A stretch of DNA of 64,000 nt from Lysobacteraceae bacterium (GTDB taxonomy: Bacteria; Pseudomonadota; Gammaproteobacteria; Xanthomonadales; Xanthomonadaceae), in the NCBI GenBank assembly GCA_024508915.1, contig JANINR010000146.1, positions 30,018 through 94,017 of the forward strand, given 5' to 3'. Under the pieces are notes generated by a model. That model made no database searches. It saw only the letters and a list, made by a program, of their open reading frames with translations, and was not told the DNA's origin. Of the stretch, positions 1 through 64,000 are shown in pieces. The stretch's first letter is position 1. Every line of letters starts with the position of its first letter. The translations under genes and the position numbers were made by a program.

Positions 1-1
1 T

Positions 2-1753
2 GTGCTCGCGGATCTTATAGCCGATCTTTTCGTTGCGCAAATCGGAATCGACCCGGAAGCCTTGATTTGTAAGGGTTTTCTGAACCTCGGCCACCCAGTC
101 CGCCTGGGCGTCGGTGATGTTCATCGCCACCGCCTGGACCGGCGCCAGCCAGGCCGGGAACTGGCCGGCGTGGTGCTCGATCAGGATGCCGATGAAGCGC
201 TCCATGGAGCCGACGATCGCGCGGTGCAGCATGACCGGGTGGCGCTTCTGGCTGTGCTCGTCCACGTACTCGGCGCCGAGGCGGCCGGGCATCATGAAAT
301 CCACCTGCATCGTGCCCAGCTGCCAGGTGCGGCCGATGGCGTCCTTGAGGTGGTATTCGATCTTGGGGCCGTAGAAGGCGCCCTCGCCCGGCAGCTCCTC
401 CCACTCCACCCCGGCGGCGCGCAGCGCCGAGCGCAGCGCCTCCTCGGCCTTGTCCCAGGTCGCGTCGTCGCCCAGGCGCGACTCCGGGCGCAGGGCGAGC
501 TTGACGTGCACGTCGGTGAAGCCGAAGTCCGCGTACACCTTCATCGCCTGCGCATGGAACGCCGTCACCTCGGGCTCGATCTGGTCCTCGGTGCAGAACA
601 CGTGGCCGTCGTCCTGGGTGAAGCCGCGCACGCGCAGGATGCCGTGCAGCGCGCCGGACGGTTCGTTGCGGTGGCAGGCGCCGAACTCGCCGTAGCGGAT
701 CGGCAGGTCGCGGTAGCTGTGCAGGCCCTGCTTGAACACCTGCACGTGGCCCGGGCAGTTCATCGGCTTCAGCGCATAGGTGCGCTTCTCCGACTCGGTG
801 AAGAACATGTTGTCCTTGTAGTTGTCCCAGTGCCCGGACTTCTTCCACAGCTCGACGTCGAGGATCTGCGGGCAGCGCACCTCGCCGTAGCCGGTGTCGC
901 GGTAGACGCGGCGCATGTACTGCTCGACGACCTGCCACACGCTCCAGCCCTTCGGGTGCCAGAACACCAGGCCGGGCGCCTCTTCCTGCAGGTGGAACAG
1001 GTCCTGCTGCTTCGCGATGCGGCGGTGGTCGCGCTTCTCCGCCTCCTCCAGCATCGTGAGGTAGGCCTTGAGGTCCTTGTCGTTGGCCCAGGCGGTGCCG
1101 TAGATGCGGCTCAGCATCTGGTTGTTGTGGTCGCCGCGCCAGTAGGCGCCCGCGACCTTCATCAGCTTGAACGCGCGCAGCTTGTCGGTGGACGGCACGT
1201 GCGGGCCGCGGCACAGGTCGGTGAACTCGCCCTGGGCGTACAGCGACAGGTCCTCGTTCGCCGGGATCGACTCGATGATCTGCGCCTTGTACTCCTCGCC
1301 CATGTCGCGGAAGAACTTCGTCGCCTCGTCGCGCGACTTCACGCTGCGCGACACCGCGTGCGCTTCCTTGACGATCTTCTGCATCTCCGCCTCGATGGCG
1401 GGCAGGTCCTCGGGGGTGAACGGGCGCTCGTAGGCGAAGTCGTAGTAGAAGCCGTTGTCGATCACCGGGCCGATCGTGACCTGCGCGCCCGGATGCAGGC
1501 GCTGCACGGCCTGCGCGAGCAGGTGCGCGGTCGAGTGGCGGAGGATGTCGAGCGCCTCGGGCGACTTGTCGGTGACGATCGCCAGCTCGGCGTCGCGATC
1601 GATGCGGTAGCTGGTGTCGACCAGCTTGCCGTCGACCTTGCCGGCGAGCGCGGCCTTGGCCAGGCCAGCGCCGATGGAGGCGGCGACGTCGGCGACGGTG
1701 ACGGGATGGTCGAACTCGCGGCGCGAGCCGTCGGGGAGGGTGATGGCGATCAT
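2..1753 (-). CDS. thrS: Threonyl-tRNA synthetase, partial (C-terminus runs off window start)
   Basis: Minus-strand translation [43 protein letters not shown]...[13 protein letters not shown]...[11 protein letters not shown]...; TGS and catalytic motifs; ATG at 1753. Confidence 0.97.
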
Positions 1754-1770
1754 GCGAAGGGCCCGGAAAC

Positions 1771-1799
1771 GAAAAAGAGCGCCCAGGGCGCTCTCTCTG
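1771..1799 (-). terminator. Intrinsic terminator in the thrS leader (candidate attenuator)
   Basis: Minus strand AGAGCGCC-CTG-GGCGCTCT followed by TTTT; ends about 18 nt upstream of the thrS ATG. Confidence 0.75.
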
Positions 1800-1820
1800 C
1801 GGGTGCGGCCTGGGGACGGT

Positions 1821-1847
1821 TCAGCGGTGGGCGGTGGTAGTGTCCAT
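1821..1847 (-). promoter_or_regulatory. Candidate thrS leader peptide MDTTTAHR (three consecutive Thr codons)
   Basis: Minus strand ATG GAC ACT ACC ACC GCC CAC CGC TGA, 22 nt before the terminator hairpin. Confidence 0.6.
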
Positions 1848-1933
1848 GTCGCACGCTCGGCCGGCGTTTCCGCGGGCCACCCTCGTCTGTCCCGGGTGCC
1901 TGGCCTTGCCACGCGCTCCTGGCGGAGACGGCG

Positions 1934-2008
1934 TGGTGGGCGGTACAGGGTTCGAACCTGTGACCCCTACCATGTCAAGGTAGTGCTCTACCGCTGAGCT
2001 AACCGCCC
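1934..2008 (-). tRNA. tRNA-Val (GAC), CCA encoded
   Basis: GGGCGGTTAGCTCAGCGGTAGAGCACTACCTTGACATGGTAGGGGTCACAGGTTCGAACCTGTACCGCCCACCA. Confidence 0.96.
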
Positions 2009-2051
2009 GGACACCCTTCCGGGAGCCGGGCATTCTAGCCGACGGCGATTC

Positions 2052-5000
2052 TCAGGGACAAGGCCGTCCGCCCTGGCGGCCCGCCTTGCCGTTCACCGGC
2101 GCGACCAGGCAGGGGTCGGTCGGCCTTTCCGGTCCGTTGCCGCCGTCGTCCGGAGGCGGCGGCGGCGGCGGCGGCGGCGGCGGAGGCGGCGGAGGCGGCG
2201 GAGGCGGCGGAGGCGGTGCCTCGTCGTCGTTGCGGAGGGTGATGCGGAAGCTTGCGTCGCCCGGCGCCACGCCCTGCAGCGGCGTCGCAATCACGTCGAG
2301 GTACTCGTCGGGCTCCACGACATCGTCGCCGTAGATCGGCACTAGGATCGTCTGCGTGCTTTCGCCGGAGGCGAACACCAGCGTGCCTTCGGCGACGCCG
2401 AAGTCCTCGCCGACCGATGCGGTGCCTGCGACGGCGCGGTACGACACCACCGCGCCACCCGCGGGGGCGGGCGAGGACAGCTTCGCGACGACGGACACGG
2501 ATGGGTTGAGGCCGGTGCCGCCCTCGGCCACCACGCTCTCGCCTTCGAGCGACAGTGTCGGCAACGATACGTCGGCGGGGACATCGTCGTCGGGGATGTC
2601 CAGCCGGAAACGCGGCGTCGTCAGCACTGCGCCGCGCGCATCCTCCAGCACGACCTCGAAATACTCGTCGTCCTCGACCCGCGCGTCGTTGTAGGTCTCG
2701 AGGACGATGAACTTCATGCTTTCGCCGGGGGCGAACGCGAGCACGCCCGATACCGGCGCGTAATCCTCCCCCGGCAGCGCCGTGCCCGCCTCGGTCCGGT
2801 ACGACACCGACGCGCCCCCGGCACCCGCGGGCGCCGAGAGGCTCACGATCGCCGACGGAAAATTGGGACCTTCGGCGGAAAGATCGTTGAGTCCCCAGAC
2901 GAGCATCGACGGCAACGTGGACAGCGTGACGTCATGCACCACGCCCGCCGACACCTTGGCGTCCGCGAGCAGGAAGGGCTGGTAGGGCGCGCCGGGCGAT
3001 GGCACCTCCAGGCTGATGTCCGCCCCGGGAACGACCTGGAAACTGAAGGCTGCGCCTGGCCCGTCCAGCCACAGGTCGCGCACCGGGCGCCCGTACGTGT
3101 CGATCGATTCCGACACGCGGAGCTGCAGCGGGAACACGGGGTTGGGGCCGCCCGCGGGCACGCGCAGTCGCCCCGACACGGTGACCCCGGGCACCAGCGG
3201 GTAATCGACGTTCGCGGCCGCGTCCACCTGCCCGAGGTCCAGCTGGGCGGCCGCGAACGGCGCCGGCGGGAACGCGTTGAGCGAGACGTCGTTGCCCGGA
3301 TGGAAGGGAATCGCGTAGCGGAAATCGGGCGGCTGGAGCTGGAGCGTGCGTTCGCCGCGAACGGCTTCGCCAGCGCCGCGCACACGCAGTTCCACGGGCG
3401 TCGCCGGCGGCGGAGACCCCTCCGGGAAGCGCAGCCTGCCCGTGAGGAGCGGCTGCGGATCGTCGTCGACGATCGTCACGATGGCATCGCGGTCCGCCAT
3501 CACCGCGCCCCTGGCGCGGACCAGCTTCAGCTGGATGGTCTCGTCGCCCTCCTCGTCGTCGTCGCCGATCGCCACGACCGAGAATAGTCCGTCGTTCTCG
3601 CCTTCCTCGATGTGCACATAGGGCGAGCCCGTGAAGTAATCCGCCCCGCTGGTCGCGTCGCCGCCGCTGTAGGCCGTCGCCGTTCCGCCGAAGATGCGCA
3701 CTTCCACGTCGACGCCGCCCGGCGGAGCGGCGGTGGACAAGCGCACCGGAACGATCAGGCCCGGGTTCGTGCCACTGCCCTCCTCCACCACGCTGGCGTC
3801 GAGGATCGAGACCGTGCCCGGCGCGCCGCCGCGGAACGCGGCGACGACCGGTGCCATCTGCGCAAGGCTGCGGACATTGTCGGCGCGTCCGGCCACCCCG
3901 CATTCCGTCCCGCAGGCAGTCACGGACGGATTCGAGAAATAACCGATCCACGGCAGGCCGTACTGGTACGCCATGATCGTCGCGAAGCCCGGCGGATCCT
4001 CGTGGCGGTATCCGAACGAATACGGGAACGCGCCATAGACCGTGATGCGATCGGGCGCCCAGGTCGCGGTCTGGCGATCGTGCTGCGACCCCAGGTTGTG
4101 CCCGGTCTCGTGCGCGAACGCGTACGGGCCGCACGGATCGACGTTGCTGACGGAATAGCCGTACCGCGGATCCATGTAAGAACGCTGCTGCTCGGCGGCT
4201 CCCAGATAGGCGATCCCGCAGGTCGGGTCGCCTTCCGTGTAGGGACGGGCGACGGACACCAGGTCGGCGCCGGAGGCGTCGCGGAGGGCGCGGATGTCGA
4301 CGCCCGGCAAGCGGTTGCCGACGATGTCGTACAGCAGCTGCTCGTTGTATTCGCCCACGGGCACGGCGATTTCGCGCATGCCCACGAGCGCGAAGCGGAC
4401 CACCGAGCCGCTGTCGCGGTGGGCCTGGTTGGCGATGGCCACCATGCTGGTCACTTCGGTCTCGGCCGCGGACGCCGTGCCGCGCAGCGCCACGAGCGCG
4501 GCGTCGTACAGGCCGAGGACGTCGATCCGCACCGTGGTCGTCGCGTCGTTCGCGGTCGCGGTCTTGCGAGGGACGACGGCGGTCGCCGGACCGCGCGCCG
4601 CGATCGCGGGCACGGACGAAGCGGCGCTGGTTCCCGCGCGCGACCCGGCGGGAACGACGAAATCCGGCATCGGTGCCTTGCCCTTGGGCACCATCGCGCC
4701 TGCGCGCGCGATTCGGACGACGCCATGCACGGTGGTGATCGCGAACGAGCGCCCGTCTGGCCGTGGCAGGACACCGAACACCGCGTCCGGTCCGAAGGTG
4801 AGTACCGCCGATTGCGGCCCGAGTACGGTCTTGACCCGCCCCACGACCGTCCAGCGATCGCCGCCTTCGTCGTATCCCTGCTCCATGCGAACCGCGTAGC
4901 GTGTTCCGTCCGCGAGTCCGATCGCCAGTTCGCCTTCGGCCAGCGCGCGGCGGGCCATGTCGCGGGTCAGGAGGATCCGGACGGGCGCATCGGAACCGCC

Positions 5001-5198
5001 GCGTTGCGCCGGGATCCGGATGGCCGTCACCAGGCCCGTGCGCGAAGCAGGCGCGGAGGAATCGACTGCCCGGGTGCCGGCGTCCGCGGCGCCATCGGAA
5101 GCGGCGCAACCGCCCAGGAGCAGGATGGTGCCCAGCATCGTGGCCGGCAGGATTGCGCGGTGCCAGCGCGCGGCGCGCGAATCGCCCGATCGAGCCAT
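2052..5198 (-). CDS. Secreted/lipoprotein metzincin (reprolysin-like) zinc metalloprotease with Calx-beta repeats and poly-proline C-terminal segment
   Basis: Lipobox LLGGC; FAHETGHNLGSQHD (HExxHxxGxxHD); three Calx-beta-like segments each ending in (V/I)(D/R)DDD; long Pro run. Confidence 0.85.
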   Translation of the reverse strand: MARSGDSRAARWHRAILPATMLGTILLLGGCAASDGAADAGTRAVDSSAPASRTGLVTAIRIPAQRGGSDAPVRILLTRDMARRALAEGELAIGLADGTRYAVRMEQGYDEGGDRWTVVGRVKTVLGPQSAVLTFGPDAVFGVLPRPDGRSFAITTVHGVVRIARAGAMVPKGKAPMPDFVVPAGSRAGTSAASSVPAIAARGPATAVVPRKTATANDATTTVRIDVLGLYDAALVALRGTASAAETEVTSMVAIANQAHRDSGSVVRFALVGMREIAVPVGEYNEQLLYDIVGNRLPGVDIRALRDASGADLVSVARPYTEGDPTCGIAYLGAAEQQRSYMDPRYGYSVSNVDPCGPYAFAHETGHNLGSQHDRQTATWAPDRITVYGAFPYSFGYRHEDPPGFATIMAYQYGLPWIGYFSNPSVTACGTECGVAGRADNVRSLAQMAPVVAAFRGGAPGTVSILDASVVEEGSGTNPGLIVPVRLSTAAPPGGVDVEVRIFGGTATAYSGGDATSGADYFTGSPYVHIEEGENDGLFSVVAIGDDDEEGDETIQLKLVRARGAVMADRDAIVTIVDDDPQPLLTGRLRFPEGSPPPATPVELRVRGAGEAVRGERTLQLQPPDFRYAIPFHPGNDVSLNAFPPAPFAAAQLDLGQVDAAANVDYPLVPGVTVSGRLRVPAGGPNPVFPLQLRVSESIDTYGRPVRDLWLDGPGAAFSFQVVPGADISLEVPSPGAPYQPFLLADAKVSAGVVHDVTLSTLPSMLVWGLNDLSAEGPNFPSAIVSLSAPAGAGGASVSYRTEAGTALPGEDYAPVSGVLAFAPGESMKFIVLETYNDARVEDDEYFEVVLEDARGAVLTTPRFRLDIPDDDVPADVSLPTLSLEGESVVAEGGTGLNPSVSVVAKLSSPAPAGGAVVSYRAVAGTASVGEDFGVAEGTLVFASGESTQTILVPIYGDDVVEPDEYLDVIATPLQGVAPGDASFRITLRNDDEAPPPPPPPPPPPPPPPPPPPPPPDDGGNGPERPTDPCLVAPVNGKAGRQGGRPCP
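2150..2216. repeat. (CCG/CCT)n triplet repeat encoding poly-proline
   Basis: Plus strand ggaggcggcggcggcggcggcggcggcggcggaggcggcgg... Confidence 0.9.
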
Positions 5199-5269
5199 CG
5201 TCCCTGCCCCCGCTCCTTTTCCCCGGGATGGAGGATACCCCACGGGGTCGCGGCCTCCAGCTGCGGCGC

Positions 5270-7318
5270 TCAGGTCCCCAGGCGGGCCTCCTTGAGGCGC
5301 CGGAGCTCGTCGCGGGCCTTCGCCGCCTCCTCGAACTCCAGGTCGCGGGCGTGCTGGTGCATCTTCTGCTCCAGCGCCTTCATCCGGGCCGCGGCCTGCG
5401 ACGGGCTCAGCACGGCGTAGTCCTCGGCGGCCTCGGCCACGCGGCGGCCCTTGCCCTTGCCGACCTTGACCATGCCCGGCTCGGCGCGCGCGCCTTCCAT
5501 CACGTCCATCACCGCGCGCTGCACGCTCTGCGGGGTGATGCCGTGCTCGGCGTTGTAGTCGACCTGCTTCTGCCGGCGCCGGTCGGTTTCCTCGATCGCC
5601 CGCTGCATCGAATTGGTGATGCGGTCGGCGTAGAGGATCGCGCGGCCGCGCAGGTTGCGCGCCGCGCGGCCGATGGTCTGGATCAGCGAGCCGGTGGAGC
5701 GCAGGAAGCCTTCCTTGTCGGCGTCGAGGATCGCGACCAGCGACACCTCCGGCATGTCCAGGCCCTCGCGCAGCAGGTTGATGCCGACGAGCACGTCGAA
5801 CTTGCCCAGGCGCAGGTCGCGGATGATCTCCACGCGCTCGACCGTGTCCACGTCGGAGTGCAGGTAGCGCACCTTCACGTCATGCTCGGCGAGGTACTCG
5901 GTGAGGTTCTCGGCCATGCGCTTGGTGAGCGTGGTCACCAGCACGCGGTCGCCCATCGCCACGCGCGCGTTGATCTCGCCGAGCACGTCGTCGACCTGCG
6001 TCGCCACCGGGCGGATCTCGACCTGCGGATCGACCAGGCCGGTCGGGCGCACGAGCAGCTCGGTCACCTCGCCTTCCGACATGCGCAGCTCGTACGGGCC
6101 GGGCGTCGCGGAGACGAAGATCGCGCGCGGCGCGCGGCCTTCCCATTCCTCGAACTTCAGCGGACGGTTGTCGAGCGCGGACGGCAGGCGGAACCCGAAT
6201 TCGACCAACGTCTCCTTGCGCGAGCGGTCGCCCTTGTACATCGCGCCGATCTGCGGGACGGTGACGTGCGATTCGTCGACGACGAGCAGCGCGTCGGCCG
6301 GCAGGTAGTCGAACAGGCACGGCGGCGGCTCGCCGGGCATGTAGCCCGTCAGGTGCCGCGAATAGTTCTCGATGCCGTTGCAGTAGCCGACCTCGGCCAT
6401 CATCTCGAGGTCGAACTGCGTGCGCTGCGCGAGGCGCTGCGCCTCCACCAGCTTGTTCTGCGAGTACAGCCATTCCAGCCGTTCGCGCAGTTCGGCCTTG
6501 ATCGTCTCCACCGCGTCGAGGATCGTGCGGCGGCTGGTGACGTAGTGCGAGCCGGGGTAGATCGTGTAGCGCGGCAGCCTGCGCAGGGTTTCGCCGGTGA
6601 GCGGGTCGAACAGGGTGAGGTTCTCGATCTCGCCGTCGAACAGCTCGATGCGCAGCGCCTCGGCGTCGGATTCGGCCGGATGCACGTCGATGACCTCGCC
6701 GCGCACGCGGTAGGTACCGCGCGCCAGTTCGGTCTCGTTGCGATCGTATTGCATCTCGGTGAGGCGGCGGATCAGCTCGCGCTGGTCGATGCGCTCGCCG
6801 CGGACCATGTGCAGCACCATCTTGTGGTACTCGCCCGGGTCGCCGAGGCCGTAGATCGCCGACACCGTGCAGACGATGATCGCGTCGCGCCGCTCCAGCA
6901 GCGCCTTGGTCGCCGACAGGCGCATCTGCTCGATGTGCTCGTTCACCGAACTGTCCTTCTCGATGAAGGTGTCGGAGGACGGGACGTAGGCTTCCGGCTG
7001 GTAGTAGTCGTAGTAGCTGACGAAGTACTCGACCGCGTTGTGCGGGAAGAACGCCTTGAACTCGCCGTACAGCTGCGCCGCCAGGGTCTTGTTCGGCGCC
7101 ATCACCAGGGTCGGCTTCTGCACCTGCTGGATGACGTTGGCGATGGTGTAGGTCTTGCCCGAGCCGGTGACGCCGAGCAGGGTCTGGCGCGCCAGGCCGG
7201 CCTCGAAGCCGGCGACGAGCTTGTCGATCGCCTGCGGCTGGTCGCCGGCGGGCGCATACGGGGCGACCAGCTGGAAGCGGTCGGCCTGGACTGGGTTGTC
7301 GGCGGTGGTGTCGGTCAT
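5270..7318 (-). CDS. uvrB: Excinuclease ABC subunit B
   Basis: [38 protein letters not shown]...[12 protein letters not shown]...; UVR motif at C-terminus. Confidence 0.98.
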
Positions 7319-7377
7319 CGGACCGTCCAGTCTACTGCCGCGCGCAGGCGGGTGATTCCCCGACAGCGCGCTACGGC

Positions 7378-8007
7378 ATGGCCCGATTCAGCCGGGTCTT
7401 CGGTCGCGGGAAGCTGGCCCTCCCGACAAGCTCGCCCAGGGCTCCGACCGTGCACGCCGTCCCCCGCCCCGTCCCACCCTTCGGCTTCACCCTCATCGAG
7501 GCGATGATCGCGCTGCTGGTCGCCGCGCTGCTGCTGGGCCTGGCAGTGCCCGCCTGGAGCAACGCCAGCGAAGCCGCCCGCGCCGTGGCCGCGCGCGCCG
7601 CGATGCAGGACACGCTCGACGGGGCGATGCGGCACGCGGCGCTGACCGGCACCGAGGTCGTCCTCTGCCCCGGCGATGCCGCATGCCGCGACACCTGGGA
7701 CTGGAGCGCCGGCTGGCTGGCCTGGGCGGACCGCGACGGCGACCGCAGGCTCGATGCGGGCGAGACGGTCCTGCACCGGGAGCCCGCGTTGCCTGGACGG
7801 GTGCACCTGCGGAGCACGCGCGGCCGGCGCCGGCTCGTGCTGCACCCGCATGGCGGGGCCGCGGCGGGGACCAACGTGACGTTCACGCTCTGCGACGGCC
7901 GCGGCGCCTCGCGCACGGTCGCGCTGGTCCTTGCCGGCAGCGGCCGCCTGCGCGATGCGAAGCCCGCCGCCGCCGCCGTCGCCGATTGCCTCGCGCCGCC
8001 GCCGTGA
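7378..8007 (+). CDS. GspH/FimT-family type IV pilin-like protein (actual start probably internal)
   Basis: Prepilin motif [28 protein letters not shown]; GspH-like [20 protein letters not shown]. Confidence 0.85.
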
Positions 8008-8067
8008 ATGCGCCGCGCGCCGGCGCGGTTGCGCGCTGCCGGGGCCGACGGCACAATATGCGGCCCC

Positions 8068-8144
8068 GCCCGAATAGCTCAGCCGGTTAGAGCACTTGAC
8101 TGTTAATCAGGGGGTCGTTGGTTCGAGTCCAACTTCGGGCGCCA
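8068..8144 (+). tRNA. tRNA-Asn (GTT), CCA encoded
   Basis: GCCCGAATAGCTCAGCCGGTTAGAGCACTTGACTGTTAATCAGGGGGTCGTTGGTTCGAGTCCAACTTCGGGCGCCA. Confidence 0.96.
8100..8144 (+). repeat. attL: 45-bp direct repeat within tRNA-Asn
   Basis: ctgttaatcagggggtcgttggttcgagtccaacttcgggcgcca. Confidence 0.92.
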
Positions 8145-8152
8145 GATAAATC

Positions 8153-8183
8153 AAAGGCTTGCGTGATGAACGCAGGCCTTTTT
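8153..8183 (+). terminator. Hairpin/terminator downstream of tRNA-Asn (element-supplied)
   Basis: aaaggcttgcgtgatgaacgcaggccttttt. Confidence 0.6.
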
Positions 8184-8273
8184 CTATTATTTTCGCGAAA
8201 AATGTTGCGAAAAATAATCTCAGGCGGCCTGAGACAGCAATTGCCGGCCCGTCACGGTGACTAACAGCATATG

Positions 8274-8302
8274 TTGTATATACATCTCGTGCGTATATAC
8301 AA
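8274..8302. promoter_or_regulatory. Operator-like inverted repeat upstream of the TA module
   Basis: TTGTATATAC-N9-GTATATACAA, perfect 10-bp arms, 33 bp upstream of the toxin ATG. Confidence 0.65.
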
Positions 8303-8335
8303 TTCTCGACCCACTCGGCCGGTCCCCTCCGCTAC

Positions 8336-8632
8336 ATGCCGAAAATAATCATTTCCGACACCATCCGGGCCAAGCTTGCGGCCGAGCACGACGTGGGCGT
8401 GCCCGAGGTTCACCAGTGCTTCGCCAATCGTACGGGTAGCCTATTGTTGGACACCCGGGATCAGCACAAAACTGATCCTCCAACTCGTTGGTTCATTGCA
8501 CCAACTAACCGCGGAAGGCTGCTGAAAGTTTGCTACGTGCCAGGAAGCGACTACTTCCTTCGCACCTGTTTCGAGCCCGACGATACTGAGCTTGCGATCT
8601 ATCGCAAGCATGGGAATCCGACTGACTTTTGA
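8336..8632 (+). CDS. BrnT-like toxin candidate (family often annotated 'ADP-ribosyl-(dinitrogen reductase) hydrolase')
   Basis: MPKIIISDTIRAKLAAEHDVGVPEVHQCFANRTGSLLLDTRDQHKTDPPTRWFIAPTNRGRLLKVCYV...; small, followed 9 bp later by an RHH-like protein. Confidence 0.7.
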   Translation: MPKIIISDTIRAKLAAEHDVGVPEVHQCFANRTGSLLLDTRDQHKTDPPTRWFIAPTNRGRLLKVCYVPGSDYFLRTCFEPDDTELAIYRKHGNPTDF

Positions 8633-8641
8633 GAGCCAACA

Positions 8642-9019
8642 ATGATGAACACGAACACTCGCAACTTGGATCCCACCGTTACCGCCCAATGGGAAAACGG
8701 CGAATTGGGGCGGAGTGACGAGTATGTCGCCGTCGCCCCCGAAAGTGAGTCCAACGAACTTGATTCATCTCTTGCGATGAAGTTGGTGTCGATTCGTCTA
8801 CCGATCCCACTGATTGAGACTCTTAAAGCAATCGCATCACACCATGGCATCGCCTATCAGCCGATGATCCGAGATCTGCTCATACGCTTTGCGCGCTCTG
8901 AGATTCATCAAATCGTGAGCGCGCTCGATGGACAGATGAAACAAGCGCAATCTTCGGATGAGCCTAGCCCACCAGTCGAGGCGTTCATAGAGCGCACAAA
9001 AATGGCTGCCTGCGGTTAA
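8642..9019 (+). CDS. BrnA/CopG-like ribbon-helix-helix antitoxin candidate
   Basis: C-terminal MKLVSIRLPIPLIETLKAIASHHGIAYQPMIRDLLIRFA resembles BrnA/CopG; adjacent to toxin. Confidence 0.7.
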   Translation: MMNTNTRNLDPTVTAQWENGELGRSDEYVAVAPESESNELDSSLAMKLVSIRLPIPLIETLKAIASHHGIAYQPMIRDLLIRFARSEIHQIVSALDGQMKQAQSSDEPSPPVEAFIERTKMAACG

Positions 9020-9032
9020 GGCGGCCAGAGAA

Positions 9033-9060
9033 AAGGCCCCGCATTGCGGGGCCTTTTTTT
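9033..9060. terminator. Terminator between convergent TA module and P63C gene
   Basis: aaggccccgcattgcggggcctttttt. Confidence 0.85.
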
Positions 9061-9068
9061 GGCCAAAC

Positions 9069-10094
9069 TCATTTCGAGATTGGCACATAGTCGTCAGGAA
9101 AGGGCAACATCAAGGTCTCGCCCCACTGAGGGAACTCTTTGTCGAGACGCGCCATGAACACTTGCCAGTTGTCTGAGTATTTCATCAGCATCACTACGGC
9201 GGCCAGGTGCTCCTTCAACTTTGGGTGGCCAACCTGTTCAGTCAGCCGCTGAAAAAGCTTGTGCTTGAGCCGCCCTTTGTCGTTACGCGGAGTCAGCCGA
9301 TTGAGCTCATTCCACACACCCGGCGCGAGTCGCTTATAAACGATATTGTTGGTCCAATGTCCGATTACTCCTGGTCGGCCACTACCCGCGTCGTAGCTCC
9401 AATTATTTAACCGATAGATTTGTTCGTAGAACTGCGATGGAAACGTGCTAATCCATGGACGCAATTCTTTCGCCACAAATTTTTCGAGAATCTTTGCCAG
9501 GGCATCGCGCTGACGTATGTCCTGATACCCAGTGGCTTCATCGACCAACGCGATAATGCCAACCGTGGCGAATCCATGCTGAAGAACGGCAGCCCTCTGA
9601 GCTAGTCGTGCCAAGCGTCGATCAAGCACGCCTTGCTGTTGCGCATCGATTAGCACTGCGCAGAGATCTGGAAGTATCGTTGCTTCGTACCCGTCCGCCG
9701 GGTTACCGCCATGGGGCGGAATAAAGCGAATCGGAGAATTTGCGCGCGCCGCTAACCCTTTGACATCTATCCCCTTCTCCGCCAATCGCTCCATCAATTC
9801 GACGATTTTGCGCGCGCCGCTTTTCCCTCCGCCCTCGGAAAGACCAATGCCGCTCTGAAGTCCGCGTTGCGCGAGGACACGAGTGCCGTCAGCAAGCACG
9901 TAGCAGGGAATCTCGATATTGCCGATCGCCAGGGGGCGGTCAGCAGCTCCGTAGGCAGCAAGAAGGGGAACCGACTTCCCCTCATTAGCCCACTTCGTCA
10001 GCGCACCCAGACGAGCGATGTCTGATCGCTGTTTGGCCGTCAGGCTACTCGCCCGAGCCTCTCCCCCCTTGGATTGCTTGTTTTTGACAGCCAT
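9069..10094 (-). CDS. P63C domain-containing protein (mobile-element associated)
   Basis: IALVDEATGYQDIRQRDALAKILEKFVAKELRPWISTFPSQFYEQIYRLNNW...RPGVIGHWTNNIVYKRLAPGVWNELNRLTPRNDKGRLKHKLFQRLT...GHPKL; start at MAVKNKQ chosen for the GGGGA RBS-like sequence. Confidence 0.85.
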   Translation of the reverse strand: MAVKNKQSKGGEARASSLTAKQRSDIARLGALTKWANEGKSVPLLAAYGAADRPLAIGNIEIPCYVLADGTRVLAQRGLQSGIGLSEGGGKSGARKIVELMERLAEKGIDVKGLAARANSPIRFIPPHGGNPADGYEATILPDLCAVLIDAQQQGVLDRRLARLAQRAAVLQHGFATVGIIALVDEATGYQDIRQRDALAKILEKFVAKELRPWISTFPSQFYEQIYRLNNWSYDAGSGRPGVIGHWTNNIVYKRLAPGVWNELNRLTPRNDKGRLKHKLFQRLTEQVGHPKLKEHLAAVVMLMKYSDNWQVFMARLDKEFPQWGETLMLPFPDDYVPISK

Positions 10095-10105
10095 TGGAAT
10101 CCCCA

Positions 10106-10156
10106 TGCTTGCTATGCAAGCAGATCATATGCTTGCATAACATATAAAGCAAGCAT
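10106..10156. promoter_or_regulatory. Two palindromes (TGCTTGC/GCAAGCA) upstream of the P63C gene
   Basis: TGCTTGC-TAT-GCAAGCA (10106-10122) and ATGCTTGC-N12-GCAAGCAT (10129-10156). Confidence 0.6.
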
Positions 10157-10276
10157 GCCCCGGGATTCGACTAGTGAAAAATCCTGCGAGACTCTAGGCC
10201 CCACGCGGGTTCTAGCCGCCCCAGTTGCGAAAAAGACTCGACCTAAGCCGTTGATCCTGCGGCGCGAGAGACCGCC

Positions 10277-10321
10277 CTGTTAATCAGGGGGTCGTTGGTT
10301 CGAGTCCAACTTCGGGCGCCA
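10277..10321 (+). repeat. attR: duplicated 3' end of tRNA-Asn
   Basis: Exact copy of 8100-8144; no tRNA 5' half precedes it. Confidence 0.92.
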
Positions 10322-10336
10322 AGCATTTCCCAGCAC

Positions 10337-10360
10337 AAGGCCGCGCATGTCGCGGCCTTT
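10337..10360 (+). terminator. Probable ancestral tRNA-Asn terminator
   Basis: aaggccgcgcatgtcgcggccttt followed by gctttt. Confidence 0.6.
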
Positions 10361-10493
10361 GCTTTTGCGGCCCCCGGGCGTGACCTTCGACACCCCCTGA
10401 CCCGCCGCCCCAAGGGCTAGAGTCGCCGGACGCCTCCGGCCGGAGGCCGCCGTGCCGGCTCCCGGTGCGGAACCCGATCCCCGGAGCCCTTTC

Positions 10494-12596
10494 GTGAGCA
10501 CCAGACCGCACGTCCTTGCGTTGACCGTCGCCATCGCCGCCGCCCTCGTCGGCTGCAAGCAGCAGGAAGCTGCCGCGCCCGCCGCCGATGCCGCGAAGAA
10601 GGCGCCGGCTCCCGTCGCCGCCGAGCTCCCGCCGACCGCCGCGTTCTCCATCGCCGATCTCGACACGAGCAAGAACGTGTGCGACGACCTGTCGGCGTTC
10701 GTGAACGACAAGTGGCTCGCCGCGCACCCGGTGCCGTCCGACCGCACGACGTGGGGCAGCTTCGAGATGCTCGACGAGCGTTCGGAAGCGGCCAGCAGGA
10801 ACATCGCCGAAGCCGCCGCGGCGGACAAGAACGCCTCGGGCGTCGCCAAGCTCGTCGGCGACTTCTACGCGACCGGCCTCGACGAAGCGGCGATCAACGC
10901 CGCCGGGCTGAAGCCGATCCAGCCGATGCTGGACCGCATCGACGCGATCAAGGCGCCCGCGGACGTGGCGCAGTACCTGCGCGACGAATTCGCGGCGGGC
11001 CGCGGCGAAGTGTTCAACTTCTTCGGCGAGGCCGACTTCAAGGACTCGTCCACGGTGATCGGCTACGCCTACCAGGGCGGCCTGGCGCTGCCCGAGAAGG
11101 CCTACTACCTCGAGGACGGCAAGGACGGGGAATACCGGAAGATCCGCGACGCCTACGTCGCCCACGTCAGCAAGCAGCTGCAGAACGCCGGCGTCGCCAA
11201 GGACACCGCGGACAAGCAGGCCGCCGACGTGCTCGCGTTCGAGACGCGCCTGGCGAAGGCGTCGATCTCGCGCATCGAGATGCGCGACCCGAAGAACCAG
11301 TACCACTTCGTGACCGTCGCCGACGCGGACAAGTCCGCGAAGAACTTCCCCTGGGCGGAGTTCCTGAAGTCGCAGGGCCTCTCGGCCGAGGGCTTCTCGC
11401 TGTCGCAGCCGAAGTTCTTCGCCGAAGTCGACAGGATGATCGGCGACGTGCCGGTCGACCAGTGGCAGGCCTACCTGCGCATCAACGCCATCGACGGCAT
11501 GGCGCCGTACCTGGCCGACACCTTCGCCAACGAGCGCTTCGACTTCTTCAACAAGACGCTGCGCGGCCAGAAGGAGCAGAAGCCGCGCTGGAAGCGCGTG
11601 CTCGACGCCACCGAGGGCAACGTCGGCGAGGCGCTGGGCCAGATGTACGTCAAGCAGTACTTCCCGGCCGAATCCAAGGCCGCGATGGAGAAGCTCGTCG
11701 ACAACCTGCGCGCCTCGCTCAAGGCCCGCCTCGAGCAGCTCGACTGGATGAGCGCCGAGACCAAGGCCAAGGCCGTCGAGAAGTGGAACAGCTTCATGCC
11801 CAAGATCGGCTACCCCGAGAAGTGGCGCAGCTGGGACGGCCTGGCGACCTCGCGCGAAGGCTACGCGCAGAACGCGCTCGCGGCCGCGAAGTTCAACCGC
11901 GACTGGCAGTACGGCAAGATCGGGAAGCCCGTGGACCGCACCGAGTGGGGCATGACCCCGCAGACGGTCAACGCCTACTACAACCCGTCGATGAACGAGA
12001 TCGTGTTCCCGGCCGCGATCCTGCAGCCGCCGTTCTTCGACCCGAAGGCGGACCCGGCGCTCAACTACGGCGGCATCGGCGCGGTCATCGGCCACGAGAT
12101 GCTGCACGGCTACGACGACCAGGGCAGCCAGTTCGACGCCAAGGGCAACTTCGCCAACTGGTGGCAGGACGCGGACCGCAAGGGCTTCGAGGCGCGCACG
12201 AAGAAGCTGGTGCAGCAGTTCGACGACTACACCTCGATCGACGGGCTGCACGTCAAGGGACAGCTGACGCTGGGCGAGAACATCGCCGACCTCGGCGGCC
12301 TGACGGTGGCCTACGACGCCCTGCAGAAGGCGCTGGCCGACGCCGGCAAGTCGCCGGGCGAGAAGATCGACGGCTATACCCAGGACCAGCGCTTCTTCCT
12401 CAACTGGGCCACGGTGTGGCGCCGCAACTTCAACCCGGAAGAGCTGAAGGTGCGGCTGAACACCGACCCGCACGCGCCGGCGAACTTCCGCGCGATCGGC
12501 GCGCCCTCGAACATGCCGGCGTTCGCGACGGCGTTCCAGTGCAAGCCGGGCGACGCGATGGTGCGGGCGGACGACAAGCGCGTCGTCATCTGGTAA
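10494..12596 (+). CDS. M13 family metallopeptidase (PepO/neprilysin-like) lipoprotein
   Basis: GTG start; lipobox AALVGC; NAYYNPSMNEIVFPAAILQPPFFD, GHEMLHGYDDQG, GENIADLGG. Confidence 0.93.
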   Translation: MSTRPHVLALTVAIAAALVGCKQQEAAAPAADAAKKAPAPVAAELPPTAAFSIADLDTSKNVCDDLSAFVNDKWLAAHPVPSDRTTWGSFEMLDERSEAASRNIAEAAAADKNASGVAKLVGDFYATGLDEAAINAAGLKPIQPMLDRIDAIKAPADVAQYLRDEFAAGRGEVFNFFGEADFKDSSTVIGYAYQGGLALPEKAYYLEDGKDGEYRKIRDAYVAHVSKQLQNAGVAKDTADKQAADVLAFETRLAKASISRIEMRDPKNQYHFVTVADADKSAKNFPWAEFLKSQGLSAEGFSLSQPKFFAEVDRMIGDVPVDQWQAYLRINAIDGMAPYLADTFANERFDFFNKTLRGQKEQKPRWKRVLDATEGNVGEALGQMYVKQYFPAESKAAMEKLVDNLRASLKARLEQLDWMSAETKAKAVEKWNSFMPKIGYPEKWRSWDGLATSREGYAQNALAAAKFNRDWQYGKIGKPVDRTEWGMTPQTVNAYYNPSMNEIVFPAAILQPPFFDPKADPALNYGGIGAVIGHEMLHGYDDQGSQFDAKGNFANWWQDADRKGFEARTKKLVQQFDDYTSIDGLHVKGQLTLGENIADLGGLTVAYDALQKALADAGKSPGEKIDGYTQDQRFFLNWATVWRRNFNPEELKVRLNTDPHAPANFRAIGAPSNMPAFATAFQCKPGDAMVRADDKRVVIW

Positions 12597-12669
12597 GCAG
12601 GCTCCGGGCGCGCGCGGCGCATCGCCGCGCGCGCCTTCTTTTTCCGACATCCGTCCAGGGGAACACTCG

Positions 12670-14781
12670 ATGAACCGCAATCCGCTCAAGCCGGCGGCGC
12701 TCGCCGCCGCGCTCGCCACCACCCTCGCCCTCGGCGCCTGCAAGCAGGAGGCCGCTCGCGCCGCCGACGCAGGCGCCGGCAAGGCCGCTCCCGCCAAGGC
12801 CGCCTATGCGCTCGACGAGGCGAAGCTGCCGCCGGTCATCCGCTTCCAGGCGTCGGACCTCGACGCCAACGGCAACGCCTGCAAGGACTTCGGCGCCTAC
12901 GTCAACGGCAAGTGGCTCGCGGCCAACGAGATCCCGGGCGATCGCTCCTCGTGGGGCGCGTTCGACATGCTGGCCGAGCGCTCGCTCGCCGTCCGCCACC
13001 AGCTGGCGGAGCAAGCCGCGGCGCGCCAGGGCGCGAGCGGCATCGACAAGATCGTCGGCGACTTCTACGCCACCGGCATGGACCAGGCGAAGATCGACGC
13101 GCAGGGCATCGCGCCGCTGCAGCCCCGCCTCGACGCGATCGCGGCGATCGCCGACCAGGCCGCCCTCGCCGACTACCTGCGCGCCTCCGCCGCGAAGGGC
13201 GAGAACGTCCTGTTCGACTTCGGCCCCGAGGCCGACTTCAAGAACTCGTCGATGAACATCGCCTACGCCACGCAGGGCGGCCTCGGCCTTCCCGACCGCG
13301 GCTACTACTTCGACGCGGACAAGAAGGACAAGCTCGAGGCCTATCGCAGGCACGTCGCGAAGGTCCTGGAGCTGTCGGGCACCGCCGCCGCGGACGCCGC
13401 GAAGCAGGCCGACGCCGTCGTCGCCTTCGAGACGCGCCTCGCCAGGGCGTCGAAGTCGAGCGAGGAGCTCTCGCGCGACGTGTCGCTCTACTACAACCCG
13501 GTGTCGCCCGCCGACGCCGACAGGCTGACGCCGAACTTCCCGTGGACGAAGTTCTTCGAGTCGCAGGGCATCGCGACGCCGGCGACGTTCTCGCTGGCGA
13601 TGCCCGCGTTCCACCAGGAAGTGAGCGCGATGCTCGCGGCCGTGCCGCTCGACGACTGGAAGTCGTACCTGCGCTTCCATACCGTCGACGATGCGTCGCC
13701 TTTCCTCGCCGACGCCTTCGCGCAGGAGAACTACGAGTTCTACGGCAAGGCGATGCGCGGCCAGAAGGAGCAGAAGGCGCGCTGGAAGCGCGTGCTCGGC
13801 GCGATCGAGGAGAACGCCGGCGAGGCCTTCGGCCAGATGTACGTCGACGTGGCCTTCCCCGCCGACTCCAAGGCGCGGATGGAGCAGCTGGTGCAGAACC
13901 TGCGCACCGCGCTCAAGGCGCGCATCGAGAAGCTCGACTGGATGAGCGACGAGACCAAGGCGAAGGCGATCGCCAAGTGGGAGAGCTTCACCCCGAAGAT
14001 CGGCTACCCCGACAAGTGGCGCGACTGGTCCGGCCTGTCGACGTCGCGCGACAGCTACATCGGCAACGTCCTCGCCGCGAACGAGTTCAACTACAAGTGG
14101 CAGCTCGGCAAGATCGGCAAGCCGGTCGACAAGACCGAGTGGACGATGAGCCCGCAGACGGTCAACGCCTACTACAACCCGCTGCAGAACGAGATCGTGT
14201 TCCCCGCGGCGATCCTGCAGCCGCCGTTCTTCGACCCGAAGGCCGACGACGCCCTCAACTACGGCGGCATCGGCGCGGTGATCGGCCACGAGATGACGCA
14301 CGGCTACGACGACCAGGGCAGCCGCTTCGGCCCGACCGGCAACTTCGAGAACTGGTGGACCGACGCCGACGCCAAGGGCTTCATGGCCCGCACCGACAAG
14401 CTCGTGCAGCAGTTCAGCGGCTACGAGGCGCTGCCGGGCTTGAAGGTGAACGGCAAGCTGACCCTGGGCGAGAACATCGCCGACCTCGGCGGCCTGGCCA
14501 CGGCCTACGATGCGATGAAGATGGCGGCCGGCGACACCCCGGACCCGATGATCGACGGGCTGAGCCGCGACCAGCGCTTCTTCATCAACTGGGAAACGGT
14601 GTGGCGCGACAAGATGGCGCCCGACTACCTCAAGGTGATCGTGAACACCAATCCGCACGCCCCCGGCGAGTTCCGCGCGATCGGCGCGCCCTCGAACCTG
14701 CCGGCCTTCGCGGCGGCGTTCCAGTGCAAGGCGGGCGACGCCATGGTGCGGGCGGACGACAAGCGCGTCGTCATCTGGTAG
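12670..14781 (+). CDS. M13 family metallopeptidase lipoprotein (second tandem paralog)
   Basis: ALGACKQE lipobox; NAYYNPLQNEIVFPA, GHEMTHGYDDQG, GENIADLGG. Confidence 0.94.
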   Translation: MNRNPLKPAALAAALATTLALGACKQEAARAADAGAGKAAPAKAAYALDEAKLPPVIRFQASDLDANGNACKDFGAYVNGKWLAANEIPGDRSSWGAFDMLAERSLAVRHQLAEQAAARQGASGIDKIVGDFYATGMDQAKIDAQGIAPLQPRLDAIAAIADQAALADYLRASAAKGENVLFDFGPEADFKNSSMNIAYATQGGLGLPDRGYYFDADKKDKLEAYRRHVAKVLELSGTAAADAAKQADAVVAFETRLARASKSSEELSRDVSLYYNPVSPADADRLTPNFPWTKFFESQGIATPATFSLAMPAFHQEVSAMLAAVPLDDWKSYLRFHTVDDASPFLADAFAQENYEFYGKAMRGQKEQKARWKRVLGAIEENAGEAFGQMYVDVAFPADSKARMEQLVQNLRTALKARIEKLDWMSDETKAKAIAKWESFTPKIGYPDKWRDWSGLSTSRDSYIGNVLAANEFNYKWQLGKIGKPVDKTEWTMSPQTVNAYYNPLQNEIVFPAAILQPPFFDPKADDALNYGGIGAVIGHEMTHGYDDQGSRFGPTGNFENWWTDADAKGFMARTDKLVQQFSGYEALPGLKVNGKLTLGENIADLGGLATAYDAMKMAAGDTPDPMIDGLSRDQRFFINWETVWRDKMAPDYLKVIVNTNPHAPGEFRAIGAPSNLPAFAAAFQCKAGDAMVRADDKRVVIW

Positions 14782-14919
14782 CGCCGCGCGACCGTCCCGC
14801 GCTGCATGGAAGGCCCGGCTCCCGCCGGGCCTTTCCTTTTTCGCGAAACGCGGCGCCGTTCACGGTATCCGCGCAACCCGTTGCTACACTCGCCGGGCCC
14901 TTCCAACGGACCTTCCGGA

Positions 14920-16935
14920 ATGCCGAAACTGCGTGCGCTCGCGCTCTCCATCGGATTCGCCGCCGCGGCGGCGCTGCTCGCATCCCCGCAAGCCGGCGCC
15001 GCGAAGAAGAAGGCCGCGCCGAAGAAGCCCGCGATCGCACCCGCCTGCCAGGACTTCTACGGCCAGGCCAACGCGGATTGGCTCAAGGCCAACCTGTTGA
15101 TATCCGGCAGCGGCATGCAGTCGGCGTTCGCCCAGCTCGCGGAACGCGCGCACCAGCAGCAGGTCGACCTGCTCGACGAGGACATGCGCAGCGCGCAGGG
15201 CGGCGTCGCCAAGCTGCTGGGCGATTTCTGGGCGAGCGGCCTGGACGAAGCGGCGGTGGAACGCGACGGCGCCACCCCGATCGCGCCCCTGCTCTCGCGC
15301 ATCGATTCGATCCGCCGCACGAAGGACGTGCCCGCCGCGATCGCGGCCCTGCACCAGGTCGGGATCCCGGTGCTGTTCAACTTCGGCCCGGACGTGGACC
15401 TCGACGACCTCGACCGCCACCTCGGCTATTTCAGCCAGGGCGGGCTCGGCCTGCCTGACCCGGCGTACTACACGCGCACCGACGCGGACGCGAAGGCGCT
15501 GTTCGACCGCTACCGCGACTACGTGGGCAAGCTGCTCACGCTCGCCGGCAGCAAGCCGCAGCAGCTGCAGGCCGACGTGCAGGCCGTCATCGACCTCGAG
15601 ACCCGCATCGCCCAGGCCTCGCGCCCGCTGACGCTGCTGCGCGATCCGCGCGACAACTACGCGCCGCTGGCGGTGGCGGGCCTCGACCGGCAATTCCGCA
15701 ACCTGCAGCTGCAGGCGTTCCTGCAGGCGCAGGGCGTGGCCGACGACAGCGTTTCGCTGGCCGACCCGCGCCTGTTCGCGCAGCTCGACGCGCTGGTCGC
15801 CGGCCTGAAGCCGGCGCAGTGGAAAGCCTACCTGCGCTACCAGGTCGCCGCGGCGATGGCGCCCTACCTGTCGAAGGCCTGGCGCGACGTGGACTTCGCC
15901 TTCCGCGGCGCGGTCCTGCGCGGCGACACCGCGCCGCCGCCGCGCCGCGAGCAGGTGCTGGCGGCGATGAACCTCGCGGCCGGCCCGATGCTCGGCCACG
16001 AGTACGCCGGACGCTACCTGCCCGCCGACAGTCGCGCGCGAGCGCAGGAGATCGCGGTGCAGGTGCGGGACGCGCTCGGCCGCGGCATCGAGCGCGCCGC
16101 GTGGATGTCGCCGGCGACGCGCGAGCAGGCGAAGGCCAAGCTGGCGCAGCTCAAGATCGAGATCGGCGTGCCCGCGCGCGACCTCGATTACACCGTGCAG
16201 CCGATGGGACGCGGCAGCTTCGGCGGCAACATGCTGATCGCCTCGACCTGGCGCCATCGCGAGGAGATGAAGCGCATCGGCCGCGGCAACGCCGACCGGC
16301 GCTGGCCGGTGCTGCCGCAGCAGCCGGCGCTGGCCTACGACCCGGCGCAGAACCGCCTGATCGTGACCGCCGCGATGCTGCAGGCGCCGGTGCTGGACAT
16401 GGCGCGCGACAACGCCGCCAACTACGGCGCATTCGGCGCCCTCGTCGGGCACGAGCTCACGCACGGCTTCGACGCGGCGGGCCGCAACATCGATGCGACC
16501 GGCAAGGTGCGCGACTGGTGGACGCCGGCCGACGCCGCCGCGTGGGACGCCGTGCTCTCCGCCCTGTCCGTGCAGTACGGCGCCTATCCGTGGCCCGGGG
16601 TTCCCGGCACCTTCGTGGCCGGCGGGCAGACGCGCGCGGAGAACGCGGCCGACCTCGGCGGCGTCGAGCTCGCGCTCGATGCGCTGCTCGCCGCGCAGCC
16701 GGGCGTCGCCGCGCCGGCGAAGCAGGCGTTCTACCAGGGATGGGCGCGCCTGTGGCCGCAGCAGATGTCGGTGGACGTCGCGCAACGCCTCGCCGCCACG
16801 GACGTGCATGCGCCCGGGCAGTGGCGGGCGAACGGTCCGCTCGCGAACGACCCCGGCTTCGGTTCGGCGTTTTCCTGCAAGCCCGGCACGCCGATGCAGC
16901 GCGCCGCGCCCCAGCAGGTCAAGGTCTGGCGGTAG
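14920..16935 (+). CDS. M13 family metallopeptidase (third, divergent paralog)
   Basis: MPKLRALALSIGFAAAAALLASPQAGA signal peptide; GHELTHGFDAAG, ENAADLGG; NAYY-like segment altered to LAYDPAQNRLIVTA. Confidence 0.9.
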   Translation: MPKLRALALSIGFAAAAALLASPQAGAAKKKAAPKKPAIAPACQDFYGQANADWLKANLLISGSGMQSAFAQLAERAHQQQVDLLDEDMRSAQGGVAKLLGDFWASGLDEAAVERDGATPIAPLLSRIDSIRRTKDVPAAIAALHQVGIPVLFNFGPDVDLDDLDRHLGYFSQGGLGLPDPAYYTRTDADAKALFDRYRDYVGKLLTLAGSKPQQLQADVQAVIDLETRIAQASRPLTLLRDPRDNYAPLAVAGLDRQFRNLQLQAFLQAQGVADDSVSLADPRLFAQLDALVAGLKPAQWKAYLRYQVAAAMAPYLSKAWRDVDFAFRGAVLRGDTAPPPRREQVLAAMNLAAGPMLGHEYAGRYLPADSRARAQEIAVQVRDALGRGIERAAWMSPATREQAKAKLAQLKIEIGVPARDLDYTVQPMGRGSFGGNMLIASTWRHREEMKRIGRGNADRRWPVLPQQPALAYDPAQNRLIVTAAMLQAPVLDMARDNAANYGAFGALVGHELTHGFDAAGRNIDATGKVRDWWTPADAAAWDAVLSALSVQYGAYPWPGVPGTFVAGGQTRAENAADLGGVELALDALLAAQPGVAAPAKQAFYQGWARLWPQQMSVDVAQRLAATDVHAPGQWRANGPLANDPGFGSAFSCKPGTPMQRAAPQQVKVWR

Positions 16936-16988
16936 AGCCGACCATGGGTCGGCTGATTCCGGGTGGGCCGACCATGGGTCGGCTCTAC
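16932..16988. repeat. REP-like dimer with terminal GTAG/CTAC (SMAG-type)
   Basis: GTAGAGCCGACCATGGGTCGGCT gattccgggtg GGCCGACCATGGGTCGGCTCTAC. Confidence 0.75.
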
Positions 16989-16990
16989 GA

Positions 16991-17650
16991 TCAGCGGACG
17001 ATGCGCGGGCGCTGCGGGCCGCCGCGTCCGAACGGCGGCTGCCCGCGCCAGTAGCGGATCAGCAGCCAGCCGAACAGCATGCCGCCCAGGTGCGCGAAGT
17101 GCGCGACGCCGGGCTGCAGGCCGGTGAAGCCGAGCAGCAGCTCGATCGCGCCATAGACGATCACCAGCGTGCGCGCCCGCATCGGGATCGGCGGGATGAG
17201 CAGCATCACGCGCTGGTTCGGGAACAGCATGCCGTAGGCGAGCAGCAGGCCGAACACGCCGCCCGACGCGCCCACCGTCGGGTACGCACCGCCGCCCTGC
17301 GCCACGGCCCAGGAGCCCACCGCCAGCTGGCACAGGCCCGCGCCGACGACGCAGGCGAAGAAGTAGGCGAGGAAGCGGCGCTGTCCCCAGGTGTACTCGA
17401 GCGGCGCGCCGAACATCAGCAGCGCGAGCATGTTGAAGCCGACGTGCGCGAAGCTGCCGTGCAGGAACGCGTAGGTCACCAGCTGCCACGGCAGGAACAG
17501 CGTGGATGCGCCGAACGGGCTCGCGTCGCCGCCCAGCGGCCACAGCATGAACGCCGCGAACGCAGGGTCGCCGACCAGCTGCTGCAGCAGGAACACGACG
17601 CCGTTGGCGATCAGCAGCGCCTTGGTGACGGGGGGGATATTGGAAAACAT
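16991..17650 (-). CDS. Rhomboid family intramembrane serine protease
   Basis: FLHGSFAHVGFNMLAL, VGASGGVFGLLLAYG (GxSG), HFAHLGGMLFGW. Confidence 0.95.
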   Translation of the reverse strand: MFSNIPPVTKALLIANGVVFLLQQLVGDPAFAAFMLWPLGGDASPFGASTLFLPWQLVTYAFLHGSFAHVGFNMLALLMFGAPLEYTWGQRRFLAYFFACVVGAGLCQLAVGSWAVAQGGGAYPTVGASGGVFGLLLAYGMLFPNQRVMLLIPPIPMRARTLVIVYGAIELLLGFTGLQPGVAHFAHLGGMLFGWLLIRYWRGQPPFGRGGPQRPRIVR

Positions 17651-17677
17651 CGTGCGCCAATGATACCGGCCGGGCGG

Positions 17678-18028
17678 TCAGCGCGGCGCCCAGACCTCGG
17701 CGTCCATGTCGAAGCCGGCGGCGGCTGCCAGCCGCACGCGCCCCTTGTCCACCTTCACGCCTTCGGCCGTCAGCCGGCGGGCCTGCTCGCGGTGGCCCTT
17801 CGAGCCGGCGGGGAACGCGATGCGGCCATCCGCCCGCAACACGCGGTGCCACGGCAGGGCGGGATCGGTGTTGCCGGCGAGGACCTTCGCCGCCAGCCGC
17901 GCCCGGCCCGGCAGCCCGGCGCGGCGCGCGACCTCGCCGTAGGCGGCCACCTGGCCGCGCGGGATCGCCCGCACGGCCGCGAGGATGCGTTGTTCCGGCG
18001 AATCGCCCGCCGTCAGGTCCACCCCATC
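17678..18028 (-). CDS. Alkyltransferase-like (ATL) protein, MGMT family, active-site Cys replaced by Trp
   Basis: RGQVAAYGEVARRAGLPGRARLAAKVLAGNTDPALPWHRVLRADGRIAFP; PWHR instead of PCHR; GTG start inferred. Confidence 0.85.
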   Translation of the reverse strand, partial: DGVDLTAGDSPEQRILAAVRAIPRGQVAAYGEVARRAGLPGRARLAAKVLAGNTDPALPWHRVLRADGRIAFPAGSKGHREQARRLTAEGVKVDKGRVRLAAAAGFDMDAEVWAPR

Positions 18029-19131
18029 CACTCGCACAGCTTCAGCATCGCGTAGGCGATGCCGCCGGCGGCCGGGATGGTGAGGATCCAGGCCCAGACG
18101 ATGCGCTCGATCACCGTCAGCTTCAGCGCGCGCGGGTTCTTGGCGTAGCCCACGCCCATGATCGCGGTGGAGATGCTGTGCGTGGTCGAGACCGGCATGC
18201 CGAAATGCGCCGCCAGGGTCAGGATCGTCGCCGACGCGCTTTCGGCGGCGAAGCCGTGGATCGGATGCAGCTTCACCATCTTGTGGCCCATCGTCTTGAT
18301 GATGCGCCAGCCGCCCGCGGCGGTGCCGGCGGCCATCACCAGGGCGCAGGTCGCGATGATCCAGCTGTCGATGTCGGTCTCGCCGCCATCCGGATGCATG
18401 AAGGCCAGCCACGGCGGCAGCTGGTCGAGCGCGCCGGAGGCCTGCGCGGCGAAGATCGCCAGGGCGATGATGCCCATCGTCTTCTGCGCATCGTTGGTGC
18501 CGTGGGCGAAGCCCATGTAGGCCGCGGACACCAGCTGCGCCTTGCCGAAGAACGCGTTCACCCAGCGCGGCCGCGCCAGCCGCGCCAGCGGGCCGCCGGC
18601 GCGCGCCATCGCGGCGATGATCGCCCACAGCAGCACCATGATCAGCACGCCGAGCAGGAACCCGGCGATCGGCGAGCTGATCATCGGCACGAAGACCTTC
18701 CACAGCAGGCCCTTGTTCTTCGTCCAGTCGCCGACGTTCTGCGACCAGATCAGCGCATTCCAGTTGTTGTGCGCCGCGGCCAGCGCGGCGCCGCACAGGC
18801 CGCCGATCAGCGCATGCGAGGACGACGACGGCAGGCCGAGCCACCAGGTGATCAGGTTCCAGGTGATGCCGCCGCCCAGCGCGCACAGCAGCACCTGCGA
18901 GGTGACGGCGACCACGTTCGCGTCGACCAGCCCGGAGGAAATGGTCTTGGCGACCGCGGTGCCCATGAAGGCGCCGATCAGGTTCATCGTCGCCGCCAGG
19001 ATCACCGCCTGCCCCGGCGACAGCACCTTGGTCGCGACCACGGTCGCGATCGAATTGGCGGTGTCGTGGAACCCGTTGATGAATTCGAACAGCAGGGCGG
19101 CGACCACCACCACCAGCACTATGGTCAGCAT
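18013..19131 (-). CDS. pit: PiT family inorganic phosphate transporter
   Basis: FEFINGFHDTANSIATVVATKVLSP...GLPSSSSHALIGGLCGAAL. Confidence 0.95.
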   Translation of the reverse strand: MLTIVLVVVVAALLFEFINGFHDTANSIATVVATKVLSPGQAVILAATMNLIGAFMGTAVAKTISSGLVDANVVAVTSQVLLCALGGGITWNLITWWLGLPSSSSHALIGGLCGAALAAAHNNWNALIWSQNVGDWTKNKGLLWKVFVPMISSPIAGFLLGVLIMVLLWAIIAAMARAGGPLARLARPRWVNAFFGKAQLVSAAYMGFAHGTNDAQKTMGIIALAIFAAQASGALDQLPPWLAFMHPDGGETDIDSWIIATCALVMAAGTAAGGWRIIKTMGHKMVKLHPIHGFAAESASATILTLAAHFGMPVSTTHSISTAIMGVGYAKNPRALKLTVIERIVWAWILTIPAAGGIAYAMLKLCEWMGWT

Positions 19132-19147
19132 CGCGGCAGTCCCGGGC

Positions 19148-19774
19148 TCAGCTGTTCTTCAGCGCGATTTCGTAGGCCACGACGCCCGCCTCGCGGCAGC
19201 GGTCGATGGCCTTCTCGAGGATCTCGAAGAATTCCTTCAGCAGGAACATCTCGCCGGCGTCGAGGCGGCCGGAATAGATGTCGCGGTGCAGTTCGAGGAT
19301 CAGGCGGTCGGCCTCGGTCTCGAGCACGCGCAGCTTGTCGTTGAGCTGCTTCATCGGCTCCAGGCGCAGGTGCCGCAGCTCCTTCACCATCTCCACCACG
19401 ACCGCGGCCGCCTTCTCCAGCATGGCGGCGCGCGGCGCGAAGTCGATGCCTTCCAGGCGGTGCCGGGCGAGCGCGTAGCGGTCGGCGAAGCGCTCGACCT
19501 GCTTGGGGATCTTGTACAGGGCCGAGCCCAGGGCCTCGATGTCCTCGCGCTCGATCGGGGTGATGAAGCTGTCCACCAGGGCCTGGCTGATCTTGGCCGA
19601 GGCGTCGCGCTCGCGCTGGCGGGCCAGCTTGAAGGCATCCAGCGAGGGCTCGCGACCCGGCGCCTTCAGCATCTCGTACAGGGCCACGGTGCTCGCGTGG
19701 GCGGCGTCGGCCGCCTCGTCCAGCAGCGCGTAGAACTGCTTGCCTGCCCCGAAGATGGTCTGGAGGGAGAACAT
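19148..19774 (-). CDS. DUF47/PhoU-like domain protein (Pit accessory)
   Basis: MFSLQTIFGAGKQFYALLDEAADAAHAS...; adjacent to pit. Confidence 0.9.
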   Translation of the reverse strand: MFSLQTIFGAGKQFYALLDEAADAAHASTVALYEMLKAPGREPSLDAFKLARQRERDASAKISQALVDSFITPIEREDIEALGSALYKIPKQVERFADRYALARHRLEGIDFAPRAAMLEKAAAVVVEMVKELRHLRLEPMKQLNDKLRVLETEADRLILELHRDIYSGRLDAGEMFLLKEFFEILEKAIDRCREAGVVAYEIALKNS

Positions 19775-19873
19775 CGGCCTTGGCCCCGGTTGCGAAAGGA
19801 TGACGAGGATATGGCCGGATTATGACGGTTCCGTGTCACAGCCGGGTCGCCGGGCCCCGCGGGGCCGGCTGCT

Positions 19874-21226
19874 ATGATCCGGGCCGCCCGTCCCCCTCCC
19901 CCGGAACCGCGCTTGCTGCAGCTCCTGGTCGTCCTGGTCCTGATCCTGTGCAACGGCTTCTTCGCCATGTCGGAGATGGCCGTCCTCACCTCGCGCAAGA
20001 GCCGGTTGCGGCAGATGGCCGAGCGCAGCCGGCGCGCCCGCAAGGCCCTCTGGCTGGCCGAGCATCCGGAGGGGTTCCTGTCCGCGGTCCAGCTGTGGAT
20101 CACCCTGCTGGGCCTGGTCGTGGGCTACTTCGGCGGCGAGTCGATGGGCGGCCGCCTGGCCGAGCCCTTGCGGGACATCGCATGGCTCGCGCCCTACGCC
20201 GAGCACATCGGGTTCGTGGCCGGCTTCGTGGTGATGCTGTTCCTGTTCGGGCTGGTCGGCGAACTGGTGCCCAAGCGCATCGGCACCCTGCGCCCCGAGG
20301 TGATCGCGACGGCGGTCGCCTACCCGATGGACTTCTTCGCCAAGGTCGCGAAGCCGCTGGTGGTGCTGCTGGCCGCCTGCACCCGGCTGACGATGCGCCT
20401 GCTGGGGCTGCACGACACCAGCGGCGGCGCCGTCACCGAGGAGGAGATCCGCATGCTGGTGGCCGAAGGCCACGAGCAGGGCGTGCTCGACGCCGACGAG
20501 CGCAACATGATGCAGCGCGTGATGCGCCTCGGCGACCGCACCGCCGACAGCCTGATGACGCCGCGCGTGCGCATCGCCTGGCTCGACGCGGCCGCCAGCC
20601 TCGAGGAGAACCTGGCGGCGATGCGCGAGACGCCCTACTCGCGTTATCCCGTGTACCGCGGCAGCGACTCCGACGTGCTCGGCGTGCTCGAGGTGAAGAC
20701 GCTGCTGGACGAGCTCGACCAGCGCACGCCCAACCTGTTCGCGAACCTGCGCCCGGCCGTGTACGTCTCGGAATCGACGCACGCGCTCAAGCTGCTCGAG
20801 ATCTTCCGCGAGGAACAGCAGTCGCTGGCGCTCGTGGTGGACGAGTACGGCGACGTCGCCGGCATGGTGACGCTCAACGACCTGATGGGCGCGGTCATCG
20901 GCCGCGTGCAGTCCGGCGAGGGCCACGACGCCGAAGCCCTGGTGGTCGAGCGCGAGGACGGTTCGCTGCTGGTGGACGGCTCGCTGCCGGTGGACGACCT
21001 GCGCGAGCTGATCGGCGGGGGCGGCCTGCCGGAAGAGGACGAGCACGATTACCACACGGCCGCCGGCATGGTGATCGCGCGCTTCAGCCGCATCCCGAAC
21101 GCCGGCGAGCACTTCGACTGGGCAGGCTGGCGCATCGAGGTGGTCGACCTGGACGGGCCGCGCATCGACAAGCTGCTGATGCAGCGCCTACCCGACCTCG
21201 AAGGCGGCGGCGACGCCGATGAGTGA
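19874..21226 (+). CDS. Hemolysin-family (CNNM/CBS/CorC) membrane protein
   Basis: NGFFAMSEMAVLTSRKSRLRQMAE...; CBS pair; C-terminal transporter-associated domain. Confidence 0.92.
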   Translation: MIRAARPPPPEPRLLQLLVVLVLILCNGFFAMSEMAVLTSRKSRLRQMAERSRRARKALWLAEHPEGFLSAVQLWITLLGLVVGYFGGESMGGRLAEPLRDIAWLAPYAEHIGFVAGFVVMLFLFGLVGELVPKRIGTLRPEVIATAVAYPMDFFAKVAKPLVVLLAACTRLTMRLLGLHDTSGGAVTEEEIRMLVAEGHEQGVLDADERNMMQRVMRLGDRTADSLMTPRVRIAWLDAAASLEENLAAMRETPYSRYPVYRGSDSDVLGVLEVKTLLDELDQRTPNLFANLRPAVYVSESTHALKLLEIFREEQQSLALVVDEYGDVAGMVTLNDLMGAVIGRVQSGEGHDAEALVVEREDGSLLVDGSLPVDDLRELIGGGGLPEEDEHDYHTAAGMVIARFSRIPNAGEHFDWAGWRIEVVDLDGPRIDKLLMQRLPDLEGGGDADE

Positions 21227-21884
21227 CCGGCCCGGCGAAGGCCGCGGCCCCGCCCCCCGCGGCAGCGACGACGACGGCGACGACGGCCGCAACCTGCGCG
21301 CCCTGCTCGACGCGCTGGTCGCCGGCGAGCCGGGCGACACGCTGCGGCTGCGCGACCTGCTGGCGGGACTCGGACGGCGCTCGTTCGGGATGCTGCTGTT
21401 CGTCGCGACGCTGCCCGCCTTCATCCCGATTCCCATCGGCGGCGCGATCAGCGGGCCGCTGGTGGTGCTGATCGGGCTGCAACTGCTCGCCGGCCGGCGC
21501 GAGCCCTGGCTGCCGCGCTTCGCCGCCGAACGCGGCCCGCATCGCCACGCGCTGGCGCGCTTCGACCGCCTCGTCTCGCCATGGCTCGCGCGCCTGGAGC
21601 GCGTCGTGCGCCCGCGCCTGCCGGAACTGCTGCACCATCCTGCCGCCGCCGCGCTGACCGGGCTGCTGCTGGTGATGCTCGGCCTGCTGCTGTCGCTGCC
21701 GATCCCGTTCACCAACTACCTGTTCGGGATCCTGCTGCTCCTGTTCGCGCTGGCCTTGCTCGAGCGCGATGGCGCGCTCATGGCGGTCGCGTGGATCGCC
21801 GGCGGGGCCTGCGTGGGCGTGTTCGGCCTGCTGTCGGGCCACTTCGTCGCGATGGCCGCGCACGGCATCGACCTGCTGATCTAG
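21219..21884 (+). CDS. Exopolysaccharide synthesis ExoD-family protein
   Basis: GRRSFGMLLFVATLPAFIPIPIGG...[26 protein letters not shown]. Confidence 0.88.
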   Translation: MSDRPGEGRGPAPRGSDDDGDDGRNLRALLDALVAGEPGDTLRLRDLLAGLGRRSFGMLLFVATLPAFIPIPIGGAISGPLVVLIGLQLLAGRREPWLPRFAAERGPHRHALARFDRLVSPWLARLERVVRPRLPELLHHPAAAALTGLLLVMLGLLLSLPIPFTNYLFGILLLLFALALLERDGALMAVAWIAGGACVGVFGLLSGHFVAMAAHGIDLLI

Positions 21885-21902
21885 CCCGTTGCCCGGTCGG
21901 CC

Positions 21903-21937
21903 AAAGAAAAACCCGGCCCCATGGGGAGCCGGGTGTT
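21903..21937 (-). terminator. Intrinsic terminator, minus strand
   Basis: Minus strand ACACCCGGCTCCCCATGGGGCCGGGTTTTTCTTT. Confidence 0.8.
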
Positions 21938-22203
21938 TCCGAATGCCGGAATGTCGTACCGGCCCTGCCTTGTGTCCGCGTGGCTTCCGTGCCGCGGCAT
22001 CCTGCCCATGCGTCCCTGCCCTGCTTCCCTGCCGCAGGCCGGCCTTCAATCGCGTTGAGGTGGTACCCCGAATGGCCGCCTCTCGACGGCCCGCGTCCAT
22101 GCCTGTGTCCGGGCGTTCTCTCCGGACGCCTTCGGTGCGGCGGGCCGTCCCTGCGAGCCGCCGTTGCCCCCGCAGCGGCCGAGTGGGCGGCGCGTTGCGA
22201 CAT
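21903..22203 (-). ncRNA. Candidate sRNA with multiple GGA-bearing hairpins (Csr/Rsm-antagonist-like)
   Basis: Minus-strand TTGACA-N18-TAATGT at 22238-22209, terminator at 21904-21937, ten GGA motifs between, several in predicted loops including CCGCGGC-ACGGAA-GC-CA-CGCGG. Confidence 0.5.
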
Positions 22204-22208
22204 CGGTC

Positions 22209-22238
22209 ACATTACCGGCGCGGTTTCGCCGCTGTCAA
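22209..22238 (-). promoter_or_regulatory. Candidate sigma70 promoter of the sRNA
   Basis: TTGACA (22238-22233), 18-bp spacer, TAATGT (22214-22209). Confidence 0.55.
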
Positions 22239-22309
22239 ACGCCGGAAACGGTGACAAGCGGTGTAACCGTTTCCGACATGGCGCCGGCGCGCATCGGCGA
22301 ATCGCGTCG

Positions 22310-22720
22310 CTACCAGCAGGCGGCGACGTCGTTCGCGCCCTTCGTGCCCGTATTGTCGATCGAGAGCGTGCCGCACTTCGAATCGTCCTGGGACGCGTTC
22401 GGCACGGCCTGGATCGTGAACGTGTCCGTGTCCGGCGTTCCGTCGAACGCCACGGCGTAATGGTCGGTGACGTCCGCGTCGCAATCCGGGAGCACGGCGC
22501 CTTCATAGCTGAAGTTCTTGGTGTAGTAGCGCTCCATGAACTGGGCGCCGCTGGCCAGGCAGGCCTTGGCCGCGCCCCGCCGCGCCTTGACGGTCGCGAA
22601 GTCGTAGCTGGCGACCGCGATCGCGACGAGGATCGCCACGACGGTGACCGCCATCATCAACTCGATCAGGGTGAAGCCGGCCGCGTGCCTGCGGCCGGGG
22701 GCAACGGTCTTTCCACGCAT
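22310..22720 (-). CDS. pilE: Type IV pilin PilE
   Basis: MRGKTVAPGRRHAAGFTLIELMMAVTVVAILVAIAVASY; C-terminal CGTLSIDNTGTKGANDVAACW. Confidence 0.92.
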   Translation of the reverse strand: MRGKTVAPGRRHAAGFTLIELMMAVTVVAILVAIAVASYDFATVKARRGAAKACLASGAQFMERYYTKNFSYEGAVLPDCDADVTDHYAVAFDGTPDTDTFTIQAVPNASQDDSKCGTLSIDNTGTKGANDVAACW

Positions 22721-22722
22721 CG

Positions 22723-25700
22723 TCAATCCCTCATGATTTCGCGCCACGAAATGCGGCGTGCAGACCCGCCCTGCGGATTCATCACCACGGAACCCAGCGT
22801 ACCCTTCGAACCGCCGACCACGAGCAGCTTGTCGATCAGCGTCGGCAGGGTCGGCATGCCCACGCCCAGGTCGATCGAGCCGACGGGCACCACCGTGCCG
22901 TCGGCGGCGGTGACGACGTCGTCCCCGTCGACCTTGCCGTCGCCGTTGCTGTCGAAATACGCGCTGCCCAGGCTCGTGCCCGTGAACGGGTCGATCGCGT
23001 TGACGTAACCGGTGCCGCCCGCGTCGCAGGTGTTCTCCTGCGGCGGGATCATGCTCGCGAACAGCAGCACGGCGCCGCGGACGCGCGGATTGCTGACGAC
23101 GCGCTCGCCTGCGGTCGGATTGTCGAGGTCGACGTACCAGCCGCGCTTCCCGGACGCGAGCGTGCTCGCGGACTCGAATCCGCGCACGTCGTTGCCGTCC
23201 TGCGTCTTCGCCACGATGATCGAGCGCTCGACCAGGTCGGTGCGGCCGCTGATCGCGCCTGCGTCGTCGATGAGGCCGTACATCGACTGCACGTCGTCGT
23301 TGCTGACGTCCGCGGAGGTCATGAAGCTGCCGGTGCCGGCGAACACCCAGATCTTGGAGGTCGCGGGGTCGCGCGCGATGGCGAGGCCGGCCGTGATCGG
23401 CTGCGCCTTGCCGCCCGCGTCCTTGGCCGTGAAGAAGGGCGAGCCGGAGAACGCGATGTTCCAGGTGCTGCTGTCGGTCGCGTGCAGGTCGAACTTCCAG
23501 ATGTTGCCCTTCAGGTCGCCCGCGTACACGTAGTCGACGTCGCCGTCGCCGTCCGTGTCCGCGCCGCGCGGCGCCGACAGGCCGTTGTCGCTGCCGATGC
23601 CGGTATCGAGCTGGCGGATGACGCTGCCGTCCGCGAGGTTGAGGATGAACAGCACCGCATGGCCGTTGGGGCTGTTGATGCCGTTGCTGACGATGGCGGC
23701 CTGGATCTTGTCGCCGTCGGCATCGAGGGCGTTCAACGTGACCACCAGCGGTTCGCCCAGCACCTGGCCCATGTCGTTGCCGAGCGCGCTGCCGGTCTTG
23801 TCCCAGAGGACGCTGGCTGCGGAGAACGCCGCCGGCGTGGTGACGTCCAGCGAATAGATGCCGCGCCCGCCGCGGCCGAGCGTGCCGAGCAGGTAGTTCT
23901 TGCCCGGCGTCTGGCTAGTGCTGGAGACGACCACCGGGCCGTCGACGAAATACTGGTGGTTCGGGCTGTACTGCGGGTCGCTGAGGTTGCCCAGCTGGCC
24001 GAAGTCCAGGCCGGCCGGCACGTAGGCGAACAGCTCGGCGCCGGTCAGCGCGTTGAAGCCGTGGAGCATGCCGTCGTTGGCGCCGACGTAGATCGTCTCG
24101 CTCTCCTTCACGTACATCGGCGAGGAGTTCGCGATGTCGCCGAGCAGCGAGTCGCGGTCGCGCAGTTTGCCACCGTTCGCGATTTCCAGCGCGCGGGAAC
24201 CGGAGAGGTACGCCGCGTTCTGGTCGCCGGTGGTGGCGCCGCCGCTGATGTCCGGGCGCGACGGCTTGGCCAGCGCGGTGGACTGCGCCGACGTCGGGAA
24301 CGTGGTGCCGTTGGTGCCGGACCAGGTGAAGACCTTGCGCGTCCCGTACGCCGGGATGTGCTGGGACGCCTTCCACGCGGCATCCGGCACGCCGTCGCCG
24401 TCGGCGTCGACCGTCGAGATGCCGGCCGCGCTCACTTCGTACGCGGCGAGTTCGCCGGTCCACTTGCCCGACACGTAGCTCGCCTGGTACACGCGGGTGT
24501 CGGTCTGGAACGAGGTGCTGTTCGCGGTCACGTTGGACGCGGAGCCCAGGCGTTGCGCGACGGTGGCGAGCGCGTCGATCAGGCCCTGCACGAATTCGGC
24601 CGGGTTGGTCGCGGTGACGAAGTTGCCGTGGCCGTTGACGGAGGCGTGCCAGAGGTCGTCGATGCGGTCGAGGTCCTCGGTGTCGGTCGGATCCGGCCAG
24701 TTCTTGCTGCCGTTGGTGATCGACTGCAGGTCCGTCTTCGGGTTGAGGCGGCCCTGCTGGCCGATGGAGACGCCGAAGGTCACCATGTGCTGCCAGAACG
24801 CGGGGTCCGCGGTCGATGTCGGCACGTCGTTGGCGAGCGCGGTGACGAGGTCGCGCTTCCAGAAGTAGTTGGCGACGTCGGCGAGCGTGTTGCCCTTCGA
24901 GAAAAGCGTGTTGCCCGACTTGAAGTTGTCCTTGTACGGCGTGACCGGCTTGTACTGCAGGCTGGACTTGCCGTCCTCGGAGACGATCACGGCGCCATCG
25001 GTCGCGTCGGCGTCGCCGACGGCGCTGTAGCCCTGCGTACTGTTCCAGTAACCGTCGGTGGTGAGGATCGCGAAGTTCTGGCGGCAGCTCAGTTGCGAAT
25101 CGCCCGTGCCCGGCCCCCATGGCCCGTTCGTCCCGGTGTCCTCGAAGTAGCGTCCCGCGCGCTGCAACGCGCCCTGCAGGGGCGTGCCGTTGTAGCCGCG
25201 CGCGCCCTGCAGCTGGGTGAACCAGTTGCTGCGGTTGGTGCCGCGGAACAGGCCGCCGTCCGAGCCGACCGGCACCTTGTACGCCGGGCTCGCGGAGGTC
25301 GAGACCGAACTGGTGAAGTAGCCGGAAGTCGTGCTGTCGCGGTTCCAGATGGAGTCGTAGCCGACGCGGATGCTGGAGCCGAGCTGGCCGAAGGCCTCGC
25401 TGGCGCCGGATTTCGCGACCTTGATGCGGCTGCGATGGTAGGAGAACCAGGTCGCGTAGTTGGTCTGCTCGTCGGCCTCGGACCGGCCGGTCGGCGTGGT
25501 GAAGCTGCAGTTGCGCCAGCCGTTGCCGGACGTGCTCGTGCTGCAGCCGGCGTTGGCGACGCCGGTGCGCGTGTCGGTGCCCGAGATCGAGGCGGTGATC
25601 GAGACGTTGCTGTAGTTGCTGGCGGCGAGCAGCCGGATCTCGTAGGTGCCGGCCGCGGGCGAGTTCTTGGAGCAGCTGCGGTTGTTGCCGTTCTGGGTGT

Positions 25701-26481
25701 TGGAGCATTGCAGCGAGCCGCCGCGGTACACGTAGATGTCGGAATCGCCCGAGCCGCCGGAAGTGGCGACCTGGAGGGTGTCGACGCCGGAGGGGACGTC
25801 CACGGTCCAGCTCAGGTAGTTCGGGCTGTCGTTCGTCCGGCGCGCGAGCCCGGAGGCCGACAGCAGGGTCGCGTCCAGCGACAGCGGGCCCAGGTATTCG
25901 CTTCGCACCACGCGAGGCCCCGACACGCCGTCCCCCGAGACCTCCATGATCTGGTAGCGGTAGAAGTTGCTGGAACTCGTGTAGTTGGTGGCGCCGGCCT
26001 TGGGCACGTAGAACGTCTGCGTGCCACCGCAGACCTGGCGGTTGTTGCTGCCGTTGCGATCCACGTTGCGGCAGCTGGAGCTGTCGGACAGGTCGATGGT
26101 GCCGCTGGCAAGGCTCAGGTCGGCGTAGGCGGAGGTGAACGAGGTGCCGCCCGTCATGCGCGATCCGCTCGCCCCCATCCACGGGAGGTAGTTCTGCGCG
26201 GGGTTGTAGTAGATGGTGTTGTTGACGTACGACTTGTCGCTGACCGTGTCGGCGAGGCCGCTGCTCGACTCGTCGTCGGGCATCTTCTCGAACACCATCG
26301 AGCCCGAATCGTCGAGGATGAACATGACGTTGGCGGGCGGATACGCGGTACCGGTCTGCAGCGGCAGGTTCGGGATCGTCACCGCGTGGACCGGGGCGCC
26401 GGCCAGCGTGGCGAGGAAGGTCGCCATGAACGGCAACAGGCGCTGGAAGCGCGTGGGCGGTCGGTTCGTTCGCTTGTTCAT
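22723..26481 (-). CDS. pilY1: PilY1 pilus biogenesis/adhesin protein
   Basis: Start MNKRTNRPPTRFQRLLPFMATFLATLAGAPVHA; vWA-like MFILDDSGSMVFEK; PilY1 propeller YVGANDGMLHGFNALTGAELFAYVP; in pilus operon. Confidence 0.93.
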   Translation of the reverse strand: MNKRTNRPPTRFQRLLPFMATFLATLAGAPVHAVTIPNLPLQTGTAYPPANVMFILDDSGSMVFEKMPDDESSSGLADTVSDKSYVNNTIYYNPAQNYLPWMGASGSRMTGGTSFTSAYADLSLASGTIDLSDSSSCRNVDRNGSNNRQVCGGTQTFYVPKAGATNYTSSSNFYRYQIMEVSGDGVSGPRVVRSEYLGPLSLDATLLSASGLARRTNDSPNYLSWTVDVPSGVDTLQVATSGGSGDSDIYVYRGGSLQCSNTQNGNNRSCSKNSPAAGTYEIRLLAASNYSNVSITASISGTDTRTGVANAGCSTSTSGNGWRNCSFTTPTGRSEADEQTNYATWFSYHRSRIKVAKSGASEAFGQLGSSIRVGYDSIWNRDSTTSGYFTSSVSTSASPAYKVPVGSDGGLFRGTNRSNWFTQLQGARGYNGTPLQGALQRAGRYFEDTGTNGPWGPGTGDSQLSCRQNFAILTTDGYWNSTQGYSAVGDADATDGAVIVSEDGKSSLQYKPVTPYKDNFKSGNTLFSKGNTLADVANYFWKRDLVTALANDVPTSTADPAFWQHMVTFGVSIGQQGRLNPKTDLQSITNGSKNWPDPTDTEDLDRIDDLWHASVNGHGNFVTATNPAEFVQGLIDALATVAQRLGSASNVTANSTSFQTDTRVYQASYVSGKWTGELAAYEVSAAGISTVDADGDGVPDAAWKASQHIPAYGTRKVFTWSGTNGTTFPTSAQSTALAKPSRPDISGGATTGDQNAAYLSGSRALEIANGGKLRDRDSLLGDIANSSPMYVKESETIYVGANDGMLHGFNALTGAELFAYVPAGLDFGQLGNLSDPQYSPNHQYFVDGPVVVSSTSQTPGKNYLLGTLGRGGRGIYSLDVTTPAAFSAASVLWDKTGSALGNDMGQVLGEPLVVTLNALDADGDKIQAAIVSNGINSPNGHAVLFILNLADGSVIRQLDTGIGSDNGLSAPRGADTDGDGDVDYVYAGDLKGNIWKFDLHATDSSTWNIAFSGSPFFTAKDAGGKAQPITAGLAIARDPATSKIWVFAGTGSFMTSADVSNDDVQSMYGLIDDAGAISGRTDLVERSIIVAKTQDGNDVRGFESASTLASGKRGWYVDLDNPTAGERVVSNPRVRGAVLLFASMIPPQENTCDAGGTGYVNAIDPFTGTSLGSAYFDSNGDGKVDGDDVVTAADGTVVPVGSIDLGVGMPTLPTLIDKLLVVGGSKGTLGSVVMNPQGGSARRISWREIMRD

Positions 26482-26492
26482 GGCGGCTCGCC

Positions 26493-27086
26493 TCATGGCA
26501 CCACGTAGGTCGACTGCAGGGTCACGTCGGCCCGGTCGGCCGCGGAACTCCTGGCGGTGATGCGGTAGATCGTCTCGTCGCCCGTGCACGTCGCATCGGG
26601 CGACACGTCGAGGTCGGTGGTGCAACTGCCGGTCGCGGGCAGGCCGGTCTGCAGCAGTTCCACCATGTACCTGGGCTGGCCCCCGACGTTCTCGACCGCG
26701 GTCGCGGCCTCGCGTGAATTCGCCTCCCAGTCGTCGTCGCCCCAGCGCGCGTTGTCCGCGGCGACGGTGGGATCCGGGACGCCGCAATAGCCCTGCCATT
26801 CGTCGCTGCCGCAGGTGCCGGCCGCGGGGAAGCCCGCCTTGTTGCGGGGATTTTCCGCCGCCTCGGCCTCGCCCTCGCGCAGCGCCGCTTCGGCGGCCTG
26901 GAAGGCCAGGCTGCGATCGGTGACGCTGGCGCTCATCCGCTGCTCGAGCACGGTGCCGCGCATCGCCGCGAGGGCGAGCAGCGTGATCACCACGAGGAGC
27001 ACCAGCACGACCGCCAGCGCGACACCCCGCTGCGTGCGCATCGGGGTCGGGCGCGCCCGGCGGGGAAGCGGGAGAAGAAGGCTCAT
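26493..27086 (-). CDS. pilX: Pilus assembly protein PilX
   Basis: RTQRGVALAVVLVLLVVITLLALAAMRGTVLEQRMSAS. Confidence 0.92.
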   Translation of the reverse strand: MSLLLPLPRRARPTPMRTQRGVALAVVLVLLVVITLLALAAMRGTVLEQRMSASVTDRSLAFQAAEAALREGEAEAAENPRNKAGFPAAGTCGSDEWQGYCGVPDPTVAADNARWGDDDWEANSREAATAVENVGGQPRYMVELLQTGLPATGSCTTDLDVSPDATCTGDETIYRITARSSAADRADVTLQSTYVVP

Positions 27087-28096
27087 AGCGCGCGATTCCT
27101 CACAGTGACCACGTGCTCCAGCGTCCTTTCGATCGGATCGCCGTCCACCCGGTCGGTGCCCGACATCCGGAGCTGGATCCGCACGGCCACCACCTTGCTC
27201 CAGTCCGCGACGGATGCCGCGGCCACGTAACTGTCGCCGCCGTCGACCAGGTACGCGAGGTCGAGCCCAGTGGCGTCGGCGACGATCTCGTCCTCGGCCA
27301 GCGACAACGCCCCGGCCGTGTTGACCAGGCGGGTGCGGAACAGCGACTTGCCGCCCCGGGCGTTGTCGCCGATGTACCAGCGCACCGGCTGCACGACCGA
27401 CACGAGCCCGTTCTTCTGCGGCACCTGCGGCGGCAAGGGGATGAAGATATTCGGGTCGGACATGCTGTTGCCCGGCGATCCGGTCTCGGAGATGTTGATG
27501 GTGGTGCCGGACGCGCTGGTGGCCTGGAAGATCGCGCCTTCGGGGCTGCGCTTGTCTTCAGTCGTCGCGTCGTAGTAGCCGAAGTCGCAGACCATCAGCA
27601 GGTCGCCGGCCGCGATGCCGTCGACGTTGTTGACTGCCAGGTCCAGCGGCAGGCTGCCGTCGGCGGGCGTCGCGGTGACCACGGTGGGGATGACCGCGGG
27701 CGGCAGGGCCGCGATCAGCTGCAGGGCATCACCGTCGGCGTTGGAGTAGCCCAGGAAACTGGTGTTGGCCCACTCTTCAGTTGGATTGGCGCCGGCGCCG
27801 TGCGCAGTCCACCACTCGGTGGAGTCGACGATGTTGTTCAGGTCCGTCTCGTTCGAACACGGGATCATGCCGGCCGCGCGGATGTCGCGGGCCATGAATT
27901 CGAACGCGGTGCGGGCGTTCTCCTGCAGGCGCCCGATGCTTTCGGTGGCCAGGTAGGTCTGGCGGTTGCTCAGGAACACGGCCATCGCCGCGCCCGCGAC
28001 GATCAGCCCGAGCACGAGCGAGACCATCAGCTCCACGAGGGTCACGCCGCGCGCGGCGCCGCGGGCCGGGCCGGCCTGTCGGATGCGCGCGCTCAT
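27083..28096 (-). CDS. pilW: Pilus assembly protein PilW
   Basis: GVTLVELMVSLVLGLIVAGAAMAVFLSNRQTYLATESIGRLQENARTAFEFMARDIRAAG. Confidence 0.93.
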   Translation of the reverse strand: MSARIRQAGPARGAARGVTLVELMVSLVLGLIVAGAAMAVFLSNRQTYLATESIGRLQENARTAFEFMARDIRAAGMIPCSNETDLNNIVDSTEWWTAHGAGANPTEEWANTSFLGYSNADGDALQLIAALPPAVIPTVVTATPADGSLPLDLAVNNVDGIAAGDLLMVCDFGYYDATTEDKRSPEGAIFQATSASGTTINISETGSPGNSMSDPNIFIPLPPQVPQKNGLVSVVQPVRWYIGDNARGGKSLFRTRLVNTAGALSLAEDEIVADATGLDLAYLVDGGDSYVAAASVADWSKVVAVRIQLRMSGTDRVDGDPIERTLEHVVTVRNRAL

Positions 28097-28551
28097 AGCC
28101 GGGTCACCGTTTCCATCTTCTCGGTGGCCTCGCCGCCGGCTCGGGTGTCGTCCCATTGCACGATGATCTTGCAGGTCTCGCCGCCGCAACCGACGATCTG
28201 GCCGCAGGCCGTCGGCCCCATCCCTGCGTGGATCGCGTTGATCCAGTCGCGCTGGTCGCGGGTGACGAGGTTGGTGCCGGTCGGCGCGTTGCAGGTCATC
28301 GCCGCCAGGTCGTAGCCGCCGTTGGCGGCCACCTGGTAGTTCGCGCGCATCCGCTCGAGGATGGCGTAGGTCGCGATCGCCGCGTCGCTGCGTTCCGACG
28401 CGCTCTGGCTGTTGCGCAGCGTCGTCGCCTGCATCGCGGCGATGCCGAGCAGGCCGAACGCCAGGATCGCGACCGCGACCAGGACCTCGATCAGTCCCAC
28501 GCCCGCGGCGGCGCGGGCACGGGGACCATGCGTGTCAGCTGCAAGCCGCAT
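28093..28551 (-). CDS. pilV: Type IV pilus modification protein PilV
   Basis: GVGLIEVLVAVAILAFGLLGIAAMQATTLRNSQSASERSDA. Confidence 0.93.
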   Translation of the reverse strand: MRLAADTHGPRARAAAGVGLIEVLVAVAILAFGLLGIAAMQATTLRNSQSASERSDAAIATYAILERMRANYQVAANGGYDLAAMTCNAPTGTNLVTRDQRDWINAIHAGMGPTACGQIVGCGGETCKIIVQWDDTRAGGEATEKMETVTRL

Positions 28552-29086
28552 CGTGCGTCTCCGGGGTGCGGACCATGGTGCCGCCGGTGGTGATCTCCAG
28601 GCAGCGCACGTTGGTCGTGGGCCGCGTCGTGTCGATGCGCAACCGGACGCGGCCCGCGGTCACGAGCGTGCCCGCGCTGTCGCGCGCCAGGCCGTCGGAT
28701 CGGTAGGAGACGAACGTGTCGCCGCCGATCTCAAGGTTGCCGGGCAGGCTGGCGTTGCGGAGCAGCGTGTCGCCGACCTTGTCGAAGTCGCCGTCGGCAT
28801 TCGCATCCACGAAAGTGATGAAGCCGTCGATGTCCGCGGTGGCGCAGGTCGCATCGATGCCGGCGTTGGCGTTGGCGCTGGCACAGACGGCCACGCGCCG
28901 GTTGCGGCGGATCGCTTCCATCCGCGCGGTCTGCAGGCTCGCCACCAGCTCGTTGGCGGCGCCGGCGAGGCGGTTGCCGTTGACCAGCGACTGGAACCCG
29001 GGCACCGCCGCGGCCACGACGATGGCGGCCACGGCCAGCGTGACCATCAATTCCACCATCGTGAATCCGCGCGCTCGCGCCCGCAT
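28535..29086 (-). CDS. fimT: GspH/FimT-family minor pilin
   Basis: RARGFTMVELMVTLAVAAIVVAAAVPGFQSLVNGNRLAGAANELVASLQTARMEAIRRN. Confidence 0.9.
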   Translation of the reverse strand: MRARARGFTMVELMVTLAVAAIVVAAAVPGFQSLVNGNRLAGAANELVASLQTARMEAIRRNRRVAVCASANANAGIDATCATADIDGFITFVDANADGDFDKVGDTLLRNASLPGNLEIGGDTFVSYRSDGLARDSAGTLVTAGRVRLRIDTTRPTTNVRCLEITTGGTMVRTPETHDAACS

Positions 29087-29267
29087 GGCGTTCCTCCCCG
29101 TCCGTGGCCCAATGTCGGCCGGCGACACCCCCTCGGGCAAGCCCGTCGGCGACGAACGGCGCGTCGGACGGGACAGGCGCGTCACGGGCGTGACGCCCGT
29201 CACGTCGCCGGCGCGGCGCCAAGGGGGCGCGAACGCGGAGGTCAGCCGGGCATCGACCGGCCCGGCG

Positions 29268-30692
29268 TCAGGCGACGATCTCGTAGCAGGGCTTGTACTC
29301 GCCGGCGATCTTCATGCGCCGCTGCTCGACGAAGGCGCGCAGCAGCGCATCAAGCGCCTGCATCATGTCGCGGTCGCCGTGGATCTGGTACGGGCCCAGT
29401 TCCTCGACGCGGCGCATGCCCTCTTCCTTGACGTTGCCGGCGACGATGCCGGAGAACGCGCGCCGCAGGTCCGCAGCGAGTTCGTGCGGCTTGCGCCCGT
29501 GGTGCAGGTCCAGCGCCGCCATGGCTTCGTGCGTGGGGACGAAGGGTTGCTGGAACGCCAGCGGGATGTCGAGCGACCAGTTGAAGAAGAACGAGTCCTT
29601 CTGCTCGATGCGGTACCTGCGGACCTTGTCGATGCCGTCGGCCATCGCCCGCGCGACCTCCGCCGGGTCGCCGATGACGATGCGGTAGCGCGCGGCGGCC
29701 GCGTCGCCGAGGGTGAGCCGGATGAACGCGTCGATCTGCTCGAAGTACGGCGCCGCCGCGGTCGGCCCGGTGAGCACCAGCGGGAACGGCAGCTTCGCGT
29801 TCTCCTCGCGCAGCAGGATGCCCAGCAGGTACAGGATCTCCTCGGCCGTGCCGACGCCGCCCGCGAAGACGATGATGCCGTGGCCCAGGCGCACGAACGC
29901 CTCGAGGCGCTTCTCGATGTCCGGCATGATCACCAGGTGGTTCACGATCGGGTTCGGCGATTCCGCCGCGATGATGCCCGGCTCGGTGATGCCGATGTAG
30001 CGGCTGTGGCGGCGGCGCTGCTTGGCGTGCGCGATCGTCGCGCCCTTCATCGGGCCCTTCATCGCGCCGGGCCCGCAGCCCGTGCAGATGTCGAGGCCGC
30101 GCAGCCCGAGCTGGTAGCCGACGTCCTTGGTGTACATGTATTCGTCGCGGCTGATCGAGTGGCCGCCCCAGCACACGACGAGGTTGGGGTCCGACGGCTG
30201 CAGCACGCGCGCGTTGCGCAGCAGGCGGAACACCGCGTCGCTGATGCCGGCGGACGTGTCGAGCTCGCTCTCGTATTCGGGCGCGAGCTCGATCGCCGTG
30301 TACACGAGGTCGCGCACGACCGCCGCGAGCAGCTCGGCGACGCCGCGGATGATCTGCCCGTCGACGAAGGCCATCGCCGGCGCGTTGAGCAGGTCCAGGC
30401 GCAGGCCGCGGTCGAGCTGGTGCACCTGGATGTCGAAATCGGGATAGAGCTCGCGCGCCGCGCGCGGATCGTCGGACGTGCTGCCGGTGGTGAGCACGGC
30501 CAGCGCGCAGCGCCGCAGCAGCTCGTGCATGCCGCCCGCGGAGGCGTCGCGAAGGCGCTGCACCTCCTCGCGCGAAAGCACGTCGAGGCCGCCGCGCGGG
30601 AAGATGCTGGCGTCGACGGTGGGCAGCTTGGGGGTCACTGGCGTGGCGGGGGCTGGGATGGCGCCGTGCGGCGCATGGCTGTCGTCGTTCAT
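29268..30692 (-). CDS. ppnN: Nucleotide 5'-monophosphate nucleosidase PpnN (YgdH, LOG family)
   Basis: CTGCGPGAMKGPMKGATIAHAKQRR; FAGGVGTAEEILYLLGILL. Confidence 0.92.
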   Translation of the reverse strand: MNDDSHAPHGAIPAPATPVTPKLPTVDASIFPRGGLDVLSREEVQRLRDASAGGMHELLRRCALAVLTTGSTSDDPRAARELYPDFDIQVHQLDRGLRLDLLNAPAMAFVDGQIIRGVAELLAAVVRDLVYTAIELAPEYESELDTSAGISDAVFRLLRNARVLQPSDPNLVVCWGGHSISRDEYMYTKDVGYQLGLRGLDICTGCGPGAMKGPMKGATIAHAKQRRRHSRYIGITEPGIIAAESPNPIVNHLVIMPDIEKRLEAFVRLGHGIIVFAGGVGTAEEILYLLGILLREENAKLPFPLVLTGPTAAAPYFEQIDAFIRLTLGDAAAARYRIVIGDPAEVARAMADGIDKVRRYRIEQKDSFFFNWSLDIPLAFQQPFVPTHEAMAALDLHHGRKPHELAADLRRAFSGIVAGNVKEEGMRRVEELGPYQIHGDRDMMQALDALLRAFVEQRRMKIAGEYKPCYEIVA

Positions 30693-30741
30693 AGGCCGCC
30701 GAGTCTACTCCAGCCCCGCCGACGACCCGGCGCCGGGCGCG

Positions 30742-30773
30742 AAAAAAAAGACGGCCGGGTCGCCCCGGCCGTC
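30742..30773 (-). terminator. Intrinsic terminator of the TonB-dependent receptor gene
   Basis: Minus strand GACGGCCGGGGCGACCCGGCCGTCTTTTTTTT. Confidence 0.9.
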
Positions 30774-30797
30774 CTTCGCAGCGCCGATCCTCGCGGA

Positions 30798-33700
30798 TCA
30801 GAACTCGTACTTGAAGCCCACCTGCAGCGACCACTGCGAGATGCCCTGGTCGAAGCCGTCGGCGTCGCCGTTGGCCACGGTGATGTTGTCGCCCCAGCGG
30901 CTGCCCTTCGAACGGAAGGAACCGTCGTTGTTGAACGAGGAATCGCGGTAGCTGTAGACGTACTTGTGGGTCACCGGGTCGATGCCGACCAGGGTCGCCG
31001 CGCGGCTGTCGGCGAAGAAGCCGTAGTCCATCACGTCGCCCCACTTCTTGTTGAGCAGGTTGCCGACGTTCTGGATGTCCACCCAGAGCTGCGACTTGTG
31101 GCCCTTGAAGAAGCCCGGGAGCTCCTGGCTCAGGCGCAGGTCGAAGGTGTTGACCCAGCCCGCGCGGAAGGCGTTGGCCGGCGCGTAGGTGCCCGCGTAG
31201 CGCGACAGGAGCGCGTTGCTGTCGATCCACTCGAAGAACGAGGCTTCCATCGCCGCGTCGGCGACGTACTTGCCGCCCACGATCGTGCCGAACAGCACGT
31301 CGCCCTTGCCCGACGGCACGTAGAACAGGTCGTTCGCGGTGCGGGTGTCGCCGTTCGCGTCGTTGGAGTACACGAAGCTGTACGGGCGGCCGCTGCGGCC
31401 CTCGTAGACCAGGCCCACGTGGGTGTTGTAGTCGCCGAAGAGCTTGTGGTTCCAGTCGAGCGAGCCGCTGATCCGGTCCTTGATCTCGTAGCGCGCGGTC
31501 CGGGTGACGTCTTCGCCGCTGTTGAACGAGTACTGGTAGGTGTAGCCGGAGCTCGCCGTCGAGCTGGTCAGCGACCCGACCTCGGTGGCATTGGTGTAGG
31601 TGTAGCCCAGGCTCCAGGACCAGTCGCTGTCCGTGCTCCACGGCTTGGTCAGCGAGACCGTCAGCTGCTGGCTCTCGCCCTTGTCCGTGTTGTTGATCAG
31701 GTACACGTTGTTGTAGGCGGCGTTGCGGCCGAAGCGCTGGGTGCCGCTGCTGAACAGCGTGACGTTCGGGTTGTAGTACAGCTGGCGGCCGTCCGGACCG
31801 GCGAAGCCCGGGCCCAGGTTCAGCGCCTGGTAGTACAGGCCGGTCTTGGTGTCGGTCAGCAGCACTTCCGCCGAGAACACGGTGTCCATCCAGCCGGTCT
31901 CGGTCTCGAACGCCAGGTTGGCCTTCCAGATCGACGGCAGGTCGAAGTCCTTGCCAGTGAGCGACAGGTCATAGACGGTCGAACCGGCGCCGGTCGGCTG
32001 GTTCTGGTTGTTGCCGTCCGGGCTGAACGGCAGCGCCGGGAACAGCACGCCGGCGCAGCTGCCGGTGCCGACATGCGCGTCGGGGTGCTGGTCGCAGGCG
32101 TTGCGCAGCTGCTGCGTGTACGCCACGTAGTTGTGGTAGGCGGCGTTCGCGTAGCTGTTGCTCAGCCACACCTGCGGGGCGTCGCCCTGGAACAGGCCGA
32201 TGCCGCCGCGCAGCTGCATCTGGCGGTCGGTGTCGAAGGTGTAGTTGAAGCCGAAGCGCGGCTGGATCAGGAAGCTGCCGCTGAACACCTTGCTGTTGTC
32301 GTAGCCGGAGGTGCCGGTCGTCGCCCAGACCACGCTCTCCACGCCGTCGACGTGCGGCGGCGCGTGGTCGACGCTCGGCTTGTCGGCGCGCAGGCCCAGG
32401 GTCAGGGTCAGGTTGCTGTTGACGTACCAGGTGTCCTGCAGGAACAGGCCGAGGTTGCGGTTGTGGTACGCGGCGGCGATGGAGTTCGGCGAGGTCTCGG
32501 CGTTCCAGTCGTAGCGGCTCCACTTGCCGGCCGCGAAGTTGTCGAGGCCGAAGAACTGGTAGACGCCGAACGAGTTGCGGCCGAAGTAGTTGTAGATCTC
32601 GTTGTCGCTCCACTGGGCGCCGAACTTCAGGTCGTGGTCGCCCATGGTGAGGGTGCCCGCGCCGTAGAAGTCCCAGGTCTTCGTGCTGAGGATGTTGTTC
32701 TGGGAGTTCGCTTCGGTGCCGAGGTACAGGATGTCGCCGGACGGCGCGTTCTCGTTGCCGCCGAAGTAGATCGCGATGCTGGGCGCGTTGGTCGGGATCT
32801 CGCGGACCGCCGAGTAGTCGCGGAAGGACGCCTTGAACTCGGTGGAGAAGTTCTCGGTCCAGTCGCTGAACAGCTGGCCGACGTAGCTCTCGACCGACTT
32901 GGCGTGCTGGTACCAGTAGGAGCTCAGCGACACGGTGCTCGAGCCGATGCCGTTGATGCGCAGCTTGCTCTGGTCGAGCTTGCTGTAGCGGAAGCTGGCG
33001 CGCTGCGCATCGCTGATGTTCCAGTCGAGCTTCAGCGCGTACTCTTCGAGGTTGGTGTCGCCGTTGCTCTCCAGCGAGCCGGCGTCGATGCCGTAGCCCG
33101 CGGCGATCTGCTGCGCGCGCGCGACGTCGGCCATGGTCACGCCGTTGTCGCCGAGCGGGGTGGTGCTGAGGTCGAAGCCGGGCGCCTTCTGCTCGAACTT
33201 CTCGTAGTTGGCGAAGAAGAACAGGCGATCCTTGAGGATCGGGCCGCCGAAGGTGGCGCCGTAGGTCTGTTCCTTGGTGAAGCCGTTGAACTCGTCGCCG
33301 AACGGGTTCTTGCCGAACCAGTCGCCGTCGCGGAAGGTGCCGTAGACCGAGCCGTGGAACTCGTTGGTGCCCGACTTGGTCACCGCGTTGACGTTGGCGC
33401 CCGCGGCGCCGGCGATGGTGACGTCGTAGTTCGACAGGTTGACGTCGATCGCCTCGATCGCTTCCAGCGAGACCGGCTGGCGGCGGGTCGGCATGTTGTT
33501 GCCTTCCAGGCCGAAGGTGTCGCTCGCGGAGACGCCGTCGATGCTGATCGAGTTGAAGCGCGGGTTCTGGCCGCCGGCCGACATCGAGCCGGAGGCGCGG
33601 TCGATGAAGGCGACGCGCGGATCCAGGCGCATGTAGTCCTGGATGTTGCCGTTCACCGACGGCAGCGCCTCGATGGTGTGCTGGTCGACGCTGGTGCCCG

Positions 33701-34127
33701 AGCCCATCTTGGTCGAGCTGAAGACGCTCGAACCGCCGGAGACGCCGACGACCGAGACGGTGCCCAGCGTGGTGACGTCGGCCTGCAGCGCGGCGTTGAC
33801 GGTGCTGGTCTTGTTGAGGTCGAGGTAGATGCCGGTCTCGGTGTCGGCGCCCGCGCCGGCCTTCATGACCGTGATCGTGTACGGACCGCCCACGCGCAGG
33901 CCGCGCGCGGCGTAGCGGCCGTTCGCATCGGTGGTGACGCGGCTGATCGTGCCGGACTCGACGTGGGTGATGGTCACTTCCGCGCCAGCGACGGGCTGGC
34001 CGTCGGTACCGGTCACGGTGCCGCCGACGCCGGCGGACGTGCTCTGCGCGAACACGGGAGCGGCGGCCAGCGCGGCCACCAGGGCGAGCGACAGCTTCGA
34101 CAGCCGTGCACGATTGCGATGGGTCAT
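30798..34127 (-). CDS. TonB-dependent receptor, Oar-like, with carboxypeptidase-regulatory-like N-terminal domain
   Basis: GGTVTGTDGQPVAGAEVTITHVESGTISRVTTDANGRYAARGLRVGGPYTITV; plug and beta-barrel; terminal QVGFKYEF. Confidence 0.93.
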   Translation of the reverse strand: MTHRNRARLSKLSLALVAALAAAPVFAQSTSAGVGGTVTGTDGQPVAGAEVTITHVESGTISRVTTDANGRYAARGLRVGGPYTITVMKAGAGADTETGIYLDLNKTSTVNAALQADVTTLGTVSVVGVSGGSSVFSSTKMGSGTSVDQHTIEALPSVNGNIQDYMRLDPRVAFIDRASGSMSAGGQNPRFNSISIDGVSASDTFGLEGNNMPTRRQPVSLEAIEAIDVNLSNYDVTIAGAAGANVNAVTKSGTNEFHGSVYGTFRDGDWFGKNPFGDEFNGFTKEQTYGATFGGPILKDRLFFFANYEKFEQKAPGFDLSTTPLGDNGVTMADVARAQQIAAGYGIDAGSLESNGDTNLEEYALKLDWNISDAQRASFRYSKLDQSKLRINGIGSSTVSLSSYWYQHAKSVESYVGQLFSDWTENFSTEFKASFRDYSAVREIPTNAPSIAIYFGGNENAPSGDILYLGTEANSQNNILSTKTWDFYGAGTLTMGDHDLKFGAQWSDNEIYNYFGRNSFGVYQFFGLDNFAAGKWSRYDWNAETSPNSIAAAYHNRNLGLFLQDTWYVNSNLTLTLGLRADKPSVDHAPPHVDGVESVVWATTGTSGYDNSKVFSGSFLIQPRFGFNYTFDTDRQMQLRGGIGLFQGDAPQVWLSNSYANAAYHNYVAYTQQLRNACDQHPDAHVGTGSCAGVLFPALPFSPDGNNQNQPTGAGSTVYDLSLTGKDFDLPSIWKANLAFETETGWMDTVFSAEVLLTDTKTGLYYQALNLGPGFAGPDGRQLYYNPNVTLFSSGTQRFGRNAAYNNVYLINNTDKGESQQLTVSLTKPWSTDSDWSWSLGYTYTNATEVGSLTSSTASSGYTYQYSFNSGEDVTRTARYEIKDRISGSLDWNHKLFGDYNTHVGLVYEGRSGRPYSFVYSNDANGDTRTANDLFYVPSGKGDVLFGTIVGGKYVADAAMEASFFEWIDSNALLSRYAGTYAPANAFRAGWVNTFDLRLSQELPGFFKGHKSQLWVDIQNVGNLLNKKWGDVMDYGFFADSRAATLVGIDPVTHKYVYSYRDSSFNNDGSFRSKGSRWGDNITVANGDADGFDQGISQWSLQVGFKYEF

Positions 34128-34330
34128 CTCGGTTACCTCAGATGAAATGGTGAAAGAGGAAGGTCAGGTACGGCGGACGGCGAGAGCCGACCGTCCGCTG
34201 GATGCGCGGCGCCGGCTGTGTTTTCGGGTATTCCCCCGGCCCATGCGCAGCCGCATGGGGTTAACGTGAGTTTAACACGCTACCCCTCGCCCATGACAGG
34301 CAAAAGACAGCCCCCAGTGGCTGGAAACGG

Positions 34331-34936
34331 TTACCCCGCGACGCCCTGGCCCAGCCCCAGGTAGGTCGCCAGCCCGTCGAGGAACATCTGCACCGAAATG
34401 GCGACGATCACCATGCCCATGAGCCGCTCGATCGCGGTCAGGACACGGCCGCCGAGGATCTTGTAGAGGTAGGTCGCCGAGAACAGGATCGCGGCCGTCG
34501 CGACCCAGGCGATGAGCAGGGCCAGGCTCCACGCTCCCATCCGCCCGGGCTCCTGGCTGCCCATCAGCATGACCGCCGCCATGCCGGACGGGCCCGCCAC
34601 CAGCGGGATCGCCATCGGCACGATGAATGGCTCGCCGCCGGGCAGTTCGCCCATCAGGCCTTCCGGCGGCGGGAAGATCATCCGCAGGCCGATCAGGAAC
34701 AGGACGATGCCCCCGGCGATGGACACCGATTCCTGCCGCAGGTGCATCAGGTCGAGCGCGTAGCGGCCGAAATGCAGGAACACCATCAGCACGCCGAGCG
34801 CGATCAGCATCTCGCGCACCAGCACGACGCGCTGGCGGTGCGCGGGCATGCCGCGCAGCAGGCTGAGGAACACCGGGATGTTCCCGAGCGGGTCGAGGAT
34901 GAGGAACAGCAGCAGCGCGGCGGAGGCGATCGTCAC
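34331..34936 (-). CDS. MarC family membrane protein
   Basis: FLILDPLGNIPVFLSLLRG...FPPPEGLMGELPGGEPFIVPMAIPLVAGPSGMAAVML; GTG start. Confidence 0.92.
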   Translation of the reverse strand: MTIASAALLLFLILDPLGNIPVFLSLLRGMPAHRQRVVLVREMLIALGVLMVFLHFGRYALDLMHLRQESVSIAGGIVLFLIGLRMIFPPPEGLMGELPGGEPFIVPMAIPLVAGPSGMAAVMLMGSQEPGRMGAWSLALLIAWVATAAILFSATYLYKILGGRVLTAIERLMGMVIVAISVQMFLDGLATYLGLGQGVAG

Positions 34937-35724
34937 GGGCGCGGGGCCGCGCGGACGGGCGAGGCCGCGTCGGCGGCGACGAGGATCCGGCCGCGGTAAG
35001 GGCTGCCGGCCGGCGACAGCAGCTCGACGCAGGCACCCGCGTAGGCGGACGGGTCGCGCGCGTCGCGGTCCTGGTCGGCCAGGAAGGCCCGCCCGCGCAG
35101 CGTCGTCCGCATCGGGCCGGGCTGCAGGCCGCTGATGCGCGGTCCGTCCGCGCCGAGTTCGGCCTGCAGCATCCCGATGAGCGTCGCCAGGCCGTGCTGG
35201 GCGATGCCGTAGCCGCCCCAGAAGGCCTGCCCGGTCAGGGCCAGGTCGTCGATCGCGAACACCACGGCGGCGTCCCGCGCCTTCGACAGCAAGGGCAGGC
35301 AGGCCTGCGTCAGCCACCAGCGCGCCGTCAGTCCGACGTGCAGCGCGCGGGCGAAGTCGGCGGGATCGGTGTGCGCCAGCGGCGTCAGGCCTCGGAACTC
35401 GGCGGCGCAGTGCAGCAGGCCGTCGAGGCGCCCGGATTCGGTCTCGAGGCGCGCCCCGAGTTCCGCGTAGTCGTCGGGCGAGGCGCCTTCCAGGTCGAGC
35501 GGATACAGCAGCGGCTCCGGACCCTCGGCGGCGAGCGCGTCGTAGAGCCGGTTGAGCTTCGGCACCTTGCGGCCCAGCAGCACGACGGTGGCGCCGGCCC
35601 GCGCACAGGCCAGCGATGCGGCCGCGCCGAGCCCGCCGTGCGCGCCCGCCACGAGCACCACGCGGCCGGCGAGCGCCGCCGCAGGCTGCGCCGCCGGCGC
35701 GCCGTGGGACGCGGCCGCGCTCAC
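34933..35724 (-). CDS. SDR family NAD(P)-dependent oxidoreductase
   Basis: GRVVLVAGAHGGLGAAASLACARAGATVVLLGR; YGIAQHG region; overlaps grxD stop. Confidence 0.88.
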   Translation of the reverse strand: MSAAASHGAPAAQPAAALAGRVVLVAGAHGGLGAAASLACARAGATVVLLGRKVPKLNRLYDALAAEGPEPLLYPLDLEGASPDDYAELGARLETESGRLDGLLHCAAEFRGLTPLAHTDPADFARALHVGLTARWWLTQACLPLLSKARDAAVVFAIDDLALTGQAFWGGYGIAQHGLATLIGMLQAELGADGPRISGLQPGPMRTTLRGRAFLADQDRDARDPSAYAGACVELLSPAGSPYRGRILVAADAASPVRAAPRP

Positions 35725-36056
35725 GCCTTGTGCGCCTCCGCCAGCTGCACTTCCTTGAGCATGCGCGCCAGCTCGCCGGATTCCAGCAGCTCCAGGGTGA
35801 TGTCGCAGCCGCCGATCAGCTCGCCGTTGATGAAGAGCTGGGGGAAGGTCGGCCAGTTCGAGTAGCGCGGCAGGTTGGCCCGGATCTCGGGCTCCTCGAG
35901 CACGTTGACGGTGTGCAGCCCGCTCGCGCCGGCCTGCTTCAGCGCCTGCATGGTGCGGCTGGAGAAGCCGCACATCGGGAATTGCGGCGTGCCCTTCATG
36001 AAAAGCACGACGGGGTGGCCTTCGATCTCGGCCTGGATGCGTTCGGACACCTGCAT
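35721..36056 (-). CDS. grxD: Monothiol glutaredoxin Grx4 family
   Basis: VVLFMKGTPQFPMCGFSSRTMQALKQAG...YSNWPTFPQLFINGELIGGCDI. Confidence 0.97.
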   Translation of the reverse strand: MQVSERIQAEIEGHPVVLFMKGTPQFPMCGFSSRTMQALKQAGASGLHTVNVLEEPEIRANLPRYSNWPTFPQLFINGELIGGCDITLELLESGELARMLKEVQLAEAHKA

Positions 36057-36171
36057 GGCTGGCTCCTGGAAGCGTGTCGCGCGCCGCTTCCCGCAGGGTT
36101 CGCGGGCCGGCGGCGGGGGTGGGGGTAGAATCCGGTCATTGTAAGCCCCTCCCCCTTCCACGGAGTCCGCC

Positions 36172-36750
36172 ATGGCCATCGAACTGCCTCCCCTGCCCTA
36201 CGACCGCGCCGCCCTCGAGCCGCACATCTCCGGCGAGACCATCGACTTCCACTACGGCAAGCACCACAAGGCCTACGTGGACAACCTCAACAAGATGATC
36301 GCGGGCACCGAGTTCGAGGCGATGCCGCTGGAGGAGATCGTCCGCAAGGCGCAGGGCGCCATGTTCAACAACGCCGCGCAGGTGTGGAACCACACCTTCT
36401 ACTGGAACTGCCTGTCCCCCAACGGCGGCGGCGAGCCGTCGGGCAAGGTCGCCGACGCGATCGCGAAGGCCTTCGGCGGCTTCGACAAGTTCAAGGAACA
36501 GTTCAGCGACCTCGCCGTGAAGACCTTCGGGTCCGGCTGGGCGTGGCTGGTGCAGCGCCCGGACGGTTCGCTGGCGCTGGTGAGCACGCCGAACGCCGCG
36601 ACCCCGCTGACCGGCGACGACACCGCGCTGCTGACCTGCGACGTCTGGGAGCACGCGTACTACATCGACTACCGCAATGCGCGGCCGAAGTACGTCGAGG
36701 CGTTCTGGAACCTGGTGAACTGGGACTTCGTCGCCTCGAACCTACGCTGA
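36172..36750 (+). CDS. sodB: Superoxide dismutase [Fe]
   Basis: [36 protein letters not shown]...[23 protein letters not shown]. Confidence 0.97.
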
Positions 36751-37884
36751 CAGCCGGGCGACGACGGGCGCGACCTGCGCCTGCCGGCCCAGCCCCTCGC
36801 CGACGCGCCGCAGTGCGTCGGCGAGTTCCACGGCGGCATCCGCCCGCAACGTCGCATGCCCCACCTTGCGGCCCGCGCGCGGCGACTTGCCGTAATCGTG
36901 CCAGTGGCCGCCCGCCTCGCGCAGCACCGGCGCGGGATCCGGCATCTCGCCGATCCAGTTGAGCATGCAGGCGCGGCCCACCAGGCGCGTGTCGCCCAGC
37001 GGCAGGCCGAGGACCGCGCGCAAATGGTTCTGGAACTGCGAGGTCTCGCTGCCCTCGATCGTCCAGTGGCCGGAGTTGTGCACGCGCGGCGCCAGTTCGT
37101 TGGCGAGCAGCACGCCGTCGCGGCAGAACAGCTCGAGCGCGAAGACGCCGACGTAGCCCAGCGCTTCGGCGAGGGCGCGCGCATGCGCGACCGCCGTCGC
37201 CTCGAGCGCTGCATCCACCGCGGCCGGCGCGAGGCTGGCCGACAGCACGCCGTCGACGTGCCAGTTCTCGGTCAGCGGCCAGGTGCGGAAATCGCCGTCG
37301 CGGCCGCGGACCGCGACCACCGACAGCTCGCGCTCGAACGGGACGAACGCCTCGAGGATCAAGCCGACCTTGCCGGCCTGCGCGCCGAGGGCCTCCCACG
37401 CCGGGGCGACGTCGGCGGCGGCGCGAAGGCGGAACTGGCCCTTGCCGTCGTAGCCGAGGCGGCGTGTCTTCAGGATGCACGGCGTGCCGATGCGGGCGAC
37501 CGCCGCGTCGAGTTCCCCGCGCGTGGCGACCGGCGCGAAATCGGGCACGGGGATGCCGAGCTCGCGGAACAGCGTCTTCTCCGCCAGGCGGTCCTGCGCG
37601 GTGGCCAGCGCGCGCGGGCTGGGGAACACGGGCACGCGCGCCGACAGCCAGCGCGCCGATTCGGCGGGCACGTTCTCGAAGTCGAAGGTCGCCACGTCGA
37701 TGCGCGAGGCGAACTCGGCGAGCATGGCCTCGTCGCGGTAATCGCCCACGACCATCGGCGCGAACTGCGCCGCGCAGGCTTCCGCGGACGTGTCCATCAC
37801 CAGGAAGCGCACGCCCAGCGGCGCGCCTGACAACGCGAGCATGCGGGCCAGCTGGCCGCCGCCGAGGATGCCGACCGTGGTCAT
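36742..37884 (-). CDS. purK: N5-carboxyaminoimidazole ribonucleotide synthase
   Basis: [31 protein letters not shown]...[28 protein letters not shown]. Confidence 0.97.
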
Positions 37885-38408
37885 TTCCGCGGATCGTCGT
37901 TCGACGCGACGTCGTCCGTCTGGCGCTGCCGGAACGCTTCGAGCGCCGCGGCGACCTCCGCGTGGTCCGCCGCCAGCATCGCCGCCGCGAACAGCGCCGC
38001 ATTCGCCGCGCCGGCGTTGCCGATGGCGAAGGTGGCGACCGGGATGCCGGCGGGCATCTGCACGATGGACAGCAGCGAATCCATGCCGTTCAGCGCCTTG
38101 GATTGCACCGGCACGCCGAGCACCGGCACCGCGGTCTTGGCCGCGAGCATGCCGGGCAGGTGCGCCGCGCCGCCGGCGCCGGCGATGATCGCGCGCAGGC
38201 CGCGCGCGGCGGCCGTCGCGGCGTAGTCGAACAGGGCGTCGGGCGTGCGATGGGCGGAGACCACGCGCACCTCGTGCGGCACGCCGAGCTGCTCCAGTCG
38301 CACGGCGGCGTGCTGCATCGTCTCCCAGTCGGAGCGCGAACCCATCACGATGCCCACGAGCGGGGCGGCGCCCTCGCGCGGGCTGGCGGCATTCGGGGGA
38401 CTGGGCAT
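37881..38408 (-). CDS. purE: N5-carboxyaminoimidazole ribonucleotide mutase
   Basis: [18 protein letters not shown]...[15 protein letters not shown]...[18 protein letters not shown]. Confidence 0.97.
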
Positions 38409-38474
38409 GCGGGCTCCGGTACCTGCCGTGCAAAACGGTATTCTAGCGGCCAACCCCGACGACGCCACCCCGCC

Positions 38475-38744
38475 ATGGACCGCAAGCTGCTCGACATCCT
38501 CGCCTGCCCCGCCACGCGCCAGCCGCTGGCGCTGCTGGAGCGCGACGGCCTCGACGCCATGAACCGGGCGATCGCCGCCGGCACCGTGCGCCGGCGCGAT
38601 GACGCGGCCCAGGCGGAGCCGTTGCGCGAGGCGCTGGTCACCCGCGACCGCAAGCTCGTCTACCGCATCGACGACGGCATCCCGGTCCTCCTTGCGGACG
38701 AGGGCATCGGCACGTCGCAGGTGCCCGGTTTCCCGGGCGCCTGA
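38475..38744 (+). CDS. Trm112 family protein
   Basis: [18 protein letters not shown]...[19 protein letters not shown]. Confidence 0.92.
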
Positions 38745-38745
38745 C

Positions 38746-39645
38746 GTGGCGCCGTCCGCCGCGCCCGCGGGCGGCGCCGCCGCGCCGCCGCCGGCCGACC
38801 AGGTCGATTCCGACGTCGCCCGCGCCCTCGCCGAGGACATCGGCAGCGGCGACGTCACCGCCGCGCTGCTTCCGGACGCCGAAGACGTCGCGTACCTGCT
38901 GTGCAAGGAAGACGCGGTGGTGTGCGGCCGCCCCTGGTTCGACGCCTGCCACCGCGCGCTGGATCCCGGCGTGCGCATCCACTGGCGCGTGGCGGAAGGC
39001 GATCGCGTCGCCGCGGGCACGGTGCTCGCGACCCTCGCCGGCCGCAGCCGCGCGCTCGTGACCGCCGAACGCACCGCGCTGAACTTCCTGCAGACGCTGT
39101 CGGGCACCGCCACCACCACCGCCCGCTACGCCGATGCGCTGCGCGGCACCGCCACGCGCGTGCTCGACACGCGCAAGACGCTGCCGGGATTGCGCATCGC
39201 GCAGAAATACGCCGTGCGTTGCGGCGGCGGCGGGAACCACCGCATGGGCCTGTACGACACGGTGATGCTGAAGGAGAACCACGTGCGCGCGGCCGGCTCC
39301 ATCGCCGCGGCGGTGGCCGCCGCGCGCGCGCTGCACCCGGCGCTGCCGCTGGTCGTGGAGGTCGAGGACCTCGCGCAGCTGCGCGAAGCCCTCACGGCGG
39401 GCTGCGACCGCGTGCTGATCGACGATTTCGACCGCGACTCCCGGCGCGAGGCGGTCCGCATCGCGCGCGCCGCGCCGTTCGACGGCCGCATCCCGCTCGA
39501 AGCGTCCGGCAGCGTCGACCTCGACGCGCTGCGCGCGATCGCCGACGACGGCGTGGACTATGTCTCGATCGGCGCGCTCACCAAGCACGTGCGCGCCATC
39601 GACCTGTCGATGAAGCTCGGGCCGCCGCCATGCCCGGCCTCCTGA
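38746..39645 (+). CDS. nadC: Nicotinate-nucleotide pyrophosphorylase (carboxylating)
   Basis: [13 protein letters not shown]...[19 protein letters not shown]...[36 protein letters not shown] start. Confidence 0.95.
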
Positions 39646-39956
39646 TCCTGCTGATCGTCGTGGTGCTGGGCTGGGCCTTCTGGAGCTCCGCCCGCGCCGC
39701 CGCCGAGCGGGCCGAGGAGGCCGGCCGCGACGCCTGCCACGCCGCCGGGGTGCAGTGGCTCGACCAGACGGTCCACGCCAGCGGGTTGCGGCTGCGCCGC
39801 GGCGAGGACGGTCGGCTCGGCTTCGAGCGCACTTTCCGCTTCGAATATTCCGAGGACGGCCAGGACCGGCACGTTGGCCGCCTCGTCATCCGCGGCGACC
39901 GCCTGGTCGCCTTCAGCGGGCCCGTGCGCCGTCCCCAGGTCCACTCTCTCCACTGA
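39630..39956 (+). CDS. DUF3301 domain-containing protein
   Basis: [57 protein letters not shown]...FRFEYSEDGQDRHVGRL. Confidence 0.8.
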   Translation: MPGLLILLIVVVLGWAFWSSARAAAERAEEAGRDACHAAGVQWLDQTVHASGLRLRRGEDGRLGFERTFRFEYSEDGQDRHVGRLVIRGDRLVAFSGPVRRPQVHSLH

Positions 39957-40124
39957 CCTCGCCCAGCGCCGCCGCCCTCATTCCGTGAGGGCGCCCGGGC
40001 TTCATGACTGCCCACACGAGAGCGTCTCGGCTTCGGGTCTGGGCGGTGGCAGCGTGCCGGGTCCCGGAAGGGCCTGCGCACTCCGCGGCGACCCTCTCAC
40101 GAAGCGAAAAGCAGTCCCCGCGCC

Positions 40125-40583
40125 CTATTTGACGATGCGGAGATGGGGGCCGCGCCGGGGCGGCGTGTCGGCGGGCGGCGGCGTGTCGTCGCCCGGCGGC
40201 TCGTCTTCCGCGGAAGCCTCCGGTGGCGGCGCCTCCGGTCCGGCCGCGCTGCCGTCGTCGGGGAGCGCCATGCCCTGCCCCGTCTCGCGCGCATAGATGG
40301 CCAGGATCGCGTCGACCGGCACGATCACCGCGTGGCTCACGCCGCCGAAGCGCGCGGTGAAGGCGACCGCGTCGTTGTCCATGTCGAGGTGCGCGACGGC
40401 GCGCGCGGCGATGTTGAGCACGACCTTGCCGTCCTTGACGGTGTGTGGCGGGACGCGCACGCCGGGACGCGTGGCATCCACCAGCAGGTGCGGCGTCATG
40501 CCGTTGTCCGCGATCCACTCGTACAGCGCCCGCAGCAGGTACGGGCGGTGGCTGGTCATCCGCGGCGCAGGGGCATCGCTCAT
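40125..40583 (-). CDS. sspB: ClpXP protease specificity-enhancing factor SspB
   Basis: MTSHRPYLLRALYEWIADNGMTPHLLVDA...VVLNIAARAVAHLDMDNDAVAFTARFGG; downstream of sspA. Confidence 0.93.
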   Translation of the reverse strand: MSDAPAPRMTSHRPYLLRALYEWIADNGMTPHLLVDATRPGVRVPPHTVKDGKVVLNIAARAVAHLDMDNDAVAFTARFGGVSHAVIVPVDAILAIYARETGQGMALPDDGSAAGPEAPPPEASAEDEPPGDDTPPPADTPPRRGPHLRIVK

Positions 40584-40604
40584 TCCGGCCGCCTCATCGC
40601 AGCG

Positions 40605-41240
40605 TCATTCCGGCATCGGTCGCAGGTTGCGTTCCTGCGGCGTCAGGCTGCGCGCGAAGCCCGGGTTGCGGAAGATGCGGTTGCCGTAGTCCTCGATCGC
40701 CTTGCCGTCCTTCGGCAGGGCGATGCCGAGCGAGTCCAGGCGCCAGATGATCGGCGCCATCGCGCAGTCGGCCAGGCTCATCTCGGGATTGAGGAAGAAC
40801 TTGCTGGCCTTGAACAGCGGCACCGACGCGGTCAGCAGTTCCTTCAGCCGCTTGCGGCCGGCTTCGGCCTGCTGCTTGTTGCCGAGCTGGATCGCCTGCA
40901 CCTGCGGGACCCAGTCGTGCTCGATGCGCAGCATCGCGAGCCGCAGGCGCGCCCGCGACAGCGGATCGACCGGCATCAGCGGGGGGTGCGGATAGCGCTC
41001 GTCCAGGTACTCGCTGACGACGCTGGCCGCGTACAGCACCAGCTCGCGCTCGACCAGCGTCGGCACCGAGTGGTAGGGATTCAGGTCGAGCAGGTCCTCG
41101 GGGGGATTCTGCGGGTCGACCGGGATGAAGTCGTAGGTGACGCCCTTCGCGGCCAGTACCAGGCGCACGCGATGGCACAACACGTCGTCGACGGAAGAAA
41201 ACAGGGTCAGTGCATTCCGCATGCGCAGGCTCGTCGCCAT
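40605..41240 (-). CDS. sspA: Stringent starvation protein A (GST fold)
   Basis: LTLFSSVDDVLCHRVRLVLAAKGVTYDFIPVDPQNPPEDLLDLNPYHSVPTLVERELVLYAA. Confidence 0.92.
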   Translation of the reverse strand: MATSLRMRNALTLFSSVDDVLCHRVRLVLAAKGVTYDFIPVDPQNPPEDLLDLNPYHSVPTLVERELVLYAASVVSEYLDERYPHPPLMPVDPLSRARLRLAMLRIEHDWVPQVQAIQLGNKQQAEAGRKRLKELLTASVPLFKASKFFLNPEMSLADCAMAPIIWRLDSLGIALPKDGKAIEDYGNRIFRNPGFARSLTPQERNLRPMPE

Positions 41241-41324
41241 CATCGGCCCTTCTCCGGCGACCGGATCCGCCGGCCGCACTCCGGCGCCGCCCACCCCGTG
41301 CGGGCGGTCGCCTCCCCGGTTCCC

Positions 41325-42089
41325 TCAGTGCACGTCGCGCCAGTATTCCTTCTTCAACAGCCAGGCGAGGAACGTGAAGAACGCCAGGAACAGCACGACC
41401 CAGACGCCCATGGACTGGCGCTTGAGCGCGGCGGGCTCGCCGGCGTACTCGAGGAAAGCGGTGATGTCGCGCACGGTCTGGTCGAACTGCGCGGGCGTCT
41501 GCGAACCCGGCTGCGCCAGCACCAGCTTCTCGACCGGGCGCTCCCCGCCCGCGTCTGCGGCGCCGAACTCGGCATGCTGCAGGCCCTGCATCTCCCACAG
41601 CGGGTTCGGCATGGACGCGTTCGGGAACACGGTGTTGTTCCAGCCCACCGGCCGCGCCTCGTCGAGGTAGAACGACTTCAGGTAAGCGGAGATCCAGTTG
41701 CTGCCGCGCACGCGCGCGATCACGCTCAGGTCCGGCGGCATCTTGCCGAAGAACTGCGTCCCGTCGGCTTCGGTCATCGCGACGCGGACCTGCTCGCCCG
41801 GCTTGGCGCCGATGAAGTTGAGGTTGGCCTGGACGTCGTCCTCCGACAGGCCCAGGTCCTCGGCCATGCGCGAATAGCGCAGGTACTTCAGCGAATGGCA
41901 GCCGGAGCAGTAGTTCATGTACAGCTTGGCGCCGCGCTGCAGCGACGCCTGGTCGCCGAGGTCGGTGCCCGCGTTCGGCAGGGCCGCGCCCTCTTCCGCC
42001 GCGAAGGCAGGGGTCGCGGCGGCGGCGGCGAGCAGGGCGCCGGCGGCCAGGACGATCAACTTCTTCACGATGCGCTGCCCCTTAGTCAT
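41325..42089 (-). CDS. petC: Cytochrome bc1 complex cytochrome c1
   Basis: CSGCHSLKYLRYSRMAEDLGL...; C-terminal TM anchor. Confidence 0.96.
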   Translation of the reverse strand: MTKGQRIVKKLIVLAAGALLAAAAATPAFAAEEGAALPNAGTDLGDQASLQRGAKLYMNYCSGCHSLKYLRYSRMAEDLGLSEDDVQANLNFIGAKPGEQVRVAMTEADGTQFFGKMPPDLSVIARVRGSNWISAYLKSFYLDEARPVGWNNTVFPNASMPNPLWEMQGLQHAEFGAADAGGERPVEKLVLAQPGSQTPAQFDQTVRDITAFLEYAGEPAALKRQSMGVWVVLFLAFFTFLAWLLKKEYWRDVH

Positions 42090-43353
42090 GCGTCGTCACC
42101 CGCTCCGGCACCGGCTTGGTCCTGTCCAGCTTGGTCCACAGCGGCATGGTGATGAAGAACGCGTAGTAGAGGAAGGTCAGGATGCGGCCGATGATGGTCT
42201 CGACCGGGTCGGTGCCCGGGCCGGCGCCGATCTTCATCAGCCACAGGAACGAGACCACGAACATGGCGAGCATCGCCCACGACAGCTTGCCGCGGTAGCG
42301 ATAGGACTTCACCGGGCTCTTGTCGAGCCACGGGGTGAGGAACAGCAGCACGATGGCGCCGAACATCACCAGCACGCCCCACAGCTTGATCCCGAAGAAC
42401 GACGGCACGACGCGCAGCATCGCGTAGTACGGGGTGAAGTACCACACCGGCTTGATGTGCTGCGGCGTGACCAGCGGGTTGGCCTCGGTGAAGTTGTCGT
42501 GCTCGAGGAACCAGCCGCCGAAGGTCGGCGCGAAGAAGATGATGAACGCCGCCAGCACCAGGAAGAAGCCGACGCCGAACAGGTCCTTCACCGTGTAGTA
42601 CGGGTGGAACGGGATGCCGTCGGTCGGCGCGGTGGTCGACCAGCGGTTGCCCTTCGGGCCCTTCTTGATCTCGACGCCGTCCGGGTTGTTGGAGCCGACT
42701 TCGTGCAGTGCGCCCAGGTGCAGCACGACCAGCAGCAGCAGGACCAGCGGCAGCGCGATGACGTGCAGCGCGAAGAAGCGGTTCAGCGTGGCGTCGGACG
42801 GGATGAAGTCGCCCATGATCCATTCGGTCAGGCCGTTGCCGATCACCGGGATCGCGCCGAACAGCGAGATGATCACCTTCGCGCCCCAGAACGACATCTG
42901 GCCCCACGGCAGCACGTAGCCCATGAAGGCCTCGGCCATCAGCACGAGGTAGATCACCATGCCCAGCAGCCACACCAGCTCGCGCGGCTTGCGGTAGGAG
43001 CCGTACATCAGGCCGCGGAACATGTGCAGGTAGACGACGACGAAGAACAGGGAGGCGCCGGTGCTGTGCATGTAGCGGATCAGCCAGCCCCACTCCACGT
43101 CGCGCATGATGTATTCGACGGAACCGAAGGCCTCGGCGGCGCTCGGCTTGAAGTGCATCGTCAGGAAGATGCCGGTCACGATCTGGTTGACCAGCACCAG
43201 CAGCGCGAGCGAGCCGAAGAAGTACCAGAAGTTGAAGTTCTTCGGCGCGTAGTACTCGGTCATGTGCTTGCGGTACGCCGGCATCATGCCGGGCGCGCGC
43301 GCGTTGACCCAGTCCATCACGTTGGCGGCGGTACGGGAGATGATGTTGGCCAT
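42082..43353 (-). CDS. petB: Cytochrome bc1 complex cytochrome b
   Basis: FGSLALLVLVNQIVTGIFLTMHFKPSAAEAFGSVEYIMRDVEWGWLIRYMHSTGASLFF. Confidence 0.97.
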   Translation of the reverse strand: MANIISRTAANVMDWVNARAPGMMPAYRKHMTEYYAPKNFNFWYFFGSLALLVLVNQIVTGIFLTMHFKPSAAEAFGSVEYIMRDVEWGWLIRYMHSTGASLFFVVVYLHMFRGLMYGSYRKPRELVWLLGMVIYLVLMAEAFMGYVLPWGQMSFWGAKVIISLFGAIPVIGNGLTEWIMGDFIPSDATLNRFFALHVIALPLVLLLLVVLHLGALHEVGSNNPDGVEIKKGPKGNRWSTTAPTDGIPFHPYYTVKDLFGVGFFLVLAAFIIFFAPTFGGWFLEHDNFTEANPLVTPQHIKPVWYFTPYYAMLRVVPSFFGIKLWGVLVMFGAIVLLFLTPWLDKSPVKSYRYRGKLSWAMLAMFVVSFLWLMKIGAGPGTDPVETIIGRILTFLYYAFFITMPLWTKLDRTKPVPERVTTHD

Positions 43354-43356
43354 GGC

Positions 43357-43974
43357 TTACGCGGCTCCCGTGGCGTTGGCGGGATCGACGCCGATGACCA
43401 GCGTGCTGTCGTTCTCGAAGTGGTACGGCGGCACCGGCAGGTTGGCCGGGGCCGGCATGCCGGAATACACGCGGCCCGCGAGGTCGTAGCGCGACTTGTG
43501 GCAGGGACAGAAGTAGCCGCCCTTCCACTCCGGGTCGAACGGCTGCGGCTTGAGTTCGGGCACGAACTCGGGGGCGCAGCCGAGGTGGGTGCAGACCGCG
43601 ACCAGCACGAGGATCTCGGGCTTGATCGAGCGCCATTCGTTCTTCGCGTAGGCGGGCTGCTGGTCGGTGTTGTCCGACTTCGGGTCGAGCAGCAGCGGAT
43701 CCATCTGCGGCAGCGTCGCCAGCATCGCCTGCGAGCGCTTCGCGACGTAGACCGGCTGGCCGCGCCACTTGAGCGTGAGCTGCTGGCCCTCGGCCAGCGC
43801 ACTGATGTCCTGGGTGACCGGGGCGCCCGCCAGCTTGGCGCGCGCGCTCGGATTCCAGGACTTGATGAACGGGACCGCCAGGTACCCGGCTCCCACGGCC
43901 CCGACCACGGACGTGGTCGCGGTCAGGAACCGGCGCCGGCCCAGGTTCTCGGGACGCTCGCCTTCATTGCCCAT
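43357..43974 (-). CDS. petA: Ubiquinol-cytochrome c reductase Rieske iron-sulfur subunit
   Basis: RRRFLTATTSVVGAVGAGYLAVPFIKSWNPSARA; CTHLGC and FCPCHKSRYD. Confidence 0.97.
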   Translation of the reverse strand: MGNEGERPENLGRRRFLTATTSVVGAVGAGYLAVPFIKSWNPSARAKLAGAPVTQDISALAEGQQLTLKWRGQPVYVAKRSQAMLATLPQMDPLLLDPKSDNTDQQPAYAKNEWRSIKPEILVLVAVCTHLGCAPEFVPELKPQPFDPEWKGGYFCPCHKSRYDLAGRVYSGMPAPANLPVPPYHFENDSTLVIGVDPANATGAA

Positions 43975-44147
43975 CAGGCACTCCGCAAAGACTCGATGAC
44001 AGATCGGGCGCCCGCCCGGCCGAAGCCGGCGGCGGGCCGCCGCAAAGACGCTGAAGTGTAACGGAACGTGAATCCGCCGGACAATGTTTACCGCGCCGGC
44101 AGGAAGGGAAACCGGCCGGAAGCACCGGAAAACCAGGCACTTGCGGC

Positions 44148-45053
44148 CTAGCGCGAGGCGACGGTCCGGCGGTAGCGGTCGGCCAGCAGGCCCACGCGCT
44201 CGACGTAGCGCTGGGTCTCGGCGTAGGGGGGCACGCCCTTGTACTTGTCCACGGCGCCCTCGCCGGCGTTGTAGCCGGCCGCGGCCAGCCGCACGTTGCC
44301 GTCGAAGCGCTTGAGCAGCCACGCCAGGTACTGCACGCCGCCGCGGATGTTCTGCGCGGCATCGAAGGCGTCGCCCACGCCGAAGCGCCGGGCGGTCGCG
44401 GGCATGAGCTGCATCAGGCCCTGCGCGCCGACCCGCGAGAGCGCGCGCGGGTTGAACGCGGATTCGGCGTGGATGATCGCGCGGACCACGGCCTCGTCCA
44501 CGCCGTAGCGCCTGGACGCCGCGCTGATCTCGTCGTTGTACGCCGTGGTGTTGAGGCGCACGCGGCCGAAGTCCACGCCCGGGCGGCTGCTGCAGGCGTA
44601 GCAGGTCTCGACGTAGCTGTACTGGATCGTCTTCAGCGCGTCGACGCTGCCGCGCGGCCGCACGCTGGTGTAGTGGCGGACCCCGTCCTGGACGTAGGAG
44701 TAGACCTGGCCGCTGACGCGGCGCGAGCCGTCCCCTGCCGCGGGCTTGCTGCGGACGACGGCGGGCGCGGCGACGTCCGCGGTTCCGGTCGCCGCGGCGA
44801 CGGCGGGCGCCGGCTGCGCGGAAAAGGCGTCCGCCGCCGACGGGCCGGAGGTGCTGGCCGGCGCGCTGGCACGCGCCGCCGCGGAGCGCGACGGGAAGCT
44901 GCCCACGACCTTGCACTCCGCGCCGGGAATGCTGCGGCTGGAATAGCTGCGCGCCCCGTCCGCCCCGGTGCAGCGGTACACGTTGCCGGCCACCGCGGGC
45001 GCGGTGAGCAGCAGGCAGGCGATCGCGAAAAGTCCCCGGGCCCCCTTGGTCAT
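44148..45053 (-). CDS. Lytic transglycosylase domain-containing protein (Slt family)
   Basis: IIHAESAFNPRALSRVGAQGLMQLMPATARRFGVGDAFDAAQNIRGGVQYLAWLL; signal peptide. Confidence 0.92.
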   Translation of the reverse strand: MTKGARGLFAIACLLLTAPAVAGNVYRCTGADGARSYSSRSIPGAECKVVGSFPSRSAAARASAPASTSGPSAADAFSAQPAPAVAAATGTADVAAPAVVRSKPAAGDGSRRVSGQVYSYVQDGVRHYTSVRPRGSVDALKTIQYSYVETCYACSSRPGVDFGRVRLNTTAYNDEISAASRRYGVDEAVVRAIIHAESAFNPRALSRVGAQGLMQLMPATARRFGVGDAFDAAQNIRGGVQYLAWLLKRFDGNVRLAAAGYNAGEGAVDKYKGVPPYAETQRYVERVGLLADRYRRTVASR

Positions 45054-45232
45054 GCACGCAGTGTCCACCCATCACGCGCCGATGACAAGTGTTTGATTTT
45101 CCTGAACAAGGATCCGATTCATGGAATTCCGTGACGGGCCTCCCAAAGCCGGGCACCGCCTGCCCCGCCGGAGCCTTCGGCTAGACTTCGCGCCCCGGCG
45201 CGGATTCACCGCCGCCTCCCCGGACTGCCCAC

Positions 45233-46645
45233 ATGGCCGATTCGCCCCAGCCGCCGCGCGGCAAGCTCTACATCCAGACCCACGGATGCCAGATGAACGA
45301 GTACGACTCGGCCCGCATGGCCGACGTGCTCGCCGCCTCGGACGGGCTGGAACTGACCGATCGCGCCGAGGAGGCCGACGTCATCCTGGTCAACACCTGC
45401 TCGATCCGCGAGAAGGCCCAGGAGAAGGTCTTCAGCCAGCTCGGCCGCTGGCGCGCGCTCAAGGAGGGCGGGCGGCCAGTGCTGATCGGGGTCGGCGGCT
45501 GCGTGGCCTCCCAGGAAGGCGACGCGATCGTGAAGCGCGCGCCGTTCGTGGACCTCGTGTTCGGCCCGCAGACCCTGCACCGGCTGCCCGAGCTGATCCG
45601 CGACCGGCGCGAGAGCGGCCGGCCGCAGGTGGACATCAGCTTCCCCGAGATCGAGAAGTTCGACCGCCTGCCCGAGCCCCGCGCCGAGGGCCCGACCGCC
45701 TTCGTCTCGATCATGGAAGGCTGCTCGAAGTACTGCTCGTTCTGCGTGGTGCCCTACACCCGCGGCACCGAGATCAGCCGCCCGTTCGAGGACGTGCTGG
45801 TGGAAGTCGCCCAGCTCGCCGCGCAGGGCGTGCGCGAGGTGAACCTGCTCGGGCAGAACGTCAACGCCTATCGCGGGCCGATCTCGCCCGCCGGCGACCC
45901 CGCCGGCACGGCCGAGGACACCGCCGACCTCGCCCTGCTGATCCGCGCGATCGCGGAGATCGAAGGCATCGAGCGCATCCGCTTCACTACCTCCCATCCG
46001 CTCGAGTTCTCCGACTCGCTGGTGGAGGCGTACCGCGACGTGCCGAAGCTGGCGAACTACCTGCACCTGCCCGTGCAGTCGGGCAGCGACCGCATCCTCG
46101 CCGCGATGAAGCGCGGCTACACCGCGCTCGAGTTCAAGCAGAAGATCCGCAAGCTGCGCGCGGTGCGCCCCGGCATCTCGATCTCGTCCGACTTCATCGT
46201 CGGCTTCCCCGGCGAGACCGAAGCCGACTTCGAAAAGACGATGAAGCTGATCGAGGACGTCGGCTTCGACCAGTCGTTCTCGTTCATCTACTCGCGCCGC
46301 CCGGGCACGCCCGCGGCCGACCTCGAGGACGACACCCCCGCCGCGGAGAAGCACGCGCGGCTGGAACGGCTGCAGGCGCGCATCAACGCGCAGGCCGCGG
46401 CGATTTCCGCGGCCATGGTCGGGACCGTCCAGCGCGTCCTGGTGGAGGGCCATTCCCGCAAGGACCAGGCTGAATTGGCGGGAAAGACCGAAAACATGAA
46501 GACGGTCAACTTTCCGGGCCCGGCTTCGATGATCGGCAGCTTCGTCGATGTGGTAATTACTGCTGCACTGTCCAACTCGCTGCGCGGCAGGCCATGTTCA
46601 CCACCGGAAAGCATCCCAACCGCCATCTCCACGCGGCCCTGCTAG
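45233..46645 (+). CDS. miaB: tRNA-2-methylthio-N6-dimethylallyladenosine synthase
   Basis: [23 protein letters not shown]...[23 protein letters not shown] domain [13 protein letters not shown]...SLRG. Confidence 0.97.
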
Positions 46646-46809
46646 ACCTCGTCCTGGCGTGCGGCGCGATGGCCGCGCACGGCGGCGCGATCCGCCTCGA
46701 CAATCCCAACTGGGACCTCCTCCCCGACTGGCTCTGGCCCGGGCTGGCGGTGCTGTTCCTGCTCAGCGCGCTGTTCTCGTTCGGCAAGCACCGCGGCTCG
46801 CGCCGCTAG
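46594..46809 (+). CDS. Small putative membrane protein overlapping the miaB 3' end
   Basis: [71 protein letters not shown]; hydrophobic segment. Confidence 0.5.
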
Positions 46810-46813
46810 CGGA

Positions 46814-48526
46814 TCACGGCGCCTCGTACACCGGCTTGCCGTCGACGTAGGTCGCCTTGACCGGGAGGCTGCGCAGCCGGGCCGGATCGACCGCGAGCGG
46901 GTCGCCGTCGAAGACCACGAAATCGGCGCGCTTGCCCGGCGCGAGGCTGCCGACCTCGCCTTCGGCGAAGCCGGCGTAGGCCGCGTCGAGGGTGAAGCCG
47001 CGCAGCGACTCGTAGGGCGTGAGCTTGTCCTCCGGGTGCCACCCGCCCGCCGGCAGGCCCTGCGCGTCGGTGCGGGTCTCGGCGGCGTACAGGCCGAGGC
47101 GCGGATCCACCGATTCCACCGGGAAGTCCGAGCCCAGCGCCAGGCGCGCGCCGCTGTCGCGCAGCTTGCGCCAGGCGTAGGCGCCGTTGACGCGGTCGGG
47201 CCCGAGGCGGTCCGCCGCCCAGGGCATGTCGCTGGTGGCGTGCGTGGGCTGCATCGAAGCGATGACGTGCAGCGCAGCGAGCCGCGGCAGGTCTTCCGGC
47301 GACAGCACCTGCGCGTGCTCGATGCGCCAGCGATGGTCGGTCGAGGTCGCGGCGCCGCCCAGTTCCTTCGCGTAGGTGTCGAGGACGATGCGGTTGCCGC
47401 GGTCGCCGATCGCGTGCGTCGCCGCCTGCACGCCGCAGCGGCGGGCCTTCGACACGGCGGCATCGTATTGCTCCGGCGTCATCACCAGCAGGCCGCGGTT
47501 GCCGTGGTCGTCGCTGTAGTCCTGCAGCAGCGCGGCGCCGCGGCTGCCGAGCGCGCCGTCGATGTACAGCTTCACCGTGCGCATCTTCAGCCGGTGCGAG
47601 GGGTGCTGGTACAGGCCTTCGTCGCACAGCCACTGCAGCGCCGCACCGTCGCCGTCGGCGAAGGCGGTGATGCGCATGGGAATCTCGCCGGCATCCGCCA
47701 GCTTCCGGTACACGCGCATCTCCCCGAGCGACACGCCCGCATCGTGCACGCCGGTCAGCCCGTGGGCGACGGCGTCGCGCATCGCGAGCCTGAGCATCCG
47801 CTCGGTGGCGGCCTCATCCGGCGCCGGCACCGCGTCGCCGATGATGGACATCGCGCCGTCGACGAAGACGCCGGTGGCGCGCCCCTGCGCGTCGCGGACG
47901 ATGCGCCCGCCGTCCGGCTGCCATTCGCGCTGGCGCCAGTCGGTGCGGCCGCCCGCCGCCTTGACCGCGGCCATCGCCGCGCTGTTGGCCCAGCCGGCGT
48001 GGCCGTCGATGCGTTCCAGCCAGACCGGGCGGTCCGGGAACGCGGCGTCGAGGTCGGCGGCGGTCGGGAAATCCTTCTGCGGCCAGTCGTTCTGGTCCCA
48101 TCCGCGGCCGACCAGCCAGGCGCCCGGCGGCAGGTCCTTCGCGAAGCCGCGCAGGCGTTCGAGGATGTCCGCCTTGTCGGTGCTGTCGACCAGGTCGGCG
48201 GTCAGGAAGGTCATGCCCAGTCCGAGCATGTGGCCGTGCGCATCGATCAGGCCCGGGACCACGGTCGCGCCGCCGGCGTCGATGCGCGTCGCGCCCGGAT
48301 AGCGCCGCAGCACCTCGTCGCGGCCGCCGAGGGCAAGGATCCCGCCATCGGCGTCGTAGGCCATGGCTTCCGCGCGCGGCCGTGCCGGGTCCATCGTTTC
48401 GATGCGCTGCGCCAGCAGCACCGTCACGCCCTGCGCGTCCTGCCGCGGCGCCTGCGCGAAGGCCGGCGCGGCGCCCGCAGACAGCGCCATCACCAGCATT
48501 GAGGCCAGAATCGTCGTTCCGCGCAT
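46814..48526 (-). CDS. Secreted amidohydrolase family protein (YtcJ-like)
   Basis: [78 protein letters not shown]. Confidence 0.92.
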
Positions 48527-48605
48527 CGCCGTTCCCCGTCGGTTTTCGTCGCCGCACTTTGCGAAAATCCCCGGCCCGGCGCAAGCTTCGCGTCCTGGAG
48601 AACCG

Positions 48606-49610
48606 ATGCCGCAGAACGCCATCTCGGAATTCGCGCTGGACCCGCCCGACACGGAGCGGCTCGCCAACCTCGCCGGTCCGTTCGACGCCCACCTGCGCCT
48701 GCTCGAACTGCGCCTGGGCGTGGAAATCGGCAACCGCGGCAACGTGTTCCGCATCGCCGGGCCGGAAGCGGCCGTCGCGACGGCGGAAAAGCTGCTGCGC
48801 GGGCTGTGGCGCGACGCCGCCGGCGAAACGCTCAGCGAGCATGCGATCCACCTTCGCCTTTCCGGCGCCGCGCTGGACCGCGCCGTCGGCGAGGACGTCG
48901 AGCCGCAGGAAGTCGCCGTCCGGGTGAAGCGCGGCACGATCCGCGGCCGCGGCCGCAACCAGGCGAAGTACCTGCACGCGATCGCGAGCCACGACATCAA
49001 TTTCGGCATCGGGCCCGCCGGCACCGGCAAGACCTTCCTCGCCGTGGCGATGGCGGTCGAGGCGCTGAACGAATCGCGCGTGCAGCGCATCATCCTCGTG
49101 CGCCCTGCGGTGGAAGCCGGCGAGAAGCTGGGCTTCCTGCCCGGCGACCTGACCCAGAAGGTCGACCCCTACCTGCGCCCGCTCTACGACGCGCTGTACG
49201 AGATGCTCGGCGTGGAGAAGGTCGTGAAGCTGCTGGAGAAGAACGTCATCGAGATCGCGCCGCTTGCCTACATGCGCGGGCGCACGCTCAACGACGCGTT
49301 CGTCATCCTCGACGAGGCGCAGAACACGTCCATCGAGCAGATGAAGATGTTCCTGACCCGCATCGGCTTCGGTTCCACCGCCGTCGTCACCGGCGACCTC
49401 ACCCAGGTGGACCTGCCGAAGCACCAGAAGTCGGGGCTGAAGGACGCGCTGGAGGTGCTGCGCGGCGTGGACGGCATCGGCTTCACCTTCTTCGAGGCGA
49501 AGGACGTGGTGCGGCATCCGCTGGTGGCGCGCATCGTCAACGCCTACGACGCGCGCGACAACCCGGGCCACGACGCGCGGGCCCGCGACGGCGGGGAAGG
49601 CGCGCCGTGA
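48606..49610 (+). CDS. ybeZ: PhoH family protein (YbeZ)
   Basis: [26 protein letters not shown]...[17 protein letters not shown]...[24 protein letters not shown]. Confidence 0.96.
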
Positions 49611-50098
49611 CGCGCGGCCCCGTGCGGCTGGATGTTTCCGTTGGCTACGCGCTGCCGCGCGCGGGCCTGCCGTCGGCCACGAGCTTCCGCAAGTGGGTCG
49701 CGGCGGCGCTCGCCGGGCGCATCCGCGAGGCGGACCTCGCGATCCGCATCGTCGACGCGCGCGAAGGGCGCGCGCTCAACCGCCACTACCGCGGCAAGGA
49801 CTACGCGACCAACGTGCTCAGCTTCCCGGCCGACGCCGCGGAAGGCGTGAAGCTGCCGAAGGGCGTGAAGATGCCGCTGCTCGGTGACCTCGTCATCTGC
49901 GCGCCCGTCGTCGCCCGCGAGGCGAAGGAACAGGGCAAGGCGCTGAACGACCATTACGCGCACCTGACCGTGCACGGCGCGCTGCACCTCCTCGGCTGGG
50001 ACCACGAGGACGAGCGCGAGGCCGAGTGCATGGAGGCGCTCGAGCGCGAGATCCTCGCCGGGCTGGGAATCGAGGACCCGTATCGCGACGGCGAGTGA
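49607..50098 (+). CDS. ybeY: rRNA maturation endoribonuclease YbeY
   Basis: [17 protein letters not shown]...[35 protein letters not shown] overlap with phoH. Confidence 0.96.
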
Positions 50099-50191
50099 GC
50101 GCCGCGCCCGGCCGCGACGCCCGCCGGGTTAAACTGGCCGCTCGGGCCTTCACGCCCGTCCAGCCGGCCAACCAGGATCCCGACCCGCGCC

Positions 50192-51049
50192 ATGCCAGAG
50201 GACGACAGTAGTACCCCCCAGGACCGACCGGAGCGCCGCTCCTGGCTCGATCGAATCGGCGCCATGCTCTCCGGCGAGCCGAGCACCCGCGAGGACCTCG
50301 TCGAGCTGCTGCGCGACGCCCAGGCGGACGGGCTGATCGCCGCCGACACCCTGCGGATGATGGAAGGCGCGATCGCAGTCTCGGACCTCACCGTGGGCGA
50401 CGTCATGATCCCGCGCTCGCAGATGGTCGCGCTTTCGTCCGCGCTGCCGCACGCCGAGCTCCTGCGCCAGGTGGTCGAGTCCGGCCATTCGCGCTTCCCG
50501 GTGCACGGCGAGGACCGCGACGAGATCCTCGGCATCCTGCTGGCCAAGGACCTGCTGCGCGGCGAAGTGTCCGAGCACGGCCACGGCCACGTGCGCGAGC
50601 TGCTCCGCCCGGCGGTGCTGATCCCGGAATCGAAGAAGCTCAACGTGCTGCTGCGCGAGTTCCGCCAGTCGCGCAACCACATGGCGATCGTGATCGACGA
50701 GTACGGCGGCGTCGCCGGCCTGGTGACGATCGAGGACGTGCTCGAGCAGATCGTCGGCGACATCGACGACGAGCACGACGAGGCCGAGGACGTGACCACG
50801 CTGATCGCCGCGCAGGCCGACGGCCAGTACGTAGTGGACGCGCTGACCCCGATCGGCGACTTCAACGAGCGCTTCGGCGCCGATTTCGACGACGACGAAT
50901 ACGACACCATCGGCGGCCTCGTGACGGCGGCCATCGGCCACCTGCCGGAAGCCGGCGAGGAGCTGACCCTCGGCCGCTTCGGATTCCGCGTCGCGCGGGC
51001 CGACGCGCGCCGGCTGCATGCGCTGCACGTGAGCGTGCATGGCGAATAA
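50192..51049 (+). CDS. corC: HlyC/CorC family transporter (CBS domains)
   Basis: VGDVMIPRSQMVALSSALPHAELLRQVVESGHSRFPVHGEDRDEILGILLAKDLL. Confidence 0.94.
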   Translation: MPEDDSSTPQDRPERRSWLDRIGAMLSGEPSTREDLVELLRDAQADGLIAADTLRMMEGAIAVSDLTVGDVMIPRSQMVALSSALPHAELLRQVVESGHSRFPVHGEDRDEILGILLAKDLLRGEVSEHGHGHVRELLRPAVLIPESKKLNVLLREFRQSRNHMAIVIDEYGGVAGLVTIEDVLEQIVGDIDDEHDEAEDVTTLIAAQADGQYVVDALTPIGDFNERFGADFDDDEYDTIGGLVTAAIGHLPEAGEELTLGRFGFRVARADARRLHALHVSVHGE

Positions 51050-52244
51050 GGCGATGCGCGCCGTGCTCGCGGCGCTGCTCGCGCTCGCCGGCGCGTGGCT
51101 GCCGCAGCGCGCGCTGGCGCAGGACGCCCCTGCGCTCCCCGCCGGCGCGCTTCGCATCGGGGTGATGACGATGCAGCCCGGCGAGATCTTCTGGGAGCGT
51201 TTCGGCCACGACGCGATCGTCGTCGAGGACACCGCCACCGGCGCCGCGCTCTCGTACAACTACGGCTTCTTCGACCCGGGCGAGCCCGGCTTCCTCGGCC
51301 GCTTCGTGCGCGGCGAGATGCAGTACATGCTCGTCGCGCTGCCGCTGGAGCAGGACCTCGCGACCTACCGCGAGGAAGGCCGCGGCGTCACCGTGCAGTG
51401 GCTCGACCTGTCGCCGGCGCAGGCGCGCGCGCTCGCCGACGCGCTCGCCGAAGCCGCGCGCCCCGAGAACGCGCGCTACCGCTACGACTACTTCACCGCG
51501 AACTGCGCCACCAAGGTGCGCGACGCGCTCGACGCCGCGCTCGGCGGCCGCCTGCACCACGACATCGCGGGCCGCTCGCGCGGCAACACCTATCGCAGCG
51601 AGGCGGTGCGCCTCGCCTCCCCGGCGCCGTGGATGTGGCTCGGGTTCGACATCGGCCTGTCGCGCAACGCCGACCGCCAGCTGTCGCGGTGGGAAGAGGC
51701 GTTCGTGCCGATGCGCCTGGCCGACAGCCTCGGCGAGGCGCGGCTCGCCGACGGCCGGCCGCTCGTCGCCTCGAAGCAGGTCCTGCTGCCGCACCGCATC
51801 GCGCCGGAACCGCCCGAGCGCCCGCGGCCGTGGTGGCCTTGGCTGCTGTGGGGCCTCGCGCTGGCGGCGGCCGCGCTCCTGCTCGCGCGTCGTGCACCGC
51901 GTGCGCTCGGCGCCGCGGCAGGGCTGTTCTGGCTGGGGTCGGGCCTGCTCGGCGCGCTGATGCTGTTCCTGTGGCTGGGGACAGAGCACCGCTTCGCCTG
52001 GGCCAACGAGAACCTGTTGCTGTTCGATCCCCTCGCGCTGCTGTTGCTGCCCGGGGCCTGGCGACTGGCCGGCGGACGCGCGCCGGGCGCCTGGTTCCGG
52101 CGCGCGCTCGCCGCGGTGGCCGCGCTCGCGGCCGCCGCGTTGCTGCTGAAGTGGGTGCTGCTGTTCTCGCAGGCCAACGAACCCTGGATCGCGCTGCTCC
52201 TGCCCCTGCACCTGGCCCTCTACGCGGGGCTGCGCCGGCGTTAG
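51039..52244 (+). CDS. DUF4105 domain-containing membrane protein
   Basis: VMTMQPGEIFWERFGHDAIVVEDTATGAALSYNYGFFD...RYDYFTANCATKVRDALD; C-terminal TM helices. Confidence 0.88.
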   Translation: MANKAMRAVLAALLALAGAWLPQRALAQDAPALPAGALRIGVMTMQPGEIFWERFGHDAIVVEDTATGAALSYNYGFFDPGEPGFLGRFVRGEMQYMLVALPLEQDLATYREEGRGVTVQWLDLSPAQARALADALAEAARPENARYRYDYFTANCATKVRDALDAALGGRLHHDIAGRSRGNTYRSEAVRLASPAPWMWLGFDIGLSRNADRQLSRWEEAFVPMRLADSLGEARLADGRPLVASKQVLLPHRIAPEPPERPRPWWPWLLWGLALAAAALLLARRAPRALGAAAGLFWLGSGLLGALMLFLWLGTEHRFAWANENLLLFDPLALLLLPGAWRLAGGRAPGAWFRRALAAVAALAAAALLLKWVLLFSQANEPWIALLLPLHLALYAGLRRR

Positions 52245-52254
52245 GATGCGGGGC

Positions 52255-53247
52255 ATGGATCCTTCCCTGCCCGTGTGCGTCGTCAACTGCGTGGCCTACG
52301 GCGCCGACGGCACGCGCCGCGACATCACCCTCGACGAGATCAGCGACGTCCTCGCGCGCGACGACGGCAGCTTCGTCTGGGTCGGCCTGTACGAACCCGC
52401 GGACGAGCTGCTCGACAAGCTGCAGGAGGAATTCGGCCTGCACGACCTGGCGATCGAGGACGCGCAGCACGCGCACCAGCGGCCGAAGATCGAGGCCTAC
52501 GGCGACTCGCTGTTCGTGATCGCGCACACCGCGCAGGCGGCCGCCGGCGGCAAGATCGAGTTCGGCGAGACCCACGCCTTCCTCGGCAAGCGCTACCTCG
52601 TCACCGTGCGCCACGGGGCGTCCGCCTCGTACGCGCCGGTGCGCGCGCAGGTCGAACGCGAACCCGAACTGCTCGCGCTGGGCCCGAGCTACGGCCTGTA
52701 CGCGGTGCTCGATTCCATCGTGGACAACTACCTGCCGATCGTCGACGCCTTCCACGAGGAACTGGTCGAGCTCGAGAAGGACCTGTTCGCCGACGAGTTC
52801 CGCCGCGAGACGATCATGGCGCTCTACGACCTGAAGCGCGAGCTGACGCGCCTGCGGCTGGCGGTCGCCCCGTTGCAGGACATCCTCGCGCAGCTGACGC
52901 GCGTGCACGGCAACCTCGTCGCCGACGAGGTCCGGCCCTACTTCCGCGACGTGCTCGACCACGCCCTGCGCGTCAACGAATCCACCGACACGATGCGCGA
53001 GATGCTGACCGCGGCGATGGGCATGAACCTGTCGCTGGTCACGATCAACCAGGGCGAGATCGTGAAGAAGCTCGCCGGCTGGGCGGCGCTGCTCGCGGCG
53101 CCGACGCTGATCACGAGCTGGTACGGCATGAACTTCGCCAACATGCCGGAGCTGCACACGCGGCACGGCTATTTCGTGCTGATCGGGGTCGTGGCCGTGG
53201 TCTGCGGCGTGCTCTACCGCTACCTGCGCAAGGTGCGCTGGCTCTAG
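52255..53247 (+). CDS. corA: CorA family magnesium transporter
   Basis: C-terminal ITSWYGMNFANMPEL (GMN motif) followed by TM helix. Confidence 0.95.
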   Translation: MDPSLPVCVVNCVAYGADGTRRDITLDEISDVLARDDGSFVWVGLYEPADELLDKLQEEFGLHDLAIEDAQHAHQRPKIEAYGDSLFVIAHTAQAAAGGKIEFGETHAFLGKRYLVTVRHGASASYAPVRAQVEREPELLALGPSYGLYAVLDSIVDNYLPIVDAFHEELVELEKDLFADEFRRETIMALYDLKRELTRLRLAVAPLQDILAQLTRVHGNLVADEVRPYFRDVLDHALRVNESTDTMREMLTAAMGMNLSLVTINQGEIVKKLAGWAALLAAPTLITSWYGMNFANMPELHTRHGYFVLIGVVAVVCGVLYRYLRKVRWL

Positions 53248-54452
53248 GCGCCGTCGCGCGCGGGCGCGGCCGCGCCCGCTTGCGCGTCGGCGATGACGAT
53301 GCGATCCCGTCCCGCCTGCTTGGCCGCGTACAGCGCCTCGTCGGCGCGGCGCAACGCATCCCCGACGGCTTCACCGGGCGCGGCGAACGCGATGCCGGCG
53401 CTCAGGGTCACCGGCCGGCTCCCCGCGAACATGGCGAAGTCCTCGCGCACCCGCTGCGCGAACCGCTGCACCGCGACCGGCGGCGCATCGACGAGCAGCG
53501 CGATGAACTCCTCGCCGCCCATCCGCGCCGCGTAGCCGTCGGGCCCGACGCGCGCGCCGAGCACCTGCCCCAGCCGTCGCAGCACTTCGTCGCCGTAGGC
53601 GTGCCCCATCTGGTCGTTGACGTCCTTGAAGTGGTCGACGTCGAAGAAGACCAGGCTGCGCGAGGCCCCGCGCGCGCCCGCATCGTTGTAGACCGGTACC
53701 GCGTCGCGGTCCCAGCCGGCACGGTTCGCGAGGCCGGTCAGTGCGTCGGTGGCGGCCTGTTTCCACAGCGCACGACGCACCCGGTAGGCCTCGACGGCGA
53801 AATCGGTGCGGTACCCGGAGAGCATCAGCCCGAACGCGATGGTCGCCACCGTGTAGAGCCAGTAGAAGGCCTGCCCGGACCTGGGCGCGCCGTGGAGCTC
53901 GAGGCGGATCGCGGCAAGCCCGACCACCACGCCCACCAGCGCGCCGATCGAGAGCGGCCGCACCGCGAGCGCCAGCAATGCGATGGGCATGAGGTGGAAC
54001 AGTCCCGTGCGGATCGGGAACTCGACGACCGCGCCCGGGGCGCCGGGCACCGGCAGCGACAGGAAGACGCCGGTGAGCGCGGTGGCCAGCAGCATCGCGA
54101 CCAGGCGTACGCCCCATTGCCGCACGTGCAGGTTGAGCCAGGCGAGCAGTGCGACGGCGACCGCGACACACAGCACGAGCCAGGCGGGATAACCGATGCC
54201 GGGCGCCAGGCCGCCGGCCTGCAGCGCCGCCGCGATGGCGAGCATCACCGCGCCACCAAGCAGCACCGCGGTGAAGGCGGGCCGCGTCGCCGCGACCTGC
54301 GCCACCGTCAGCCGCGCCCGGTCCTCCGCGTCCAGGTGGTGGAGCCACTCCCGGCCCCAGGGCGCGCCGGGAACGCGCAGTCCCCAGCGCGGCGACGCGG
54401 CGCCCTTCCCTCCCGCGGCATGGCTGCGGGGCGCGTCGTCGGGGCCGGCCAT
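53244..54452 (-). CDS. Membrane GGDEF-domain protein (putative diguanylate cyclase)
   Basis: FFDVDHFKDVNDQMGHAYGDEVLRRLG...ARMGGEEFIALL; six N-terminal hydrophobic segments. Confidence 0.94.
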   Translation of the reverse strand: MAGPDDAPRSHAAGGKGAASPRWGLRVPGAPWGREWLHHLDAEDRARLTVAQVAATRPAFTAVLLGGAVMLAIAAALQAGGLAPGIGYPAWLVLCVAVAVALLAWLNLHVRQWGVRLVAMLLATALTGVFLSLPVPGAPGAVVEFPIRTGLFHLMPIALLALAVRPLSIGALVGVVVGLAAIRLELHGAPRSGQAFYWLYTVATIAFGLMLSGYRTDFAVEAYRVRRALWKQAATDALTGLANRAGWDRDAVPVYNDAGARGASRSLVFFDVDHFKDVNDQMGHAYGDEVLRRLGQVLGARVGPDGYAARMGGEEFIALLVDAPPVAVQRFAQRVREDFAMFAGSRPVTLSAGIAFAAPGEAVGDALRRADEALYAAKQAGRDRIVIADAQAGAAAPARDGA

Positions 54453-54462
54453 CGCCCCGCGG

Positions 54463-56547
54463 CTACTGCGCCCCGCCGCCGATGTGCTCGCGCAGCCAGG
54501 CGTTGACGGTGTCGTGCCAGAGCAGGCTGTTCGCGGGCTTCAGCACCCAGTGGTTCTCGTCGGGGAAGTACAGGAACTTCGACTCGATGCCCTTGCGCTG
54601 CAGCGCGGTGAACGCGGCGATGCCCTGGTCGACGGGGATGCGGAAATCCTTCGCGCTGTGGATCACCAGCATCGGCACGCGCCAGTCCTTGACGTGGTTG
54701 ATCGGGTTGAACTTCTCGTAGCCTTCCGGGTTGTCGTACGGCGTGCCGCCGTTCTCCCACTCGCTGAACCAGAGTTCCTCGGTGGCGTAGCCCATCATGC
54801 GGTTGTCGAACACGCCGTCGTGGTCGACGAGGCACTTCCAGGGCTGGTTCCACACGCCCGCGATCCAGTACACCATGTAGCCGCCGTAGCTGGCGCCGAG
54901 CGCGCAGGCCTTGTCGCCGTCGAGGAACGCGTACTGCCGCTGCGCCGCGGCCCAGCCCTTCTGCAGGTCCTCGAGCGGGCGGTCGCCCCAGTGCTGGCTG
55001 ATCGCGTCGGTGAACTCCTGGCCGTAGCCGGTGCTGCCGTGGAAGTCGATCATGACCACCGCGTAGCCCTGGCCTGCATACGTCTGCGGGTTCCAGCGAT
55101 AGCTCCAGCCGTCGCCGAAGCTGCCCTGCGGGCCGCCGTGGATCAGGAACGCGACCGGGTAGCGCTTGCCTTCCTCGTAGTTCCAGGGCTTCACGACGTA
55201 GCCGTGCACGGTCTCGTCGTTCCAGCCCTTGAACGAGAACTGCTCGTAGTCGCCCCACTTCACGTCGGGCAGCATGTCGCCGGCGCTGGGCGTGATCGCG
55301 CGCTCGGGCGCGCCTGCGAGCCCGCCAGTGAACACCTGCGCGCCGCTCTTCATCGAGTTGCGGGTGAACACCGTGGTCGGGCCGGCGATCGCGAAATCGC
55401 CGATGCTCCCGCCGGCGATGGCCGGCGTCGCCTTGCCGGTCGCGATGTCCACCGCGAACAGCGGATGGCTGCCCATGTCCTGCACGGGGGTGTAGATCGT
55501 CCTGCCGTCCTTCGACAGCACGATGGCGTCGGCGGAACGGTCCCATTGCGGCGCGATCTCGCGGACCTTGCCGCTGGCCAGGTCCATCGCCATCAGGCCG
55601 AAGCGGTCCGCCTCGAAACCCGGGCGCTTCATCGCGCGGTAGTAGAGCGTCCGGCCGTCGGCGCTGAACACCGGGCCGGCGTCCCAGGCCTTGTTCGCGG
55701 CGGTCAGGTTGACGGCCTTGCCCTTGCCGTCCGTGCCGAGCCGGTAGAGGTCGAAGTTGGTCGAGCGCGGTTCCTCGCCGTTCGACAGGCGGGCGCTCAC
55801 GACGAGCGACTTGCCGTCGGGCGACCACGCGAGGTCCGACAGGTCGCCGAACGGCTTCGAGGGCACGTCGGCGACGAGATCCCCGCCGACGAGCGTCGCC
55901 GCGGTGGCGGGCTTCGCGCCGGCCGCCGGGAGGGACGCCACGAAGATGCGGTTGAGCGAACCGTCCGCCCAGGTGTCCCAGTGCCGGATGAACGTGCGGT
56001 CGAACACGACGCCGCTGGATTTCGGCTTGTCGTCGAAACGCTTGCGGTTGCAGGCCATGTCGCCGCCGCAATCGGCGAATGCCGCCGCGGCGAAGGCGAC
56101 GCGCCGTCCGTCCGGCGACAGCGAGAAGCCGTCGACGTCGAGCGCGAAGTCGGTGAGCTGCACCGGCTCGCCGCCGGCGACCGGGATCGCGTACAGCTGC
56201 GACGTGCCGTGCTTGCCGCTGAGGAAATACACCGACGCGCCGTCCTTCGAGAATGCCGGCGAATTGACGTTCCAGCCGTCGGGCGTCAACCGCACCGGCG
56301 GCGCCGCATCGCGCGCGAACAGGTCCTCGATCCAGAGCGAGGTCGTCGCCTTGCCGCTGGCCATGTCCACCGTGCGCTTCGCGAACACGAGCTTGCGCCC
56401 GTCGGGCGACAGCACCGGCGACGAGTAGCGGTCCATCGCCACCATGTCGCTGGCCTGGAAGCCGCGCTCGGCGAGCGCGAGCGACGGCAGCGACAGCAGC
56501 AGCGCCGCGGGAAGGAGGGCGTGGCGGAGTTTCATGGCGGCGTTCAT
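54463..56547 (-). CDS. S9 family peptidase (prolyl oligopeptidase/DPP-like), secreted
   Basis: MKLRHALLPAALLLSLPSLALA; GASYGGYMVYWIAG (GxSxGG), VDHDGVFD, DENHWVLKP. Confidence 0.94.
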   Translation of the reverse strand: MNAAMKLRHALLPAALLLSLPSLALAERGFQASDMVAMDRYSSPVLSPDGRKLVFAKRTVDMASGKATTSLWIEDLFARDAAPPVRLTPDGWNVNSPAFSKDGASVYFLSGKHGTSQLYAIPVAGGEPVQLTDFALDVDGFSLSPDGRRVAFAAAAFADCGGDMACNRKRFDDKPKSSGVVFDRTFIRHWDTWADGSLNRIFVASLPAAGAKPATAATLVGGDLVADVPSKPFGDLSDLAWSPDGKSLVVSARLSNGEEPRSTNFDLYRLGTDGKGKAVNLTAANKAWDAGPVFSADGRTLYYRAMKRPGFEADRFGLMAMDLASGKVREIAPQWDRSADAIVLSKDGRTIYTPVQDMGSHPLFAVDIATGKATPAIAGGSIGDFAIAGPTTVFTRNSMKSGAQVFTGGLAGAPERAITPSAGDMLPDVKWGDYEQFSFKGWNDETVHGYVVKPWNYEEGKRYPVAFLIHGGPQGSFGDGWSYRWNPQTYAGQGYAVVMIDFHGSTGYGQEFTDAISQHWGDRPLEDLQKGWAAAQRQYAFLDGDKACALGASYGGYMVYWIAGVWNQPWKCLVDHDGVFDNRMMGYATEELWFSEWENGGTPYDNPEGYEKFNPINHVKDWRVPMLVIHSAKDFRIPVDQGIAAFTALQRKGIESKFLYFPDENHWVLKPANSLLWHDTVNAWLREHIGGGAQ

Positions 56548-56593
56548 TCGAGGATTCCTCCGGAATTCGGATTCGGGCTGCAAGGAGCGCCCG

Positions 56594-58567
56594 TCACATC
56601 GGGCCGGGCGCGGCGTCGCCCAGCCCGCGCTTCGTGCCGGCGCGATACAGGAGCCAGCCGACGACCGCCAGCACGATGAGGCCGACGATCTCGCCCTGCT
56701 GGAACTGCGCCGGCAACGCGAGCACTTCGCGATCCTTCGTGACGTAGATCGCGACGCCCACGGCGATGCCCATCAGCGCCTCGCCGGTGATCAGGCCCGC
56801 GGCGAACAGTACGCCCGGACGATGCGCGCGGTCGCGCAGCGATTCGTCCCGGGTCCCGACGATGCCGTGGCGCTTCTCGACGAAATACGCGAGCAGGCCA
56901 CCCAGGAAGATCGGCACCATCAGCTCCAGTGGCAGGTAGATGCCGATCGCCGCGGCCAGCACCGGCACGCGGAAGCGGGCGCCGCGCGCCTTGAGCACTT
57001 CGTCCAGGGCGATGATGGCGGCGCCGACCACGCCGCCGATGGCGATGATGGTCCACGGCAGCTCGCCGCCGAACATCCCCTTGGCGACAGAGGCCATCAG
57101 CGTCGCCTGCGGCGCCGACAGGGGGTTGGGGTGTTCGGGCGTCGGTGCGCCGATGCCGTAGGCCTGCGACAGGATGTTCAGCACCGGGGCCATGATCAGC
57201 GCGCAGGAAAACGCGCCGATGCCCAGCATCAGCTGCTGCTTCCACGGCGTCGCGCCCACAAGGTATCCGGCCTTGAGGTCCTGCAGGTTGTCGCCGCCCA
57301 CCGCCGCCGCGCAGCACACCACCGCGCCGATCATGATCGCCGCGACCGCGCCGATCGGGGAATCGCGCCCCAGCAGCAACATCAGCACGACCGAGGCGAA
57401 CAGGATGGTCGCGATCGTGATCCCGGAGACCGGGTTGTTGGACGACCCGACCAGGCCCGCGAGGTAGGCCGAGACCGAGACGAAGAGGAAGCCGGCGACG
57501 ATCATGATGATCGCCATGGGCACGCTGACCACCCAGTTGCCGACGATGGCCTGGTACAGCAGCAGCAGCGGCACCACGAACGCCACGAGCGCCACCAGCA
57601 TCCACTTCATCGGCAGGTCGCGCTCGGTTTCCCTGACCGGGCCCGAGGTGCCGGCGCGTGCGGCCGCGATGCCGCTCCTGACGCCCGAGAACAGCGACTT
57701 GCGCAGCGAGAACAACGTCCACACGCCGCCGACCAGCATCGCGCCGACGCCGAGGTAGCGGATCTTCGCCGACCAGATCGCGCCCGCGATGTCCTCGGCC
57801 CCCGCGCCCGCGACGCTCTGCGCCAGCGCGGGATCGGTGCCCATGAAGAACGCATGGTAGATCGGGATCGCGATGTGCCAGGACAGGATCGAGCCGGAGA
57901 GCACCACGATGCCGATGTTGAGGCCGACGATGTAGCCGACGCCGAGCAGTGCCGGGGACAGGTTCGTGCCCATGTAGCCGAGGTACTTGCCGAAGAAGCC
58001 CGCGCCCGCGGCGGTGTCGGGGATGAGCTTCATGCCGCTGGCGGCGGCGGCTTTCAGGAACGCGCCGATCGCGGCGGAGAACGCGAGGATGCGCAGGCCC
58101 GGGCCGGGGTTCTCGCCTGCCTTGAGCACTTCGGCGGCGGCCTTGCCTTCCGGGAACGGCAGCGGCTCCTCGACGATCATCGAGCGCCGCAGCGGCACCG
58201 AGAACAGGACGCCGAGCAGGCCGCCGAGGCCGGCGATCGCGAGCACCCACGAATACCGGAAGTCCTGCCAGTAGCCGAGGATGATCAGCGCGGGGATCGT
58301 GAAGATCACGCCGGCCGCGATGGACGATCCGGCGGAGGCGCCGGTCTGCACGATGTTGTTCTCCAGGATCGTGCCGCCCCCCAGCAGGCGCAGCACGCCC
58401 ATCGACACGACGGCCGCCGGGATCGCGGTGGCGACCGTCAACCCGGCGAACAGGCCCAGGTAGGCATTGGCCGCCGAAAGGATGACCGCGAGCACGATCG
58501 AAAGCACGACGGCGCGGAAGGTGAGCTGCGGGACCGCAGCCTGGCGATTCGGGTCTTGCGTGCTCAT
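56594..58567 (-). CDS. OPT family oligopeptide transporter
   Basis: MSTQDPNRQAAVPQLTFRAVVLSIVLAVILSAANAYLGLFAGLTVATAIPAAVVSM...; NNPVSGITIATILF. Confidence 0.93.
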   Translation of the reverse strand: MSTQDPNRQAAVPQLTFRAVVLSIVLAVILSAANAYLGLFAGLTVATAIPAAVVSMGVLRLLGGGTILENNIVQTGASAGSSIAAGVIFTIPALIILGYWQDFRYSWVLAIAGLGGLLGVLFSVPLRRSMIVEEPLPFPEGKAAAEVLKAGENPGPGLRILAFSAAIGAFLKAAAASGMKLIPDTAAGAGFFGKYLGYMGTNLSPALLGVGYIVGLNIGIVVLSGSILSWHIAIPIYHAFFMGTDPALAQSVAGAGAEDIAGAIWSAKIRYLGVGAMLVGGVWTLFSLRKSLFSGVRSGIAAARAGTSGPVRETERDLPMKWMLVALVAFVVPLLLLYQAIVGNWVVSVPMAIIMIVAGFLFVSVSAYLAGLVGSSNNPVSGITIATILFASVVLMLLLGRDSPIGAVAAIMIGAVVCCAAAVGGDNLQDLKAGYLVGATPWKQQLMLGIGAFSCALIMAPVLNILSQAYGIGAPTPEHPNPLSAPQATLMASVAKGMFGGELPWTIIAIGGVVGAAIIALDEVLKARGARFRVPVLAAAIGIYLPLELMVPIFLGGLLAYFVEKRHGIVGTRDESLRDRAHRPGVLFAAGLITGEALMGIAVGVAIYVTKDREVLALPAQFQQGEIVGLIVLAVVGWLLYRAGTKRGLGDAAPGPM

Positions 58568-58624
58568 CCGGGCGGGCTCCCCTGCTGCTTCGGCATGGAC
58601 CGGCCGGCGGCCGGCAACCGCCGG

Positions 58625-60430
58625 ATGATGGCATCTATACTCCCCGGCAGCCAACCCGGGGACCCCGACTTGCCTGGAGCGACCGCTTCGCCGCTGCCCC
58701 CGCGGGGCACCGAGCAGGATTTCCTCGGCCATCCCAAGGGCGTCTTCGTCTGCTTCTTCACGGAGATGTGGGAGCGCTTCTCCTTCTACGGGATGAAGGC
58801 GCTGCTGCTGCTGTACCTGCTGAAGCACCACCGCTTCAGCGACGACATGGGCTACGACCTGATCGGCGCGTACGGCGGGCTGGTGTACGCGGTGCCGGTG
58901 ATCGGCGGCATGGTCGCGGACCGCTGGCTCGGCATGCGCAAGGCCGTGGTGCTCGGCGGCGTGCTGCTGTGCCTGGGCCACTTCGGCATGGCCTTCGAGG
59001 GCGCCGACGCGCGCGTGGTGGACGGCGTGGTAGTGCGCGACGCCGGCGCGCTGCAGGTCTTCTACCTGTCGCTGGCGCTGATCATCATGGGCGTCGGCTT
59101 CCTGAAGCCGAACATCTCCACCATCGTCGGCAAGCTCTATGCGGAAGACGATCCGCGCCGCGATTCCGGCTTCACGCTGTTCTACGCGGGCATCAACGTC
59201 GGCGGCCTCTTCGCGGGCCTGATCTGCGCGTTCCTCGGCGAGACCTACGGCTGGAAGTACGGTTTCGGCGCGGCCGGCGTGGGCATGCTCGCCGGCCTCG
59301 CGATGTTCCTGTGGGGGCAGAAATACCTGCACGGCCACGCGGAACCGCGCGCACCTGAACTGCTGCGCGCGCGCGTCGCGCTGCTGACCCGAGAATGGTG
59401 GATCTACCTGCTGTCGTTCGCCGGCGTCGTGGTGGTGTGGCAGCTGATCCAGCGCACCTGGACCGTGGCGGGCGCCATGCACCTGGTCCTGGCCGGCTTC
59501 CTCGGCTGGTTCGCCTGGTTCCTGGTGCGGCACTGCAACCGCGTGCAGCGGCAGCAGATGGTGTCGCTGGTGGTGATGATCGTCGGGGTGCTGGTGTTCT
59601 TCACCCTGTACGAGCAGACCTACGGCTCGTGGCTGACGTTCACCGACCGGCTGATGACCAAGGACATGTTCCCGTCGCTGGTCGGCGACGCGTCGGGCAC
59701 CCTGCCCTGGTCGCTGTACATGATGGCGGCGACGCCGGTGCTGATGGTCGCGGCCCTGCGCGCCAGCGATCGCGGCGCGCGCGGCACCGCGCGCACCCTG
59801 GTCGGCGTGATGTCGCTGGCGATGGCCGTGGCCTGCTTCCGCGACGTGGTGCTGGTGCCGCAGACGGCCGGGTCGCTGACCTTCCTCGGCTCGTTCTTCA
59901 TCGTGCTGCTGTCGCCGCTGTTCGCCTGGCTGTGGCCATGGCTCGACAGGCGCGGGTGGAATCCGTCGAAGCCGATGAAGAGCGCGATCGGGCTCGCATT
60001 CGCCGCGCTGTCGTTCCTGCCGTTGCTGGCCGCGGCGAAGGTGGCCGGGACCGGCGCGATGGCGAGCGTGTGGTGGCTGGTGCTCGCGTACTTCATCCTC
60101 GAGGTCGGCGAGATGTGCCTGTCGCCGATCGGGCTGTCGGCGGTGACGCAGCTGTCCGTGGCGCGCGTGGTCGGGCTGATGATGGGCGGCTTCTGGCTCG
60201 CCACCGCCTATTCGGAGCTGCTGGCGGCGCAGTTCGGCAAGCTGGCCTCGCTCGACGGCATGCTGGCGGACGGCGCTGCAGGCGCTGCAGGCGGTGCCAT
60301 CGACATGGCGACGGCCGCCGGGAAGTACGGCCACCTGTTCGGGCTGATGGCCTGGATCGGGCTCGGGGCAGCCCTGGTGTTCCTGCTGCTGGCGCCGCTG
60401 CTGCGGCGCTGGATGCACGGCGTCAGGTAG
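58625..60430 (+). CDS. POT/PTR2 family peptide MFS transporter
   Basis: GHPKGVFVCFFTEMWERFSFYGMKALLLLYLL; FTLFYAGINVGGLFAGLICAFLGETYGWKYGF; start ambiguous (ATG 58625 or TTG 58670). Confidence 0.94.
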   Translation: MMASILPGSQPGDPDLPGATASPLPPRGTEQDFLGHPKGVFVCFFTEMWERFSFYGMKALLLLYLLKHHRFSDDMGYDLIGAYGGLVYAVPVIGGMVADRWLGMRKAVVLGGVLLCLGHFGMAFEGADARVVDGVVVRDAGALQVFYLSLALIIMGVGFLKPNISTIVGKLYAEDDPRRDSGFTLFYAGINVGGLFAGLICAFLGETYGWKYGFGAAGVGMLAGLAMFLWGQKYLHGHAEPRAPELLRARVALLTREWWIYLLSFAGVVVVWQLIQRTWTVAGAMHLVLAGFLGWFAWFLVRHCNRVQRQQMVSLVVMIVGVLVFFTLYEQTYGSWLTFTDRLMTKDMFPSLVGDASGTLPWSLYMMAATPVLMVAALRASDRGARGTARTLVGVMSLAMAVACFRDVVLVPQTAGSLTFLGSFFIVLLSPLFAWLWPWLDRRGWNPSKPMKSAIGLAFAALSFLPLLAAAKVAGTGAMASVWWLVLAYFILEVGEMCLSPIGLSAVTQLSVARVVGLMMGGFWLATAYSELLAAQFGKLASLDGMLADGAAGAAGGAIDMATAAGKYGHLFGLMAWIGLGAALVFLLLAPLLRRWMHGVR

Positions 60431-61361
60431 CGCCTGGCGCGGAGGTCGCGCCGGAGGATCGCGCGAGCTCGTCGAGCGTGGCGGCGAGGCCCGCGCGCCA
60501 GTCCGGCAGCGCGATGCCGAAGTCGCGCTGCAGCGCGCTGCAGTCCAGCACCGAATAGGCCGGCCGCGCCGCAGGCGTCGGATAGTCGGCCGTCGGGATG
60601 GCCTCGACCTTCGGCGCACGGGCGAGCAGGCCGCGCGCGACCGCGCCTTCGAAGATCGCTTCGGCGAAGCCGTGCCAGCTCGTCTGCCCGCTGGCCGTCA
60701 GGTGCCAGAGCCCCGAAAGCGCGTCGTTTTCGCGGCGAAGCGCATCCGCCGTCACGTCGGCGAGCAGCGCGGCCGGCGTCGGCGTGCCGACCTGGTCGGC
60801 GACGACGCGCAGCACGTCGCGTTCGGCGCCGGCGCGCAGCATGGTGCGCAGGAAATTGTGGCTGTGCGCGGCGTAGACCCAGGCCGTGCGGAAGACCATG
60901 TGGCGCGCGCCGGACGACCGCACCGCGACCTCGCCCGCCAGCTTGCTCGCGCCGTAGACGCCCAGCGGCGAGGTCGTGTCGTCCTCGCGGTACGGCCGCG
61001 TGCCCTGACCGTCGAACACGTAATCCGTCGAGTAGTGCACGAACCGCGCATCGCGCGCGGCGCAGGCCGCGGCGAGAACGTCGGGCGCCTCCGCGTTGAT
61101 GCGGAACGCGAGCTCGACCTCCTGTTCGGCCCGGTCGACGGCGGTGTGGGCCGCGGCATTGACGACGATGCCGGGCGCGACCCGCTCCAGCAACGCCGGC
61201 AGCGTGCCGGGGCGGGAGAAATCCGCGGTTTCGCACGCTGCGTCGCCGAGCCGGCCCGAGCGGGTGGCCGCGACCAGGTCGCCCCGGCCGCCGAGGCTGC
61301 GGCGCAGTTCCGTGCCCAGCTGCCCGTCGGCGCCCAGCAGCAGGATGCGCGGCGCGTTCAT
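60423..61361 (-). CDS. rfbD: dTDP-4-dehydrorhamnose reductase
   Basis: RILLLGADGQLGTELRRSL...VNAAAHTAVDRAEQEVELAFRINAEAP...YSTDYVFDG. Confidence 0.96.
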   Translation of the reverse strand: MNAPRILLLGADGQLGTELRRSLGGRGDLVAATRSGRLGDAACETADFSRPGTLPALLERVAPGIVVNAAAHTAVDRAEQEVELAFRINAEAPDVLAAACAARDARFVHYSTDYVFDGQGTRPYREDDTTSPLGVYGASKLAGEVAVRSSGARHMVFRTAWVYAAHSHNFLRTMLRAGAERDVLRVVADQVGTPTPAALLADVTADALRRENDALSGLWHLTASGQTSWHGFAEAIFEGAVARGLLARAPKVEAIPTADYPTPAARPAYSVLDCSALQRDFGIALPDWRAGLAATLDELARSSGATSAPGAT

Positions 61362-61371
61362 CGCGGGCCGC

Positions 61372-61929
61372 TCATCCGGCGTGCGGGGGCAGGCGTTCGG
61401 GCGCGATGTCGGCCAGGAACGGCAGCTTCGCGTCCTTGTCCGACAACAGCGGCGCCGCCACCGGCCAGTCGATCGCCAGCGACGCATCGTTCCAGCGCAC
61501 GCCCGCGTCCGCGTCCCGGTCGTAGGTGTCCGTGCAGACGTAGTTGAACAGGGCCGTCTCGCTGAGCGTCACGAAGCCGTGCGCGAATCCTTCCGGAATC
61601 CAGAAGTGGCGCTTGTTTTCCGCGCCGAGGACGACCGCGGTCCATTGACCGAAGGTCGGCGACCCCCTGCGCAGGTCCACGGCGACGTCCCACACCTCGC
61701 CCTCGAGGACGCTGACCAGCTTGCCCTGCGGCTTCGGCCACTGGTAGTGCAGGCCGCGCAGCACGCCGCGCGCCGAACGCGAGACGTTGCCCTGCACGAA
61801 CTGCGGCGGCAGGCCGATCGCGACGAGCTTGTCGCGGTTGAACGACTCGTAGAAGAAGCCGCGCTCGTCGCCGAACACCTGCGGCTCGAGGACGAGGCAA
61901 CCCGGCAGGCCGGTCTCGACGGCCTTCAT
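61372..61929 (-). CDS. rfbC: dTDP-4-dehydrorhamnose 3,5-epimerase
   Basis: [17 protein letters not shown]...[29 protein letters not shown]. Confidence 0.97.
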
Positions 61930-62843
61930 GCGATCGGCCGCGCCTGCGGGTGGTCCAGCAGCCCGAGCAGGTACTGCCCGTAGCCGTTCTTCGCCAGCGG
62001 CGTGGCCAGTGCGCGCAATTGCGCGTCGTCGATCCAGCCGTTGCTCCAGGCGATTTCCTCCGGGCAGCACACGCGCAGGCCCTGGCGCTTCTCGATCGTC
62101 TGCACGTACGTCGAGGCCTCGACCAGCGATTCGTGGGTGCCGGTGTCGAGCCACGCGTAGCCGCGGCCCATGCGCTCGAGCTGCAGCTCGCCGCGCTCCA
62201 GGTACATGCGGTTGAGGTCGGTGATCTCCAGCTCGCCGCGCGCGGACGGCTGCAGCTGCGCGGCGAAGTCGCTGGCGCGGCCGTCGTAGAAGTACAGGCC
62301 GGTCACGGCATAGTTCGAACGCGGGTTCGCCGGCTTCTCCTCCAGGCCCACGACGCGGTCGTGGGCGTCGAACTCGGCGACGCCGTAGCGCTCGGGATCG
62401 CGCACGCGGTAGCCGAATACCGTGGCCCCGCTCGCCTGCGCGTTCGCGCGGCGCAGCAGCTCGGTCAGGCCGTGGCCGTAGAAGATGTTGTCGCCGAGCA
62501 CGAGGCAGCTCGGCGCGCCGTCCAGGAACTCGCGGCCGATCAGGAACGCCTGGGCCAGACCGTCCGGGCTCGGCTGCGCCGCGTACTCGATCCGCATGCC
62601 CCATTGCGAGCCATCCCCCAGCAGCGCCTGGAACAGTGCCTGCTCGTGCGGCGTGTTGATCACCAGCACCTCGCGGATGCCGGCCAGCATGAGCACGCTC
62701 AGCGGGTAATACACCATCGGCTTGTCGAACACCGGCAGCAGTTGCTTGCTGATCGCCTGTGTGATCGGGTACAGCCGCGTGCCCGAGCCGCCGGCCAGCA
62801 CGATGCCCTTGCGCGCGGGCGCGCCGTGCGCGGCCGCGCTCAT
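61926..62843 (-). CDS. rfbA: Glucose-1-phosphate thymidylyltransferase
   Basis: [52 protein letters not shown]. Confidence 0.97.
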
Positions 62844-63895
62844 GCCGCAGTCCCGATGCGTTCGAGGCGGTAGCTGCCGTCCAGCACGCGCGATACCCAG
62901 TCCTGGTGGCCGAGGTACCAGTCGACGGTGTCGGCGATGCCCTGCTCGAAGCTGTGCGCCGGCGTCCAGCCCAGTTCGTCCTTCAGCTTCGTCGCGTCGA
63001 TGGCGTAGCGCCGGTCGTGGCCCGGGCGGTCGGCGACGTAGGTGATCTGTTCCGCGCGCGGCCTGCCGTCCGGGCGCGGGCGGCGCGCGTCGAGCAGCGC
63101 GCAGATCGTGCGCACCACCTCGATGTTCTGCTTCTCGGCGTCGCCACCGACGTTGTAGGTCTCGCCGACGCGGCCGCGCTCGAGCACCGCGCGGATCGCC
63201 GCGCAATGGTCGCCGACGTAGAGCCAGTCGCGCACGTTGCGGCCGTCGCCGTAGACCGGCAGCGGCTCGCCGGCCAGCGCGCGGGCGATCACCAGCGGGA
63301 CGAGCTTCTCGGGGAACTGGTACGGGCCGTAGTTGTTGCTGCAGTTGGTGGTCAGCACCGGCAGCCCGTAGGTATGGTGGAAGGCGCGCACGAGATGGTC
63401 GGACGCCGCCTTGGACGCCGAGTACGGCGAGTTGGGCGCGTAGGGCGTTTCCTCGGTGAACCGGCCGGTCTCGCCGAGCGAACCGTAGACCTCGTCGGTG
63501 GATACGTGCAGGAAGCGGAACCCGTCGCGCTCCGGGCCCTCCAGAGATTTCCAGTAGTCGCGCGCCGCCTCGAGCAGCGCCAGCGTGCCGACGACGTTGG
63601 TCTGCACGAAGGCCGCCGGCCCGTCGATCGAGCGGTCCACGTGGCTTTCGGCGGCGAAGTTCACCACCGCCTGCGGCCGGTGCTCGGCCAGCAGCCGCGC
63701 GACCAGCGCGCGGTCGCCGATGTCGCCGTGCACGAACGCGTGGCGCGGGTCGCCGTCGAGCGAGGCGAGCGTGTCGCGGTTGCCGGCGTAGGTCAGCGCA
63801 TCGAGGTTGACGACCCGGACGCCCGAGGCGACCGCCTCGAGCACGAAGTTGCCGCCGATGAAGCCGGCGCCACCGGTCACCAACCAGGTCGTCAT
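62840..63895 (-). CDS. rfbB: dTDP-glucose 4,6-dehydratase
   Basis: [15 protein letters not shown]...[42 protein letters not shown]. Confidence 0.97.
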
Positions 63896-63903
63896 GCAGC
63901 GGC

Positions 63904-64000
63904 TCAGAACGGGATGTCGTCGTCGGCGAAGTCCTCGCCACCGAAATCGCTGCGGGCCGCGGCGGGCGCCTCGCGGCGCTGCGCCGGCGCGCTGCGCTGC
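63904..64000 (-). CDS. ssb: Single-stranded DNA-binding protein, C-terminal fragment (partial at window end)
   Basis: Minus-strand C-terminus ...[15 protein letters not shown], the acidic SSB tail. Confidence 0.85.

Follow-up and report, generated by a model that had tools for sequence, protein, structure and literature searches.

Known sponge RNAs and a candidate RNA gene between pilE and exoD

CsrB/CsrC and RsmX/RsmY/RsmZ are sponge RNAs under the control of BarA/UvrY in enterobacteria or GacS/GacA in pseudomonads, and the upstream site of the GacA type has the form TGTAAG-N6-CTTACA. In Xanthomonas, no CsrB- or RsmZ-type RNA has been found, though RsmA is present (PMC7694677). The sole RNA of the group proven to sequester RsmA, by EMSA and Co-IP, is RsmU (sRX061), which lies in the 3′UTR of comEA in X. 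campestris pv. campestris and which, on the basis of BLAST, has been held to be confined to Xanthomonas (PMC7694677). Neither its binding of RsmA nor its function was abolished when the four GGAs predicted in it were altered (PMC7694677), so that GGA content is an imperfect predictor.

In the window (the whole stretch of DNA analyzed here, 64 kb), a 425-bp gap separates pilE from exoD. On the minus strand of this gap lies a candidate small RNA gene of approximately 300 nt (21904–22203), whose promoter and terminator are kept in four genomes and whose hairpins covary. Its upstream neighbor, on the same strand, encodes a pilE-like minor pilin (22310–22747, minus strand; Pfam domains N_methyl and ComP_DUS), and an exoD-family gene (21219–21884, plus strand) converges on it. 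The original prediction had called the RNA divergent, which was wrong because the gene shares the strand of pilE, and had interpreted it as an RsmA sponge, for which we found support in the covarying RNA, its exposed GGAs and mini-hairpins, the link to RsmU loci, and a distribution complementary to that of RsmU. We consider it probable that the gene encodes an independently transcribed RsmA sponge, which would stand in place of RsmU in this branch of the genus. As far as the sequences tell, it would be a new RNA family inside a known functional class, the CsrA/RsmA-sequestering sRNAs.

The same RNA was found in three congeners (G003, G006, and G001, with G000 being the genome of the window), where it was convergent to exoD every time, and the carriers share a conserved promoter and terminator as well as conserved portions of the 5′ half. 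When the 5′ domain was turned into a covariance model, scores were 84–107 bits in the four carriers and did not exceed 28 bits elsewhere (all nine genus genomes and 199 family genomes), the top scores elsewhere including 27.9 bits in G008. Apart from this G008 match, those of 20–28 bits outside the carriers were set aside, because no such promoter was present nearby and the gap in score was wide. An exact-pattern scan of GTDB genomes yielded 38 matches, just two of which were true relatives, and where BLAST weakly matched the 3′ end of the RNA in other congeners, the sequences proved to be generic terminators located after cspA-like or transporter-like genes. In a phylogenetic tree based on pieces of AlaS, ExoD, HutD, and ComEA, the four carriers formed a clade with a support of 100, within which G006 split off first (85) and G000 and G003 were sisters (93). 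CsrA was encoded in all nine genus genomes, the proteins being 92–94% identical to E. coli CsrA.

Covarying hairpins and exposed GGAs

The four hairpins that had been drawn by hand in the original prediction were all found in the sequence, and the covariation check across relatives that it proposed revealed compensatory changes in two hairpins among the four genomes. In these two hairpins, four pairs were altered on both sides across the four orthologues, and 98% of the cells in the covariation test were paired, compared with at most 48% in slid controls. Hairpin 1 (22171–22199, minus strand), which has the C-rich loop CCCACT (CCCWNT in relatives), showed compensatory changes at three pairs. 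In hairpin 2 (22112–22130, minus strand; GGCGT-CCGGAGAGA-ACGCC), the closing pair varied among U-A, U-G, and C-G, with a GGA in the loop. The 3′ GGA array begins at a further GGA hairpin (22021–22037, minus strand; CTGC-GGCAGGGAA-GCAG), the GGA of which had an unpaired probability of 0.78. Downstream of it are two mini-hairpins of the CsrA type, GGC-AGGAT-GCC (21996–22006, minus strand; unpaired probability 0.84), which is identical in sequence in RsmU-type RNAs, and GGC-ACGGAA-GCC (21982–21993, minus strand; unpaired probability 0.87). The expected conservation of the GGA loops was seen for hairpin 2, where the GGA was kept in all four copies, and for the mini-hairpins, which occurred in three, and it broke down in G001, which lacks the array. 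The fold of the whole molecule was not unusual (z = −0.41) and is hence uninformative.

In terms of GGA number, all ten positions listed earlier were exact, but the accompanying estimate of twice the naive expectation was too generous. The window copy contains 10 GGAs, whereas its composition predicts 8.0 and dinucleotide shuffles give 8.3 (p ~0.2–0.3, not significant), and this count is ordinary because the strand is purine-rich, a bias that the estimate had ignored. Exposure gave a different picture from number: local folding predicted 4.8 accessible GGAs in the window copy versus 2.7 in shuffles, and GGAs were exposed approximately twice as often as in shuffles, with an excess in all four copies. 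Several loop-exposed GGAs above chance were therefore present, the excess being weakest in G001, with its four GGAs. Within the 64-kb window, the GGA exposure of the RNA ranked second among 1,274 segments of 301 nt. The sole segment with slightly more accessible GGAs (4.92) was located at 34701–35001 on the plus strand. Specific motifs were also enriched, namely A(N)GGA in the window copy (5 versus ~1.5, p ~0.014) and, in the three long copies together (G000, G003, and G006), CAGGAYG (7 versus 0.24 expected), the mini-hairpin GGC-A(N)GGAN-GCC (8 versus 0.02 expected), and GGA in total (36 versus 24.8 expected, p = 0.002), although these p-values are indicative only, because the sequences had been inspected before the patterns were picked and the three copies share ancestry.

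The copy in G001 (L032:3530–3735) is shortened, retaining the 5′ structured domain and four GGAs without the array, and this bears on a different reading of the RNA. A structured sRNA with another job, such as one in which the C-rich loop of hairpin 1 pairs with Shine–Dalgarno regions and the GGAs are secondary, would fit the observation that hairpin 1 is the best-covarying part of the molecule and survives in G001, where most of the GGAs are gone; a precedent in its favor is sX13, a base-pairing sRNA of Xanthomonas with C-rich loops. However, such an sRNA leaves unexplained why GGAs are exposed in each of the four copies, as well as the mini-hairpins of the RsmU type and the complementary loss of RsmU described below, and we regard it as unlikely. 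The two roles could coexist in part: the four-GGA copy of G001 means that the RNA may also have a role other than sequestering RsmA, and the 5′ hairpin with the C-rich loop retained there may serve a separate function. The sponge reading is the one that we follow below.

Promoter, terminator, and coding potential

The sequence TTGACA-N18-TAATGT that had been noticed on the minus strand (22238–22233 and 22214–22209) is present and is conserved in the four genomes. Its −35 hexamer, TTGACA (22233–22238, minus strand), was invariant in the four carriers, and its −10 hexamer, TAATGT (22209–22214, minus strand; TAANGTG in relatives), was conserved in all of them, with a spacer of 18 nt. The predicted 5′ end would lie near 22202 on the minus strand, 7 nt past the −10 hexamer. 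This promoter was absent from the list produced by a consensus promoter scan because TAATGT matches just three of the six consensus bases, and we accepted it because of its conservation in the four genomes. At the other end, the stretch of approximately 300 nt terminates, as predicted, in a strong intrinsic terminator (ACCCGGCTCCCCATGGGGCCGGGT + TTTTTCTTT, with a T-run; 21904–21934, minus strand), which was also conserved in the four genomes.

Just upstream of the −35 hexamer is a near-perfect inverted repeat of 31 bp (GGAAACGGTTACACCGCTTGTCACCGTTTCC; 22244–22274, not assigned to a strand), which is a possible operator or activator site. The left part of this repeat, AAnCGnTTnCA, was invariant across the four carrier genomes, suggesting that some regulator probably controls the RNA gene. 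No GacA-type site was seen by eye upstream of the RNA, where this different conserved element is present. The Rfam scan that had been proposed as a check identified no family in the window, related or unrelated, at the gathering score.

The neighborhood of the gene also bears on whether the stretch is merely a long 3′UTR with the terminator of the pilY1-pilE operon. This is very improbable. Although pilE is on the same strand and immediately upstream of the RNA in G000, G003, and G001, the stems covary, and in G006 the upstream neighbor is a divergent fimT-like gene, yet the promoter, the hairpins, and the terminator are all retained. The RNA of G006 therefore cannot be pil read-through and needs its own promoter. 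The predicted adjacency to pilus genes holds in the window, where the RNA adjoins pilE; in G006, pilE is approximately 7 kb distant, although the fimT-like gene adjoins, so that a role specifically in pilus biology would be conjecture. exoD adjoins the RNA in all four carriers. A small protein encoded by the transcript is scarcely credible, since the long open frames that this G+C-rich sequence offers (e.g., 141 amino acids from 22203) cross the terminator, lack a ribosome-binding site, and show no conservation among the orthologues, whereas the substitutions preserve the stems. The earlier judgment that there is no convincing ORF thus agrees with the orthologues, and the locus combines a conserved promoter and terminator with covarying hairpins and no conserved ORF, as in an sRNA gene.

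RsmU-type RNAs at comEA and their complementary distribution

A search for three CAGGAYG motifs within a short span in 397 family genomes returned mostly scattered output, probably chance matches in coding sequence, but six of the nine candidates picked by eye were located directly behind comEA, in three genera. These comEA 3′UTR loci were tied to RsmU by synteny, GGA hairpins, and a terminator. A covariance model of RsmU was constructed from nine comEA 3′UTRs, which contain covarying AGGA-loop hairpins, and under strict filters it matched 55 of 150 family genomes, representing 22 genera. comEA adjoined all 23 of the newly fetched matches that were checked, and further matches among nearer relatives likewise. 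The loci of this type in comEA 3′UTRs comprise L160–L163, L165, L166, L170–L175, L179–L191, and L209–L231. These sequences indicate that putative RsmU-type RNAs are widespread in the family, beyond Xanthomonas. Separately, genomes of genus g6, G013:C1 among them, contained many scattered partial matches of 25–34 bits to the RsmU model, resembling an interspersed repeat family.

In the genus of the window, RsmU was present in six of the nine genomes, with scores of 65–112 bits. Across these nine genomes, neither the RsmU model nor inspection of the locus revealed RsmU behind comEA in G000, G003, or G006. In these three genomes, the next gene follows comEA almost directly on the same contig, indicating that the absence of RsmU is not an assembly gap. 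The genomes without RsmU are exactly those with the long GGA-rich RNA, whereas G001 has RsmU together with the short copy containing four GGAs; this complementarity, based on nine genomes, has a Fisher's p of 0.012 when phylogeny is ignored. The topology of the tree implies that RsmU was lost twice, with the GGA array retained each time, and that the array decayed where RsmU stayed, although the support of the tree is moderate and the losses may represent one or two events.

We are therefore inclined, with some reserve, to see here an unrecognized RNA family within the Xanthomonadaceae: a free-standing sponge that has a promoter of its own displaced the ancestral, mRNA-derived RsmU, while the sister lineage that kept RsmU lost the GGA array, in a reciprocal loss. 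If this is true, RsmA antagonism left the control of comEA, a gene of DNA uptake, and came under a promoter that is regulated separately. One branch would have swapped RsmU for a free-standing sponge, and because close relatives carry the opposite copies, the turnover of sponges is directly testable.

Comparison with known CsrA/RsmA-sequestering RNAs

As a sponge, the RNA would be transcribed independently, from a promoter on which a regulator may act through AAnCGnTTnCA, and the GGA loops of its 3′ half and of hairpin 2 would bind CsrA/RsmA dimers. It would thereby titrate CsrA/RsmA off its mRNAs, releasing the targets, and would have replaced RsmU, the sponge derived from the comEA 3′UTR, in this branch of the genus.

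Like CsrB/CsrC and RsmX/RsmY/RsmZ, the RNA is encoded by a free-standing gene, with GGA loops between hairpins and an intrinsic terminator, and its CAGGAYG repeats resemble the repeats of CsrB. It differs from these RNAs in that sequence homology is undetectable, with none of the Rfam models of CsrB, CsrC, RsmX, RsmY, and RsmZ scoring above the gathering score in the window, and in that no GacA-type site is visible by eye. A match of the G006 copy to rsmX (20.9 bits, cut-off 56) was rejected, as equal or better scores occurred at unrelated sites in every genus genome.

RsmU is the closer counterpart. Both RNAs belong to the same bacterial family, and both contain the mini-hairpin GGC-AGGAY-GCC ahead of a further CAGGGA site, end in an intrinsic terminator, and adjoin a competence or type IV pilus gene. 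The genes concerned, all of DNA uptake or the type IV pilus, are the ComP_DUS minor pilin or the fimT-like gene for the present RNA and comEA for RsmU. In the 64-kb window, the best match of the RsmU model was the 3′ half of the RNA, with a weak score of 15.6 bits (true RsmU, 65–112 bits), and the copies of G003 and G006 gave similarly weak scores of 16.2 and 13.8 bits. In G003, the order of the elements (GGGC-AGGAC-GCCC, GGC-AGGAT-GCC, and CAGGGA) is that of RsmU. The 3′ half could have descended from a copied RsmU that became joined to the 5′ domain of another RNA, or the likeness could reflect convergence. The present RNA is not in a comEA 3′UTR, as it sits between pilE and exoD and comEA is on another contig; besides this different locus and the weak similarity to the RsmU model, it has an extra conserved 5′ domain. 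Finally, RsmU is processed from an mRNA into forms of 117 and 77 nt, whereas the present RNA, of approximately 300 nt, has its own promoter.
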